Origin: a virus
Strand: one strand, 5' to 3'
Virus record (IMG/VR): IMGVR_UViG_3300045440_000075
Coordinates: 1-46,497 of that record
Length of the DNA stretch: 46,497 bases
Position numbers and translations under genes: made by a program
Shown: positions 1 to 46,497 of the stretch, piece after piece
Layout of the letters: each line of letters opens with the position of its first letter
Position numbering within the stretch: position 1 is the first letter of the stretch
The notes under the pieces: generated by a model
What the model was told of the DNA's origin: nothing
Databases searched by the model: none
Seen by the model: the letters and a program-made list of their open reading frames with translations, nothing else

Positions 1-520
1 GTCGTCTGTCTCCTCCTAGAAAACCGTTATCGTTAAATTAAAGGATGGTTACATCCCCATATTGACACTGGCATAGGGGCTAAAAAATGGGTTTGTGTAG
101 AGTGAGAGGGGTATCTAGGATTAGAACACGCGGAAATTTGGGTGTCGTGGGGGTCATGGCGGGGACGGTCGCTGATCTATAAAATAAGAGATTCCTTAGG
201 CTGTGTCATAGCGTCATGAGTTGAGAGTGGCCAAGCCGCCAGTGTTGCAATGATCAAGGGTGATTGGCTTGCGTGTAGCTTGATGGGATTTGATGCGAGA
301 TATTAGCTGGAATCGGTTTTGCTATTTAGTGCGGGATTGCTGTGAGATTGGCTCATCTTGTGAAAAAGGCTCATTTGCTGTATATGGGGAGACCGAGCCG
401 AAAATCATTGCGCTACGTTGCCCGTGTAGGGCTTTGAATGAGGTGAGCGGGATAGCGGCATGGGGGATTTTCGGGATACAGGCAACAAATACCTACTAAA
501 AAAACCGCTTGCCTGGTATC

Positions 521-536
521 ATCGCTGTATAGCGAT
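521..536. repeat. inverted repeat ATCGCT-N4-AGCGAT
   Basis: A perfect 6-4-6 inverted repeat, ATCGCTGTATAGCGAT, lies upstream of the promoter at 673. It differs from the dispersed TTATCG-type palindrome. It could be an operator or a small hairpin, and function is unknown. Confidence 0.4.
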
Positions 537-672
537 ATAACGAAGTAACGATGCTTTGCTTGCTATGTTTACTCGTGTATTTTGATTGGCATGAGATATG
601 CTAATAAAACACTATTGACAGCATGGCATGATTCTTGCTTGTGACAGCATGAAAATAGATGAAATTAATCTA

Positions 673-700
673 TTGACATAGTGAATGCCTGTGATATTCT
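673..700 (+). promoter_or_regulatory. sigma70-like promoter for small rightward genes
   Basis: TTGACA (673-678), a 16-bp spacer and TATTCT (695-700) form a good sigma70-type promoter. Transcription would start near 707 and run into the gene at 856, leaving a leader of about 150 nt with a CCGCT/AGCGG hairpin at 724-738. A second TTGACA at 615-620 lacks a convincing -10 box. Confidence 0.5.
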
Positions 701-855
701 CTCTCTCGTGATGCTCATTGGAGCCGCTTGAATAGCGGGTCAGTGAGTAATTTCACAAATTGATCTTTGCAGAAAATAAATTTCGCGCCTGTCTTTTGAT
801 TGGCTCGAATCAATACAAACCAAGATGCTTTCGAGCGTCTCACTAGAATAATAGA

Positions 856-1020
856 ATGATAACAACTAAAAAGAAAAGCTACGTCAATCCTTGCTCGTCA
901 AAGAAAACATGGGAAGATCTGCAGCGTCAATCCGTGATAATGGATCGGATCGCTTGTATATTCTCAGCCTGTGTCATGTTCACAATGATTTTCATCTTCC
1001 TGTCAGGTGTTAGTAAATAG
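856..1020 (+). CDS. small single-span membrane protein
   Basis: This 54-residue protein has a basic N-terminus (MITTKKKSY) and one hydrophobic segment at about residues 32-50 (IACIFSACVMFTMIFIFLS), ending in GVSK. It is predicted to sit in the inner membrane with the N-terminus inside. No Shine-Dalgarno sequence precedes the ATG; the leader is AATAATAGAATG. The gene is the first of the rightward small-gene cluster, 10 bp before the next start. Function is unknown. Early small membrane proteins in phages often serve exclusion or host takeover, but nothing in this sequence shows that. Confidence 0.55.
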   Translation: MITTKKKSYVNPCSSKKTWEDLQRQSVIMDRIACIFSACVMFTMIFIFLSGVSK

Positions 1021-1030
1021 AACCAATAAT

Positions 1031-1306
1031 ATGACAACTAACGTAACAGAATTAAACAGCATTCAAGCGGAGTGGATGGCATTAGATTGCAACGCGCCGA
1101 AAGCGGAGCAAGAGCGTGTTTTTGCTCTTATGGCAAAAATGCCTAAGAATTACATCAGCGTAAATGAAGAGGGGCAAGCTGTGGCAATGTGGGCAAGCCA
1201 GCCCCTTAATATGGCAATGCCCCTTGCGGACGTGATTCATTTTCACGGCGCGAACATGGATAGCGTATCTATCGCGTGGAAATGTCCCGCATGGATTGAG
1301 CTTTAA
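1031..1306 (+). CDS. hypothetical phage protein, 91 aa
   Basis: This 91-residue soluble protein starts at the ATG at 1031 (MTTNVTELNSIQ). A GTG eight codons upstream would overlap the preceding gene, so the ATG is preferred. The sequence has an amphipathic N-terminal part and ends KCPAWIEL. I recognise no family. There is no Shine-Dalgarno sequence (AACCAATAATATG). It sits in the rightward small-gene cluster and is followed by a (CCAA)5 leader to the next gene. Confidence 0.6.
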   Translation: MTTNVTELNSIQAEWMALDCNAPKAEQERVFALMAKMPKNYISVNEEGQAVAMWASQPLNMAMPLADVIHFHGANMDSVSIAWKCPAWIEL

Positions 1307-1316
1307 TCTTCCCAAA

Positions 1317-1336
1317 CCAACCAACCAACCAACCAA
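1317..1336 (+). repeat. (CCAA)5 tandem repeat in a leader
   Basis: Five perfect CCAA units form the G-free leader of the gene starting at 1354. CAA-rich, unstructured leaders recur before other starts in this genome (2309-2326 and 3556-3580). They may replace a Shine-Dalgarno sequence by keeping the start accessible. Confidence 0.75.
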
Positions 1337-1353
1337 ACTAGAAAATACACAAA

Positions 1354-1719
1354 ATGAAAATCACATTGAACACATATCAAATTGCTGACGAACTAAAACG
1401 CGACACTAACGCACGCTGGTCTTATAGTGGATCACTAGCCCTTGCTAAATATCTAGAGGAATATGAGGCCGATTCAGGCGAGGAAATGGAATTAGACCTA
1501 TGCTCTATTCGATGCGATTTCTCGGAAACAACTAGCTTGCAGGATTGGATTGTGGAGCATTTCGGCGCGAAATCCCTTTTATTTGCTTTAGAGTTTGCTG
1601 ATATTGAATTTGATGACTTAGAAGATTCTGACGAGGTAGATTCTAAAATTAGAGAATACATTCAAGACCACGGGACACTTATTGAGTTTGACGGCGGCGT
1701 TATCGTTTCATCATTCTAA
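1354..1719 (+). CDS. conserved phage/bacterial hypothetical protein, 121 aa
   Basis: This 121-residue acidic protein belongs to a widespread uncharacterised family I recognise by its pattern. It begins with a segment like WSYSGSLALAKYLEEYE, continues with SGEEMELDLCSIRCDFSE, and ends with a short segment like GTLIEFDGGVIVSSF. Members occur in phages and bacteria without a known function. The start is ATG after an A-rich, G-poor leader (CTAGAAAATACACAAAATG). It lies in the early rightward cluster. The last codons contain a half-copy of the dispersed palindrome (TTATCGTTTC near 1700), too degenerate to count as a site. Confidence 0.75.
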   Translation: MKITLNTYQIADELKRDTNARWSYSGSLALAKYLEEYEADSGEEMELDLCSIRCDFSETTSLQDWIVEHFGAKSLLFALEFADIEFDDLEDSDEVDSKIREYIQDHGTLIEFDGGVIVSSF

Positions 1720-1723
1720 TCCT

Positions 1724-1834
1724 ATGAGTACCTTCGACAAAATAGCTGTCTTCGCAATTTACGCAATCTTCTCTTATGGGGTTTTTTCTTTGTTCATGGC
1801 GTTTGCTTCTTATGTGGAAAGAAACGGACTATGA
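1724..1834 (+). CDS. 36-aa single-span membrane peptide
   Basis: A 36-residue frame, MSTFDKIAVFAIYAIFSYG..., is almost entirely one transmembrane helix (about residues 6-30) followed by a short polar tail (YVERNGL). It starts 4 bases after the previous stop. It ends in an ATGA overlap with the next gene, so the three genes look translationally coupled. The tight spacing and the clear hydrophobic segment support it being real. Function is unknown. Confidence 0.55.
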   Translation: MSTFDKIAVFAIYAIFSYGVFSLFMAFASYVERNGL

Positions 1835-2154
1835 AAATACCAATAACAGTAGATGACCTTTTGAATCTGCCACAATGGCATTCATTCATTGAATCTAGGC
1901 TAGGAAATGACTTGTTCATTTCTGACCCTGACAGAGCTGATAGAATACATGAAGCGGCAGAACACGGGGCGGACGGCTCAACTCATTACGAGATAATAGA
2001 AGATTGGAGGGATTTCGCCCGTGATCTTTTCCGCTCTCTCTCAATGGATGAAGCGGAAGATGAAGAAAAAAACTATGAGGCGCTCATCTCCGAAATTGAT
2101 TCCTGCGAGGCATGGCACGACCACAATGGAAGTCTGCACAAGCAACTAGGCTAG
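1831..2154 (+). CDS. acidic hypothetical protein, 107 aa
   Basis: This 107-residue acidic protein starts in an ATGA overlap with the preceding membrane peptide (MKIPITVDDLLNLPQW...). It is rich in Asp/Glu, especially around residues 65-90 (SMDEAEDEEKN), and ends with a His/Asn-rich segment. I recognise no family. A rho-independent terminator follows at 2166-2194, so this is the last gene of the first small operon. Confidence 0.65.
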   Translation: MKIPITVDDLLNLPQWHSFIESRLGNDLFISDPDRADRIHEAAEHGADGSTHYEIIEDWRDFARDLFRSLSMDEAEDEEKNYEALISEIDSCEAWHDHNGSLHKQLG

Positions 2155-2165
2155 TTTAAAACTAT

Positions 2166-2194
2166 GCGGGGCGGTTCAATCCCTCCCCGCTTTT
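2166..2194 (+). terminator. rho-independent terminator
   Basis: GCGGGG (2166-2171) pairs with CCCCGC (2185-2190), with partial pairing inside, and is followed by TTTTCCTCTT. It lies 12 bases after the stop at 2154. Confidence 0.6.
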
Positions 2195-2278
2195 CCTCTT
2201 AAAAGCCAATCCTAGCCCTTTTCAGCCCTTCACCCTATAAACTACCTTCCGATTCCTCCGCTCCACCTTGTGGCGGTT

Positions 2279-2294
2279 TTATCGGTTCCGATAA
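2279..2294. promoter_or_regulatory. dispersed palindrome, copy 1
   Basis: TTATCGGTTCCGATAA lies intergenically, 32 bp before the start at 2327. Arms of 7 bp are perfectly paired around TT. It is one of 15 copies of the consensus TTATCGKWWMCGATAA and is an operator candidate. Confidence 0.85.
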
Positions 2295-2326
2295 TCTTTC
2301 CCTCCACAGCAAACCAAACCAAAAAA

Positions 2327-2671
2327 ATGAATAACACACTAAAAAACCGCCTGCAATATCACGTCACAGGAGCAATCGAACGAGGCGAGGCGCAAGCTAT
2401 TGTTGAGATTCCAGCCCTCCACACTCTCTCGCCTTGGCAAGTTTCACCGCTTGGCAATGTAATGAAAAATAGCTTGAAGATTGCCAGCATTGAACCAATG
2501 CCAAGCAATAATGAAAGCGAACGTATCGCCAACGCTCGCCTGATCTCCTCCGCGCCTGATCTGTTGGCGATTTGCGAGGAGATTGCAAATGATTCCAAGT
2601 GCGATTTAGTGAATAGTGAAAGGCGTATCCGTCTCTATTCAGCAATCAGCAAAGCAAAGGGGGAAGCGTGA
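2327..2671 (+). CDS. phage hypothetical protein with ANARLISSAPDLL motif
   Basis: This 114-residue protein begins MNNTLKNRLQYHV. It contains ANARLISSAPDLLAICEE at about residues 70-88, a segment very common in short uncharacterised phage proteins (usually written ANARLIAAAPDLLEAL). Residues before it are a variable beta-rich region. There is no Shine-Dalgarno sequence; the leader is CAGCAAACCAAACCAAAAAAATG. The 12-mer TTTCCCTCCACA in this leader (2297-2308) recurs before the gene at 3581. The stop overlaps the next gene's start (GTGA). Confidence 0.7.
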   Translation: MNNTLKNRLQYHVTGAIERGEAQAIVEIPALHTLSPWQVSPLGNVMKNSLKIASIEPMPSNNESERIANARLISSAPDLLAICEEIANDSKCDLVNSERRIRLYSAISKAKGEA

Positions 2672-2889
2672 CACTTTACCAAGTTTCAATATTTCAAAAC
2701 GGATTAGTCAATTCATGGATTGAAAATGACGATGGAAAACTGATTTTCGATATGGGATTGACTGCAAACTTCCCTCCGCAATACGGCAACACGCCCGAAC
2801 AGATGACCAATCACCTACGCGCAATCGGTTTGATTTCTGATGCTGACCGCATCGAATATCGGGTTGGTGAGTATAAACGTAAGCTCTAA
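2668..2889 (+). CDS. hypothetical protein, 73 aa
   Basis: This 73-residue protein starts with GTG in a GTGA overlap with the preceding stop, which supports coupling. The sequence (MTLYQVSIFQNGLVNSWIEN...) looks like a small alpha/beta fold. I recognise no family. It ends just before the bidirectional hairpin at 2897-2926 that separates it from the convergent gene at 2936. Confidence 0.6.
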   Translation: MTLYQVSIFQNGLVNSWIENDDGKLIFDMGLTANFPPQYGNTPEQMTNHLRAIGLISDADRIEYRVGEYKRKL

Positions 2890-2896
2890 TCCAAAA

Positions 2897-2926
2897 CGGG
2901 ACAAGTCCGATCCTTTCCCGCTTTTC
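2897..2926. terminator. terminator between convergent genes
   Basis: CGGGACAAG and CTTTCCCG pair with one bulge and are followed by CTTTTCT on the + strand. It lies between the + gene ending at 2889 and the - gene ending at 2936. Confidence 0.45.
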
Positions 2927-2935
2927 TCCAAAATG

Positions 2936-3511
2936 TCACTCTGTATCCGATTTCTCGTTATTTTCCAAGCCCTCCACCGCATCGACATATTGCGTGGATA
3001 CAATTTCGACTTTATCCGCTTTTGTCGGGCCAGAGACGTGCAACGAAATCATCGCGTTCACAGATAAACCCTTCTTATCGTGCATATTATTCTCATCCAA
3101 TCCCAGCGCACGGGTCGCGATTTTCTCGTATTCCGCCAACACGTCCAGACGTTGCGCTTGATCTTTAATGTTTCCCGATTTGTGTCTTGTTTCAATCTGC
3201 ACTCTCTCCGCCGCAATCTCTCGCAGCATAAATGCATAATGAGCAATCGTTTCGCTTGCCATTGCGTCCTCCAGCTTTGGAGCAACCACGTTTGCCACTT
3301 CTTCCCTCAACCTTTTCCGCTTTTCGATCCACTTTCCCTTGACCATGCAGTTTTTGAGATAGAACTTACTCATCAGCGAAAACTCAGGCAGTTTCAGAAT
3401 GTCACTCATTTCAGCCCCTCCCATGAATAGGCTTTCAATCTTTTCCATATCCCACTTTTTACGCTGTCCACGACCGAGCGTTTTTGCATCTATTTCTGGC
3501 GTTTTGTTCAT
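2936..3511 (-). CDS. putative terminase small subunit
   Basis: This 191-residue protein has an N-terminal helix-turn-helix-like stretch: GQRKKWDMEKIESLFMGG at residues 16-33, then a second helix near MSDILKLPEFSLMSKFY. Long amphipathic helices follow (residues 60-140), with basic KGKWIEKRKRLREE at 62-75. This HTH plus helical oligomerisation layout is that of phage small terminases, which recognise packaging DNA and load the large subunit. The assignment rests on layout rather than a diagnostic motif, so another DNA-binding regulator is possible. It lies about 38 kb from the large terminase gene at 41814 and on the other strand, which is unusual unless the genome is circularly permuted (then about 6.5 kb). 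Confidence 0.45.
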   Translation of the reverse strand: MNKTPEIDAKTLGRGQRKKWDMEKIESLFMGGAEMSDILKLPEFSLMSKFYLKNCMVKGKWIEKRKRLREEVANVVAPKLEDAMASETIAHYAFMLREIAAERVQIETRHKSGNIKDQAQRLDVLAEYEKIATRALGLDENNMHDKKGLSVNAMISLHVSGPTKADKVEIVSTQYVDAVEGLENNEKSDTE

Positions 3512-3533
3512 ACTTTACTATTCACAAGATAAT
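3504..3533 (+). promoter_or_regulatory. possible promoter of the helicase operon
   Basis: TTGTTC (3504-3509), an 18-bp spacer and GATAAT (3528-3533) precede the genes at 3581-5519. It overlaps the divergent minus-strand promoter candidate. The start site would be near 3540, leaving a 40-nt CAA-rich leader. Confidence 0.35.
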
Positions 3534-3546
3534 GCCAGATTGTCAA
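3519..3546 (-). promoter_or_regulatory. possible promoter for the small-terminase gene
   Basis: On the minus strand TTGACA (3546-3541) is followed after 16 bp by TGAATA (3524-3519). The -10 box is weak. Initiation would fall almost on the ATG at 3511, giving a leaderless transcript. Confidence 0.3.
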
Positions 3547-3580
3547 CAGATTTCCCTCCACAACGCAACAACAACAAACA

Positions 3581-3733
3581 ATGAGCTACACAGAAAAAAA
3601 CCAAGCAACGTGCCTACCACCAGAAGCCTACATACGCCTATGGCAGAAAGCAGAAAAAACATCCGATATGCCAAAGTTTCGGTCAACCGTCTATCCAGAC
3701 AAGAAGATAACCTCAATTAAATTCGAGAAATGA
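3581..3733 (+). CDS. small hypothetical protein, 50 aa
   Basis: This 50-residue frame (MSYTEKNQATCLPPEAYIRL...) is the first gene of the helicase operon. Its leader CGCAACAACAACAAACAATG is a G-poor CAA repeat with no Shine-Dalgarno sequence. The stop overlaps the start of the next gene (ATGA at 3730). Sense-like composition and tight coupling on both sides support it, although a longer alternative frame runs through the same bases. Function is unknown. Confidence 0.55.
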   Translation: MSYTEKNQATCLPPEAYIRLWQKAEKTSDMPKFRSTVYPDKKITSIKFEK

Positions 3734-3906
3734 GAACCCATACTTTACACAAACAAAAGCCGTTCCGAGTTAAGAATACTTACCTCGCTGATCCAGTTAA
3801 GAGAGAGATTGTCGATGCCCTGCAAGCGGTTGTCGATACCTTCGGAGATTCCGATTCTCTCCTAGCCCTCCAATGCAGGTCAGCCCTACAAAAAGCGAAA
3901 CAATGA
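3730..3906 (+). CDS. small hypothetical protein, 58 aa
   Basis: This 58-residue basic protein (MRTHTLHKQKPFRVKNTYLA...) has a helical C-terminal half (REIVDALQAVVDTFGDSDSL at about 25-44). It starts in an ATGA overlap with the preceding gene and ends in an ATGA overlap with the helicase start at 3903. This places it in a translationally coupled three-gene operon and fixes the helicase start. I recognise no family. Confidence 0.55.
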   Translation: MRTHTLHKQKPFRVKNTYLADPVKREIVDALQAVVDTFGDSDSLLALQCRSALQKAKQ

Positions 3907-5519
3907 ACGTCCACGATCTACTGGCAACGGTTGAATGGTCGCATCCCATTCAGCTAAATACTAAACGAGGGGTCAGACTCCTCCGAAAAGCTCCGATAGA
4001 GGATGCTTTCTGGAAAGTCTATAAGATTGACCGTGAGTTATTCAAGGAGCAACTGGCAGCGGCTGGCATCTCAATGGGTAAATTCCGAGATGAGTGGGCG
4101 CTGTCTTGGTGGTCAGATGAAGCCCTCAAGTTCAAGTCCGTTATCGGTTCCGATAATGTCGAGGAGAAGCTAGAGGAGGTTAATCTTATACCTCTACTCC
4201 ATCCCGATGGTTTGTTTGAATACCAGCAAACTTCCGTTCAGATGGGGGTTGCTTCTATGGCTAAATACAACCGGGTGCTGCTAGGTCACTCTACTGGTGT
4301 AGGGAAGACCTTCTGTGCTTTAGGTATTGCTAGGGAGTTGGGTAAACGGGTCGCGGTGATCTGTCCCAAACCAATCACAACCGACTGGCATAGGGCAGCG
4401 AAGCTCATGGGTGTAGAAATCTTTGAGGTTTGTGGGTGGGAATGGGCGAAAACTGGTAAGTCTCAGCTAGGTAGATGGACAGATGACAAGAAGCATGAGT
4501 TTCGGTTCATGCTCCCGCCTGATGTTATTCTGATTTTTGACGAGGTTCATCGTGGCAAAGGTGAAGCTACCCAAAACGCTTATCTGGTTCGGGATTCAGT
4601 AAACCAGAATATCCCAGCTATCGCCCTCTCTGCTACTATAGCTGATGACCCGATGAAACTTTGGGCAATCGGTCAGTTCCTTGGACTACACCAAGGCGGT
4701 AAAGACTACTACCGCTTCTTAAACCAAAACGGATGCAAGAAAACCCGCTTCGGTATGCAGTTCCAAGGTGGTAATGGTATCCTAAAAAGACTACATAGCC
4801 GCATCTATCCAGAAAAAGGCAATAGACTTAGACATTCAGACCTTGGTGATGCGTTCCCAGAGACATTGATTAAAGCCAAAGCGTTCGATATGGATAACGC
4901 TAAGAAGATTGCTAATGAGTATGAAGACCTATGTAGCAGGATAGAAGAACTTCGGATGCAAGAAAACTTCTCTGCTAACGTCCTCGCTGAACAGACTAGG
5001 GCTAGACAACGAATCGAAATGCACAAAGCCCCGGCTGTCTGTGCTATGGTTCGTGATCTAATCGAAGAAGGAAACTCAGTCTTTATAGCAGTCAACTACA
5101 CTGAGACACGCAAGTGGATTCTGGATGAGTTGAAGGTATCTTGTTCTATCCACGGGGGACAGAACGAAATGGAGCGTAGAGGTAACATCGACTCCTTCCA
5201 GCGCGGTGATTCCAAGGTGATCGTAGGTATCATTCAGGCTTGCAGAGAAGGGTTAAACCTCCATGACCTGACTGGTGATGCTCCTAGAGTTGCCCTAATC
5301 ATGCCTAGCCCATCTGTATTCGATCTTAAGCAAGTCTTGGGTAGAATCCACCGAGCAGGAGGCAAAACTAAATCCATTCAATATATCGTCTATGCAGCGG
5401 GAGTTTTTGTAGAAGAGAACATCTGCGAAAAGCTAGATGGTAAACTCAAACGAATGGATTTGCTAGCAGATGGTGAAATTGATGGAACTATTTCTCTAGT
5501 TCCGAAAGAACAAGTCTAG
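3903..5519 (+). CDS. SF2 (SNF2-type) DNA helicase
   Basis: This 538-residue superfamily 2 ATPase, taking the ATG at 3903 in an ATGA overlap, would unwind or translocate on DNA during replication or recombination. Visible motifs are FEYQQ (Q-like motif) near residue 110, Walker A GHSTGVGKT near 130, VICPKP (motif Ia), LIFDEVHRGKG (DEVH box) near 212, ALSATIADDP (motif III), IVGIIQACREGLNL (motif V) and QVLGRIHRAGG (motif VI) near 480. Length and order fit phage SNF2-like helicases. The region encoding KSVIGSDNVEE contains a perfect copy of the dispersed palindrome (4141-4156). A strong terminator follows. It is the only full-length helicase in the window. Confidence 0.85.
   Translation: MNVHDLLATVEWSHPIQLNTKRGVRLLRKAPIEDAFWKVYKIDRELFKEQLAAAGISMGKFRDEWALSWWSDEALKFKSVIGSDNVEEKLEEVNLIPLLHPDGLFEYQQTSVQMGVASMAKYNRVLLGHSTGVGKTFCALGIARELGKRVAVICPKPITTDWHRAAKLMGVEIFEVCGWEWAKTGKSQLGRWTDDKKHEFRFMLPPDVILIFDEVHRGKGEATQNAYLVRDSVNQNIPAIALSATIADDPMKLWAIGQFLGLHQGGKDYYRFLNQNGCKKTRFGMQFQGGNGILKRLHSRIYPEKGNRLRHSDLGDAFPETLIKAKAFDMDNAKKIANEYEDLCSRIEELRMQENFSANVLAEQTRARQRIEMHKAPAVCAMVRDLIEEGNSVFIAVNYTETRKWILDELKVSCSIHGGQNEMERRGNIDSFQRGDSKVIVGIIQACREGLNLHDLTGDAPRVALIMPSPSVFDLKQVLGRIHRAGGKTKSIQYIVYAAGVFVEENICEKLDGKLKRMDLLADGEIDGTISLVPKEQV
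4141..4156. promoter_or_regulatory. dispersed palindrome, copy 2 (inside helicase gene)
   Basis: TTATCGGTTCCGATAA is identical to copy 1 and lies inside the helicase reading frame, where it encodes V-I-G-S-D-N. Its persistence inside coding DNA argues for selection at the DNA level. Confidence 0.85.
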
Positions 5520-5530
5520 TCTAAAAAGCA

Positions 5531-5568
5531 AAAGGCCCACCAAGGAGAAATCCAAGGTGGGCTTTTTT
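5531..5568. terminator. bidirectional rho-independent terminator
   Basis: GCCCACC (5536-5542 region) pairs with GGTGGGC ending at 5562, with an inner GGA-GAAA-TCC stem-loop. T6 follows on the + strand and an A-rich stretch lies on the other side. It separates the convergent helicase gene and the leftward early operon. Confidence 0.85.
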
Positions 5569-5579
5569 GTTTCTATCTA

Positions 5580-5861
5580 TTAGGTGATGATACGAGGAAC
5601 TTCTTCTTCTTTTTCCTCCGTATCAAAACGCTTACGGAACTGGCTCTCTTTATAATAGAGAAAAGCAAGCTCCAAGTATTTGATACACTCAAACCCCTCA
5701 CCCTTGCGGGATTCAGATTTGATTACCATCATCGCTGCGGTATGCAGCAAGCTGGCAAAGGCATGGACTCGTTCGTTTAGTTTCTCATCCTCGCATTTGA
5801 TGAAGCTGAATGCCTCAAGAATCGTTTTGGATGTTTCGTTTTGTTGGTTTTTTTCTGACAT
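5580..5861 (-). CDS. small helical protein, last gene of early operon
   Basis: This 93-residue, mainly helical protein has two long helices (about residues 28-48, NERVHAFASLLHTAAMM, and 57-76, ECIKYLELAFLYYKES) joined by a SESRKGEG loop, then an acidic tail (TEEKEEEVPR). A short two-helix hairpin with an LExAF-type second helix recalls the Acb2/Tad1 nucleotide-sponge proteins of phages. The resemblance is weak and I do not assign it. It is the last gene of the leftward early operon, 3 bp after its upstream neighbour, and is followed by a terminator. Confidence 0.6.
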   Translation of the reverse strand: MSEKNQQNETSKTILEAFSFIKCEDEKLNERVHAFASLLHTAAMMVIKSESRKGEGFECIKYLELAFLYYKESQFRKRFDTEEKEEEVPRIIT

Positions 5862-5864
5862 AAA

Positions 5865-6167
5865 TTATCTTTTTCTCCATTCATTTACAACGCGAATTAT
5901 GATTCGATTAGATTCATTTCTTCGTTTCTTCATTGTGATAAAACTACCTTTAGTTAGTTTTGGTATAGCAATTCCTAGCCTTGATGCCAATTCATTATGG
6001 TTACTTAATCCATAACCACGCAGACTGAATAAAATCCCTGACTCATACACTGCTTTTATATCTTCTTTAGAATCACCTATCCATGCGCTGTTTAATCTGT
6101 TTGCGAGTTTGCATGACATTCCAAGTTCCATTTGCTCATCTATCCAGCTTTTAGGCTTAAGATTCAT
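5865..6167 (-). CDS. RNA polymerase alpha-CTD-like (HhH) protein
   Basis: This 100-residue basic protein has a middle part (about residues 16-66) resembling the C-terminal domain of the RNA polymerase alpha subunit. LGMSCKLANRLNSAWIGDSK corresponds to the LSxRAxNxLKxxGI helix. LFSLRGYGLSNHNELASRLG corresponds to the LLxIRNFGxKSLxEIxxxLG helix-hairpin-helix. In bacteria this domain binds UP-element DNA and activators. A free phage copy could redirect host polymerase or bind phage promoters. The C-terminal 35 residues are strongly basic (KKRRNESNRIIIRVVNEWRK). It is expressed in the early leftward operon and overlaps its upstream neighbour by one base. Confidence 0.5.
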   Translation of the reverse strand: MNLKPKSWIDEQMELGMSCKLANRLNSAWIGDSKEDIKAVYESGILFSLRGYGLSNHNELASRLGIAIPKLTKGSFITMKKRRNESNRIIIRVVNEWRKR

Positions 6168-6577
6168 TATTTGGTTTTTGGTATGTATTTTTGGCTTGCG
6201 TATTTATCGAATGCTTTTTTAAGCCTTACCGCTTGATTGTAAAATGAGTCCACAATTTTTTTTGTGTATTCGGGGAAGTCATCCTCCCAAGGAGAACCGC
6301 TTAATTCGTCCTTTATGAATTGATCTACAATTTTTTTAACAGTAATTTCAATAGGTGGATATTCGTAACCTTTTGGATGCTTAACTTCAATGATTGCTGT
6401 ATCGCCGCCTACAAGGCGAACAGTCATGTCATCCATCATTTTGTCTATGGCTAATGCTATCTCTAAAGAAGCGAGTTCTTTGTCTCCTTGCAATAATTCC
6501 AAAATCGCATCTTGGACGCAACAAGATAGTGCTTCCTTAACAAATGGATTTTTTAGGGCTTTAGTTGTTCTTTTCAT
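6167..6577 (-). CDS. hypothetical protein, 136 aa
   Basis: This 136-residue protein (MKRTTKALKNPFVKEALSCC...) has helical ends and a central beta segment (VRLVGGDTAIIEVKHPKGYE, about 53-72). No family is recognised. Start and stop share single bases with the genes on both sides, so it is tightly coupled in the early leftward operon. Nearby products suggest a DNA-metabolism or host-takeover role, but nothing in the sequence shows one. Confidence 0.65.
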   Translation of the reverse strand: MKRTTKALKNPFVKEALSCCVQDAILELLQGDKELASLEIALAIDKMMDDMTVRLVGGDTAIIEVKHPKGYEYPPIEITVKKIVDQFIKDELSGSPWEDDFPEYTKKIVDSFYNQAVRLKKAFDKYASQKYIPKTK

Positions 6578-7533
6578 TATTGTTCCTTTGCAAATTTAAC
6601 CCACTCACCTTGTGCTGCGTCGAGCCATGACATATCTTGCCTGTCGATGATGAAGTGATGAGCCTCTGGTTTCTCTGGTGATGAGCGTTTGACATCCGAG
6701 TTTCGATAGTTTTCTAAATTCAAGACAAAATAACGATGTGGTAGGACAGACTTATCATCTTTACCTTGCTCGTTCCTGACCCTGTTCCTGACCTCAGTAG
6801 AGGACAAACCCTCCGATTTAGCTACCTCTAGCATGGCTTGTTGCTTGCTAGCGTTTGTCTTTTCATCACCGAAGTTAGCGTTTCCGATCTCACGATACAC
6901 TGTAAAGGGTAGTGCAGCGTCACGTTTAGCTGCGGGGAATGCCCTACAAGCCCTTGCGTACCCCGAAACTGTGCTGTAACTCTTCTTAAAGTTAGAGCAA
7001 AGTTGATTTACTACGTCATCATGCCCGGCATTATCTAGTGCTACCACCGCATCGCCGATGATCCATTGTGCGCCTGATTCTAAAGTAAGACCGAAAGCAA
7101 ACGCTGCAACCCAGTCTTTCATCTCTACCTTGCCACGGGGTACACACTGAGTCATTCCCGCGCCGATGTCGAACTTCTTAGTGAAAGAGGAGAGTTCCAA
7201 TCCCTGCTTAACGCTCTCCACTAGGGCCAAGGATTCGTTCTCTGGTTCTTCTTTTGGCATATTAGCTACGTTGATTCTCTCTTCTTCCATTTCGATTGCC
7301 ATATCCCAGTCAGCGGACATCTTCTCGTACATCTCCAGCATTTCATCTGGTGTGCCATCTTCAAGGTATTCGTTCTTCTGGAGCTTGGCCCATGCCTTCT
7401 TGATGTGGGATTCGTTAATAGTAATCCCACTCCATTCTGTTTTGGCGAACTCCACCATTTGACGGAGGTAGGTTGTTACTGATACAAGAATACCTTCTTG
7501 TGTTGGACTGAATAGTTCTAGTTCTTTTTTCAT
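6577..7533 (-). CDS. ParB/KorB-like DNA-binding protein (putative)
   Basis: This 318-residue protein has an acidic helical N-terminal third. A central region (about residues 150-245) follows the pattern WxxGDAVxALD...SYSTVSGYARACRAFPxxxR...LPFTVYREI...AKSEGLSSTEVRNRVR. I know this arrangement from phage and actinobacterial proteins with ParB/KorB-like helix-turn-helix segments. It may bind DNA or act in replication or partition-like control. Its leader (7537-7588) has five exact 11-bp-spaced TTAGTT/AACTAA repeats, which could be its own binding sites. The start codon follows AACACTAATG with no Shine-Dalgarno sequence. Confidence 0.45.
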   Translation of the reverse strand: MKKELELFSPTQEGILVSVTTYLRQMVEFAKTEWSGITINESHIKKAWAKLQKNEYLEDGTPDEMLEMYEKMSADWDMAIEMEEERINVANMPKEEPENESLALVESVKQGLELSSFTKKFDIGAGMTQCVPRGKVEMKDWVAAFAFGLTLESGAQWIIGDAVVALDNAGHDDVVNQLCSNFKKSYSTVSGYARACRAFPAAKRDAALPFTVYREIGNANFGDEKTNASKQQAMLEVAKSEGLSSTEVRNRVRNEQGKDDKSVLPHRYFVLNLENYRNSDVKRSSPEKPEAHHFIIDRQDMSWLDAAQGEWVKFAKEQ

Positions 7534-7536
7534 TAG

Positions 7537-7588
7537 TGTTAGTTAAGGTTTAGTTAAGGTTTAGTTAAGAATTAGTTAAGGGTTAGTT
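7537..7588. repeat. five-copy 11-bp-period repeat (TTAGTT / AACTAA)
   Basis: TTAGTT begins at 7539, 7550, 7561, 7572 and 7583, exactly 11 bp apart. On the minus strand the units read AACTAANNCTT, and the last leads into the start codon. The whole 71-bp gap between two early genes is made of this array. Helical phasing suggests cooperative protein binding. A G-free RNA leader is the alternative. Confidence 0.85.
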
Positions 7589-7604
7589 CTGGGAGGAACT
7601 GGTT

Positions 7605-8414
7605 TTAGTAGGGAATGTCGTCGTCTGCTGGGAATGGAGCGTCTAGGTCGAGGTCTGCTGCGGCTTGCTCTACACACTTAGCGAATGGAGTAGTGAACCC
7701 CTTCTCCAAGTAGAACTCATAGAGCTTAGTTAGTGCTGGCTTACCGATCTCCGCGAGCTTCTTGCCCTTCTGTGATCCAGATGGGACGATAGCGGATGCC
7801 CAGTCAGCAGGGTCTATCTCGACTTTTGGTGGTTCTGCTTGCTCGGGTTCCTCTGCTTTAACCTGAGACTTGAATGCAATGCCTTTTCGGTTGGCTTCGA
7901 TGAAGACCGACGAGACATAAGCTCGCAGGGTTTCTTCGTCTTCCACTCCCTTGTAGGCATGGCGGACGAGTGAATCTACATACTTGTGTAGCTCTACGAT
8001 CTTATCCAATGCCTCCACAGGATTATCGGTAACGATAACCTTGGGTGTTGAGGTAACTCTGGCTGGTTCTTCACTCTCAAACTCCAGCTTACCAGTCGCC
8101 GTAACTTTGATGATGTCACGATCTACCTTACCATTCTTACCCTCGTAGGACTCATGCTCCAATGTAACGCCAGTTAGCCCGTGCTTGCCTCGTACTGAGG
8201 ATAGCGTGACTACGTTGTTCTTGATGCTCTGTTCTTGGTTGTTGTTGAAGAACTTCAACCCGTAGGTCTGTCCATCAATCTCAATCTCCCCGCCTTGGAT
8301 GACAAACTCACCCTTGGGGCCGTTGAATGTCTTAGGTTCCCACAATTTAGTGACCTTACCAGTCACTCGTTTGATGATGTCTTTCTGTTCGATTCCGTCT
8401 AGTTGATTACTCAT
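7605..8414 (-). CDS. ssb: single-stranded DNA-binding protein (SSB-like)
   Basis: This 269-residue protein ends in an acidic tip PFPADDDIPY, very close to the bacterial SSB tail (DDDIPF) that recruits replication and repair enzymes. The N-terminal 110 residues are beta-rich and OB-like (KDIIKRVTGKVTKLW..., GGEIEIDGQTYGLKF, VVTLSSVRGKHGLTGVTLEH). The middle is helical (residues 135-180) and a linker carries EEPEQAEPPK. The call rests mainly on the tail plus the beta-rich N-terminus and its place between nuclease and ParB-like genes. The coding region for VIVTDN contains a copy of the dispersed palindrome (8023-8038). Confidence 0.6.
   Translation of the reverse strand: MSNQLDGIEQKDIIKRVTGKVTKLWEPKTFNGPKGEFVIQGGEIEIDGQTYGLKFFNNNQEQSIKNNVVTLSSVRGKHGLTGVTLEHESYEGKNGKVDRDIIKVTATGKLEFESEEPARVTSTPKVIVTDNPVEALDKIVELHKYVDSLVRHAYKGVEDEETLRAYVSSVFIEANRKGIAFKSQVKAEEPEQAEPPKVEIDPADWASAIVPSGSQKGKKLAEIGKPALTKLYEFYLEKGFTTPFAKCVEQAAADLDLDAPFPADDDIPY
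8023..8038. promoter_or_regulatory. dispersed palindrome, copy 3 (inside SSB-like gene)
   Basis: TTATCGGTAACGATAA lies in the coding region of the SSB-like gene, read on the minus strand as V-I-V-T-D-N. The 6-bp arms are perfect. Confidence 0.85.
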
Positions 8415-8441
8415 TAGTTTTATCTTTCTTTTTTTTAATAT

Positions 8442-8696
8442 TTACCAAGGATTTGATGATTCTACCTCATATATGTCTTGCCTATCGAATGCTTTTATGA
8501 CTGCGTTTTCTATAGCCAATCGAGTTACATGGGCGTCTTGACCTTCCTCAATTGCTCCAATCCAAACAAACGATTGCATCCTTACATCTTCCATAATTTC
8601 TTTAGCCATTTGGACGATTTTATCTTCAATCTCTGCTGTGAATCTTTCTGCAATATCTTCCATGTTTTGCTCAAATTGTTTTTTAGTTAATTTCAC
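8442..8696 (-). CDS. hypothetical protein, 84 aa
   Basis: This helical, acidic protein is taken from the GTG at 8696, which follows AAACTA just inside the end of the upstream nuclease gene. An ATG at 8663 (MEDIAERFTAEI) is an alternative start. Helices are rich in Glu and Lys (ERFTAEIEDKIVQMAKEIME), then WIGAIEEGQD and a C-terminal AIENAVIKAFDRQ. No family is recognised. It sits between the nuclease and SSB-like genes. Confidence 0.55.
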   Translation of the reverse strand: MKLTKKQFEQNMEDIAERFTAEIEDKIVQMAKEIMEDVRMQSFVWIGAIEEGQDAHVTRLAIENAVIKAFDRQDIYEVESSNPW

Positions 8697-9558
8697 TAGT
8701 TTTATAGTTTGCTTGGTAGTAGTGGCAGAAGGGAGCGACTGAGCAATAACGCTCGCACCGCATATCTCCACCGTTTCGTTTCTCTATCGAGTGGTTAGCT
8801 CCGTAGGTAGGCAGAAGGTTCTCTGCCTCTTCCTTGGACTCACACACTTTTGCTGCTCTCTTGTTGCCGTTTTTCTTGATTGCATAGGTATCTGGTTTAG
8901 CCCAGCGTTCACTTGGATCACAGGCTGGGATGTGGTCATCTGCCATTGCCGCTGCTGCTTGGTGCATTTTAACGCGCTCAGTAGCGTAGCGGATAACTTC
9001 TTCGTTATCCCAGAGTGGAATGTCAACGATGTGTACTGCACACTGAGGATACTCTTTGTCAAACTCAGCCTTACTCGCTTGCCAGTCCCGAAGGATAGCT
9101 ACGATCTGACCTTTCTTGACTTCGTATCCGTACTCTCTCCAGAGCATAGCATTCAGATTGATCTGTGCTTCCCACTCTTGCTTGGTTCCAAGTAAAAACG
9201 AGAAGACCGATGTTACCTTGAAGTCTGAGATGGTATGGTTCTCTGTCTCGTAGAGATCAGTCTGACCAGTTATTGTATAGTCATTGATCTCCATGTAGAG
9301 ACGCTTCTCTGTCATCTCAGTCTCACCGCCAGCCAGTTCGACTACCTTGTGTACGGACTGACCGAGTAATGCCCATACTCTGTCTGCTGCATCTTCTACG
9401 ATCTGCTCAGAATACCGCTTCTTGAGTTGGTTGATTTTCGGTGGGCCGATTAAACTTGTCACCGAGATGTCTGACCTCCTAGTGCCGGGGGTGTAGCCAT
9501 CGTGCGACAATGCTCGATACATTGGGGCGGGAAGCCCGTGATTATTCGTTATCGTCAT
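8683..9558 (-). CDS. Cas4/RecB-like PD-(D/E)XK exonuclease
   Basis: This 291-residue nuclease of the PD-(D/E)XK Cas4/RecB type probably resects DNA in recombination or replication. Visible residues are H70 in GQSVHKVVE, an Asp in TITGQTDLY (about 101), the D-x-K pair in ISDFKVT (about 112-114), a QxxxxxxLW helix (AQINLNAMLWREY), and a C-terminal cysteine cluster CERYCSVAPFC. In Cas4 and AddB such a cluster helps hold an iron-sulfur cluster; the fourth, N-terminal cysteine is not obvious here. The start is placed at ATG 9558 (MTITNNHG), overlapping the small upstream gene. Its neighbours, the SSB-like protein and the helicase, fit a phage recombination set. Confidence 0.75.
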   Translation of the reverse strand: MTITNNHGLPAPMYRALSHDGYTPGTRRSDISVTSLIGPPKINQLKKRYSEQIVEDAADRVWALLGQSVHKVVELAGGETEMTEKRLYMEINDYTITGQTDLYETENHTISDFKVTSVFSFLLGTKQEWEAQINLNAMLWREYGYEVKKGQIVAILRDWQASKAEFDKEYPQCAVHIVDIPLWDNEEVIRYATERVKMHQAAAAMADDHIPACDPSERWAKPDTYAIKKNGNKRAAKVCESKEEAENLLPTYGANHSIEKRNGGDMRCERYCSVAPFCHYYQANYKTSEIN

Positions 9559-9685
9559 CAGAAAATAAGTTGGGGTCGATGCCTTGATCCATGTCACGCA
9601 TAGCGCAACGATGAATGAATGCTTCGTGCCTTGCTTCTTCTACTTCTCCTGATACGTCTGTTTCGTCCCAGTCTCGTTCGCTCAT
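9542..9685 (-). CDS. small acidic protein, 47 aa
   Basis: A short acidic frame, MSERDWDETDVSGEVEEARH..., ends in LFSDDDNE. The start is taken at 9685, in an ATGA overlap with the upstream stop; an ATG at 9694 is also in frame. Its end overlaps the nuclease start. The composition is unlike background and the coupling on both sides supports it. The DDD-type tail may be a protein-binding peptide, but no function can be given. Confidence 0.5.
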   Translation of the reverse strand: MSERDWDETDVSGEVEEARHEAFIHRCAMRDMDQGIDPNLFSDDDNE

Positions 9686-9900
9686 TTGAGACATTGGGTC
9701 AGCAGTTCGGCTACGCCGCGAAGGTGATCTCCCTGATTAACTACTGCCTTTGCATTTGGGAGCTTGCCTAGATCGAACTTTCCATCCGATGCTGATGCTG
9801 AAATTAGGCGAAGGTAAATCTCACGCTTGAGTGCAAAATCTATTGCTGGTTTTACTTCTGTTTTCACTTCTGGTTCTGTTGTTGTTGGTTTGTCTTTCAT
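9682..9900 (-). CDS. first gene of the early leftward operon, 72 aa
   Basis: This 72-residue protein is read from ATG 9900 (MKDKPTTTEPEVKTEVKPAI...). It has a polar Thr/Glu/Lys N-terminus and a helical remainder (REIYLRLISASASDGKFDLG, GVAELLTQCLK). A GTG at 9933 is in frame but would lie at the predicted transcription start, so the ATG after AAAAAACTAATG is chosen. It is the promoter-proximal gene of the early operon running to 5580. Family unknown. Confidence 0.6.
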   Translation of the reverse strand: MKDKPTTTEPEVKTEVKPAIDFALKREIYLRLISASASDGKFDLGKLPNAKAVVNQGDHLRGVAELLTQCLK

Positions 9901-9940
9901 TAGTTTTTTGTGGACGGAGGTTGTGCCGTTCACAAGGGCA

Positions 9941-9968
9941 AATCTACAACAGAAAATTCTAGTGTCAA
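9941..9968 (-). promoter_or_regulatory. early leftward promoter
   Basis: On the minus strand TTGACA (9968-9963), a 16-bp spacer and TAGATT (9946-9941) give a start near 9934, 34 nt before the ATG at 9900. The dispersed palindrome at 9986-10001 ends 18 bp upstream of the -35 box, an activator-like position. Confidence 0.65.
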
Positions 9969-9985
9969 TAGATTATTTTCAGAAA

Positions 9986-10001
9986 TTATCGGTAACGATA
10001 A
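9986..10001. promoter_or_regulatory. dispersed palindrome, copy 4
   Basis: TTATCGGTAACGATAA lies in the intergenic region between the virion operon's end and the early promoter, about -52 to -67 relative to the predicted early start site. It also abuts the T-run of the small-RNA terminator. Confidence 0.85.
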
Positions 10002-10037
10002 AAAAAGAAGCGCACCCCAGATTTCTCCAGAGTGCGC
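10001..10037 (-). terminator. rho-independent terminator (minus strand)
   Basis: GCGCAC (10010-10015) pairs with GTGCGC (10032-10037). Read on the minus strand the hairpin is followed by TTCTTTTTTT. It would end both the long virion transcript and the short RNA that starts near 10077. Confidence 0.75.
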
Positions 10038-10077
10038 CACTAATGAATGAACACGAATGAAAACAGCAACAAGCTGC
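10001..10077 (-). ncRNA. candidate phage small RNA (~75 nt)
   Basis: A strong minus-strand promoter just past the giant gene's stop would drive a transcript that meets a terminator about 75 nt later. The RNA contains no ATG. It has a 5' stem-loop CAGC-TTGTT-GCTG, an unpaired U-rich middle with repeated UUCAUU (complement AAUGAA), and the terminator hairpin. This is the usual layout of a bacterial regulatory RNA. The middle could pair with AUGAA-type start regions, which are frequent in this phage. The existence of the transcript is inferred. Confidence 0.45.
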
Positions 10078-10083
10078 GGGACT

Positions 10084-10111
10084 AGATTACATCTGCGTTC
10101 TCAGATGTCAA
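10084..10111 (-). promoter_or_regulatory. promoter of the candidate small RNA
   Basis: On the minus strand TTGACA (10111-10106), a 16-bp spacer and TAATCT (10089-10084) form a near-consensus promoter. The only thing downstream before the terminator at 10001-10037 is about 40 nt of non-coding sequence. Confidence 0.6.
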
Positions 10112-10112
10112 T

Positions 10113-13100
10113 CTATTTCTTTCTTTGATCGTCTATTTTAAACAAAGCCTCGTTCTTAGAACTTGAACTTATAGTTGATATTGCTTTCCTGTAATCTTCT
10201 GGGTCTAGGTCATTGAGAAATTTGTAATCACTCAAAACAGCTTTTCTATTTTCTCTAGCATACGTCTCAGTGGCAGTTCTCCACTCCTCATCAGTCAATG
10301 GACTGCCTAGCTTCTTATCGAACTCACCCCTATTCAATGGTTGTGGCCCATCACCATTCTTGAGCGTGATTTTAGTTAGCTTTTGCTCGTCCTCTGTGCC
10401 TACAGATACCACTGTGACTGGGATGCCAATTGACTTCTTGATCTTCTCTGAGATTTGAACATCACCTAATGGTTGACCGAAAGAATTGATTGCTGGCTTA
10501 CCAAACATAGGGCCAACGATTGGGATGTTGTTTAGGATCGCACCTTCTTTGGTTCTTGTGTCTATCGGATCAGATAAAAAGTCCGAGAAGTTTTTGGTTG
10601 CGCCATAACCTACCACTGGAACAAAGGGCATTAAAGAGAATGAGGCTTCTTGTGCTATCGCTGCGATTGGATCATCTGGGTATCTGCGGAAGTCAATCAA
10701 TCCCTGCATCAATCCAGTAGCTGGGCCACGCCTTGCAGCAGTCAACGCAAATGAGCCAGCAATTTGACTAAGTGTTGATAGCAGCCCTGCGTTTTCCTGT
10801 GCATTTGTTAAATCACTCTTCTTGATCTTAACATTGTCTTGGTGTTTTCTAATCTGCCAATCATCAATAGCACCCAAGATTTCAATCATAGGTTTCAATG
10901 GGCCTGCTGATTTCGAGTCCAGACCATACCGCTTCCCACCAATAAAAATCTCAAGCGAACCCGGATTATGTTTTTTGTTCCATTGATTGTATGCTTCTGG
11001 GTCTTTCGATCTGACTGGCCCAAAACCTGTGAATACAATCCGAACTGGCTTTTCTTCATCATCATCAAATGACATTGACCGCAAAAAGAAAAGTGGGGCG
11101 AGAACGGCAAAGCCAGTTAATTGTTCTACCAAACGCTTTCTTCTTTGAATTGCTGTTCCGTATGTAAGAGGATACCTGCCTTTGAATATGTGGCGATAAA
11201 GCGTAATCGGAGTATAACCATAAGCTACATTTGCTACTCGCGCTACAATTAGAGGAAATCCAACTAATATTCTTTGGAATATACGCATTACTTCACCTTG
11301 CGTTCCCTTCTCAGTGCTTATTGCTTGTGAAATTTTTTCGTATATTTTCAGAAATGGAAAGGACAATGTGCCTTCATCCTTAAATTCAGCTTCTCCACTA
11401 AATTGTTCTTTGAATCTCGTCTTACCAATACGGGCCAATGAGTCGTTGATAGCAGAATCAATAATCTCCGAGGAGTTAAGGTTCAATCCAGACATGATCC
11501 TTGAAATTTCAGCCTTCATCCTCTCGTTAGCGTAGATAGTAGCATCATTCTTACTGATGCCATCTGACATCATATTGGCAATATCCATTTGTCTTGCCTG
11601 AGCAATCATCCTCAAGGCTCCAAGCTGATCTTTCTTTGGAATCTTTGCCATGTTCATCGCTGAAATCATGTATTGATTCAAGGCATTCTGTTGGAGAAGT
11701 GAGAATGAAGCGTCATCAAGTGCCTTCAATACTCTGGATGTTATTTCTGGATAACTAAATAGATATTTTTTAATGGCTTGTTTATACTGACCATTTCTCC
11801 ATAAGTTATCAGCATCGTCACGAAGTCGTTTGAGTTTTCTGTCTTGAGTCTCAAGGTAATCAACCAATCTACCACTTCTGGTCACATCGTTCTTGAATGA
11901 AAAAGCAAATTCTTTAGCAGCATTTATCAAGGATGAACCGAAGTTACCCCATATCTGCATCACTTGTGATGGGCTTGTTACATTTCTTGCGCTCGCAACC
12001 GCTGCGTCCCACATAGAAAATATGATAGGATCAATAACCTGCACCGTAGCAACCGTGAATCGTCCGAGAGCATTACCAATATAGAAAGCGGACAAGGAAT
12101 CCCTAACTCTTGTCGGTAGAGCAATCTTATCAATGATCTTTTTGATTCCTTCAAGTGCTACTGCTCGCTCTGCCTCAGTGATGGTTTCATCGTTGATCTT
12201 AGAATCCAATTCATTGAGAGTTTTTATTTGCTCTGAAGTAAATCCTTTCCATCCCATTATATTTCCAAACTCTTTGGCCACATTACTTCCGGGATTCAGT
12301 GCTTGTGATCGGATAGCTTGAATCAAAGCTACAAATCCACGATTTGACTCTGGTTTGATTCCTTTTAAAAGTTTCTCAGCAATGGATGTCGCCGCTTGCT
12401 CTTGAGCTTGGGAAAATCTTTTCTGTAATGCATCGTCCATTAGCTTCGCAATGCGCCCCGCTTGTTCTTTAGTAAGCCCTGCATTGCGTAGGTAGTCAAA
12501 CATGACATCGTGCCTCCAGTTTGGCTTCTGTTGTTCAGCTAATGGAGTGTTCTTGATGGCATCAATTACGTTATTGAGCGCACCTTTTTCGACGGCATTC
12601 GTGATTGTCTGTAGGTTTTTGCTAATAGAATCCAACTCAATCTGCCTACCAACAATGTCCGTAAGAGTTAATGCGGTAGCTTCATCTACTCCGAGTGTTT
12701 GTAACTCAGCAGCGAATGACTTCTTCCAGTTGTTCATTATCTCAGCCGCCGCTTTTGGGTCGAACATGGGATTTAAGACGAGCTTCAAAGCATTCCTAAC
12801 TGCATCTCGTACTGGGTTAGCGATCTTCTCAGATGTTGGGAAGTTAGGAGTATCAGACTGAATCCTAGCCAGCTTATCAATCTCTCTCTCTGCTTGGTTG
12901 GCTTCTACCTTTTCTTTTACCTTAACAACCTTCTTCTCCATCTGCTTTTCTTGAACCATAGATTCAAGATTGTTTGAAAGGTATTCTCTGAATAAGGAAT
13001 AGTTTGCTGGGTTCTGACCTTCAAATGTAACACCAGCAATCTTGTTAATGATAGCAGATACAATCATGTTCTGTCTGCTAGTTCCAACAGTAGGGTCGTT

Positions 13101-16100
13101 GTTCATTAACTCAGCAAGTCCGGCTAGGTTTGTCTTACCTTCTTTAAGCTCATTGAAGATAAGTCTTCGTAGTAGGGTGTCACTGATTGGCATATCCAAC
13201 TGCCTAGACATTGCTTGATCCCAAGCTAGTTCTATCTTATCATACTTTAGATCGATAGCGTTCTGCGCATCTTCATCCTCTGTAGATTCTAGTTCGCTTT
13301 GCCGTTTGCTCTCAATTTCCTGCCTGATCCTCTCGTCAGCAGACTTTGTTTTATCTTGTGAAAGTGGTTTCTCTCCAAGGATACTAGCTACTTGTTCGTA
13401 GATAGACATCTTGGTATTAGGGGGAGTTCCTTTTAGACCAAGAGATATGAGTGCATTTTTAACTATACTGCCAAGCTCTCTGTTCTGAGCATTATCAAGC
13501 TCACCAAGTGGGCCGGGCTTATTCTCTTGATTAGATAGTGTCTTCCAGAATCCTGTCTCTAGTCCATCGGCTGCACCTTCAATCAGTTTGCTTCTGTAAT
13601 TAGTAATACCGCTCTTGATAGTCTTCTCTACCGCAGCTTTGATTTTGTTCTTGGTCTTAGTATAAACAAACGTACCACCCATTCTCAGCATAGCTGTAAT
13701 AGCTGCAACAAATGGGTCTTTGATCTCTGGTTTAGTTGATTTCTCTATCTGCTCGTTGAGCTTATCGACTAGATCAACGCCAACCTTGTTTCCCTTTGTT
13801 GTTAGTTCATCTAGGATGGCTTCTTCCTCGTTTACCTTTGTTTCTGTTACAGCAGTGAGGATACTCTTAACTTTATCAATCTGATCTTGAGTCGGTGTTT
13901 TTGTATCAAAGAATCTTTGCGCTGCCAGTTCTATGAATCCAGATTGCTCTGCTTCGTTAGCTTGAACAATCCAGCTTTTAAGTCCTTGTAGGGAACCTAA
14001 GAATCTTCCTAGATCACTAGCTGTTTTTACGCTTGTTCCAACTAGGTTGAGGTCATTATTAAGTAGATAATTCAACATTGAATTATCACCTTGCCCAGCT
14101 AACTTAATAGCATACTGAAATAACTCATTGCGAAGTTTAGCTGCGCCTACTGTTTGCTTTATAGATTCAAACGCTTTTTCCTCTGCATCCGTTGAACCTT
14201 CTGGCGCACTGACCTCCTGCATTGTTTCGCGGGTCAATTGGTTGATAGCTTCAGCATTCTCTGCTGAGTTCTCATTGGTTACTTGCAGTCGCTCGATCAA
14301 TCCCCATGCTTTTTTAGTGACAGATTCAGATGGCGTAGAGTCACCATCAAATACTCTCTGTTTAATGATCTTTATCGTTTCCGATAATATACCCTTCGGA
14401 GTATCCTTCTCTTGTCTGATAGCTAGACCAACAATTGTTCCCTTGTCTGTGTAGCGTTCTAGCTTCCCATCATCTCCGACAGTCAATGATCCAGCCTCCC
14501 CTCTACCCGGCAAGTAACCCATCAGTTCATTCAGTTTAGCTGGCGCACCACTCACCGCTTGCCATACATCACCAAGGAACTCTCTGACCACATCACCGAA
14601 TTGCTGGATCATCTGTTTAGCCCAAGCACCAAACTCCATTCCTTTTTCGTAGATGTTCTGTCCTGCTTGGATGAAGTCTTCTTTGGTGGGGATTAGAATG
14701 CCACCTTTTTCTCCGAGTTTTGGTTTGGTTATCGTTTCCGATACTGCGGGGGTGGGGAATGCTTTTTGTATTCTATCTTTAGCTGTATTAGCGTAGCCTT
14801 GAGTGATAGCATTATTGTTTAATGCGTCATCAATAATTTCAATCGTGCGTTCTAAAGATACCTTGCCATCATTGATGGCTTGAATAAGGTTATCTGTATC
14901 GCTTCTAACAATGTCGTATCCTACAATCCAATCTTTAGGATCAACAATTGTTTTCTGCCAATTCGACGCATTAACTCGACGTTCTGATTCTGTGATTTGT
15001 TTTACTTCTTTAAGTTGAGGTTGAGATGCGATTTCTTTGCGACGATCAATAATAGCCCATCCTTTTGCATATGGATCACCAGTCACATCTGCCATCATTT
15101 TAATCTCAATAAACTTTCCTCCTCTTGGAAAGTCTTTTAATGGGCTAGATGATTCTTTTTCTGTTCTTAATGACTGCAACCTTTGCGGAGTCATTAGTTT
15201 TTCTGGAACAAAAGTAATATTGCCTGTCCGTTTTTCTGTTCCCCTCAAGTTTGCTACTTGCAATGCCCTACTTTCTTGAGGTGTTAGTTTTTGCTCTGGA
15301 GCAATCCATGAAGCAGGCGCAACCTCTGCGGCGGGTGCTTCTGTTACAGCAGGAGTCTCGGCTACGGGGGCAGAAATAGTTCTTCCAACTTGCTTGCCTT
15401 GCTGCTTCGCCATGATGTCTTCAGTGGGATAACCAAAGATCGTGGATTTATTTCTCTCTTCAAGATAGGCTTTAGATTCCTCAACTGACATCCCGCTTGG
15501 CTTTTGCTGTGGAGCTTCCTGTGCTGCTGGCGTTGGGGTTTCCGCTACTATTGCAGGAACTTCTTTTCCAACGGAATTTAAGATTACATTTTGTGCTGTT
15601 TCAATGTCTGGCAGACCAATTTGAATATCTTCTTTCTTTCCATTTACGATTCGTTCAGCCCTAAATGTTCCATTAGAAGATTGCTGGACAGAATACCTTG
15701 TGTCTCCATCATAGGCAACTCCAGACATTTCAAGCTCGTCTTTAAATTCTTGGTTTACTACGGGTGTTGCAGCTTCTGCGACTGCTACCTCAGTTGGGGT
15801 AACTTCGGTAGGTGTTGGCGTAACTGGAGCGGCAACTTCTGTAACTGGAAGAGCAACTTCGGGTGTAGCAGCCTTTTTAGCTTCTTCTACTTTAGCTTTC
15901 TCTTCTTGCGTTACCTCTACCCCAGCACGTTTATTCAACTCCGCTTGCATTAGAGTCAAGCGATTCTCATCATCTTGAATTTCTAACTTGAGAGTCCGTG
16001 CGGCTGGGTCAGTTGCCTCTAGTACAGAGTAAACTTCTTTCTTATTAACCAAGTTGCTTTGGATTGAGTTTATCGTTTCCGATAATCCTTTACCAACCTC

Positions 16101-17279
16101 ATCAGCAGGATCAATGGAAAGATTAGTTGCTTCTTTGTTGGCTTGGATGTCGATGTTATCTGTAGCAATTTGAACTGGGGTCTTAGGCTTTGCCTCAAAT
16201 GGTAGTCCAGCCAGCTTTACAGCACCACCAGCACCCATAAACAACGCTTGAGTAGCTAGAGTAGCAGGGGCTACGTCTTTAGCCGCTTGCATGATGCCAC
16301 CCGGATATTCCGTTGGCGCACCTTTTATCGTTCCCGTTTCAGCGTATTGCTTCGCTGCCATTTCTGGAGCATACTGACCAAGAGCGGTAATAGTCTCTGT
16401 GCCTACTTCCGTTGCAGCACCACCGACAATTGCCGCAGACTTTTCAGCTACCTTGCGAGCTAATGTTTTCTCTACAGCTTTAGTGGATTCTTTCGCTAGT
16501 TGTGTTGCGGCTTCTTTTCCGAAACCGAATACAAACTTGCCTACTCCAAGTGAAACAGCATTACCTACCGCTTCTGGGCCAGCTTCCCACAATGCGCTTT
16601 CTTGTGCTAATGGGAGAAGTTCTTTGTATGCCTTGGCTTTTTCTTCGTCTGTAAGTGGGCTGCCTTTATTTTCTTCTAGTTGTTTAAACGCTCGATACAA
16701 GTAGTCTGCGCCTTGCATTCTGTATGATACCGCTCCAGATGCAAGTCCAGCACCAACTGCACCCCCTGCTGGCCCAGCAACGGCAGTTCCAGCGATTCCA
16801 GCAGGAATAGCAGCAGCAAGAGGAACTGCACTCGCAGAAAGGGATGGCAACGCTTCTCTCAATGCTCCACCCATTACGCCTAGTTCTCCGCTGGCTTTAC
16901 GATCTTCTAGTTCTTTTTGAGTTTGTGCTTGGAATGCTAGATCAGCTTCAATAGCTTCACTTTTTTTAGGCATTGCAGTACCAGATACTAACTTCTGGTA
17001 TTGGGCGGGGATTCCAGTTGCTAATGCTTCTGGTATCCTTCCAATCACACCAATGGCATCTTCCAAGTCCATTGCGGTGCTTTGTAGGAAGTCACCAACC
17101 TTATCAGTGGTTGATCTAGGTTGCTGAGTGGAAAAATGGGAAGCTATTTCATCAAGTGAATACCCTTCTGATTTTGCATCATTGAACTTTGGGTCAGCTT
17201 GACTTGCAAAACCAAATATTTCATCATCAGAATATCCAGCATCTCTAGCTTCCTTTAGCTTGTCTGCTGTGAAGATCAT
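10113..17279 (-). CDS. giant virion-associated (large polyvalent-type) protein
   Basis: This 2388-residue protein is the largest in the window and the last gene of the virion operon. Two N-terminal repeats of the type ARDAGYSDDEI / AKSEGYSLDEI (residues 11-50) are common at the start of large phage internal or ejected proteins. A hydrophobic Ala/Gly stretch follows (about 145-190), then a Pro/Thr/Val/Ala linker (about 450-650), long helical regions, and near 2080-2120 an LPD38-like segment (FPLIVARVANVAYGYTPITL). Such proteins sit in podovirus heads and are ejected into the host. I see no certain enzyme motif. Its start shares a TAATG with the upstream stop. Three dispersed palindromes lie inside and each encodes (L/V)SETI. 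Confidence 0.6.
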   Translation of the reverse strand: MIFTADKLKEARDAGYSDDEIFGFASQADPKFNDAKSEGYSLDEIASHFSTQQPRSTTDKVGDFLQSTAMDLEDAIGVIGRIPEALATGIPAQYQKLVSGTAMPKKSEAIEADLAFQAQTQKELEDRKASGELGVMGGALREALPSLSASAVPLAAAIPAGIAGTAVAGPAGGAVGAGLASGAVSYRMQGADYLYRAFKQLEENKGSPLTDEEKAKAYKELLPLAQESALWEAGPEAVGNAVSLGVGKFVFGFGKEAATQLAKESTKAVEKTLARKVAEKSAAIVGGAATEVGTETITALGQYAPEMAAKQYAETGTIKGAPTEYPGGIMQAAKDVAPATLATQALFMGAGGAVKLAGLPFEAKPKTPVQIATDNIDIQANKEATNLSIDPADEVGKGLSETINSIQSNLVNKKEVYSVLEATDPAARTLKLEIQDDENRLTLMQAELNKRAGVEVTQEEKAKVEEAKKAATPEVALPVTEVAAPVTPTPTEVTPTEVAVAEAATPVVNQEFKDELEMSGVAYDGDTRYSVQQSSNGTFRAERIVNGKKEDIQIGLPDIETAQNVILNSVGKEVPAIVAETPTPAAQEAPQQKPSGMSVEESKAYLEERNKSTIFGYPTEDIMAKQQGKQVGRTISAPVAETPAVTEAPAAEVAPASWIAPEQKLTPQESRALQVANLRGTEKRTGNITFVPEKLMTPQRLQSLRTEKESSSPLKDFPRGGKFIEIKMMADVTGDPYAKGWAIIDRRKEIASQPQLKEVKQITESERRVNASNWQKTIVDPKDWIVGYDIVRSDTDNLIQAINDGKVSLERTIEIIDDALNNNAITQGYANTAKDRIQKAFPTPAVSETITKPKLGEKGGILIPTKEDFIQAGQNIYEKGMEFGAWAKQMIQQFGDVVREFLGDVWQAVSGAPAKLNELMGYLPGRGEAGSLTVGDDGKLERYTDKGTIVGLAIRQEKDTPKGILSETIKIIKQRVFDGDSTPSESVTKKAWGLIERLQVTNENSAENAEAINQLTRETMQEVSAPEGSTDAEEKAFESIKQTVGAAKLRNELFQYAIKLAGQGDNSMLNYLLNNDLNLVGTSVKTASDLGRFLGSLQGLKSWIVQANEAEQSGFIELAAQRFFDTKTPTQDQIDKVKSILTAVTETKVNEEEAILDELTTKGNKVGVDLVDKLNEQIEKSTKPEIKDPFVAAITAMLRMGGTFVYTKTKNKIKAAVEKTIKSGITNYRSKLIEGAADGLETGFWKTLSNQENKPGPLGELDNAQNRELGSIVKNALISLGLKGTPPNTKMSIYEQVASILGEKPLSQDKTKSADERIRQEIESKRQSELESTEDEDAQNAIDLKYDKIELAWDQAMSRQLDMPISDTLLRRLIFNELKEGKTNLAGLAELMNNDPTVGTSRQNMIVSAIINKIAGVTFEGQNPANYSLFREYLSNNLESMVQEKQMEKKVVKVKEKVEANQAEREIDKLARIQSDTPNFPTSEKIANPVRDAVRNALKLVLNPMFDPKAAAEIMNNWKKSFAAELQTLGVDEATALTLTDIVGRQIELDSISKNLQTITNAVEKGALNNVIDAIKNTPLAEQQKPNWRHDVMFDYLRNAGLTKEQAGRIAKLMDDALQKRFSQAQEQAATSIAEKLLKGIKPESNRGFVALIQAIRSQALNPGSNVAKEFGNIMGWKGFTSEQIKTLNELDSKINDETITEAERAVALEGIKKIIDKIALPTRVRDSLSAFYIGNALGRFTVATVQVIDPIIFSMWDAAVASARNVTSPSQVMQIWGNFGSSLINAAKEFAFSFKNDVTRSGRLVDYLETQDRKLKRLRDDADNLWRNGQYKQAIKKYLFSYPEITSRVLKALDDASFSLLQQNALNQYMISAMNMAKIPKKDQLGALRMIAQARQMDIANMMSDGISKNDATIYANERMKAEISRIMSGLNLNSSEIIDSAINDSLARIGKTRFKEQFSGEAEFKDEGTLSFPFLKIYEKISQAISTEKGTQGEVMRIFQRILVGFPLIVARVANVAYGYTPITLYRHIFKGRYPLTYGTAIQRRKRLVEQLTGFAVLAPLFFLRSMSFDDDEEKPVRIVFTGFGPVRSKDPEAYNQWNKKHNPGSLEIFIGGKRYGLDSKSAGPLKPMIEILGAIDDWQIRKHQDNVKIKKSDLTNAQENAGLLSTLSQIAGSFALTAARRGPATGLMQGLIDFRRYPDDPIAAIAQEASFSLMPFVPVVGYGATKNFSDFLSDPIDTRTKEGAILNNIPIVGPMFGKPAINSFGQPLGDVQISEKIKKSIGIPVTVVSVGTEDEQKLTKITLKNGDGPQPLNRGEFDKKLGSPLTDEEWRTATETYARENRKAVLSDYKFLNDLDPEDYRKAISTISSSSKNEALFKIDDQRKK
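14372..14387. promoter_or_regulatory. dispersed palindrome, copy 5 (inside giant gene)
   Basis: TTATCGTTTCCGATAA lies inside the giant gene and is read there as L-S-E-T-I near residue 964. Confidence 0.85.
14729..14744. promoter_or_regulatory. dispersed palindrome, copy 6 (inside giant gene)
   Basis: TTATCGTTTCCGATAC has one end mismatch to the consensus. It encodes V-S-E-T-I near residue 845, 357 bp from copy 5. Confidence 0.8.
16070..16085. promoter_or_regulatory. dispersed palindrome, copy 7 (inside giant gene)
   Basis: TTATCGTTTCCGATAA lies inside the giant gene and encodes L-S-E-T-I near residue 399. A further degenerate half-copy (TTATCGTTCCCGTTTC) is at 16324. Confidence 0.85.
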
Positions 17280-18664
17280 TAGTTTCCAAATATATCAGCG
17301 ATTGGTCTGCGTTGTCCAGTTTTTTTAGAAGTAGTTGCTTCCACTTTTTTGATAGGTTGATCAACACGAATAAACCTAGCTTTGTTAATTTGTGCAGCAG
17401 TAGTTTGATTTCTAAGAATAAACATATTTCTGAATTGATCATCTGTTAATTCTGTGTTGCCACCATCTACACCTTGTATAGACGCTAGATTGCGTTTTAC
17501 AACTCGTTTATCATTAAGTACAGCACCTTCTTCTCTTGTCAGGGGTCTTTCCTCTTGAGTTAGATTTACTTTAAGAATATCTCCACCAGCACCTCCAATT
17601 AAGTCCCTCAGTTTAGGATCAGCACTTACCGATGAACTTGCACCCTGCCAGTCCTGTAACCACTTTAATGCGTTTTGTGCCTCTGGTTTATTTTGTGCTT
17701 CCGGCTTTAGGCTATATGATATTTCACCATCCTTGTTTAAGTTGGCGCCTGCGTTAATCCACTTTTCAAATTCTTTTGGCATCTCTACCGCAACAACTCC
17801 CGGAACACCAATAGTTGTATCTGGATTAACAGGAATAACTGCTTTATTTTTAGATGATTGACTTACAAATTTATTAGCACTATCTTGATCTGGGAATAGA
17901 ATGGATTGATTGTCCATTACAGTCGCTCTTTCCACTACATCAAGATTTTCAAATCTTTGAGAGAACTTCTGAGCCTTTGCAAGAATGGTTTTTGGAGGCA
18001 GATATTCTGCTGCTGGTTGTTGTGGTTGCGCTGGTTGTGGTTGGATTGGGCCTTGAGATAATGGTTGCATTTCTGCTGGAGGGGCATTTAAATCAGGTTG
18101 TGGCAATTCACCCTCGATTGGCGCATTGCCTCCCATCACTGGCATTCCTTGAGGTTGACCAGCAGCGGAGGCTTGATCTACTGCAACTGGAGTACCTTGA
18201 TTGTACGCTATATTTTGAGCATCCGCAGGTGGATTATTCAAATTAACCAGCGTTTGATTAACGTCTGGAGCAACCCTTGCTTCACCACCATACCTTTGAC
18301 CATACATTGCCTCAGTAACTCTTAGACGCTCTTTATTTAGGTAATCATCAGCATATTGTTTTGATAATACTGTCATTTGTTTATTCATGTTTTGAATAAA
18401 TGGATTAGTTGATGATCCGTATTCAAGTTGAGCATCTATTAGATCACCATAGCCTTCACTTAAATTACCTTTCCCAATCTTATCAAACGCATTTTTATAT
18501 GTCGTTTGCATTACAGGAAGAACCGCATTTGCTTGATTTTGATATTCTTTAGTTGCTAATGATTGTCCTACTTGTTGCCCTAGTTGCGCAATATTTTCAG
18601 ATAAAACAGACCAGTTTTTTGACTGCTGCTGTGATCCCAGCATAATTTGTTCAGCGATAGTCAT
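17279..18664 (-). CDS. Gln/Pro-rich virion-associated protein
   Basis: This 461-residue protein begins MTIAEQIMLGSQQQSKNWSV. It has a helical N-terminal part (to about 145), a low-complexity Pro/Gln segment (about 165-225, with PIQPQPAQPQQPAAEY), and a C-terminal part ending KKTGQRRPIADIFGN. No family is recognised. It lies between the ejection-type and giant proteins, and its stop overlaps the giant gene's ATG (TAATG). This suggests it is an internal or ejected virion component made together with them. Confidence 0.5.
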   Translation of the reverse strand: MTIAEQIMLGSQQQSKNWSVLSENIAQLGQQVGQSLATKEYQNQANAVLPVMQTTYKNAFDKIGKGNLSEGYGDLIDAQLEYGSSTNPFIQNMNKQMTVLSKQYADDYLNKERLRVTEAMYGQRYGGEARVAPDVNQTLVNLNNPPADAQNIAYNQGTPVAVDQASAAGQPQGMPVMGGNAPIEGELPQPDLNAPPAEMQPLSQGPIQPQPAQPQQPAAEYLPPKTILAKAQKFSQRFENLDVVERATVMDNQSILFPDQDSANKFVSQSSKNKAVIPVNPDTTIGVPGVVAVEMPKEFEKWINAGANLNKDGEISYSLKPEAQNKPEAQNALKWLQDWQGASSSVSADPKLRDLIGGAGGDILKVNLTQEERPLTREEGAVLNDKRVVKRNLASIQGVDGGNTELTDDQFRNMFILRNQTTAAQINKARFIRVDQPIKKVEATTSKKTGQRRPIADIFGN

Positions 18665-18700
18665 AATATTTTATTTTGTTCTCTTCAATTTAGTACTTGT

Positions 18701-20536
18701 TTATATTAAACTCTTAGCTGCTCTTGTGTAATATACGCCTCCAGAATCTGTCATTTGTGGAACATATTGCTGATTGTTATATCCAGTAATTGAACCTGCA
18801 TTTTTAGCAGTAGCGTATTGGTTGTATGCTCCATACCCAGCATTTCCAACTGACGTAAGACCTTGACCAATGCTTGACAACAATTGCGCATTAGATTGGC
18901 TTGCTGCAAGATTATTAGAAATTGTGCTTGTTCTTGCTTGGTAGGTTCCTTGCGCTGCTCCAGTTGATGCCCCGTATTGTGCCATCGCTAGATTTGCTAA
19001 TATATTCTGCTGTTCTAATTGGGCTGCAATTTCGGCCTTTCGTTTGTCAATATCTTGACCTCTGCCAGCTAATCCGATGCTCATTATTTGAGGGGCATTC
19101 TGAAGGAATCCTTGCGAAAGACTTTGCCATGCCATGTTGGTTGCTTGCATTCCCCTAGCTGCTTCTCCAATATTTGCAGACGCTGCCCCTGCTGCGCCAA
19201 TTCCTTGTGCTATATTTTGTAATCCTGCACCTATATTTTGATACCCTTGTGATTCCGCTAAATATCCTTGAGCTATATTTTGTAACCCTGCTCCTCCAGC
19301 TTGAAGACCTTGCGCTGCGGCTTGATACCCTTGACCACCAGCTAAATAACCTTGCCCTCCAGCTTGATAACCTTGAGCAATATTTTGGAGTCCAGTTCCA
19401 ATATTTTGATATGATTGCGCTCCTCCTAAAATCCCTCTTCCCGCGCTTTCTATTCCTTGACCAACATTTACTTGACCAGCCGCAAGTCGAGATGTTTGGT
19501 CACTGATATTGCTTATCGCGCTTAATCCATATCTTTGCCTTTCTTCTGCTGCTTGGGCTAGATTTTCAGAAAGCATTCCTTGAGGAACTTGAAACCCTGA
19601 CGTTCTTCCTGCTGCTGCTGGATTATATCCTGCACCGCCAAATTCAGCTATTGCTCTTGTGATTTGTCGTTTTGTTACATCAGGTAAATCACCAAGTAAA
19701 TATTTTCCTGCAACATCTCTTGCTTGTTGTAATTGTGGAAGTTGTTGCTTTAACAGTTCACCAGCAGTGGCGTACTGTTTCTGAGATAAATTAAAAAGTT
19801 GATTTGCTTGTGCAATCTGCTCTTCAGACCTAAGGAATTTTTGTTCAGATGCTTTAAGTTGCTCGTCCGATTTCTTTATCTGTTCATCCGATTTTTTGAT
19901 TTGTTCTTCGGATTTTACTATTCTTTCTTCAGCTTTAAATATTCTTTCTTCAGCTTTTTTAAGCTGTTCATCGGACATTTTTAGCTTTTCTTCCGATGAG
20001 ATAATAGTTTTTCCAGCTTGGTCAAGTAGCGGGTATGCTTTTTGGACTTCTTTATATTGGTCATCAAGTTTGGTTTCCCATTTCTTAATGTCTTCCATTG
20101 CTTTTGCCCTAGCATCCCTTGCCCCCGGAACTATAGTTTCTAATTGACTTAGCGTATTTGTAGTCAATAGATTTGCTGCTTTAATGCCTTCTAAAACCGC
20201 ACTTGCTCTGGCTGGTGACTTAATTGTAGGAAGTCCAGTTTTTTTATTATAAATTATTTTTCCATTCTTGTCTGTTTTATAAACATCTGGTGTTCCTAAA
20301 AGAGTAAAGTTTGGTATTTTAATTGATGTATCAATACTAGAAACAGACGCAGAGATAGCTGCGACATTTGCATTGTAAAGAGCGGTTGCTGCCTCTAAAT
20401 CTTTCTGGTACGTTTTACTTACTTTTCCACCTGCCGCTGCTGCTTTCTTGCTTGCATCAGCGGACATTGCCGATGATGTTATTGATGCTGCAGTGCCTAA
20501 TGCTGCTATTCCAACTGCTGCTATTCCAAGTCCCAT
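18701..20536 (-). CDS. putative ejection/internal virion protein with coiled coil and Gly-Gln repeats
   Basis: This 611-residue protein has a hydrophobic Ala-rich N-terminus (MGLGIAAVGIAALGTAASIT) as seen in phage ejection proteins. A long coiled coil of seven-residue repeats (KKSDEQI/KKAEERI-like) follows at about residues 185-260, then a Gly/Gln/Ala block of seven-residue repeats (GLQNIAQGYQAGGQGY) at about 365-450. It probably forms part of the internal core or the ejected channel. It has one of the few clear Shine-Dalgarno sequences here: AAGGAGG, 8 bases before the ATG, within the end of the upstream gene. High expression would fit a multicopy virion protein. Confidence 0.5.
   Translation of the reverse strand: MGLGIAAVGIAALGTAASITSSAMSADASKKAAAAGGKVSKTYQKDLEAATALYNANVAAISASVSSIDTSIKIPNFTLLGTPDVYKTDKNGKIIYNKKTGLPTIKSPARASAVLEGIKAANLLTTNTLSQLETIVPGARDARAKAMEDIKKWETKLDDQYKEVQKAYPLLDQAGKTIISSEEKLKMSDEQLKKAEERIFKAEERIVKSEEQIKKSDEQIKKSDEQLKASEQKFLRSEEQIAQANQLFNLSQKQYATAGELLKQQLPQLQQARDVAGKYLLGDLPDVTKRQITRAIAEFGGAGYNPAAAGRTSGFQVPQGMLSENLAQAAEERQRYGLSAISNISDQTSRLAAGQVNVGQGIESAGRGILGGAQSYQNIGTGLQNIAQGYQAGGQGYLAGGQGYQAAAQGLQAGGAGLQNIAQGYLAESQGYQNIGAGLQNIAQGIGAAGAASANIGEAARGMQATNMAWQSLSQGFLQNAPQIMSIGLAGRGQDIDKRKAEIAAQLEQQNILANLAMAQYGASTGAAQGTYQARTSTISNNLAASQSNAQLLSSIGQGLTSVGNAGYGAYNQYATAKNAGSITGYNNQQYVPQMTDSGGVYYTRAAKSLI
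19190..19440 (-). repeat. DNA repeats encoding seven-residue Gly/Gln units
   Basis: This region is made of degenerate 21-bp units that encode GLQNIAQ / GYQAGGQ / GYLAGGQ-like heptads in the putative ejection protein. The repeat is at both DNA and protein level, so copy number may vary. Confidence 0.7.
19800..19990 (-). repeat. DNA repeats encoding coiled-coil heptads
   Basis: Degenerate 21-bp units rich in GAAGA/AAATC steps encode repeating SDEQIKK / AEERIFK heptads in the putative ejection protein. Confidence 0.65.
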
Positions 20537-20537
20537 A

Positions 20538-21077
20538 TTATTTAGCCTCCTTATTTAAGTATATGTCCAACCATGCTGATAGCCTTGCATTTATGAAAAA
20601 ATATACAGAAGCATCGCTAGGTATATTATGTATAATTGCAGTCGCTGCTGTATAACAAGCTGGATTCGGGTATAACATTTTCCCTGTACCATGAATGTAC
20701 TTAGTTATTTTTTCAATAATAAAATGTATTTCTGGAAAGTTTTTCTCAATATGTTTTGCAACGCCATCCCACGTTGGGTCTGGTTTTCCTTTTGTAAAAC
20801 TCGTTCCCCATCCCGGTATTTTAATTCCAGCTTCCATATATGCTTTACATAATTCAATTGGATCAGAAGATGACAATACCTCTACTGCATACTTCGTTGG
20901 CCCATGTGGGCCACCAAGTGTAGATAGTGCGCCAATTACAGAACCAAGAAAACTTCCGCTTCCTTGGCCTGATATTTTAACGGCAATAGATGAAGGATTA
21001 TTTCTAAAGGATGACTTATAGTGAGCTTTATTTAGAAGTCCAACTAGCTTTTCTTTGTTTTTCTTTTCGTTAATCAT
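20538..21077 (-). CDS. citrate synthase-fold protein lacking catalytic residues
   Basis: This 179-residue protein resembles the catalytic half of citrate synthase. LSTLGGPHGPTKYAVEVL (51-68) matches the GPxHGGANEAVLxML helix with its His (H58). KIPGWGTSFTKGKPDP (86-101) matches the GFGHRVYKxxDPR segment, but the catalytic His is T92. KMLYPNPACYTAA (133-145) matches KxLYPNVDFYSG, but the catalytic Asp is A140. FINARLSAWLDI (161-172) matches the FAxARxxGWxAH helix. Condensing activity is therefore unlikely; it may bind CoA or act structurally. It overlaps the sulfotransferase gene (ATGA) and sits inside the virion operon. Similarity is judged by eye. Confidence 0.6.
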   Translation of the reverse strand: MINEKKNKEKLVGLLNKAHYKSSFRNNPSSIAVKISGQGSGSFLGSVIGALSTLGGPHGPTKYAVEVLSSSDPIELCKAYMEAGIKIPGWGTSFTKGKPDPTWDGVAKHIEKNFPEIHFIIEKITKYIHGTGKMLYPNPACYTAATAIIHNIPSDASVYFFINARLSAWLDIYLNKEAK

Positions 21078-21613
21078 AATCCGTAGTTATTTAATACTTT
21101 GTTACGATCAAGTGAGGATGTAAATCCAATAAGGTTATTAAATTTAATATTGTAATCTTTTACTTTTTTATAAATTTCTTGATTAAACTTTAACCCTCCA
21201 GACAAATAAGAATACATTTCTTCAATCCTTAAATCAATGTCTTCGTATCTTACAGTTAAAGTTCCTTCGTCCATTGATGCCTTCTCAAGTAGCTCGCTTT
21301 GCTTTTTTAGCATTTCATCAACCCCAGTTATTCCTATTTTAGACAATGATTTTATCACGTCATTCACGTTTCTTTTTATAACAAGAACTCTAGGGTTAAG
21401 TTTATCCTTTAATTCTTTTAGTCGGAATACTTGTGCTGTATCACAGCTACCAATCCCTTCTGTTTTTATTTTGCTAATAGCATCTTCAAATGAATCTGAT
21501 TTGGCTATAAGTTCATGCTCGCATGGAAGTCCAGCTAGTGTTAGATATAGTGATAACCAAGCTGTTCTACTTCTAGGAAACGATAAAACAATAAAATTTC
21601 TTTTATTTTTCAT
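21074..21613 (-). CDS. short P-loop sulfotransferase-like protein
   Basis: This 179-residue protein has the sulfotransferase signature. NFIVLSFPRSRTAWLSLYL (6-24) is the 5'-phosphosulfate-binding loop (usual PRSGTTWL), and RVLVIKRNVNDVIKSLS (75-91) is the 3'-phosphate-binding motif with Arg 81 and Ser 89. Such enzymes move sulfate from PAPS to a sugar, protein or small molecule. The protein is shorter than most (about 250-300 residues). It sits between a tail protein and the citrate-synthase-like gene with ATGA overlaps on both sides, so it is made with virion proteins and might modify one of them or a host glycan. The P-loop codons hold a 14/16 match to the dispersed palindrome (21571-21586). 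Confidence 0.65.
   Translation of the reverse strand: MKNKRNFIVLSFPRSRTAWLSLYLTLAGLPCEHELIAKSDSFEDAISKIKTEGIGSCDTAQVFRLKELKDKLNPRVLVIKRNVNDVIKSLSKIGITGVDEMLKKQSELLEKASMDEGTLTVRYEDIDLRIEEMYSYLSGGLKFNQEIYKKVKDYNIKFNNLIGFTSSLDRNKVLNNYGL
21571..21586. promoter_or_regulatory. degenerate dispersed palindrome (14/16)
   Basis: TTCTAGGAAACGATAA differs from the consensus at two bases of one arm. It lies within the codons for L-S-F-P-R of the sulfotransferase P-loop, where a perfect site would change the Arg. Confidence 0.45.
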
Positions 21614-22572
21614 CGGTATAGAAAGTAGTCATTCGGTGATGGTGATAGCAAGTCAGAACCAATTAGGTTTTCTGCTCTACTATAATTGGCAAATCGAATT
21701 GGCCCTGCCGTTGGAATCTCTGTGTTTTCCATTTCCTTTTCTTGCTCTTGGACTGCCAACGAAAGGTTCTGCAAGTACTCTTGCGCCTTCCTGTTTTCGC
21801 GGGAGTTCAATGCAAGGATGGCATAGATCATCGCATCCGGGGTAAACTCTAAAAGTTCTTTAGGATCGGTTAGATCAAAGTATTTTTTAGATGCGTAAAG
21901 CGTAATGCACTCGCACGTTCTTGGGGCCGTAAACCTACGGAATGTAGGGTGAGCATCACTTGGTTGGTAAATCGCTATTAGCGTCCTAGCTTCAAGGTAA
22001 GTGTCGTATGCATATACGCGAATCCTTCCTTTAGTTACTGGCTTTGTTACTGCCCTAATTCCTTTTACAAAGAGTCCAGAATTAGTTAGAGTTGGTGGAA
22101 TCTCTGCCGTTACTTTGACTTTATGATAAGTATCATATTCGTCTTGCGCTTCAAACATTAACTCTACCCCTGCGTCTTCTGGCTCTTCCACCATCACTCC
22201 AATTTGATATGGGCGTGAAGTATAATCTCTGAATAATACATGAAGACCACCCACTTCTGTGATACCTCTGTGGCAGGATTGCTCTGGTCGAAGTGCAAGC
22301 GCATTGGTTGCGTTAAACCACTCGTCAGATAGTGATGCCGCTTCATCCCCAATCCATGCAAGTTTGATTTGCTCATAACGAGACGGAAGCGTGAAGCATT
22401 TATCTACACAACAAATCTGAACGTACTCTTCTTGAGTCGTCCATGCTCGTTTATTCCATAGTAGTCTTCGTGCTTGGTTTACTGCCTTGACTCCACGCTC
22501 GTATGAACAAGTGCCTGAGTCACCGACAAAACCCTTCACTAGCTCTACCATCTCTTCGAGGGTATCAGCCAT
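21610..22572 (-). CDS. putative tail/connector structural protein
   Basis: This 320-residue protein starts with a helical domain (MADTLEEMVELVKGFVGDSG..., AVNQARRLLWNKRAW). A mixed beta region and a helical C-terminal part (DAMIYAILALNSRENRKAQEYLQNL) follow. The layout resembles the tail tubular A / head-tail adaptor proteins of podoviruses, which connect the portal to the nozzle. Its neighbour at 23290 looks like a nozzle protein. No diagnostic motif is visible. A copy of the dispersed palindrome ends 5 bases before its ATG. Confidence 0.45.
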   Translation of the reverse strand: MADTLEEMVELVKGFVGDSGTCSYERGVKAVNQARRLLWNKRAWTTQEEYVQICCVDKCFTLPSRYEQIKLAWIGDEAASLSDEWFNATNALALRPEQSCHRGITEVGGLHVLFRDYTSRPYQIGVMVEEPEDAGVELMFEAQDEYDTYHKVKVTAEIPPTLTNSGLFVKGIRAVTKPVTKGRIRVYAYDTYLEARTLIAIYQPSDAHPTFRRFTAPRTCECITLYASKKYFDLTDPKELLEFTPDAMIYAILALNSRENRKAQEYLQNLSLAVQEQEKEMENTEIPTAGPIRFANYSRAENLIGSDLLSPSPNDYFLYR

Positions 22573-22577
22573 AGGGA

Positions 22578-22593
22578 TTATCGTTACCGATAA
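22578..22593. promoter_or_regulatory. dispersed palindrome, copy 8
   Basis: TTATCGTTACCGATAA fills the gap between the stop at 22594-22596 and the ATG at 22572, leaving 5 bases before the start codon. It could act as DNA operator or as an RNA hairpin over the ribosome-binding region. Confidence 0.85.
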
Positions 22594-22758
22594 TTATTTT
22601 CCACCAACTGGTTTTCCAGATTTTGGGAGTGGTGCGCTGGAGTATGGGTTCTTACCAGAGTTAGGTGGATTAGAATTACCCATTGGTGTTCCGATTTTGC
22701 CACGGGTTGGTGCGCCACCGCTAATGAGTTTTGGGTCTGTTCCGTTTAGTACTGTCAT
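22594..22758 (-). CDS. small Gly/Pro/Asn-rich protein, 54 aa
   Basis: A 54-residue low-complexity protein, MTVLNGTDPKLISGGAPTRG..., ends SGKPVGGK. It is rich in Gly, Pro, Ser and Lys, with no hydrophobic segment. The start is taken at 22758; a longer frame to 22818 runs into the previous gene and looks non-coding. It lies among tail genes, so a small virion or chaperone-like role is possible. Family unknown. Confidence 0.5.
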   Translation of the reverse strand: MTVLNGTDPKLISGGAPTRGKIGTPMGNSNPPNSGKNPYSSAPLPKSGKPVGGK

Positions 22759-22786
22759 AGTATTAGTTTTCTTTATGGCTTTTTGA

Positions 22787-23284
22787 TTACGCAGTATGTA
22801 CCGCCATCCAGTCCACACTCGTTATTTCCGCAATGTTATTTTCAATGCGGATAGAAAATCCTGTAGTTGTTTTACTTCCATTAACCAAAGCAAATAGCGG
22901 TGTCGCTTGAGTTCCAATAGTAGCATTACAGATTGGAGTAATTGAAACGCCATAGGTTGCACTTGGCAATGCAGTAAATGTTACTGTGCGAATTGAATCT
23001 CCAGTAACAACAGATGTTACCGTTCCATACTTTGCTTTAGTCGATGAAATTGCGTTTACTTGAACCGTAAGCGCATCAACTTGTGTTGTAAGTGATGCAA
23101 GCTCTTGATTGATTGCATCAATTTCCGCTGGAGTTACATCACCCAACCCCGGTACATTGATCGTTCCATTAGAAAGAACTTCATCAATAAATGCTTGAAA
23201 TACATTTTGCCAGTTTCCAGATGGACAAAAATCATCTGGAACATTAGGGAATGTAAGGGCCGGGCTTGAATCTTGATTGTCCAT
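22787..23284 (-). CDS. short tail fibre-like protein
   Basis: This 165-residue protein has an N-terminal segment with SGNWQNVFQAFIDEVLSNG. A coiled-coil heptad stretch follows (EIDAINQELASLTTQVDAL, about 54-72), then a beta-rich C-terminal domain (TVTSVVTGDSIRTVTFTALP... to the end). This stalk-plus-head layout is typical of small trimeric tail fibres or tips. No sequence family is recognised. It starts 6 bp after the neighbouring gene's start side and is co-oriented with the tail genes. Confidence 0.5.
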   Translation of the reverse strand: MDNQDSSPALTFPNVPDDFCPSGNWQNVFQAFIDEVLSNGTINVPGLGDVTPAEIDAINQELASLTTQVDALTVQVNAISSTKAKYGTVTSVVTGDSIRTVTFTALPSATYGVSITPICNATIGTQATPLFALVNGSKTTTGFSIRIENNIAEITSVDWMAVHTA

Positions 23285-23289
23285 AGCAA

Positions 23290-25149
23290 TTAATTCACAA
23301 TACTATATTGCCAATATTTTTCTTGGCAACACAAAAATGGTTCGCATTCTTGGTTTTCTTCTGGGCAATCGCCAACTGGTGAATCATCATTATTTTTAAT
23401 GTTTGCCATCAACCTTAATCGGTCAACAGTAGCCGATCCAATGAGGTTAACTTTGATTTGAAATTCGCTTCCTTCCACTGATGGGATTCCTGCTAGATCA
23501 TTGCATTCGCTAGAGTCAGGAGTATTGAACTTATAGCGTTTATAGCGATTACCATTCTTTTGTGGGACACACTCTGTTACGTTTGGAGAACAGGGGTTGC
23601 AGCCAAATGTAGTAGGAACCTTTAGTTCTGACCAGCATGGATTTGAATCAGCCCTGTAATCAACGTAGCTTTCTACTTCACCTTTTATTTGACTTAACCA
23701 CATTTCTCCACCAGTAATTTTTTTGCGGAGGAATTTGTTTGTTGCTTGGCTTTTACTAAAATCATATCTTCCACTAATAAAAAATGATTCAATTTTTCTA
23801 GTTCCATTTGGCCCAAAATCTTCAGTTTGACTTATTGTAAATTCATAAAGTCGATTTTGGTTATCTTTATCAAATGAAAAGGCAAATGCTCTTTTTTCAT
23901 TTTTAATAAAACCAGACAATAATTGAGTTGGTCTAATTCCAGTCCAGAGTCCATTCCATCGAAATGACATTTCTGCGTCAGGAGATGGTGATGAAGATTG
24001 ATCAAGATCAAGAACAATCATTCCCCTATGGAATCGGTTTAGACCTTCTACACCTTCGGTTCTTTGCGCTTGTGGCGCAACAGTACTTATTAGATAGTTG
24101 TTAAAGAATATAGTAGAAGAAAACTGTTTTAACCAAGGTGTATCATTTTGCACCCATTTATTTACTTCCCTAGAAAGTTTGCGAAGCGAAAAGTATCTAT
24201 TAAACTCGGATTGGGTATTTGAATAGAATGCCCAACCATCATGTGATCTAAACCAAAGTTCCGAGTTTGCTAGTGTTATGTATGGTGACACACACCCACG
24301 CCCTAGTAGGGATATGCGCTGAATATTTGATGTTGTCCATTGCGCTCTTGGCAGTGATACATCCATTGAGAATGCCCCATTACTTGTCAGAACAACAAGC
24401 TGACCTTGACCACGCAAATTTAATCCGATTTCTGGCATTACTTTCATGCCAGTAATTGTTCCCATTGTTGCTGGAGTTGCAAATGCACCACCGCCTGACC
24501 AATAAATTATCTCGGTAAAGTTTCTGGTGTTCTTTGTATCCGTAAACCCATTCCCGTAAATGATGTCAGATGCATAGATGTTATTATACTTGTCGGAAAC
24601 AAATACCCTTCCGAACGCATATTCCATTATTGTACCAATTGGCATCTGACCAGCAAATGGGTCTAACCTTTCAGCATTTAAACTTAAATCTCCATTCCAT
24701 GCAATAGGTAGGTTATATCCGTTTTGGATATACACCCAGTCTTCTGCTTGGACGAACCATGTGTGCATTTGTCCGGGATCATTCCATGTCCATTTTAAAG
24801 GTGTTGGAAGGATGTATGCATACGCTGAATTATTATCTATTTTAAGGAAATAGATTTTACCAGATACCGCTATTAACAATCCATCTGAAGTGGTATAGTT
24901 TGTCGATCTATAAGGAAATGACCCCTGAAAACTCCCATTTAGAATATCGGTAACAACAGTTTCACTTTGACCTGTCCCGACTTGTATTTGAATATTTCTA
25001 ATACTTGGTCTAGTGCGATTAACTCCTCCTCGGAATGTTCTATTAACTGATTCTGCAACAAAGGATTCTGGTAGATACGATGGGTGTGTATCTGCATCTT
25101 GTGCTATGACACTTGTGAATCCATCAAAAACTGATCCTTCAGTTGGCAT
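23290..25149 (-). CDS. putative tail nozzle / beta-propeller tail protein
   Basis: This 619-residue, mostly beta protein is rich in aromatic residues and Asn, with repeating blade-like strands (GLLIAVSGKIYFLKI, EYAFGRVFVSDKYNNIY, GQGQLVVLTSNGAFSMDV, ELWFRSHDGWAFY). This suits the tail-tubular B/nozzle proteins of podoviruses, which cap the tail and hold fibres. The C-terminal 80 residues are Cys-rich (NPCSPNVTEC, CPEENQECEPFLCCQEKYW), unusual for the family. Its start is AAAAACACTAATG. Confidence 0.5.
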   Translation of the reverse strand: MPTEGSVFDGFTSVIAQDADTHPSYLPESFVAESVNRTFRGGVNRTRPSIRNIQIQVGTGQSETVVTDILNGSFQGSFPYRSTNYTTSDGLLIAVSGKIYFLKIDNNSAYAYILPTPLKWTWNDPGQMHTWFVQAEDWVYIQNGYNLPIAWNGDLSLNAERLDPFAGQMPIGTIMEYAFGRVFVSDKYNNIYASDIIYGNGFTDTKNTRNFTEIIYWSGGGAFATPATMGTITGMKVMPEIGLNLRGQGQLVVLTSNGAFSMDVSLPRAQWTTSNIQRISLLGRGCVSPYITLANSELWFRSHDGWAFYSNTQSEFNRYFSLRKLSREVNKWVQNDTPWLKQFSSTIFFNNYLISTVAPQAQRTEGVEGLNRFHRGMIVLDLDQSSSPSPDAEMSFRWNGLWTGIRPTQLLSGFIKNEKRAFAFSFDKDNQNRLYEFTISQTEDFGPNGTRKIESFFISGRYDFSKSQATNKFLRKKITGGEMWLSQIKGEVESYVDYRADSNPCWSELKVPTTFGCNPCSPNVTECVPQKNGNRYKRYKFNTPDSSECNDLAGIPSVEGSEFQIKVNLIGSATVDRLRLMANIKNNDDSPVGDCPEENQECEPFLCCQEKYWQYSIVN

Positions 25150-25331
25150 TAGTGTTTTTCGACTTCGCTACATGGCTCGATTGTTGGAGGAACAAGCTCT
25201 CCATCTTTTACAATCCAACCAACATTTGCTATCTCACTTGGTAGATAAATGTCAGCTTGACTAGATGACCAGACGGCATCAGCTTCAATTATATTTTCAA
25301 CTACGTTATTTGTGATTTTAACAAATCTCAT
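25149..25331 (-). CDS. small tail-associated protein, 60 aa
   Basis: A 60-residue protein, MRFVKITNNVVENIIEADAV..., continues with an IGW-like strand (IANVGWIVKDGELVPP). The pattern of an N-terminal xVxNNxVVENII followed by VGW...DGxxVPP is often seen in small phage tail proteins near fibres. Its start overlaps the preceding stop and its stop overlaps the next start (TAATG), so it is coupled to both tail genes. Function unknown. Confidence 0.5.
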   Translation of the reverse strand: MRFVKITNNVVENIIEADAVWSSSQADIYLPSEIANVGWIVKDGELVPPTIEPCSEVEKH

Positions 25332-26476
25332 ACATTGTATTTAATAATTACAACTCCGCTCCCACCATTGCCACCCGAATATGAAGATACTCCAAAAGCT
25401 CCAGATGTTCCACCGCCACCGCCACCTGTATTTGCCAAACCATTTCCTGCTGCACGTTTGATTACATTAGTTGAACCCGGGTATAATAATGCAGACCAAC
25501 CACCGCCACCTTTACCGCCTTGACCTACTAATGAGTCAACAATGTTTAAGTTATAAACAGCACCGCCGCCACCTGCATAATATACTGGAGAACCTGTAAT
25601 ACTGTTTAGTAATCCATCTCCTCCTTTTGCTCCATCTGATGCGGTAGTACCATTATCTCCAACCATACCACCACCGCCACCAGCACCGGGGCGACCACTA
25701 ATAGATGATCCACCAGAATATCCTTGGCCAGTTATATTTGTTCCTCCTGCTTGAATTGTGCTAGCAGTTGTAAATGAACCTCCTCCTGATCCGCCTGATC
25801 CTGCTGCATTTGCACCAGAAGTTTCCGAGTCAGCGCCATATCCTCCACCAACACTTGATATTGCGCCAAATACAGATGATCCCCCATTTCCAGCAGCAGT
25901 TCCCCTAAAAATCCCTCCTGTGCCACCAGCACCAATAATTACACTTATAGTTGAACCCGGAGTTACACCATAATTTGAAAAATAAACAATTCCACCACCA
26001 CCGCCACCACCGCCTCCATATTGAACGGAAGTATCTGTTGCGCCACCGCCACCGCCACCACCGACAACGAGGATTTCACTAATAGTGTTTACATTGCTAG
26101 GAACAGTCCAAGTTGTACTTGTAGTAAATACTTGCGTTATTGTGTTTATTGGTGGGGGTGGAACGCTATCTGAAAATCTTTGTTGATACGCTGTTTCCCA
26201 TTGTGTTCCATCATACCATTCAAAAATACCAAGTTGGGTATTATAATAAATGCTTCCAGCAGTAGCTGGGGATGGTCTATTTGCTGTGATTCCGCTTGCT
26301 ACACGATCCGCTGTTACTATTGATCCTTGAGCTACAGCAGAAACCCACGCTGTACCATTATACCATTCAAATATGTTTGTATCTGTATTATAGTAAACAA
26401 AGCCTTGAATCGGCGGTGTTGGTCTATTTGCTTGTGGCCCTTTATTTATTAGGCCAAAATAGTTTTGTAGGTTCAT
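25328..26476 (-). CDS. glycine-rich tail fibre adhesin
   Basis: This 382-residue protein is a probable receptor-binding tip. The N-terminal 110 residues hold two repeats of the type NRPxP...GxVYYNTxxxIFEWYNGTAW. After TTSTTWTVPSNVNTISEILVV (about 120-140) comes a Gly-rich domain of about 240 residues with runs up to nine Gly ([24 protein letters not shown]), ending GGNGGSGVVIIKY. This matches Gly-rich adhesin domains built of polyglycine-II-type helices. The start at 26476 lies in an ATGA overlap with the upstream stop. A second protein with a similar Gly-rich end is at 32293. Confidence 0.65.
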   Translation of the reverse strand: MNLQNYFGLINKGPQANRPTPPIQGFVYYNTDTNIFEWYNGTAWVSAVAQGSIVTADRVASGITANRPSPATAGSIYYNTQLGIFEWYDGTQWETAYQQRFSDSVPPPPINTITQVFTTSTTWTVPSNVNTISEILVVGGGGGGGATDTSVQYGGGGGGGGGIVYFSNYGVTPGSTISVIIGAGGTGGIFRGTAAGNGGSSVFGAISSVGGGYGADSETSGANAAGSGGSGGGSFTTASTIQAGGTNITGQGYSGGSSISGRPGAGGGGGMVGDNGTTASDGAKGGDGLLNSITGSPVYYAGGGGAVYNLNIVDSLVGQGGKGGGGWSALLYPGSTNVIKRAAGNGLANTGGGGGGTSGAFGVSSYSGGNGGSGVVIIKYNV

Positions 26477-27099
26477 ACTGTAAATATTTTCCAAGTTACT
26501 CCATTGAAAATGATTGTGAACATTTTACCACTTATGTTACAAACAAGGTCTTGAGATAATCCATCTATTGTTTGTCCGTTCCTACCAATAGTTAGATTAT
26601 TTGTTGCCCATACACCACCTCTATCTGCAATCACTGCAAAACTATTTGCTGGTGGAGACGCTGGTAAAGTCAATGTAAATGCGCCAGACGTTGTATCTGC
26701 AAAAATTTGTTGCCCTGATACTATCGTCGCATTTGAATTTACTGTAACCCACTTGACAGACGTTGGTGTTTCAGTCTGGAATTGAGGAAATCCACTTGAA
26801 TTGATTTTAAGAAACTGACCTGCTGTTCCAGTAATCCAAGCAACAGGAGATGTTGGAAGCTCTCTTGATAAAACACCAGCCCCCGCTGGATAAGTATTAG
26901 TCGATTCTGTAATCCATTTTAATTTATTATCAGTAGTATCATAAGATAGAATTGATGTGATTGTAGGATTAGATAGCGTTTTTTGGCAGGCAGCAGAGTC
27001 TTCTACTAAGATGCGTTTTCCGTTAGAAGTCAGTTCAAGTGGCTCACAAAGTAATGGAAATTCAGCATCACAAGGTGGTGCAGGAGTACATGGCGTCAT
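26473..27099 (-). CDS. tail fibre protein
   Basis: This 208-residue protein starts with a Cys/Pro-rich tip (MTPCTPAPPCDAEFPLLCEP). It continues with a beta-rich body typical of fibres (GTAGQFLKINSSGFPQFQTE, FTLTLPASPPANSFAVIADR) and ends TIIFNGVTWKIFTV. It is coupled to the Gly-rich adhesin gene downstream by ATGA, so the two may form one fibre. No enzyme motif is seen. Confidence 0.55.
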   Translation of the reverse strand: MTPCTPAPPCDAEFPLLCEPLELTSNGKRILVEDSAACQKTLSNPTITSILSYDTTDNKLKWITESTNTYPAGAGVLSRELPTSPVAWITGTAGQFLKINSSGFPQFQTETPTSVKWVTVNSNATIVSGQQIFADTTSGAFTLTLPASPPANSFAVIADRGGVWATNNLTIGRNGQTIDGLSQDLVCNISGKMFTIIFNGVTWKIFTV

Positions 27100-27133
27100 A
27101 ATGTTTTAGGTTTATTTGTTAATGACATAATTT

Positions 27134-28978
27134 TTATGGTTTAGATATGACTGTCAGTGTGCTATCCAAACAGAATCTATAACCAAATCCGCTATTCAAA
27201 GCTGGTGTTGTAACTTGAAAACCAAAACTGTCAGTAGTAGCAATGCAACCAATAACTTTTCCTTGTTGTGATCCAAGGCTTGTACTTGCTTGTGAAACAA
27301 ATGACCTAGTTCCAGCAGAACAATTTCTAATTGTTGCTTGGTTTGTAACCTTGCCAAAAGACCCTATAGCTGTTGCAAATGAATTATTCCCAGCAACGCA
27401 ATTTTCATATCTTCCAGTTATGATAGATGTAGTTAAAATAGTCGGGTTAATGCAAGCGAACGATTGATCGTTTGATGTGCAATTATAAAATGAAGAGTTA
27501 AAATAAGGTTGAGTGCTTCCTGTATAATATCCAAATGATTGCGTTCCCAATGCAGTGCAATCAATAAATGTTGTTAGAGAACCTGCTCCACCAGCAGTAA
27601 GTGCTGGTTGAACTGTAAATTTGCCAGCACCATTATTGTCTGCTTTCAATCCACTAATTTGTCTTATCATAGTTGTTACTGGAACATCTATAACCGTATT
27701 AGTATTTATATTCGATATTACTACAGATGGAGTTCTATACGATGCCCCTAGTCCAATAACATCAGTGTACTCTCCATTTAATGATAGCGTTGCTGTAATT
27801 GTATATGCACCCGGCATTATTAATAGTGCAGACCTATTGCTGGGGCTTGTTCCAAGTGCTTTTGCTGCTGCATATTTCGCAATAAGATCGTCGCCTTGTT
27901 TTGCAGTAACTATATTAGCGGCAGTTATACCCGGTGATAAAGCAGCAATGGCATCAGCAACCAGTTTAGGTGACATCATCCTATTTGTTGTCAGTACTCC
28001 AGCTTGCATTTCTGGAATGCTTGCTTGTGTCATATCTTGGATATTTGGAAGCCCAACACTAGCCTTTGTGATCGATACGACACCTGTTAGTCCATTTACA
28101 CTTAGTACTGGGGATGATGGGTACGCTAACTGAGTCCAACTTCCAATGCTTGTTGTTGGAGTTCCAGTAATAACCCATGTCGTAGATGTGTCTGTTCTAA
28201 TACAGAAATCTCCTTGCTGTCCAGTAAGGGCCAACATTGCCGCTTGGTTTGCTACGGAACCAAGATATGCTGTTACTGATATAGCTGGAATCTGACTAGG
28301 CAGTAGTTTACCTCCAGCATCAAGTGTTGCAACTCCGTTTGGAGTGTCTAGTGATGCAAGTGGAACGTATGTTCCAGAACCACCAACCGGGCCAGTAGCT
28401 CCGTCTGGGCCTGTCGCTCCAGTTGCTCCGTCTGGCCCTGTAACTCCAGTTGCTCCGTCTGGCCCTGTAACTCCAGTTGGGCCAGTCGCCCCATCAAGTC
28501 CAATGACTCCAGTGGCTCCTGTCGCTCCTATTCCTGTAGCACCAGTGCCACCAATTGGGCCAGTTGCTCCTGTAGCTCCTATCGGGCCACCAGATGGGCC
28601 AGTTGCTCCTATAAGATTGTTGATTGAAACAATCACTATATCTGATCCAACTGGATCAGGTGATGCCATTGTTAGAACGTACGGTGTTCCTGACGCGATT
28701 GTATAACTATTAGGGTCTTTAACAATACCATCTACCGTTACTATGAATGATGTTGAGAATGTTGTTGCAGCACCACTAATATTGAAATTAGTTGTAGTTC
28801 CATCTCCAGTATATGCCCATCGGATTCCACCGCCATTGTCTCTTTGGAAACAAGCAGAGTTAGCGCACTCAGATGAGATTCTTGCATAATATGCTGCGCG
28901 GTTTGCTATTTCATTCATTGCCGCCTCACTTGGGCCGCATGGATTGCATTTAGAACTTCTGGAATTTCCGCAACTCAT
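27134..28978 (-). CDS. collagen-like tail spike with beta-helix end
   Basis: This 614-residue protein starts with a Cys cluster ([16 protein letters not shown]), then a beta domain. A collagen-like stalk of about 85 residues follows (GATGPxG repeats, residues ~123-205), then a linker ([20 protein letters not shown], typical of fibres). The C-terminal 270 residues have repeating turns ([44 protein letters not shown]) that suggest a right-handed beta-helix. It is probably a trimeric host-surface binding spike. A palindrome copy lies 7 bases before its ATG. Confidence 0.6.
28379..28610 (-). repeat. collagen-type repeat DNA
   Basis: Nine-base units such as GGAGCAACT / GGGCCAGTA, read on the minus strand as Gly-Ala-Thr and Gly-Pro-X triplets, encode the collagen-like stalk of the spike gene. 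Confidence 0.8.
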
Positions 28979-28985
28979 AATATAT

Positions 28986-29001
28986 TTATCGTTAACGATA
29001 G
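28986..29001. promoter_or_regulatory. dispersed palindrome, copy 9
   Basis: TTATCGTTAACGATAG lies in the gap between two - strand genes, ending 7 bases before the ATG at 28978. The inner 14 bp are a perfect palindrome. Confidence 0.85.
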
Positions 29002-29012
29002 TTTAGGTTTAG

Positions 29013-29552
29013 TCAAGTATTTTCCACTAATAGATAGGGAATTGTCTTTTGGTTGTATCTACTCATTTCTGAATAGACTAAATTGATGAATCCATCCCAT
29101 TGTGGCGGGTAGATTGTTTGGCATCCCAGCGAGCTAGTCGCATTGTATCCACCCTTATGTATGTTAATTGCTATCCCCATAGAATCGCCTTCACCATCTC
29201 TTGTAACAGGCATTTCTTCTTTTGGGTTAGCAGGTCGCAACGCAGGGTAGCCACCTCCGGGTTTAGAGATACCATGATTTCCTTTACGATACCTATGAAC
29301 ACCAGTCTTGAGTACCGCAATACCTTTTTTATAAACCGTTGGGTCAGTATTAGCGTTAAACGTAGCATGGACGCTTGGTGATAAAAGTATGATCGCATCA
29401 TCGTATATGCCTCTTTGATTGCCAGATGGTTGAAAAGTTTCAGAGTAATACCCCCTAATGCCGATTAAAACAACACGATCTACAATCCCTGATTTTATCA
29501 CCATCATCAGGGTCTTTTCTTTCGCTTGCTGCGGTCTGGAGTTTGGAACCAT
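29013..29552 (-). CDS. putative endolysin / L,D-transpeptidase-like cell-wall enzyme
   Basis: This 179-residue protein has a C-terminal half with MGIAINIHKGGYNATSSLGCQTI (read in parts: INIHKGG, then SSLGCQT). This resembles the His...Ser-x-Gly-Cys catalytic signature of L,D-transpeptidase-type (YkuD/DUF5675) proteins. PPQWDGFINLVYSEM and a final PYLLVEN follow. It would act on peptidoglycan. Its position right after two small membrane proteins and a lipoprotein supports a lysis role. The start (29552) overlaps the holin-like stop (TAATG). Another peptidase type cannot be excluded. Confidence 0.5.
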   Translation of the reverse strand: MVPNSRPQQAKEKTLMMVIKSGIVDRVVLIGIRGYYSETFQPSGNQRGIYDDAIILLSPSVHATFNANTDPTVYKKGIAVLKTGVHRYRKGNHGISKPGGGYPALRPANPKEEMPVTRDGEGDSMGIAINIHKGGYNATSSLGCQTIYPPQWDGFINLVYSEMSRYNQKTIPYLLVENT

Positions 29553-29722
29553 TATTTACTAGAGTCTTTGGCAAGAATAAGTCCAACTCCAGCAGTGATT
29601 GCTGCAAAAAGCAATCCAATATCACCAAGCGTTCCGCTGATCAAAAATTCTTTTCCTGCTTCTGAAACTGCCGCAAGAATAGTAAATACTCCAAGTAATG
29701 TAGTTTTCCAATTTGTTGTCAT
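29552..29722 (-). CDS. holin-like protein, 56 aa
   Basis: This 56-residue protein, MTTNWKTTLLGVFTILAAVS..., has two hydrophobic segments (about 8-20 and 34-50) around a short polar loop (EAGKEFLISG), ending ILAKDSSK. The NWKTTLLGVxT start and the GLILAKDS end are typical of small phage holin-type proteins next to lysins. It would permeabilise the inner membrane to release the endolysin. It is coupled by overlap to the spanin-like gene upstream and the lysin downstream. Confidence 0.55.
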   Translation of the reverse strand: MTTNWKTTLLGVFTILAAVSEAGKEFLISGTLGDIGLLFAAITAGVGLILAKDSSK

Positions 29723-29886
29723 TTTTTTAGTCCTTTGATTTCTGGTAGTTCATAACAAAATTTTCCGTATTGCGTTTCCACACAAATATTTGGTTGTCCG
29801 AGTGCTGAACACCCAGTTAGGAGTGCCATTCCCAAAAACATAAATGATAGTAGTATCATTGCTAATGCTATTTGTTTTGCGTTCAT
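29719..29886 (-). CDS. small lipoprotein (spanin-like)
   Basis: This 55-residue protein has a signal sequence and a lipobox. The hydrophobic segment LAMILLSFMFLGMALLTGC ends in LLTGC with Cys 26, and a short mature part (SALGQPNICVETQYGKFCYE...) follows. In a lysis cassette this resembles the outer-membrane lipoprotein of an Rz1-type spanin. It suggests a Gram-negative-type host envelope. No matching inner-membrane partner with a long coiled coil is seen, so it may be a unimolecular or unusual spanin. ATGA overlaps flank it on both sides. Confidence 0.55.
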   Translation of the reverse strand: MNAKQIALAMILLSFMFLGMALLTGCSALGQPNICVETQYGKFCYELPEIKGLKK

Positions 29887-30059
29887 TTTTTAATTATTTG
29901 TTTTGTCATGTAGATGCACGTTAGGACACCTGCAATAATACTGATTATTCCACCAGTCACTCTAATTGACGCTTCTATTTCTGGTAACATACTTACTATA
30001 AATCCTGTGGTCGATATGATCGTACCTAATACTCCGTGGCTGGTGGCGTTGTCGTTCAT
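29883..30059 (-). CDS. two-span membrane protein, putative holin/antiholin
   Basis: This 58-residue protein, MNDNATSHGVLGTIISTTGF..., has two transmembrane stretches (about 10-25 and 36-51) joined by LPEIEASIRV and a basic end (MTKQIIKK). Size and two-helix topology fit a class II holin or a helper of the holin at 29552. It has ATGA overlaps with the tail-spike gene upstream and the lipoprotein gene downstream. Confidence 0.5.
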   Translation of the reverse strand: MNDNATSHGVLGTIISTTGFIVSMLPEIEASIRVTGGIISIIAGVLTCIYMTKQIIKK

Positions 30060-32290
30060 ACGGTTGGTCTTGAGTTTTTATATGGATGCCCGGCTGGAAG
30101 TAAAGAAACTAAATTCCACTTCCATGCAAGGTATCCTTCCATTTTTTGTCTATCTGTTGTTGTTAAAGTTGATCCATAAGAAATAATTTCGCATACAACT
30201 CCATCCCACGGAGAAGCGATTTCACGCAATGTTCCAATTCCATATCCACCAACCCCAACCGCACTTGTTGCGTTTGCTGAAATAAATCCAAGTGATGTAT
30301 TTAGTTGCGGAAGAACTGTTCGACTATTTAAATCGGCGGATACTTGCGTTGCATTGAGGAAGAATGGCCCATTTAGATATGAGTTTGCTGTCCATGCTTG
30401 TGTTACTCCAGTTGAAAATAAACAATTTCCGTTTGCGCTGCCACCACTAATAGCAGCAGAAAATAATGTGCAAAACCCAGTCGATGCTGAAAAGAATGCC
30501 GTTCCCTGTTCGTATTTACATAGAATGAATACATTCCTAAAATCTCGAACTGTTAGTCTATCAGTAGAAAATAGACGTTTGCTTCCAGTAAATCGGATTG
30601 CATTCAGCCCATCAACATTTGTAAACGCTGGTTCTTCTCCAGTATTAGGAATAGCATGGTTTGCCAAGCTAGATTTATCTCTCCATTGAGTTACAGATCC
30701 GCTGCTAATTGTCAGCGCATTTGAGTCTGCAGCATCAAGCCACAAGTTTATCGTTGCACTTGCATTGGTAGGACTCCAGTATGTAACTGGCAGAGGTATA
30801 GCATTGCCTAGTGAAGATGGAATAAATGCGACTTGTTTAGAGCAAACAACAATGGTATTTGTGTATGTGATTTGAGCGTAAGCAAAAACATATCCATTAA
30901 TGTTATTACATGGCGTCTGTGCGCTCCATGTTCCGTTCCCGTTACTCGTTGTAGTCGCAGCAATCCATGTTCTGTTTTGCCAATCTGACGTCTCAAGAGC
31001 ATAGTAAATTTGAATTGCTGAAACATTTGCTGCGTCAGATGGCGCAACAGTTGCCATCGGATAGCCAGCATTTACTCCAGATGGAACGAGACTTGGAATA
31101 GTATCTGGATTGCTAGGCCAAGTAGCAATTGTTCCTTTTAGTTTATGGTCGAACCAAAGCTGAATGTTTTGTGTAAGTCCAGTAATGTCGTGATTAGCAT
31201 TTGCTCGAAAAGCATAGCTTCCAGTTACTGGAGATATTTCAAAGTTTCGGAATCCACGATCAAAGTTTCCATGGAAATCGTTTGTTGATGTCAACCAAAG
31301 AACAGGAGCCTTTGCGCTTTTTGCGTATGCCTGCGATTCAAGCGTGGAAATGTAGTAGTTGTTTCCTTCAACAAATGTCGGCTCAACATAAGGAATTGTG
31401 TAAGGATAAACACCAAATGTTTTCCAGTAGTGAATCCATCCGTTACCAAATTGAGCGATGACAGCTTTAATGTCTGGCTCAATGCACATACTATATGCGA
31501 TCTGACCACCCCAAGAATTACCCCAAAATCCAATCTTGGTAGTATCAATGTCAGCAGTCAGAGACTTTACATAAGCAAGAACTCTGCGCGGAATCGCATA
31601 CCAGTAGTACATATCCTGATTGCGGACATCAGCAATGCTGGCAACCGAAACTTGGCTTGCGTAGTTTGCGTTGGGATTTACATTTTGGTTTAGACGGTTT
31701 AATGCTGCTGGATAAAGCGTCATTAGCGTCGATGGATAGCTGTATGTTCCATTGAATGTTCCGCGCCAGTCGTATTGGATAACGGCATAACCAAGATCAG
31801 CATAGTTAGTATAATCAGCAACGCTTGCGCCCCATCCATTGGTAAAAATAAAACATGGAAGATTTCCTTGACCTTGAAGCGTAGTTTTTACTTGATACTT
31901 AACATAAACCCTAATTAGATGCCCATTGATTGGCATATCAATAAACGAATCTTCTGTTAGAATTTGATTAATTGTGACTGATGAAATTACAGTTTTATTA
32001 AACGCTCCAGCAGATGGATCGTAGTTGTTGTATCGTGATCCAACAGTCCAAATGGAATTTACATCTGGCGTAACTTCAGTATTCGTATCCGCACGATACC
32101 AAGTTCCACTTTTAGGATAAACTATCGATTGGCTATTAGTGCCTTGCTTGCCAAATCCAGTTGCATCTGGACTATAAGCAGTCGTTCCATCATTAAGAGT
32201 TGTTGGAAGATCGTTTACAGAGGCATTTATTACCGCTGGGTTTTGGAAGAATCCTAGTTTTCCAGATATAGGGTCAAGTCGGAATGGCAT
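30056..32290 (-). CDS. tail spike with alpha/beta-hydrolase (esterase) and LamG-like lectin domains
   Basis: This 744-residue protein starts at ATG 32290 with a short virion-anchor type N-terminus (MPFRLDPISGKLGFFQ). A hydrolase domain (about 90-420) follows. YAVIQYDWRGTF is the oxyanion region, GFWGNSWGGQIAYS holds the nucleophile elbow G-N-S-W-G (Ser about 257), LWLTSTNDFHG the acid (about 337) and NANHDITG the His (about 365). The C-terminal third ends in a LamG/concanavalin-like domain (INLWLDAADSN, VTQWRDKS, MEGYLAWKWN, LPAGHPYKN). It probably de-esterifies or deacetylates a surface polysaccharide during adsorption. Confidence 0.65.
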   Translation of the reverse strand: MPFRLDPISGKLGFFQNPAVINASVNDLPTTLNDGTTAYSPDATGFGKQGTNSQSIVYPKSGTWYRADTNTEVTPDVNSIWTVGSRYNNYDPSAGAFNKTVISSVTINQILTEDSFIDMPINGHLIRVYVKYQVKTTLQGQGNLPCFIFTNGWGASVADYTNYADLGYAVIQYDWRGTFNGTYSYPSTLMTLYPAALNRLNQNVNPNANYASQVSVASIADVRNQDMYYWYAIPRRVLAYVKSLTADIDTTKIGFWGNSWGGQIAYSMCIEPDIKAVIAQFGNGWIHYWKTFGVYPYTIPYVEPTFVEGNNYYISTLESQAYAKSAKAPVLWLTSTNDFHGNFDRGFRNFEISPVTGSYAFRANANHDITGLTQNIQLWFDHKLKGTIATWPSNPDTIPSLVPSGVNAGYPMATVAPSDAANVSAIQIYYALETSDWQNRTWIAATTTSNGNGTWSAQTPCNNINGYVFAYAQITYTNTIVVCSKQVAFIPSSLGNAIPLPVTYWSPTNASATINLWLDAADSNALTISSGSVTQWRDKSSLANHAIPNTGEEPAFTNVDGLNAIRFTGSKRLFSTDRLTVRDFRNVFILCKYEQGTAFFSASTGFCTLFSAAISGGSANGNCLFSTGVTQAWTANSYLNGPFFLNATQVSADLNSRTVLPQLNTSLGFISANATSAVGVGGYGIGTLREIASPWDGVVCEIISYGSTLTTTDRQKMEGYLAWKWNLVSLLPAGHPYKNSRPTV

Positions 32291-32292
32291 CG

Positions 32293-34434
32293 CTAAAAGT
32301 AAGTTGTTACAATTACGATACCTTGTGCGCCATTTCCACCAGCACCAGAGAATAGCGCAGCATTCACCGTCCCTTGGCAACCGCCGCCTCCGCCGCCACC
32401 ACCATACAGCCCTCCATTGCCTCCTGCTCCTGCGTTTTTAGTAAACGCACCAACCCCGCCAGAACCGCCGCCACCGCAATGCAGATAGCTATTCATGCTT
32501 GTTCCATTGCTACCATTTGCGCCTTCGACACCAGATGAAGTGCTTATTCCGCCAATTAGATTATTCCCAAGCACCCATTGACCGGAGCCACCATTGAAGA
32601 AAGAAGTTGAGTTAGCACCACCTCCGCCACCAGCACCAGCACCAGAAATTAAAGCCGATCCACCACCAGCACCAACGGCTGTGCTTCCACCAGCACCTCC
32701 ACCGCCAGATGTATTAACATTTCGACTGCTTGCTGTTCCGGCATTACCATTATTTCCGTTTCCACCACCACCACCAGCAGCATACACCCAAGGATTAAGA
32801 GCGTTTCCACTAATCGCTCCAAAATAAGTATGGAATCCATCTCCGCCCCAGATGTTTTGTGAGTTGACTTGGTTAGTGCCTGTTCCGCCAACTCCCTCAA
32901 TACCAACAATAATTGACTCAGTTGATGACAATAAAGATGCAGGTAGTTGAGTTCTAAATGTCAATCCTCCTCCAGCACCTCCTCCACCACCAGAAACTCC
33001 TGCATTAACTCGTCCGCTAGAACCAGCACCACCACCAGCGATGCAAAGAACATCAACAGACTTTGCGCCAGTTGGTTTTGTCCAAGTGTATGTATTTGCA
33101 GCAAAATGTATCGTTGTAGCAATGTTTCGATCAGAATAATTATATGTAGCATTACTAGAAACAGTAATTGTTGTTCCAGCAATGTTTGTAATTGTTGTTT
33201 GCGTTCCGCTTGTGTTCGATGGCAAGAATGGTGCTGAAATAGCCATTCCAACAACCATGTTTGCATTGTTAGCTACAGTAATTACATTGCTTCCAGAAGT
33301 AAATGCAGTTGCAGTCGTTGTGTATAGTGTTCCGCGAGTAAAAACTTGAACATCAGTTGGGGTTGCTGGCCCTGCTGGGCCAGTAGCACCAGTTGCACCT
33401 GTGGAGCCTGTAGAACCATTAACTCCTGCTACACCCGTTGCGCCCGTCGATCCCGTAGAACCTTGGATGCCTTGAATGCCTGTTGCTCCTGTAGCACCAG
33501 TTGCTCCAGTTGGGCCAAGTTGGTTATACATCACTTGCATTACTGTGATGATTACAGATGGAATTGCTGGTGCAGGAGCTATAGATGTATTGTGGTCAAT
33601 GGCAATATTAGTATTATCAGTTGACCACATTATCTGCAAGTAATCACCAGCAGCAAAGTTATCCATGAAATCCCATGCTGGGACTGCATATTTATTATTT
33701 GGAGATACTGTTATACGGGTTGCAGAATCTGGAATATCTACTCCATTTTTTTGGAACCAAATTTGCACTGTTTCACCCGGCCCTCCACCACCGTTGTTGT
33801 GAAGTTGTGCAGAGAATTGAATGTCGTATGTTCCAGCAACAGTAAATGTAATTTGTGATCCACTAACGACAGATATACCATTTTGACCAATGATATTATT
33901 CACTGTCATTGGATATGCCGTGCTTACCAACGCTGCTATTTGATCGACATTAGAGTAGTACGACCCATAGTATCCAGACGCACCTCCAGCACCAGTCAAT
34001 CCCGTTGCTCCAGTAGCCCCTACTCCCGTTGCTCCAGTAGCTCCATTTGAACCAGATATCCCAGTGGCCCCAGTAGCACCAGTTGCGCCATTAGTTCCTG
34101 CTACACCCGTAGCACCAGTCGATCCCGTTGAGCCAGCACTACCAGTTGTTCCTGTGGCTCCTGTGGCTCCTGTGGCACCATTACTGCCAGCCAATCCTGT
34201 GGCTCCAGTTGCGCCTGTCGATCCTGTCGATCCAAATAGGCCAGTTGCACCGACCAAACCAGTTGCGCCTGTCGCTCCGCTTGCCCCAATCCCTGTTGCA
34301 CCCGTACTGCCAGATGCGCCCGTAGCTCCAGTTGGGCCACCAGATGGGCCAGTTGCTCCAGTTGAACCAATAGCGGATGCTCCTGATCCTAGAAAATCTA
34401 GTTTACCAGTAAAAGGATTGAATGTAAGGGCCAT
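32293..34434 (-). CDS. collagen-like fibre with Gly-rich adhesin end
   Basis: This 713-residue protein starts with [20 protein letters not shown], the same anchor pattern as the neighbouring spike. A first collagen-like stalk (about 25-155) is followed by a C1q-like beta domain (about 160-300). A second collagen stretch (about 305-355) and a 200-residue Gly-rich domain with runs of Gly follow, ending [12 protein letters not shown]. Such stalk-head-stalk-tip layouts are typical of receptor-binding fibres. It begins 3 bp after the upstream stop. Confidence 0.65.
33358..33520 (-). repeat. collagen-type repeat DNA, second stalk
   Basis: Degenerate 9-base units encode Gly-Ala-Thr/Gly-X-Y triplets ([10 protein letters not shown]-like) of the second stalk in the fibre gene at 32293. 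Confidence 0.7.
33985..34375 (-). repeat. collagen-type repeat DNA, first stalk
   Basis: Degenerate 9-base units encode GATGATG/GSTGATG triplets in the N-terminal stalk of the fibre gene. It contains long stretches of near-identical units likely to vary by slippage. Confidence 0.8.
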
Positions 34435-34437
34435 ATT

Positions 34438-34704
34438 TTATGGGTAGGCTACAGTTACACCAGTCAGATTTGCGTCATTCGTTGTCGGAGGCTGAACAGC
34501 GTAAGTGAGGGTTAGTGTTGCTACAACATTTCCAGTATTTTTATACTGGACTGTTGAAATGTTATTTGTAGAACCATAGTACGCAATCACAATTTGATCA
34601 TAGGCAGGAATATCAAATCCTGCGATCTGTTTTATGGATTCGTAGATATTAAAGTTCTGCTGGTCTAAAGCTAGATCAGTAAAGCAGGGTTGTGAGATTA
34701 CCAT
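34438..34704 (-). CDS. small structural protein, 88 aa
   Basis: This 88-residue protein starts at 34704 (MVISQPCFTDLALDQQNFNI). It has a helical start, then beta strands (FDIPAYDQIVIAYYGSTNNI, TGNVVATLTLTYAV). The pattern YDxIxxxYxG...VATLTxTY is common in small phage virion proteins next to fibre genes. A longer frame to 34797 would read through the palindrome (IIVNDN) and is less likely. Copy 10 of the palindrome lies 7 bases before the ATG. Confidence 0.5.
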   Translation of the reverse strand: MVISQPCFTDLALDQQNFNIYESIKQIAGFDIPAYDQIVIAYYGSTNNISTVQYKNTGNVVATLTLTYAVQPPTTNDANLTGVTVAYP

Positions 34705-34711
34705 AGGATTG

Positions 34712-34727
34712 TTATCGTTAACGATAA
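34712..34727. promoter_or_regulatory. dispersed palindrome, copy 10
   Basis: TTATCGTTAACGATAA is a perfect 16-bp palindrome directly after the stop TAA of the gene at 34728-34982. It ends 7 bases before the next ATG. Confidence 0.9.
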
Positions 34728-34982
34728 TTAAAGCGCAGCAGCTAATGCTTCGTTTGTAAGAAACAATTGCTGGTCTTCTGTTTTTTGTACAAAACAATTT
34801 TCAGATACAGGAGTAAGTGAACCTTTTGTAGCAAGAGCTAGATAGAATTGATAAAGTCTAGAAGCATCGCTAGCCGCATCGAAACAACCAAAGGTAATTG
34901 GAGTAATGCCAGCAGCAGCAGAAACCGTAATGAGAAGAGGGTAAAATTTGTTGTGGTAAGGAAGTGATGTAAAGCAAGCCAT
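34728..34982 (-). CDS. small structural protein, 84 aa
   Basis: An 84-residue protein, MACFTSLPYHNKFYPLLITV..., has a beta strand start and a helical C-terminus (TNEALAAAL). No family is recognised. It lies between the capsid-proximal protein and fibre genes, 15 bp upstream of the next start with the palindrome between. There is no Shine-Dalgarno sequence (TTTTTTAATTATG). It may be a minor virion protein. Confidence 0.5.
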   Translation of the reverse strand: MACFTSLPYHNKFYPLLITVSAAAGITPITFGCFDAASDASRLYQFYLALATKGSLTPVSENCFVQKTEDQQLFLTNEALAAAL

Positions 34983-35004
34983 AATTAAAAAAGAGTTATG
35001 GATA

Positions 35005-35022
35005 GGGAGGGATTGACCTCCC
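35005..35022 (-). other. hairpin upstream of the gene at 34982
   Basis: GGGAGG (35005-35010) pairs with CCTCCC (35017-35022), next to a second inverted repeat (CCCAAT/ATTGGG). On the minus strand CTCTTTTTT follows about 12 bases later. It may be an attenuator between capsid-proximal genes and downstream tail genes. Confidence 0.4.
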
Positions 35023-35044
35023 CACCCAATAATTGGGGAATGGG

Positions 35045-35659
35045 TTAGTAGTAGATACCAACAACGTAGGCATTCACATAAAGTGCGCCAACACGTCCAG
35101 CGGTATCTGCACCAGAAACTACGTTAACACCAGCGTTTGCATAGGTGAATGTAGTCGAATTAACAACAGTAACTTCAGCTTGAACATCATTGAATGTAGT
35201 ATCGGTCATGCTGGCAATCGTGATCGTGTCACCCGTGGAGAAACCATGAGCAGCACCAGTTACGATTGTAGCAACGCCCGAAGTACGGGAACGAGTTGCG
35301 GTAGCTTGTCCAGCACCAACAGTTGATTTCAACAAACGGAGTTTGCTAGAACCAGTGATAACATAAGGATTAGCAGCAATCGCAAGAGGATTGTAGCGAC
35401 CTTGGTTGTCAAGAGCGTCAGTGATGGTGAGCGAAGCTGTGATGTCCTGCCCTGTGGTTCCGTTGTCAACGATCACGATTGGATCGGTAGCAGTGGTTCC
35501 GCGAGCGTAGGCAGTCTCCAGCACAATGCTTGTTGGAAAGAACTTGGTGTCTTGGTCATTAAGAACCAAGAGATCAGCGTCTCCAGCAGCGAGAAGGTTA
35601 ACGGCAATCGGGCCAAAAAGGTTAACCCGATCATAAGCGAGTGGTCGTTTATTAGACAT
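35045..35659 (-). CDS. capsid-proximal structural protein, 204 aa
   Basis: This 204-residue protein, MSNKRPLAYDRVNLFGPIAV..., is beta-rich. Near residues 138-180 a segment GAAHGFSTGDTITIASM ... TFTYANAG follows a pattern repeated in many phage virion proteins with Ig-like or small beta domains. Its gene directly follows the major capsid gene, so a head decoration or head-completion role is likely. A 28-bp hairpin lies between the two genes. Confidence 0.5.
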   Translation of the reverse strand: MSNKRPLAYDRVNLFGPIAVNLLAAGDADLLVLNDQDTKFFPTSIVLETAYARGTTATDPIVIVDNGTTGQDITASLTITDALDNQGRYNPLAIAANPYVITGSSKLRLLKSTVGAGQATATRSRTSGVATIVTGAAHGFSTGDTITIASMTDTTFNDVQAEVTVVNSTTFTYANAGVNVVSGADTAGRVGALYVNAYVVGIYY

Positions 35660-35678
35660 ATATTTTATTTAAGGTTGT

Positions 35679-35706
35679 GGGGAGAGGCTTAAATAAGCCC
35701 CTCCCC
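35679..35706 (-). other. hairpin after the capsid gene
   Basis: GGGGAG-A-GGCTT, loop, AAGCC-C-CTCCCC form an 11-bp stem with one mismatch in the gap after the major capsid gene, with no T-run. It could stabilise the capsid mRNA end or lower downstream transcription. Confidence 0.55.
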
Positions 35707-35714
35707 TATTTAAC

Positions 35715-37124
35715 TTAGGAAGGCACAACAATGTCACCTACACCAGCGCAGCTATAGCAATCCTGATTGTTCTCAGGAACGATATAAGTCTGCACTTCGC
35801 AGCAGGAACCATAGAGGTTCTTGCTCTTAGGCATACGATGCAAGAAGCTATGCATAATGGTTGGGTCTTTTACCTGTGCAGCAAGACGGAATTGGGCCTG
35901 ATAGAAGCCCGATTTACGCCAGCGGTTGCACTCCCAATCTGGGTTCTTCCAATCCCAATCACCAGCGTAGTTCTGGGTTTGTTGCTGGGCTTGTCCATAA
36001 CCAGTCGAGGAAGGCATTGTCCATTTTACCATTGCCTTGTTAACCATGGCAACCGAGATACCGAAATCGGCATTGCGGTAAGCGCGGTTAGGAATGTATG
36101 CGCAACCTTGCTCAAGAACAGTCTTGATGTAGCGAGGAATACGAACAAGGCGAGGCCATGTTGCAGGATCAGCTTCATTGAAGGCTGGAAGTGCATTATT
36201 GAATGCCGTGTCAGCATTGAAACGAGCGGAGTTGATGTCGTAACCGAAGGCGTAGTCGCCGATGATACGATTGATGCCGAGTTTCAAACGAGTAAGACGC
36301 TCATCGAAATCGGTGTTTGCATCCCAGTAACCGTTGTTACGCTTGGCTTGGAAGTAAAGCGCACGTCCAACTTGTGGGTCAGGGATAACGATGTCGAGCA
36401 AAGGCTGACCAGTCGCATCTTGGAGGTCAAGGCGGAAAGCGTCATCTTCGTCTTGGAGGTCAACGAGTGCATCGTCGAGCATATCAAGCGAGAGATAAGC
36501 AATCTTACCAAGGTCAGCAGCGGCGATCTTAACGCGAAGTGCGCAGAGGTCGTAACCAGCTTCGTTGTTGATGGTATGCTCAGGTACGAACCATGCGCCG
36601 TCATCGACGAGTCCGCAATAGGTTCCGTCATCCGTAGTGATGCCCATCCATTTGTGGCCGGAACCACCGATGTAGTTGGAACGAAGGAACTCTTCGTGGA
36701 CGTTCTTAGTGATACGAGCATTCGACTCTTCAAACTGAAGGATTTCTTCAGCAGGGAACAAGCGGTAGAGCAAGCTCTCAACGCAAATCCAGTCAGTGGT
36801 CATTTCCTTACGCAGCAATTCAAAAGTGTAGGACTCAGTGCCGGGGCGTTGAATCACTTCTGGTTTGCTATCGCAAGAATCAGTCTCGCAGTAGGTGTCA
36901 GTGATCTGACGGAAAGGGGTGCAAGGATCGTGGAATCCACGTCCGAAACGGAATGCTTTCTGTTCAGTTGTATGGTTAAGAGGCCATGCTTGCTCCTCGA
37001 AACGGGTAAAATATGCCGAGTTAGTTACGAGTTTCTTAACATAGAGGTCGTTGAAATATTCGCGGCCCTCGCGGAAGAAACTGTCAATCTCAGCACAACT
37101 ATTGAAGTAGAGTTGATCGCTCAT
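35715..37124 (-). CDS. major capsid protein
   Basis: This 469-residue protein is the probable major head subunit. Evidence is its place after a scaffold-like gene and portal, its own promoter and leader, its length, and a soluble mixed alpha/beta composition with a long N-terminal helix (CAEIDSFFREGREYFNDLYV). It has about 13 Cys (DTYCETDSCDSK, GSCCEVQTY, DCYSCAGVG), unusual for a cytoplasmic phage capsid. I see no motif proving the HK97 fold. The start ATAAAAATCAATG has no Shine-Dalgarno sequence but is very A-rich. Confidence 0.65.
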   Translation of the reverse strand: MSDQLYFNSCAEIDSFFREGREYFNDLYVKKLVTNSAYFTRFEEQAWPLNHTTEQKAFRFGRGFHDPCTPFRQITDTYCETDSCDSKPEVIQRPGTESYTFELLRKEMTTDWICVESLLYRLFPAEEILQFEESNARITKNVHEEFLRSNYIGGSGHKWMGITTDDGTYCGLVDDGAWFVPEHTINNEAGYDLCALRVKIAAADLGKIAYLSLDMLDDALVDLQDEDDAFRLDLQDATGQPLLDIVIPDPQVGRALYFQAKRNNGYWDANTDFDERLTRLKLGINRIIGDYAFGYDINSARFNADTAFNNALPAFNEADPATWPRLVRIPRYIKTVLEQGCAYIPNRAYRNADFGISVAMVNKAMVKWTMPSSTGYGQAQQQTQNYAGDWDWKNPDWECNRWRKSGFYQAQFRLAAQVKDPTIMHSFLHRMPKSKNLYGSCCEVQTYIVPENNQDCYSCAGVGDIVVPS

Positions 37125-37135
37125 TGATTTTTATT

Positions 37136-37255
37136 TTATTTAGTTTGGTTTGGTTTTGCACCGCAAACTAAACCATGAGGAATAGCAAGCGAGTGCTTGG
37201 TTTCCTCTGCTGGACTCAACCCAGAGTTTTTATCTGTCCAGAAATCGTTTTTCAT
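37136..37255 (-). CDS. small protein in the capsid leader, 39 aa
   Basis: A 39-residue frame, MKNDFWTDKNSGLSPAEETK..., ends PNQTK and stops 12 bases before the capsid start. It is hydrophilic with a plausible protein composition and fills most of the 180-nt capsid leader downstream of the promoter and palindrome. It could be a real small protein or a leader peptide tuning capsid translation. No homology is known to me. Confidence 0.4.
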   Translation of the reverse strand: MKNDFWTDKNSGLSPAEETKHSLAIPHGLVCGAKPNQTK

Positions 37256-37301
37256 GCGAGGTCGATAACTCGCCAGCCAGAGTGCGGCTGAATCCCTAAT
37301 A

Positions 37302-37317
37302 TTATCGTAAACGATAA
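37302..37317. promoter_or_regulatory. dispersed palindrome, copy 11 (capsid promoter)
   Basis: TTATCGTAAACGATAA lies at about +15 to +30 of the transcript predicted from the capsid promoter, a classic repressor or road-block position. Confidence 0.88.
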
Positions 37318-37338
37318 TTTCGGCTATCTCTTACACGC

Positions 37339-37366
37339 AAGATAATGATCTTACTTAATGTGTCAA
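37339..37366 (-). promoter_or_regulatory. capsid promoter
   Basis: On the minus strand TTGACA (37366-37361), a 16-bp spacer and TATCTT (37344-37339) give a start near 37332. It follows directly after the terminator of the upstream scaffold transcript, so capsid expression is set separately. Confidence 0.65.
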
Positions 37367-37373
37367 GAGATTA

Positions 37374-37414
37374 TTTTAAAAAAGTTGGGGGAGGTAGCTC
37401 ATTCTACCTCCCCC
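37374..37414 (-). terminator. terminator after the scaffold gene
   Basis: An 11-bp perfect stem, GGGGGAGGTAG (37387-37397) with CTACCTCCCCC (37404-37414) around CTCATT, is followed on the minus strand by AACTTTTTT. It ends the portal-scaffold transcript before the capsid promoter. Confidence 0.85.
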
Positions 37415-37442
37415 TTATGACAACCAGAATTAGGAATGTGGG

Positions 37443-38729
37443 CTATGCTGTCAATCGTGATTGCGGAGAAAATCTTGCGATCTTCGCTGCCAGTCCCTCT
37501 GTCATGCTCATTCTTGGCTTCTGGGAATCTGATGTACTAGGAGATGAGGATATTTTTGATGACCCTTTTAATTGTGCAATGTAATCATCCTTTTCTTTCA
37601 CCATCTCTTGGTATGCTTTTAACTGAGCTTGAATCTTCTGATATGCCCGGCCTTGATGAATCAAGCGGTTCATGTCTTCAACAGATGCCTGATCATTGCT
37701 TTGCTGTGTAGCTGCAAGAGCAATAGCTTCGTCCCTGCTAAGATCATACTTGATTCCCTTTTCCTTCATATACTCAGAAATAGAATCTGGAACTGATGTT
37801 GCATTATCTATCTCTTGCTGTGTATTCTTATAACTCTCACGCCACTGGTTTAAATACTTGTTTCGCCCTTCTTGCTCTTTTTGTTTAGTGGTCTGAATGA
37901 TGTTGTTTTTGGTTTCTTGAAAGTTAAGCAGGGCAGAATAATGATTTTGGGTTGCTTTGATCCAACTATTAACTTGTTCTGCAAACTGGTACTGTTTAAA
38001 TTGTGAGAGCGAGTTCGTAATTTCTTCAAACGCTTGATCTCGGTCAGCCTCTGCATCTCTACGACTTTCTTCGGATGTTGCATTGAAGACGGCAGAGTTT
38101 GCATTAACGGCACGATTGAATGTTGAAAGAAGAGTTGGATCATTCGACAACAAATTTCTTGCACCGTGATAAGTGTTTTTAATGGGTTCAAGATAATTTT
38201 TTTGATATTCTGGATTTGTTGTAATATCATGGAAATCAAGTTTGCTTCGCAAGTCTTTGATTTCATCTGAAAGCTGTTGCTCAACTTCTTGTTTTTCTTG
38301 ACTAGCCCTATTAAGTTGCTCTTGATAGTGATTTGTTTCTGCGGTAGATTTTGATTCGGAAACCAATCTTTCAAGTTCTTGGATTTTAGTTTCAAACTTT
38401 GGAACTTCGTCTCGCTTGTACTTCTCAAGCTCTTCTTTGAGTTTCCTGTTTTCTTCGATTTGTCTTTCAACAAAACCTTTTTTCTTGCCCGTCCTGTCGG
38501 AAGTGATTTCGGCTTCTGTAATGCCTGCTGATTCTTCTGGTGGTTCTTGTTCATTATTTTTTGGCATCCCTAACATCGGATCACCCATGTTAGTTCCACT
38601 AGGTTTCCCATCGTCGGTTTGTTGTTTGCTGAACTTCTTCAAGAAGTCAGATGTGTTACCTTTAATTGGAACTTGGGGTTTAGCCTGTAGTTCCTTAATT
38701 ACTTCTGCTGTGTCGGTTGTTTCTGCCAT
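37443..38729 (-). CDS. putative scaffolding protein
   Basis: This 428-residue, strongly charged and helical protein has long coiled-coil segments (about 95-190: RQIEENRKLKEELEKYKRDE, KIQELERLVSESKS, EKQEVEQQLSDEIKDLRSKL). A Gln/Lys-rich C-terminal half and a short basic end (AAKIARFSPQSRLTA) follow. The order portal - small gene - this gene - capsid is the usual place for the scaffold, which guides capsid assembly and then leaves. The basic C-terminal helix fits the capsid-binding tail of scaffolds. Confidence 0.6.
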   Translation of the reverse strand: MAETTDTAEVIKELQAKPQVPIKGNTSDFLKKFSKQQTDDGKPSGTNMGDPMLGMPKNNEQEPPEESAGITEAEITSDRTGKKKGFVERQIEENRKLKEELEKYKRDEVPKFETKIQELERLVSESKSTAETNHYQEQLNRASQEKQEVEQQLSDEIKDLRSKLDFHDITTNPEYQKNYLEPIKNTYHGARNLLSNDPTLLSTFNRAVNANSAVFNATSEESRRDAEADRDQAFEEITNSLSQFKQYQFAEQVNSWIKATQNHYSALLNFQETKNNIIQTTKQKEQEGRNKYLNQWRESYKNTQQEIDNATSVPDSISEYMKEKGIKYDLSRDEAIALAATQQSNDQASVEDMNRLIHQGRAYQKIQAQLKAYQEMVKEKDDYIAQLKGSSKISSSPSTSDSQKPRMSMTEGLAAKIARFSPQSRLTA

Positions 38730-38732
38730 AAA

Positions 38733-38978
38733 TTAGTTTTCGTCAAGGTCTGGGTCAATTGTGCTATCTTTTGCTTCTTTATTTCTTGAAGTAGATTTTG
38801 CTTTTTTAAACTGTCCTTGTTCCTCTGTTCCAATAGCATCAATAGTTTTGATTGCATGGATTAGTGTAGTTACTCCGTCTGGTGGATTTACGTTTAGCAG
38901 TAAGTATGCTTGTAGTTTGTTCCAATCTTCGTGTGCTGTAATTGCAGCGCATAATGATTTTATTTTTTCTGTTGTCAT
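38733..38978 (-). CDS. small helical protein between portal and scaffold, 81 aa
   Basis: This 81-residue protein (MTTEKIKSLCAAITAHEDWN...) is helical to about residue 52, with a charged tail (KKAKSTSRNKEAKDSTIDPD). Its start overlaps the portal stop by ATGA. Position suggests a head-assembly helper. No family is recognised. Confidence 0.55.
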   Translation of the reverse strand: MTTEKIKSLCAAITAHEDWNKLQAYLLLNVNPPDGVTTLIHAIKTIDAIGTEEQGQFKKAKSTSRNKEAKDSTIDPDLDEN

Positions 38979-41386
38979 TCTTGCATTGGTGTAATGTTAT
39001 CCTCAACTTCCTCGTCTGGTGTATTTCCAGATGTAGCCATCTTTGCCTTTTCCTTTTGGATTTCTTGGCGAGCTTTGGCTTTCTGTAGAGCGAGTTGAGT
39101 AATACCTTGTTCCTTTCGCTGTTCTGTGCGTTGAGCGTGGCTGATAGCAGCCTTGCCAACCGAGATGTCTGCGAGCCTTTGCTTTGTATCAATATCAATA
39201 CCAGATTTTGCTGCAAGGAATTGAAGTTTGATGTCTTCTTCAGATTTGCCTTCTCCTTGGGACTCCTCTTTAGATTGCATGAGTTCTTGATACACGGAAG
39301 CGATTTGATCTGAAAGCGCACTAGCCTCACCCATTTGTCCCATAAATTCCTTTAAGAAATCTTGTTTAGATTCATCCTTTGAAATAAACTCAATGTGAGC
39401 CATAATATGAGCACCTTTGAATTGCGTGGAACGCACAACTTTTCCTAGTTCAGCAACGTCTGGTTGACCGTTTTGGATGGATTGCATATTCATTTGGATT
39501 TGAGCCATCATATCTTGATAATGACCTTCGACGTGTTCGATATGTGGATCAGTAGGTAGCACTTGGAAGTTTGCTTGATTAACAAATACGTCTGTCATTC
39601 CTGCATTTTCAAAACCAATAATCCGAGTTGCATCAGTAATCTTACTTGCTTTAGTATTCCTATACCGGGCTACATTATCTCTTCCAGATAGAGCGGCTAT
39701 AGCATCTTTAACTGCATTTTCTTGACCTTCATTTGCTGGGGTAATAGATGTGATTTCTAGCAACTTTTCAGCAGTAATAAGTTTGAATGATGGGCTTCCT
39801 GCTCCGTTAATAAGATTAGAGCGAATGCTTGTAATATGTTTCCACTGTGCAGCTTCTTTAGGAGTACCAAGTTCTTCAAGAAGATCATAGAACTTTTTAA
39901 CATATTCATACCCATCATCACTTGATTTTGAGCTAACAAATCTTTTGTAGAGTTGTTTAAAGAATAATGTTTGACACTCATTAAATCGACGGATTTGAGT
40001 TCCAGATAGTTTGGCTGACTCAGCCGCATCTAGTTCTGCTTCGCCTTTTGTGCGTTGTTTACCACCAGCATTAGGAGAGTTGATGCGATATTGTCCCATC
40101 CCCCTATACATATCACCCATGAAGAACTGCATGAAATTCATGCTTTCTGCTACTGGAAGTTGAAAACGATTTTGAATAAACTTAGCCCCATCAGGCATAA
40201 CAGAAATAGGCAACCATTCCATTTGCTTTAGCATCTTGGTTGAGTCTGGGCCTTGCCCTTCAATCATCAACATAGAGTTAAGTCGAACGGCATCAACCAG
40301 ACCATTCATTGTGAAGTCATATTGACGACAAGCAACGAATGCAGATTCAGCTTGGCTCTTAATGTCTTGGAAGAGTCCACTGCCAACTGAGTCAGTTAGC
40401 ATATAAAGAATCTCATCCCATGAGTTAAATAGACCAACTTTAAGCATCATAAATCCATGTTGGCTTCTGATGTCATCTTCGCTAATCTTTCCTGCTCCTT
40501 TTACATTAGAATTAATGAAGTCACAGATTGGTTGATAATCTTGAAGTACTATTGCCTTGCTGATAGTGCCATCAAATTCTCTCCAGTACACTTCGTAGAG
40601 ATCAATCTTTTGGTTGACTGAAAGACTCCAGTTAAATCCTGATTCGCTAATCGTGCGGAAGAAGTCTTCGCGTGTCTTCCTGTGGTTATTGAATGCACGG
40701 TGGAATCGGATCGCATCAATAGCTGCATCTACATTCCATCCCATTGCTTCTGCGGCAGCACGATTTTCAATCTTTTTATACAACTCGTAAGGAGTTAGGC
40801 GGACACGGCGCACAAACTCTTCAAGGTTGCAGAAGTCGATTCGGATGTCATCTGGGAAAAGAAGATCAGATAAGAAGACGTGTTCTGGCATCCATCCGAG
40901 TGGGCTATCCCACATTCCAATTCCTTTTCCGTACAAGAGCATTTCTTCTAGGTCTTGCTCTGTATTGTAAAGGTAGCCGGGCCATTCTCGCAAGGCTTGA
41001 TCAAAAGCAATGGTGATGTTTTCTGTATTAACAAGCCTTTCCTTTTCATTGCCATACTTGCTTTTGATTGTGCAGCAAGCCTGACGCTCAGTAATTACAT
41101 CGTAGTAACTGGACTTTTGGTTATCAACAATAAATCCAAGTTGTCCATAGTTTACATCAGACTGCCAAGGCAATCGCTTTTCAGCAAGTCTGCTGTATCC
41201 TGTCGGGGGAAACATTTTGTAAGCCTTATAAATTCGGATGCGTTTGTTTTCGCGCCCAACGTTGGCTTGCCTCAAGTGGTTAGCGATATTCCAAGCATGA
41301 TTGGCATTGGAAATTCGTGTTTCTGGTGGCTTACCATCTTGATCTAAGGTTGCTAGTGAGAAGTTGTCTTGTCCTATGGATAGCAT
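38975..41386 (-). CDS. portal protein
   Basis: This 803-residue protein is the probable portal, the dodecameric ring through which DNA enters and leaves the head. Features are an N-terminal part with PPTGYSRLAEKRLPWQSDVN, a central mixed domain (DLLFPDDIRIDFCNLEEFVR, IDLYEVYWREFDG), a helical stem-like region (AESMNFMQFFMGDMYRG, KGEAELDAAESAKLSGTQIR) and a long Gln/Lys-rich helical C-terminus (KEESQGEGKSEEDIKLQFL, ALQKAKARQEIQKEKAKM). Length and pattern fit large podovirus-type portals. A palindrome copy ends 6 bases before its ATG. Confidence 0.65.
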   Translation of the reverse strand: MLSIGQDNFSLATLDQDGKPPETRISNANHAWNIANHLRQANVGRENKRIRIYKAYKMFPPTGYSRLAEKRLPWQSDVNYGQLGFIVDNQKSSYYDVITERQACCTIKSKYGNEKERLVNTENITIAFDQALREWPGYLYNTEQDLEEMLLYGKGIGMWDSPLGWMPEHVFLSDLLFPDDIRIDFCNLEEFVRRVRLTPYELYKKIENRAAAEAMGWNVDAAIDAIRFHRAFNNHRKTREDFFRTISESGFNWSLSVNQKIDLYEVYWREFDGTISKAIVLQDYQPICDFINSNVKGAGKISEDDIRSQHGFMMLKVGLFNSWDEILYMLTDSVGSGLFQDIKSQAESAFVACRQYDFTMNGLVDAVRLNSMLMIEGQGPDSTKMLKQMEWLPISVMPDGAKFIQNRFQLPVAESMNFMQFFMGDMYRGMGQYRINSPNAGGKQRTKGEAELDAAESAKLSGTQIRRFNECQTLFFKQLYKRFVSSKSSDDGYEYVKKFYDLLEELGTPKEAAQWKHITSIRSNLINGAGSPSFKLITAEKLLEITSITPANEGQENAVKDAIAALSGRDNVARYRNTKASKITDATRIIGFENAGMTDVFVNQANFQVLPTDPHIEHVEGHYQDMMAQIQMNMQSIQNGQPDVAELGKVVRSTQFKGAHIMAHIEFISKDESKQDFLKEFMGQMGEASALSDQIASVYQELMQSKEESQGEGKSEEDIKLQFLAAKSGIDIDTKQRLADISVGKAAISHAQRTEQRKEQGITQLALQKAKARQEIQKEKAKMATSGNTPDEEVEDNITPMQE

Positions 41387-41392
41387 AATATT

Positions 41393-41408
41393 TTATCGTT
41401 TACGATAA
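41393..41408. promoter_or_regulatory. dispersed palindrome, copy 12
   Basis: TTATCGTTTACGATAA overlaps the stop codon of the upstream gene (TAA inside the site) and ends 6 bases before the portal ATG. Confidence 0.88.
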
Positions 41409-41777
41409 CGAGTTAAGCGTATTCCTGCGACGATTGCAAGAAGAACATCCCCTTGCTTTATGTTCAAGTTTAGTTCCAAGAACTTTGTCAGCTACTCTGG
41501 CTACAGTATGAATTGCTTTGGCTATATTATCTCCCAATCCATCAGCGTACCAGCAACGATCACTTGGTTGGCGTTGGCAGATTTGATCCTCTACAACTTG
41601 CTCAAGATTTTCTGGTATTTCTATTCCATTAGATCGACAATCTTTTTGGATGTTTTGAATCAGGCTACTCCATGTGCTTCCATACACAATAGCTGGGAAA
41701 GTGAGTTTATCACGCTTGATCTCGTATTTGTAGTACCACCCACCAACTGGAGCTAGGTTTCTATTTTTGAGTTTCAT
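41400..41777 (-). CDS. Cys-motif phage protein upstream of portal, 125 aa
   Basis: This 125-residue protein has a beta start (VGGWYYKYEIKRDKLTFPAI), a helical middle (IQKDCRSNGIEIPENLEQVV), then EDQICQRQPSDRCWYADGLGD and a C-terminal GCSSCNRRRNTLNSL. The ICxRxPxxxC region and the C-terminal CxxCxxRR suggest a small metal-binding site. I know this arrangement from uncharacterised phage proteins near packaging genes. It is the first gene of the virion operon, divergent from the large terminase. Confidence 0.55.
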   Translation of the reverse strand: MKLKNRNLAPVGGWYYKYEIKRDKLTFPAIVYGSTWSSLIQNIQKDCRSNGIEIPENLEQVVEDQICQRQPSDRCWYADGLGDNIAKAIHTVARVADKVLGTKLEHKARGCSSCNRRRNTLNSLS

Positions 41778-41793
41778 CTTGCCTTTCGCTTGA

Positions 41794-41820
41794 AAATATA
41801 TTTTATTATTGATATGTCAA
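41794..41820 (-). promoter_or_regulatory. promoter of the portal-scaffold operon
   Basis: On the minus strand TTGACA (41820-41815) is followed after 16 bp by TATTTT. The start would be near 41785, a few bases before the ATG at 41777. The -35 box lies inside the first codons of the divergent terminase gene. Confidence 0.45.
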
Positions 41821-43667
41821 GAATTTTTTCTGGAAACACAGGCATTCAAAAGTACGGTATTAAATTCCCCGAGAACATGGACGAGCTTGGTATAGAGCTG
41901 TACTGCTACGCTATAAGCAAAGGTGAATACGGGAAGGATTATTGTAATAAGCACAATATAAATCTTTCAGATTTTAAATTACTCACTCCATACGAGCATT
42001 TCTTAAAAGCAGTCAAACTTCAATGGCCGACTGAAGTTTCTATTGTCAATCGCGGTTATACAAATACTCAGTTGTTGAGAACTCTTGAGGAACTATGCAA
42101 CAATGATGATATTTGTTTAGCTGGTGCAGCATCCATGGGCAAATCATTTCCAGTTGGGCTTTGGGTATATCTTGACTGGTGCTCTGCACCACATTGTACA
42201 TCGTCTTGGGTGGCTACTACTACGCTTGGTGCATCCGAAGATCGTATCTGGGGTATCATTTCTAAGTTGTGGAAATCTGCTGCTGTCCAGTTTGGTAAGC
42301 TGATTGATTATCGCCACATGATTGTTTGGGGCGGTGGGGCAAATGATGAGGATAAGGACTATCGTAATGCTATTAAAGCTCTAGCATTTCAGTCTGGAAA
42401 TGAAGGACAGAAAGCTATTGATACTACCCGTGGGCGTAAGAATGATCGGATTAGACTAGCTCTTGATGAGTTGCCAGAAATGGAACTGGGTGCGATTACC
42501 GCCCGTGTTAACTTGTCAGCTAATAACGATGTAGTTTTTATCGGTATTGGAAACCCTTCTGCTGGTGACAATCCCCATACCCGGTGGGCTATGCCTAAAG
42601 GCCAAAGTAACTTTGATACTGTCAGTCCAGAGATGGATAAATGGGATACGGAGACTGGTGTTTGTTTATTCTACAATGGCATGAGATCACCTAACTTCGC
42701 TGCTCCTGAAAACGAACCTTCTCCGTTCCCATTCTTGATGGATCGAAAGAAACAACAGGTCATGCTCAAGCAGTGCTATGGAGACGAGAATGCTATTGAC
42801 TATGTTCGTAACGCTATTGGATGGTGGCCCAAGTCTGGTTTTGCTCAAACTATTCTCACTGCTGATCTCATCCGTAACGCTGATACTAACGAAGAACCAC
42901 TATGGGATTCAGAGGGATTTCATAAGATTGCAGGATTTGATACCGCATTTACAGTTGGTGGAGATAGGTGTGTTCTTACTGTAGCTAAACTAGGTTATGT
43001 TCGCGGGACTCGCAATCGTGTTATGTGGTTGGAGAAACAAAAAGTCATCCAGTTATCTGCCCGTGAAGCTGCTGAGTTTGAGGTTGGTCTAGCTAAGGAA
43101 GTGGTCGAACTATGCCGTGCTGCTGGAGTCCAACCTACTAAATTTGGTATGGACGTATCTGGTGATGGAGGTCGAGTTGCACAAGCTATCATCCGAGAAT
43201 GGTTGAGATATGATGCCAATGGTCACTCTATTGCGCTTATTTCTTCTATGGGTAAACCCACTGAGCGTATGGCAGCAGAAGTTGATAAACGACCATGTAA
43301 GGATGTTTATGATAGACTTGTATCTGAGTATTGGTACTCAGCCTATCATGGTTTTAAAAGCCGAGTCATCTATGGTGTTGAAACATCTTCTGAGTTAGCG
43401 CGGGAGCTTTGCATCCGCAGGTACACAATTAAATCTAAAAAGATTTCCGTAGAGACTAAAGATGATTTTAAGGGCCGGACAGGATTTTCACCCGATTTGG
43501 CAGATAGCTTTCTGTATTGCCTTGAAATGTCTCGTAGGTTTGGATTGGTTTTTATCGGAAACGATAAAGTTATTCCTACTAACCGATTTTGGGCTAGAGA
43601 CGAAAAGCCCGTCGAATCCTTCTCGGATGATGATAGCTATTCTTCTGATGAGAATGGTGACTGGTAA
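41814..43667 (+). CDS. terL: terminase large subunit
   Basis: This 617-residue packaging motor ATPase-nuclease starts at ATG 41814 (MSRIFSGNTG); a TTG eight codons upstream is also in frame. Walker A is LAGAASMGKSFPVG (about 102-115) and a Walker-B-like segment is RIRLALDELPEM (about 213). The C-terminal RNase H-type nuclease shows acids in GFDTAFTVGGDR (about 375), KFGMDVSGDGG (about 443) and FSPDLADSFLYC (about 560). It cuts and pumps DNA into the procapsid through the portal. It is the only virion-module gene on the + strand. Codons for FIGNDK hold a palindrome copy (43552-43567). Confidence 0.85.
   Translation: MSRIFSGNTGIQKYGIKFPENMDELGIELYCYAISKGEYGKDYCNKHNINLSDFKLLTPYEHFLKAVKLQWPTEVSIVNRGYTNTQLLRTLEELCNNDDICLAGAASMGKSFPVGLWVYLDWCSAPHCTSSWVATTTLGASEDRIWGIISKLWKSAAVQFGKLIDYRHMIVWGGGANDEDKDYRNAIKALAFQSGNEGQKAIDTTRGRKNDRIRLALDELPEMELGAITARVNLSANNDVVFIGIGNPSAGDNPHTRWAMPKGQSNFDTVSPEMDKWDTETGVCLFYNGMRSPNFAAPENEPSPFPFLMDRKKQQVMLKQCYGDENAIDYVRNAIGWWPKSGFAQTILTADLIRNADTNEEPLWDSEGFHKIAGFDTAFTVGGDRCVLTVAKLGYVRGTRNRVMWLEKQKVIQLSAREAAEFEVGLAKEVVELCRAAGVQPTKFGMDVSGDGGRVAQAIIREWLRYDANGHSIALISSMGKPTERMAAEVDKRPCKDVYDRLVSEYWYSAYHGFKSRVIYGVETSSELARELCIRRYTIKSKKISVETKDDFKGRTGFSPDLADSFLYCLEMSRRFGLVFIGNDKVIPTNRFWARDEKPVESFSDDDSYSSDENGDW
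43552..43567. promoter_or_regulatory. dispersed palindrome, copy 13 (inside terL)
   Basis: TTATCGGAAACGATAA lies inside the large-terminase gene, read as F-I-G-N-D-K. Confidence 0.85.
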
Positions 43668-43696
43668 TTGCACATGACCAGCACATAAGGATAGCT

Positions 43697-43924
43697 TTAA
43701 TCCAGAATACCTTGAAGTTCTAGCGTATTCGCTACTTCCTCTGGGATTACAATACGAACGAACTTGCGTCCTTCGTGTATCCCTAGTTGTTGTAATGAAC
43801 GAATATCAGATTTCTTCACCCAGCATTGATTGAATTGTTGCTGGAAAAGAATCTTAGTTGGATTCTCGTCTTCGTGATAACCATCACACACGATCATTGA
43901 AACGAATGTATTATTTGAACTCAT
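43697..43924 (-). CDS. hypothetical protein, 75 aa
   Basis: This 75-residue protein (MSSNNTFVSMIVCDGYHEDE...) is beta at the start and helical later (SDIRSLQQLGIHEGRKFVRI, PEEVANTLELQGILD). No family is recognised. Its start overlaps the end of the HNH gene by 14 bases, and its stop faces the large terminase stop 30 bp away, with no clear terminator between. Confidence 0.55.
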   Translation of the reverse strand: MSSNNTFVSMIVCDGYHEDENPTKILFQQQFNQCWVKKSDIRSLQQLGIHEGRKFVRIVIPEEVANTLELQGILD

Positions 43925-44207
43925 ATATTAAATATCCTAATTCTCTTGCCCACGCAGGATTGTCGTGGATTTTGTTATGACACGTTCTACAAGTAGCCAT
44001 AAACATTTCTAAATTGGAAAGGTTCTTTCCTCTCTTGGCTTTGTGGTGAATATCCGTAGCCCCAGCCCCGCATACCTCACAGTTTGGATGAGTGGAAAAA
44101 TATTCCTTTCTTGCTTCAGAGTATTCTTTGTTTAGAACTTTTCGTCTATCTGAAACAGGCTTTAACCTTGCCCCCGTTTTTTTAAACCCTTTTTTTCTAC
44201 TGAGCAT
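43911..44207 (-). CDS. HNH endonuclease-type protein
   Basis: This 98-residue protein has a full HNH motif: CEVCGAGATDIHHKAKRG (the first CxxC and the DIHH), N and LEMFMATCRTCHNKIHDNP (second CxxCH and IH). Small HNH proteins beside terminase genes help packaging-linked DNA cleavage in many phages; others are homing nucleases. The basic N-terminus (RKKGFKKTGARLKPVSDRRK) would bind DNA. Its ATG lies inside the end of the 74-residue frame upstream. Two -1 slippery heptamers in that overlap could join the two frames. Confidence 0.75.
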   Translation of the reverse strand: MLSRKKGFKKTGARLKPVSDRRKVLNKEYSEARKEYFSTHPNCEVCGAGATDIHHKAKRGKNLSNLEMFMATCRTCHNKIHDNPAWARELGYLIYEFK

Positions 44208-44386
44208 TGATAGTATTTTGTTAGCTCTTGAAATCCGATGGTGGCCAATTCCAATGATTCGTACTCTGGTCTGAGACTGTCTGGGAATGGCTTTCCTCGT
44301 TCGTGCATTGGGCCGGGGTTGCTGGCAGCGTAGGGACTGACTCTGACGTAGTACTTGCCATTTTCAATTTCGAGGAAGGTGCGCAT
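44162..44386 (-). CDS. hypothetical protein, 74 aa, overlapping two genes
   Basis: This 74-residue frame, MRTFLEIENGKYYVRVSPYA..., has a protein-like composition with a beta start and a helical end (ESLELATIGFQELTKYYQ). It overlaps the XRE gene by 166 bp in another frame and the HNH start by 46 bp. Its last codons carry A-AAA-AAG (44195-44189) and T-TTA-AAA (44186-44180), both in its own frame, either of which could shift ribosomes -1 into the HNH frame. It may be the true upstream part of a fused HNH protein, or an independent gene. Confidence 0.45.
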   Translation of the reverse strand: MRTFLEIENGKYYVRVSPYAASNPGPMHERGKPFPDSLRPEYESLELATIGFQELTKYYQCSVEKKGLKKRGQG

Positions 44387-44628
44387 AGTTCAATGACTTT
44401 ATCTACTTGTTCTTTCTTCAGAATACTCTTGGAGTTGACTTCAATCTGGTTGATTAACGATCCAGTTACACCGATCTTGTCACCGAGTTCTCTGACTGTC
44501 ATGCCTAGCTTCCTCCGAGTCTCCCGAAGCTGATTAGCAAAGGTCTTGCGTCCAATAGAACGAATGTAGCGAGACTGCTCATAGGCAGTCATGCAAGATT
44601 CGTAGGCTTCGTATAGTGGATGCTTCAT
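44221..44628 (-). CDS. XRE/Cro-type HTH transcription regulator
   Basis: This 135-residue regulator has a helix-turn-helix of the XRE (Cro/CI) family at about residues 32-72: RETRRKLGMTVRELGDKIGV then TGSLINQIEVNSKSI and VDKVIELC. The N-terminal 28 residues are a helical extension. The C-terminal 50 are Ser/Thr/Pro-rich with no peptidase motif, so it is not a LexA-type self-cleaving repressor. It is the best candidate binder of the dispersed palindrome, because its divergent promoter region carries a copy at the opposing gene's start site. Its own transcript appears leaderless. The C-terminal third overlaps another frame. Confidence 0.7.
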   Translation of the reverse strand: MKHPLYEAYESCMTAYEQSRYIRSIGRKTFANQLRETRRKLGMTVRELGDKIGVTGSLINQIEVNSKSILKKEQVDKVIELCAPSSKLKMASTTSESVPTLPATPAQCTNEESHSQTVSDQSTNHWNWPPSDFKS

Positions 44629-44636
44629 TTCAATTA

Positions 44637-44665
44637 AAAGTAAACAAATCCTATTGACGTGTCAA
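44637..44665 (-). promoter_or_regulatory. promoter of the XRE regulator (leaderless)
   Basis: On the minus strand TTGACA (44665-44660), a 17-bp spacer and TACTTT (44642-44637) would start transcription at about 44630-44629, only 1-2 bases before the ATG at 44628. Leaderless initiation recalls lambda cI from PRM. Confidence 0.5.
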
Positions 44666-44682
44666 CACTTTTTTGATAATGA
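44654..44682 (+). promoter_or_regulatory. divergent rightward promoter
   Basis: TTGACG (44654-44659), a 17-bp spacer and TAATGA (44677-44682) give a start near 44690. Its -35 box abuts the opposing -35 box, forming the palindrome TTGACGTGTCAA. The dispersed palindrome covers about +1 to +16. Confidence 0.65.
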
Positions 44683-44690
44683 TACAGGTA

Positions 44691-44706
44691 TTATCGTTAC
44701 CGATAA
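44691..44706. promoter_or_regulatory. dispersed palindrome, copy 14 (rightward promoter start)
   Basis: TTATCGTTACCGATAA covers the predicted transcription start of the rightward promoter and ends 4 bases before the ATG at 44711, next to the XRE regulator gene. It is the strongest operator candidate. Confidence 0.9.
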
Positions 44707-44710
44707 AAAT

Positions 44711-44929
44711 ATGAAAACAAAAGATCAACTAGAATATGAATTAGAAGATGCAAAGCAATCTTTACAGGTTGCATTGGAAGAATTAAATGCTTGGAAACAA
44801 CTACAAATACTTGGTAAGACACCTGAGCAAGTTTATGAGTTTTGGCGCAAAAATCAGATCAAGATGTTTAAGTATCAACGTCAGATGATAATTTGGCGCG
44901 AGAAATATAATCAAATTTGCTTGACATAA
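44711..44929 (+). CDS. coiled-coil small protein, 72 aa
   Basis: This 72-residue helical protein starts MKTKDQLEYELEDAKQSLQV. It is acidic and coiled-coil-like to about residue 35, then has a basic aromatic end (EFWRKNQIKMFKYQRQMIIW). It lies in the Cro-like position: divergent from the XRE regulator with a palindrome over its start site. It lacks an HTH, so it is not itself a Cro. The next promoter begins inside its last codons. Confidence 0.6.
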   Translation: MKTKDQLEYELEDAKQSLQVALEELNAWKQLQILGKTPEQVYEFWRKNQIKMFKYQRQMIIWREKYNQICLT

Positions 44930-44949
44930 AATACTAGATGTAGTAGTGT
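44921..44949 (+). promoter_or_regulatory. promoter of the replication genes
   Basis: TTGACA (44921-44926), a 17-bp spacer and TAGTGT (44944-44949) would start near 44956. The leader to 45018 contains a hairpin CTCGG/CCGAG (44973-44990) and an AAGGAGAG stretch too far (18 nt) from the ATG to act as a normal ribosome site. Confidence 0.5.
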
Positions 44950-45017
44950 CTTCCTTGTACGAGCAATCGTGCCTCGGCGTAGGAACCGAGTAAGGAGAGT
45001 TTAAATTAACATAATAT

Positions 45018-45101
45018 ATGATCCCTTTGTGGTGGTATATTCCTACCGCGTCAGTTGCCGCACTTTCCGCCATCACAGAGGGGTCGCCTTTTCTAAAATG
45101 A
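45018..45101 (+). CDS. 27-aa leader peptide or membrane peptide
   Basis: A 27-residue frame, MIPLWWYIPTASVAALSAIT..., ends SPFLK. It is hydrophobic with a Trp pair. Its TGA overlaps the ATG of the initiator gene (ATGA), so translating it would couple to the initiator, a simple way to set initiator dose. It could also be a small membrane protein. Support is only its place and overlap. Confidence 0.35.
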   Translation: MIPLWWYIPTASVAALSAITEGSPFLK

Positions 45102-45997
45102 TAGCTGTAAAACAACCTCAACGCCTATTCGTCAGAATGAAGAAGGCAGTCTTGAGAGAGGACATAATGATGTTAACTCAAGATGTAACTCAGGCATTGG
45201 TTCTAGGACAAATGCTGTATTGGACAAAAACACTTGATACAGTCAACAACTGGATTTTTGAAGAGAACAAGCGTTTGGCTGAATCTGACCTCCCACAACA
45301 TGAATACAACTATGGTTGGATTTATAAATCGGCCCGTGAAATGCGCGAAGATTTAATGTGTGCTTTTAGTGAAGATGCAATCCAACGTGCGTTTTCTACG
45401 CTTGTCACAAAGGGCCTTTTTATGACCAGAAGTAACCCACGGGTGAGATATGATAGGACTCTTCAGTATCGAATCGACCTTGTTTTTTTGCGTAGATTAT
45501 TGAAAGATCGAGGGTATGAAATGACAGATTTTCAATTGGCAACCATCCCGCAAGAAGCGGTGTTCATTCCGCAAGGTGCGGTATCAATACCGCAATCTGC
45601 GGAAGCAATAACAGAGATTAAAACAAAGATTAAAAACATAGAAGTAAAACCCCTAACCCCTTTTCAAGGGGAGGAGGAAAATTCGGCAATGGCCTCATCT
45701 TCCATAAATGATAAAACTTCAAATGGATTCCAGACCTCTGAATTATTTAATCAGCAACCTCCCGCCGCTAACCCACCCAAGGGAAGGAAATCTAGAGTAC
45801 AAAAACCAGTAGATGCTGAGTTCCTAGCAGAACTTCAAAAACTAAACCCAGACAAAGACGTGGAGCGTGAAGCGAAACACGCACAGAGTTGGCTACTCAG
45901 TCACCCAGAACGTAAATACTCCCGTGCGTTCCTAAGTACTTGGGTCATCCGCTCCAAGAATGTAGTTGATCAAAATCCTTACAGACAATCCTTCTAA
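45098..45997 (+). CDS. replication initiator (winged-helix, lambda O-like role)
   Basis: This 299-residue protein starts at ATG 45098 (MIAVKQPQRLFVRMKKAVLR). Its N-terminal 130 residues follow the winged-helix replication-protein pattern of phages: TQALVLGQMLYWTKTL, GWIYKSAREMREDLMCAFSE, AIQRAFSTLVTKGLFMTRSN, LQYRIDLVFLRRLL. A linker encoded by three 21-bp iterons (IPQEAVF/IPQGAVS/IPQSAEA) follows, then an A-rich coding stretch and a C-terminal domain (NPDKDVEREAKHAQSWLLSH). It probably binds its own gene's iterons and recruits the helicase encoded next, as lambda O does. Stop and next start overlap (TAATG). Confidence 0.65.
   Translation: MIAVKQPQRLFVRMKKAVLREDIMMLTQDVTQALVLGQMLYWTKTLDTVNNWIFEENKRLAESDLPQHEYNYGWIYKSAREMREDLMCAFSEDAIQRAFSTLVTKGLFMTRSNPRVRYDRTLQYRIDLVFLRRLLKDRGYEMTDFQLATIPQEAVFIPQGAVSIPQSAEAITEIKTKIKNIEVKPLTPFQGEEENSAMASSSINDKTSNGFQTSELFNQQPPAANPPKGRKSRVQKPVDAEFLAELQKLNPDKDVEREAKHAQSWLLSHPERKYSRAFLSTWVIRSKNVVDQNPYRQSF
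45545..45607. repeat. three 21-bp iterons, putative replication origin
   Basis: Each unit holds a hyphenated inverted repeat: CCGCAAGAAGCGG (45548-45560), CCGCAAGGTGCGG (45569-45581) and CCGCAATCTGCGG (45590-45602), spaced exactly 21 bp. They lie inside the initiator gene, as lambda's iterons lie inside O, and are followed by an A-rich stretch. Confidence 0.75.
45605..45650. other. A-rich putative unwinding element
   Basis: The 46 bases after the iterons are about three-quarters A+T on this strand, mostly A. They contain two near copies of AGATTAAAAAC (45615-45624 and 45627-45637). In lambda-type origins the DNA beside the iterons is similarly A-rich and melts first. Confidence 0.55.
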
Positions 45998-46497
45998 TGA
46001 AAAAAATACCACTAATGAAAGTAGTCCCAATGGCTACAAAAAGCGAAGCAGCAGCGTTAGCTTTAATCGCAATAGATAGAAACATACTCGCGCAACAAAC
46101 GTGGGAGGTTGATTATTTCGCTCTGCCGCCTCACAGGAAGGTTTTTACTGCCCTCCAAGGGGTTCACCAGCGGACAGGGGCTTGCTGCCCGTTTTCTGCC
46201 ATTGCTGAGTTAGAAGCTACAGGAGAGATCGAAGCGGCTGGAGGAGAGAACGAAGTCCATGAGATTCTTTCTACCATGAAGATTGCTTCTGGGAAGGTTT
46301 GTCAGGATATGGCGGACGATTACCGCAAGCAGCTAGTCAGAAACAAAGGATACCGCGATGTCATCAAGATTATTGAGGAAGAAGAACCCAATATCCGAGT
46401 AGGGAAGTCTGATCTCAAGAAATTATCGGAAACGATAATGAGATGCTCAGAGGATCGTGGTGTAAAAATCAAGCCAGTCAAAGATATTATCTTGGAA
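45997..46497 (+). CDS. DnaB-like replicative helicase, N-terminal part (cut by window edge)
   Basis: The first 167 codons of a gene that runs off the window. After a short start (MKKIPLMKVVPMATKSEAAA) the DnaB N-terminal domain pattern is visible: DRNILAQQTWEVDYFALPPH, RKVFTALQGVHQRTGACCPF, ELEATGEIEAAGGENEVHEI, DDYRKQLVRNKGYRDVIKII. The helicase motor domain would lie beyond the edge. Its start overlaps the initiator stop (TAATG), so loader/initiator and helicase are made together. Codons for LSETI contain palindrome copy 15. Confidence 0.65.
   Translation, partial: MKKIPLMKVVPMATKSEAAALALIAIDRNILAQQTWEVDYFALPPHRKVFTALQGVHQRTGACCPFSAIAELEATGEIEAAGGENEVHEILSTMKIASGKVCQDMADDYRKQLVRNKGYRDVIKIIEEEEPNIRVGKSDLKKLSETIMRCSEDRGVKIKPVKDIILE
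46423..46438. promoter_or_regulatory. dispersed palindrome, copy 15 (inside DnaB-like gene)
   Basis: TTATCGGAAACGATAA lies in the DnaB-like gene, encoding L-S-E-T-I, the same peptide as in the giant gene copies. Confidence 0.85.

Follow-up and report, generated by a model that had tools for sequence, protein, structure and literature searches.

The window, a stretch of 46,497 nucleotides (positions 1 to 46,497 of the IMG/VR virus record IMGVR_UViG_3300045440_000075), contains a citrate-synthase-like (CS-like) gene on the minus strand, next to tail genes. The open reading frame starts with ATG and occupies exactly 20538-21077; on the plus strand, the same span is rich in stop codons. Its 179-residue product carries the motifs GGPHGPTKYAVEVL, PGWGTSFTKGKPDP, LYPNPACY and NARLSAW, has Thr at residue 92 and Ala at residue 140, and was characterized by profile, fold, residue columns and dN/dS as a CS-like protein without the equivalents of His320, Arg329 and Asp375. 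The adjacent gene (21074..21613, minus strand) encodes a short P-loop sulfotransferase-like protein, also of 179 residues, assigned from a match to phrog_10855 (E 1.6e-11), its motifs and its adjacency. The gene at 21610..22572 (minus strand) probably encodes, judging by its position, the head-tail adaptor, and it forms the upstream border of the slot. On the other side lies a gene for an internal virion/DNA-ejection protein at the T7 gp14 position (18701..20536, minus strand), so placed by its position and its similar N-terminal type; the window protein has no informative match of its own, and its equivalent in a related locus (L034) matches P22_gp7, T7_gp14 and phrog_598 (DNA ejection). The CS-like, sulfotransferase-like and adaptor genes are joined by 4-base ATGA overlaps and therefore form a compact unit. 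Promoter and terminator scans gave chance-level results only.

Other tail genes of the window and of its near twin, L002, showed features of their own. Among the tail-fiber genes, 30056-32380 (minus strand) encodes a 774-residue protein whose GNSWGG motif is typical of alpha/beta-hydrolases and whose C-terminal part is LamG-like; it may be an esterase or peptidase carried on the tail. Two tail-fiber-like proteins of the same operon (27134-28978 and 32293-34434, minus strand) contain collagen-like repeats of the G-A-T-G type. L002 carries a GIY-YIG-type homing-endonuclease-like open reading frame inside its tail operon (5120-5743, plus strand), the first residues of which duplicate the beginning of the tail gene that follows; the window has none.

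Relatives of the CS-like gene were collected from IMG/VR. A degenerate DNA pattern for GWGxxxxKxxPDP, left free at residues 92 and 140, returned 12 loci in addition to the near twin; alignment A4 (12 sequences) then led to 53 loci, from which 38 distinct sequences, including that of the window, were aligned as A5. No match to three divergent members was found by tblastn in 50,697 records of phage isolates, and no PHROG matched the family, which has therefore been left unannotated so far. Two motif scans of 84,980 species genomes (GTDB) revealed no cellular relative and a single chance match (L158); these scans rest on family motifs and could miss distant cellular relatives, so that their negatives are weaker than those of a profile search. 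Within the searched sets, the family is confined to uncultured phages, and it had not been named before. Between the window and L002, its nearest relative, the dN/dS of the CS-like gene was 0.086 (adaptor, 0.051; sulfotransferase-like gene, 0.167), and between L024 and L025 it was 0.063. Because these values are as low as 0.06-0.09, the CS-like product is a working protein under purifying selection. In one member, L044, the gene is broken into two open reading frames (4553-5125) by a frameshift or a sequencing error.

The CS-like gene is a phage-specific derivative of the C-terminal half of citrate synthase, comprising the small domain, the flanking helices and the Arg401 helix. Searched alone, the window protein matched Pfam Citrate_synt at E 2e-4 (20.9 bits, under the curated cut-off of 27 bits) and, in the PDB, the citrate synthase 2p2w (E 0.0025). 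The A5 family profile matched 35 PDB sequences at E <= 0.001 (best, 6.8e-15), all of them citrate/2-methylcitrate synthases or citryl-CoA lyase, and 11 of the 12 members of A4 matched PF00285 at E <= 1 (best, 1.6e-12). With only the two closest sequences, AlphaFold2 gave a pLDDT of 39, and the 12-sequence A4 alignment was used instead; the resulting model reached a pLDDT of 88.7 and a pTM of 0.86. The 50 PDB matches listed by Foldseek for this model all belonged to the citrate synthase, citryl-CoA lyase and ATP-citrate lyase group, headed by citryl-CoA lyase 6hxp (E 1.2e-5, probability 1.00, TM 0.75 over the query). No related fold was present among the viral structures of the BFVD library. 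Positions 183-341 of the 357 in the Pfam model are covered by the window protein, i.e., the C-terminal half only, and the matches of nearly all members begin at position 160-183. No second fragment corresponding to the N-terminal half was found elsewhere in the window phage or in the 11 records examined. The citrate-synthase fold proposed in the first-pass annotation, which had been made from the window sequence alone, was thus confirmed by profile and structure searches. Its description of the protein as mirroring the catalytic half of the enzyme was correct in that all of the quoted motifs are present, but the likeness covers the C-terminal half only and the equivalent of Arg329 has been lost too.

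Residue equivalents are given in the numbering of pig citrate synthase (H58, His274; T92, His320; K96, Arg324; T102, Arg329; A140, Asp375; R165, Arg401); the Arg324 position is Lys in bacterial enzymes. In the HMM alignments, the first catalytic His ('GPLHGG') was paired with H58, the catalytic His in the loop 'GFGH' with T92, the Asp in 'PNxD' with A140 and the conserved substrate Arg with R165. Accordingly placed, the loop PGWGTSFTKGKPDP (residues 88-101; 20775..20816, minus strand) keeps a CoA-type loop and K96 and has T92 for the catalytic His, LYPNPACY (residues 135-142; 20652..20675, minus strand) has A140 for the catalytic Asp, and NARLSAW (residues 163-169; 20571..20591, minus strand) keeps the Arg401 equivalent, with R165 and W169 present in 38 of 38 sequences. 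Thirteen columns are invariant in all 38 (S29, G55, H58, P60, G89, G91, F94, K96, D100, P137, N138, R165 and W169), and H19, R25 and N27 are nearly so; H58, G89, G91, K96, N138 and R165 fall at positions that belong to the active site or the CoA loop in citrate synthase. Position 92 is Ser in 20 sequences, Asn in 17 and Thr in 1, but never His; position 140 is Ala in 24, Ser in 12 and Gly in 2, but never Asp. The Arg329 position, Thr102 in the window protein, holds mixed residues across the family. The replacement of the second catalytic His by Thr 92 and of the catalytic Asp by Ala 140, already noted in the first-pass annotation, therefore extends to every relative aligned.

The patterns used in the 53-locus search touched positions 92 and 140, and the bias this might introduce was checked with the members found by the other pattern alone. 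His was absent from 14 of 14 members found by the pattern free at 92, and Asp from 9 of 9 found by the pattern free at 140; the members from the first scan, the pattern of which was free at both, all lacked both residues. When the loop was searched for with His in place, the pattern yielded a single chance match (L075). Collectively, the family almost certainly combines a citrate-synthase fold, as modeled, with the loss of its catalytic residues. Since the equivalents of His320 and Asp375 are replaced family-wide, citrate synthase or lyase chemistry of a known type is unlikely.

A maximum-likelihood tree divided the family into two fully supported clades, in agreement with genome context. In clade 1 (22 distinct sequences, including that of the window), the CS-like gene is flanked by the adaptor/nozzle genes and a gp14/gp7-like ejection-protein gene, the latter being followed by a further virion-type protein and then a very large ejection protein. 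This slot occurs both in the T7-like order of the window and in P22-like tails, as in L034, where Phage_stabilise (E 3e-43) and P22_gp7 (E 4e-6) were matched. Clade 2 (16 sequences) is found mostly in replication modules, near genes for DUF932, T7-like RNA polymerase, metallophosphoesterase, SSB-like, primase-helicase, PolA and ThyX proteins, all of which except DUF932 and metallophosphoesterase were named by eye. The placement of the gene in a virion operon by the first-pass annotation thus holds, as a tail/ejection-protein operon, for the window and clade 1, but not for most of clade 2. In L049 (7713-10357) and L050 (2615-5259) of clade 2, a third context was seen, neither the tail slot nor a replication module: the CS-like member precedes the terminase large subunit gene (PF03237) by two small genes.

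The sulfotransferase-like protein of the window has PRSRTAW as its 5'-phosphosulfate loop and R81...S89 as its 3'-phosphate motif, corresponding to the P[KR]SxTxW 5'-PSB loop and the R-x7-S 3'-PB, which are the motifs of PAPS-binding sulfotransferases. Among 17 relatives, R14, T17 and W19 are invariant and R81 is nearly so. The window protein itself has no match to Pfam Sulfotransfer_1/3/4; relatives of the adjacent type match these models below the cut-off, and a distant second type passes the cut-offs of Sulfotransfer_1/3 in L046 and L057. In clade 1, a sulfotransferase-like gene adjoins the CS-like gene in 22 of 22 cases (upstream in 14, downstream in 8), and in L068 and L071 this neighbor is of the second, distant type. 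This constant neighbor had been overlooked in the first-pass annotation. The gene order changed three times on the best tree, of which the well-supported branches require just one. Distances among the CS-like and the sulfotransferase-like proteins were correlated over 18 loci (Mantel r 0.94, p 5e-4), a value to which common phage descent contributes. No adjacent sulfotransferase-like gene occurs in clade 2; some members have the second type at a distance of 1.7-3.7 kb, and none was found in several others. Therefore, the pairing is not obligatory. In Pseudomonas and Stenotrophomonas phages, relatives of the sulfotransferase-like gene lack a CS-like neighbor. The function of phage sulfotransferases has been described as unclear (PMC10580990).

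The tail slot was also compared among phages with a similar adaptor. At 79 of the 80 IMG/VR loci whose adaptor is 84-88% identical to that of the window, the slot is filled by a single unrelated gene for a protein of ~162 residues, and only one of the 80, L002, carries the CS-like/sulfotransferase-like cassette there. Virions of this type can therefore be built without the cassette. The ~162-residue protein (L077-L156) matches phrog_12032 ('short tail fiber protein') at E 2e-23, looks cupin-like and has no Pfam match. The corresponding slot holds gene 13 in T7, and in the T7-like phage vB_PaeM-G11 an acetyltransferase gene lies between the genes for gp12 and gp14, its product being absent from the listed virion proteins (PMC10142737). 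Given these different occupants, the slot takes exchangeable genes, some of them enzymatic, and seems to be a place where small genes are swapped. The T7 gene 13 product (PF11090) and the vB_PaeM-G11 acetyltransferase thus share with clade 1 a gene position between the tail genes and gp14, but their sequence and fold are unrelated to those of the CS-like protein.

Compared with prokaryotic citrate/2-methylcitrate synthases (PF00285; PDB 6s6f, 3tqg and 2p2w), the CS-like protein has a homologous C-terminal half with a like order of helices and shares the first catalytic His, the CoA-loop Lys, the conserved Asn, Arg401 and the Trp positions. In contrast, it is half as long, has one extra residue in the K-x-x-P-D loop, is known from phage contigs only, and has the second His, the Asp and Arg329 replaced in every member. 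The best structural match, citryl-CoA lyase of Hydrogenobacter (6hxp), together with the CCL module of ATP-citrate lyase, is likewise a shortened protein of the citrate synthase fold. Citryl-CoA lyase, however, has ~260 residues, is catalytic and needs the full His/His/Asp site, whereas the phage protein has ~180 residues and no complete site. Putative citrate synthase genes have been reported in viruses of amoebae, namely tupanvirus and Pandoravirus massiliensis (ORF577), the latter product being without activity in vitro (PMC8857278); by their description, they are set apart from the phage C-terminal-half family. No report of a phage CS-like family was found in the literature searched.

Overall, we tentatively favor, as quite possible, a model in which a repurposed, virus-only citrate synthase domain keeps a CoA-type ligand site and, during infection, works inside the cell with the sulfotransferase-like protein encoded next to it. 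The CS-like protein would no longer perform citrate chemistry. The site is likely retained, in that the PG[WF]G loop, the invariant Lys, His274 and Arg401 are kept and would hold a ligand such as CoA, acyl-CoA (the binding of which is plausible) or a related nucleotide with a 3'-phosphoadenosine moiety, such as PAPS or PAP. Within the tail-slot clade, the two proteins would act as a pair around one such ligand and modify a small molecule or a protein inside the infected cell. CoA and PAPS have the 3'-phosphoadenosine 5'-phosphate moiety in common, and the CS-like protein keeps the loop and the basic residue that hold this moiety in citrate synthase, while its neighbor carries the motifs that bind it in sulfotransferases; a pair sharing one such ligand is the most economical reading. 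However, part of the CoA phosphate contacts in citrate synthase comes from the large domain, and it counts against a CoA-binding pair that most of this domain is missing and that the sulfotransferase-like protein is a short one, with scores that for the most part stay under the Pfam cut-offs. Shared phage ancestry alone could also yield the Mantel correlation. The homology, the fold, the family-wide loss of catalytic residues, the purifying selection and the constant adjacency in the tail-slot clade are shown by the data; the ligand, the physical partnership, the substrate and the site of action are what we infer. The fuller form of the model, a two-gene cassette of a de-catalyzed citrate synthase domain and a miniature sulfotransferase-like protein that share a 3'-phosphoadenosine ligand (CoA or PAPS) and act on the metabolism of the host or on a molecule of either host or phage, appears rather doubtful.

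The same pocket could instead belong to a new enzyme, rebuilt with Ser, Asn or Thr at 92, Ala, Ser or Gly at 140 and conserved R25, F94 and T143, which would carry out another CoA-dependent reaction, e.g., hydrolysis or acyl transfer, without needing its neighbor. Invariance is indeed concentrated at the pocket, the substitutions are limited to small or small polar residues rather than being random decay, and the replication-module clade manages without an adjacent sulfotransferase-like gene. However, the general base and the second His are gone, we know of no enzyme of the citrate synthase family that works without the Asp, and the constant adjacency in the tail-slot clade would be left unexplained; we consider such an enzyme unlikely, albeit worth keeping in mind. 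A host-takeover factor, which would pair with or block the host citrate synthase (or 2-methylcitrate synthase) through the kept interface helices and shut down or redirect the TCA cycle, appears improbable. Truncation and lost catalysis would suit a dominant-negative protein, bacterial 2-methylcitrate/citrate synthases are the closest sequence relatives, and the helix region before H58, which forms part of the citrate synthase dimer interface, is kept in sequence and model. Nevertheless, the N-terminal interface helices are missing, the identity to bacterial citrate synthases in structure alignments (~21-24%) is low for mixed assembly, and the most conserved residues are those of the pocket, which a pure interface poison would not require.

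The tail-slot clade always lies directly before the gp14/gp7-like ejection-protein genes, which is the position of T7 gene 13, and T7 gp13 is annotated as an internal virion protein/probable scaffold. A virion or assembly protein, e.g., an assembly factor for the ejection proteins, might thus be expected, yet the window protein matches Citrate_synt only and shows no similarity to PF11090, against which T7 gp13 itself scores 160.8 bits. Moreover, among 80 phages whose adaptor is near-identical, 79 have the unrelated 162-residue gene in the slot. With the sister clade mostly in replication modules, the function of the CS-like protein is not tied to the virion, and the structural role raised by the first-pass annotation is therefore unlikely; we give the assembly explanation only a slim chance. 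Truncation, lost catalytic residues and the one broken copy (L044) would also fit a citrate synthase that was acquired from a host, has lost its function and is decaying, but decay of a captured gene was rejected on the dN/dS values and is very improbable, considering also the 13 columns invariant across very divergent members and the differing genome contexts.

Few metabolic enzymes are as conserved as citrate synthase. A virus-only half of it, with its catalytic residues lost and under strong purifying selection, provides a test case for how a central enzyme may become a binding or regulatory protein, and the linkage of the CS-like and sulfotransferase-like genes provides a concrete pair to test. 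If the fuller, two-gene form of the model is true, this pair would put the citrate synthase fold to a use for which we know of no described precedent. These data suggest that phages have made something different out of a core metabolic enzyme.

Follow-up and report, generated by a model that had tools for sequence, protein, structure and literature searches.

Iteron-type origins of replication that lie inside a gene are known from phages lambda and P22, usually as a few distant examples. In the public record of lambda, ori lies within gene O and comprises four iterons spaced by 20, 24 and 23, together with an A-rich tract and an inverted repeat, and the next gene, P, encodes a helicase loader. 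In P22, the iterons are located inside the initiator gene 18 (four copies, spacing 20/24/23 bp), followed by a directly repeated A-rich tract (ACAAAAGACAATA) and then by a C-run/C-run/G-run palindrome (CCCCCTTACCCCCTAAAGGGGG), at the end of which the annotated rep_origin also ends exactly; gene 12, encoding a DnaB-type helicase, overlaps gene 18. The Salmonella phage L carries its own, different repeats at a P22-like position inside its gene 18, namely six imprecise repeats of an 11-bp unit (PMC8022706). The repeats within the initiator gene differ between lambda, P22 and L, and those of L were reported in support of the view that distantly related initiators each bind internal iterons of a different kind (PMC8022706). 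A further parallel is found in the PLE satellites, where the DNA-binding domain of RepA (RepA_N) and the origin covary while the C-terminal domain is conserved, a pattern demonstrated by experiment to mean cognate pairing; however, the PLE origin is in a noncoding region and not inside repA (PMC8263062).

We analysed an IMG/VR virus record of 46,497 bases from an uncultured phage (the window, used here for the whole stretch at its full length). A first-pass annotation had proposed that it contains an initiator gene with an internal, iteron-type origin, and comparative evidence (codons, conservation, co-exchange and the lambda/P22 order) supports this proposal well. Positions 45545-45671 very probably constitute a theta-type intragenic origin of a tailed phage, of the P22 gene 18/12 type, within its own initiator gene (Table 1). 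We favour this reading because the codons are constrained, the iterons are kept in relatives, the N-domain and the iterons are exchanged together, and the elements follow the order iterons, A-rich tract, palindrome.

Table 1. Coordinates of the proposed origin, the initiator gene and the adjoining helicase gene in the window.
Feature	Position	Strand	Basis or remark
Replication initiator gene, 299 aa (P0001)	45098..45997	+	PHROG matches; ATG start common to relatives
Winged-helix DNA-binding domain (residues 21-137)	45158..45508	+	pLDDT mostly 82-95 over residues 21-140
Codons of predicted disordered linker (residues 150-235) holding iterons, A-rich tract and palindrome	45545..45802	+	pLDDT <50
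Iteron 1, CCGCAAGAAGCGG	45548..45560	+	13-bp hyphenated palindrome; one base off CCGCA-NNN-TGCGG
Iteron 2, CCGCAAGGTGCGG	45569..45581	+	exact CCGCA-NNN-TGCGG
Iteron 3, CCGCAATCTGCGG	45590..45602	+	exact CCGCA-NNN-TGCGG
A-rich tract with AGATTAAAAC / AGATTAAAAAC direct repeat; presumed DNA unwinding element	45603..45652	+	composition; role presumed from lambda and P22
C-run/C-run/G-run palindrome CCCCTAACCCCTTTTCAAGGGG	45650..45671	+	inner hairpin 45657-45671; absent from the first-pass annotation
Small three-helix C-terminal domain (residues 240-288); presumed helicase contact	45815..45961	+	pLDDT mostly 76-79
DnaB-like replicative helicase, N-terminal part	45997..46497	+	Pfam PF00772, 8.6e-7; cut by record end

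The initiator frame starts with the ATG at 45098, with a GTG at 45029 as a possible alternative. Its product matches two PHROG profiles, phrog_6493 ('DnaD-like helicase loader', 1.2e-11) and phrog_9773 ('replication initiation O-like', 1.4e-7), and initiators of the other N-domain clusters described below match similar groups. The initiator and its iterons had initially been considered unrelated in sequence to those of lambda; for the protein, this is correct insofar as no lambda O homology was detected (no hhalign match to one O sequence), but the PHROG matches show that it is not without relatives. Against P22 gp18, no homology was detected either (hhalign probability 0.2%, single gp18 sequence). 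As previously noted, a DnaB-like gene follows (PF00772), and its start at 45997 overlaps the initiator stop codon by one base. Since the contig end cuts this gene, the record is truncated in the replication region; the full-length orthologue in L007, a close relative of the window, is about 416 aa. Members of all five N-domain clusters have a DnaB match at most 2.5 kb downstream of the initiator. Elsewhere in the window, at 35715-37127, a long minus-strand ORF (469 aa) and a long plus-strand ORF (429 aa) cover nearly the same stretch; the minus-strand ORF had no PHROGs match. An Rfam and tRNA scan of the window found nothing.

Judged from the sequence, the gene order of initiator and phage DnaB is that of P22 genes 18/12 and not of lambda O/P. 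The lambda ori-in-O arrangement originally proposed was thus right about the intragenic iterons and the A-rich tract, but the helicase loader P is absent and DnaB is the next gene. Lambda shares with the window dyad-symmetric iterons, an A-rich strand-asymmetric tract and an inverted repeat mid-gene O (PMC7466680, PMC3349717, PMC4488673), although its four iterons differ in number, sequence and spacing. The window matches P22 in every part of the module order, while the iterons have another sequence and spacing (21/21 bp) and the DnaB proteins are only 21% identical.

The three iterons had been described as exact and 21 bp apart. Their start-to-start distances are indeed 21 and 21 bp, but 'exact' does not extend to their sequence, as the whole 21-mers 1 and 2 are 76% alike. 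The description of the palindromes as CCGCA-NNN-TGCGG with a slightly deviating first copy was accurate; copies 2 and 3 are exact and copy 1 is one base off. The stretch that follows (45603-45652) is A-rich as reported, with 30 A and 7 T in its 50 nt on the coding strand, a composition reached by 43 of 46,448 segments of this length on either strand. Its repeat units (AGATTAAAAC at 45615 and AGATTAAAAAC at 45627), however, are not two identical copies. Many relatives (L063, L071, L072, L078-L086) code for (T)IPETTTET after the iterons, as does the window at 45603-45640, and on the coding strand this stretch consists of repeated ACAGAGATTAC-like units that look like a common unwinding element. 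The iterons and the A-rich tract are located inside ORF 45098-45997, in agreement with the first-pass annotation, and they fit inside the gene because the linker coded there is predicted to be disordered.

A plain palindrome count turned out to be weak as a significance test; at least three sites with up to one mismatch were reached in 4 of 100 shuffles of the window, so we dropped this count and replaced it with a phased-array test. The phased palindromic array score of the window gene was reached in 0/300 synonymous and 0/300 codon shuffles. For weaker arrays the test is not decisive (L073, 16/300 synonymous shuffles; L082, 7 and 14 of 300), and it does not detect the array of L134.

The three repeat units are exactly seven codons long and give the peptides IPQEA, IPQGA and IPQSA, as would be expected if the repeat were selected at the protein level, with IPQxA peptides that matter for structure or contacts and a DNA repeat that arises only as a by-product. 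This is extremely improbable given the codons used, which are fixed where the peptide would allow others. Within the iterons of 17 related genes (which are not independent events), the Pro codon was CCG in 46/46 cases vs 33/258 elsewhere in the same genes, and the Ala codon was GCG in 56/56 cases vs 50/361 elsewhere, i.e. shares of 13-14% outside the iterons. Similarly, among fourfold codons with an invariant residue in 11 close genes, 7/7 were invariant in the iteron stretch vs 10/41 before it. As the palindrome codons are fixed as CCG and GCG, selection acts on the DNA, and the codon counts are, as far as sequence comparison goes, not explained by peptide-level selection. Furthermore, the segment is predicted to be disordered, and other clusters code for unrelated peptides at the same place, yet still with DNA palindromes.

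To place the locus among its relatives, we used the complete protein as well as its N-domain and C-domain as queries against IMG/VR, which gave 100 distinct initiators. At 40% identity, these formed five main N-domain clusters (c0-c4) and two singletons. Absence of the iterons in close relatives, which would have spoken against the origin, did not occur; all three are kept in 5/5 of the closest complete relatives (94-97% identical), and more distant relatives keep two to five. With one mismatch allowed, CCGCANNNTGCGG occurs in 22/37 genes of the window's cluster c0 vs 0/63 others. Cluster c0 has a spacing of 21 bp with CCGCANNNTGCGG and variants, including some where the spacing is kept and the sequence changed (CCGCCTATTACGG in L063, CCACACTGTGTGG in L070 and CGTCATTTTGACG in L082/L084). 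At the corresponding position, three other clusters carry tandem palindromes of their own, spaced by 25/26 bp in c1, 16 bp in c3 (CCCGACTCGGG) and 22/23 bp in c4 (TGGAAGATTCTTCCA). In c2, one large dyad replaces the tandem iterons, and its arms change together between alleles. The c2 arms (L019, L021, L121, L139, L151) read CCACCCT/AGGGTGG, CAACCCT/AGGGTTG, CCACA/TGTGG and CCTACTATGT/ACATGGTAGG. The automatic iteron search gave weak or no tandem palindromes in several c1 and c2 members.

Tandem CCGCANNTTGCGG-like arrays that are nearly the window iteron occur at L045:1097-1130, L047:2643-2676 and L049:284-317, in initiators whose N-domains look unrelated to that of the window (L047 matches HTH_36). 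These near-identical iterons reflect either shared specificity or convergence. The ORF of L076 terminates in consecutive glycine codons, which probably reflect a poly-G sequencing artefact where the contig stops.

Hyphenated palindromes are also a typical operator shape, and a repressor-like HTH gene is found nearby (44221-44628). Accordingly, the initiator or another regulator could use the sites as operators to repress or pause transcription of the initiator gene itself, while replication starts elsewhere. We regard this as unlikely, as the sites are situated about 450 bp inside the gene, nowhere near its start. Across ten related records (14-60 kb), the exact iteron motif was found only at the initiator, in one place per record, and was absent from four of the ten, those with another N-domain or other iterons; the lack of a second array near a promoter speaks against a plain operator. 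The sites are also followed by an A-rich tract and a palindrome, as in the lambda and P22 origins, and the gene belongs to initiator families. A strand switch in GC skew had been suggested as a check on the origin. It was not seen, with no sign change at the iterons in five 50-60 kb relatives, although this test is weak because the skew follows gene orientation. The AT skew does flip near the initiator in the five 50-60 kb records, along with the transcription direction, and for that reason is no test of an origin.

The AlphaFold2 model of the window initiator, built on an alignment of 29 relatives, consists of an N-terminal winged helix with a predicted recognition helix at residues 92-104, a linker and a small C-terminal domain that is common to 69 loci. 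This combination of winged helix, disordered linker and small C-domain is predicted in two N-types. The structural neighbours of the N-domain in the PDB are generic winged helices (wHTH, Z about 7-8.6); as regards a RepA_N fold, the initiator structures 4pql, 4pt7 and 5kbj (Z 7.5-8.1) are tied with these, and the DnaD N-domain (2v79) is also among the tied neighbours. The model thus shows a predicted winged-helix fold, but not the family. A sequence search of solved structures with the initiator gave no match.

Comparing clusters, we found nearly the same helicase next to different initiators. In local alignments, the DnaB of L007 was 98-99.5% identical to those of L015 (c3), L018 (c1), L019 (c2) and L024 (c4), as well as that of L078 (c0, with other iterons). 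Therefore, the same phage background carries different N-domain/iteron cassettes. Cluster c1 contains three iteron classes (GTAAC..GTTA, TGAACCAGTTCA and GTAARTNNAYTTAC), and in every one of 26 genes (15 G, 8 T, 3 S) the class agrees with the sequence of the recognition helix. Closely related pairs reveal the extent of the exchanged block: when L127/L128 are compared with L130, identity is mostly 90-100% ahead of the winged helix (first 150 nt) and mostly 28-68% over winged helix plus iterons (28-64% for L127 and L130). Recognition helix (predicted at residues 51-64 in L128) and iterons are therefore both part of the swapped block. L140 and L149 have an identity pattern like that of L127/L130.

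These alignments show a modular specificity, where winged helix and iterons are inherited and exchanged as one cassette and the C-domain and DnaB stay. A DNA-binding domain that is exchanged along with a repeat array is the pattern expected if the array holds the protein's own binding sites. In some loci an exchange has also affected the C-terminal domain, with at least three types after the same N-domain and palindrome (L010, L011, L024-L028, L033, L034), making the initiator mosaic on both sides. Evident cassette exchange might suggest that the repeats serve chiefly for recombination or incompatibility, either as a cassette boundary or by titration to exclude related phages, and that replication initiates elsewhere; ectopic origin copies have been reported to arrest lambda (PMC4488673). 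However, the homology for this exchange cannot come from the repeats, which are completely different from one cassette to the next and covary with the recognition helix. We consider this explanation very unlikely.

With an origin as the preferred reading, initiation may proceed much as in the described systems. The N-terminal winged helix would bind the three palindromic iterons, and the bound initiators, two helical turns apart, would open the A-rich tract by bending the DNA and putting this tract under strain, by analogy with lambda and P22. The C-terminal domain might then bring the phage's own DnaB, produced from the next gene, to the open strand.

The palindrome after the A-rich tract has the same form in c0, c3 and c4; a direct repeat of a C-run is followed by its complement. 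It is present in 19/37 c0, 2/9 c3 and 8/8 c4 genes vs 10/1080 codon shuffles, and its variants change in concert, from CCCCT-CCCC-GGGG to CTCCT-CTCC-GGAG. In clusters c1 and c2 the palindrome was not found, and therefore it cannot be required in all; we rejected it as an essential origin part for the whole group. Its single-strand folding is not exceptional in the window (z -0.9), compared with z -2.9 in P22.

A relaxed version of the palindrome pattern occurs in at least 119 IMG/VR stretches. Among the matches listed, 91 sites were read, 44 of them in ORFs of at least 150 codons representing 28 distinct contexts. When 24 of these listed ORF contexts were checked by PHROGs, 19 were replication initiators or primosomal proteins from several groups, and the remaining five comprised an exonuclease, a head protein, a DNA polymerase and two ORFs that had no match. 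Most of the initiator and primosomal sites among the matches listed read TPLPPKGG after an A-rich stretch. The hairpin CCCCTNACCCC..AAGGGG recurs in initiator genes of unrelated phage families (L177:3464-3485, which is P22, and L179-L264). Since about half of the sites among the matches listed fall outside long ORFs, the element could be a mobile REP-like repeat as well. Its presence in unrelated initiator genes points to a shared, little-noticed origin component, a lead rather than a result on mechanism. Perhaps the palindrome is a portable third origin part, an alternative hairpin that may serve as a loading place for helicase or primase, and the richness of iteron alleles an escape from origin-targeting rivals, as proposed for PLE; this is a speculative idea, and we rate it as possible but doubtful.

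Our searches for a host gave little. No relative was found in GTDB genomes with two N-domain alignments, nor in the phage collection with the initiator or the terminase, and DnaB gave only 24-29% identity, to many hosts. Among cultured phages, the E. coli K-12 phages mEp010 and mEp021 (protein O-like) are c1 relatives with repeats of about 22 bp inside the initiator gene; the repeats of the two differ in sequence but occupy the same place. However, they share only 33-41% identity with a c1-type N-domain query and are not relatives of the window's N-domain.

An intragenic iteron origin is itself a known design. What stands out here is an unusually rich natural series of cassettes in environmental phages, where near-identical helicases and C-domains are combined with at least five N-domain families. 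Within this series, c1 swaps three iteron classes together with the recognition helix, and c0 varies its iterons at a constant 21-bp spacing. This makes the recognition code of the initiators and the rules of origin exchange directly testable by binding assays, with mEp010 and mEp021, which have the same design, as a laboratory entry.
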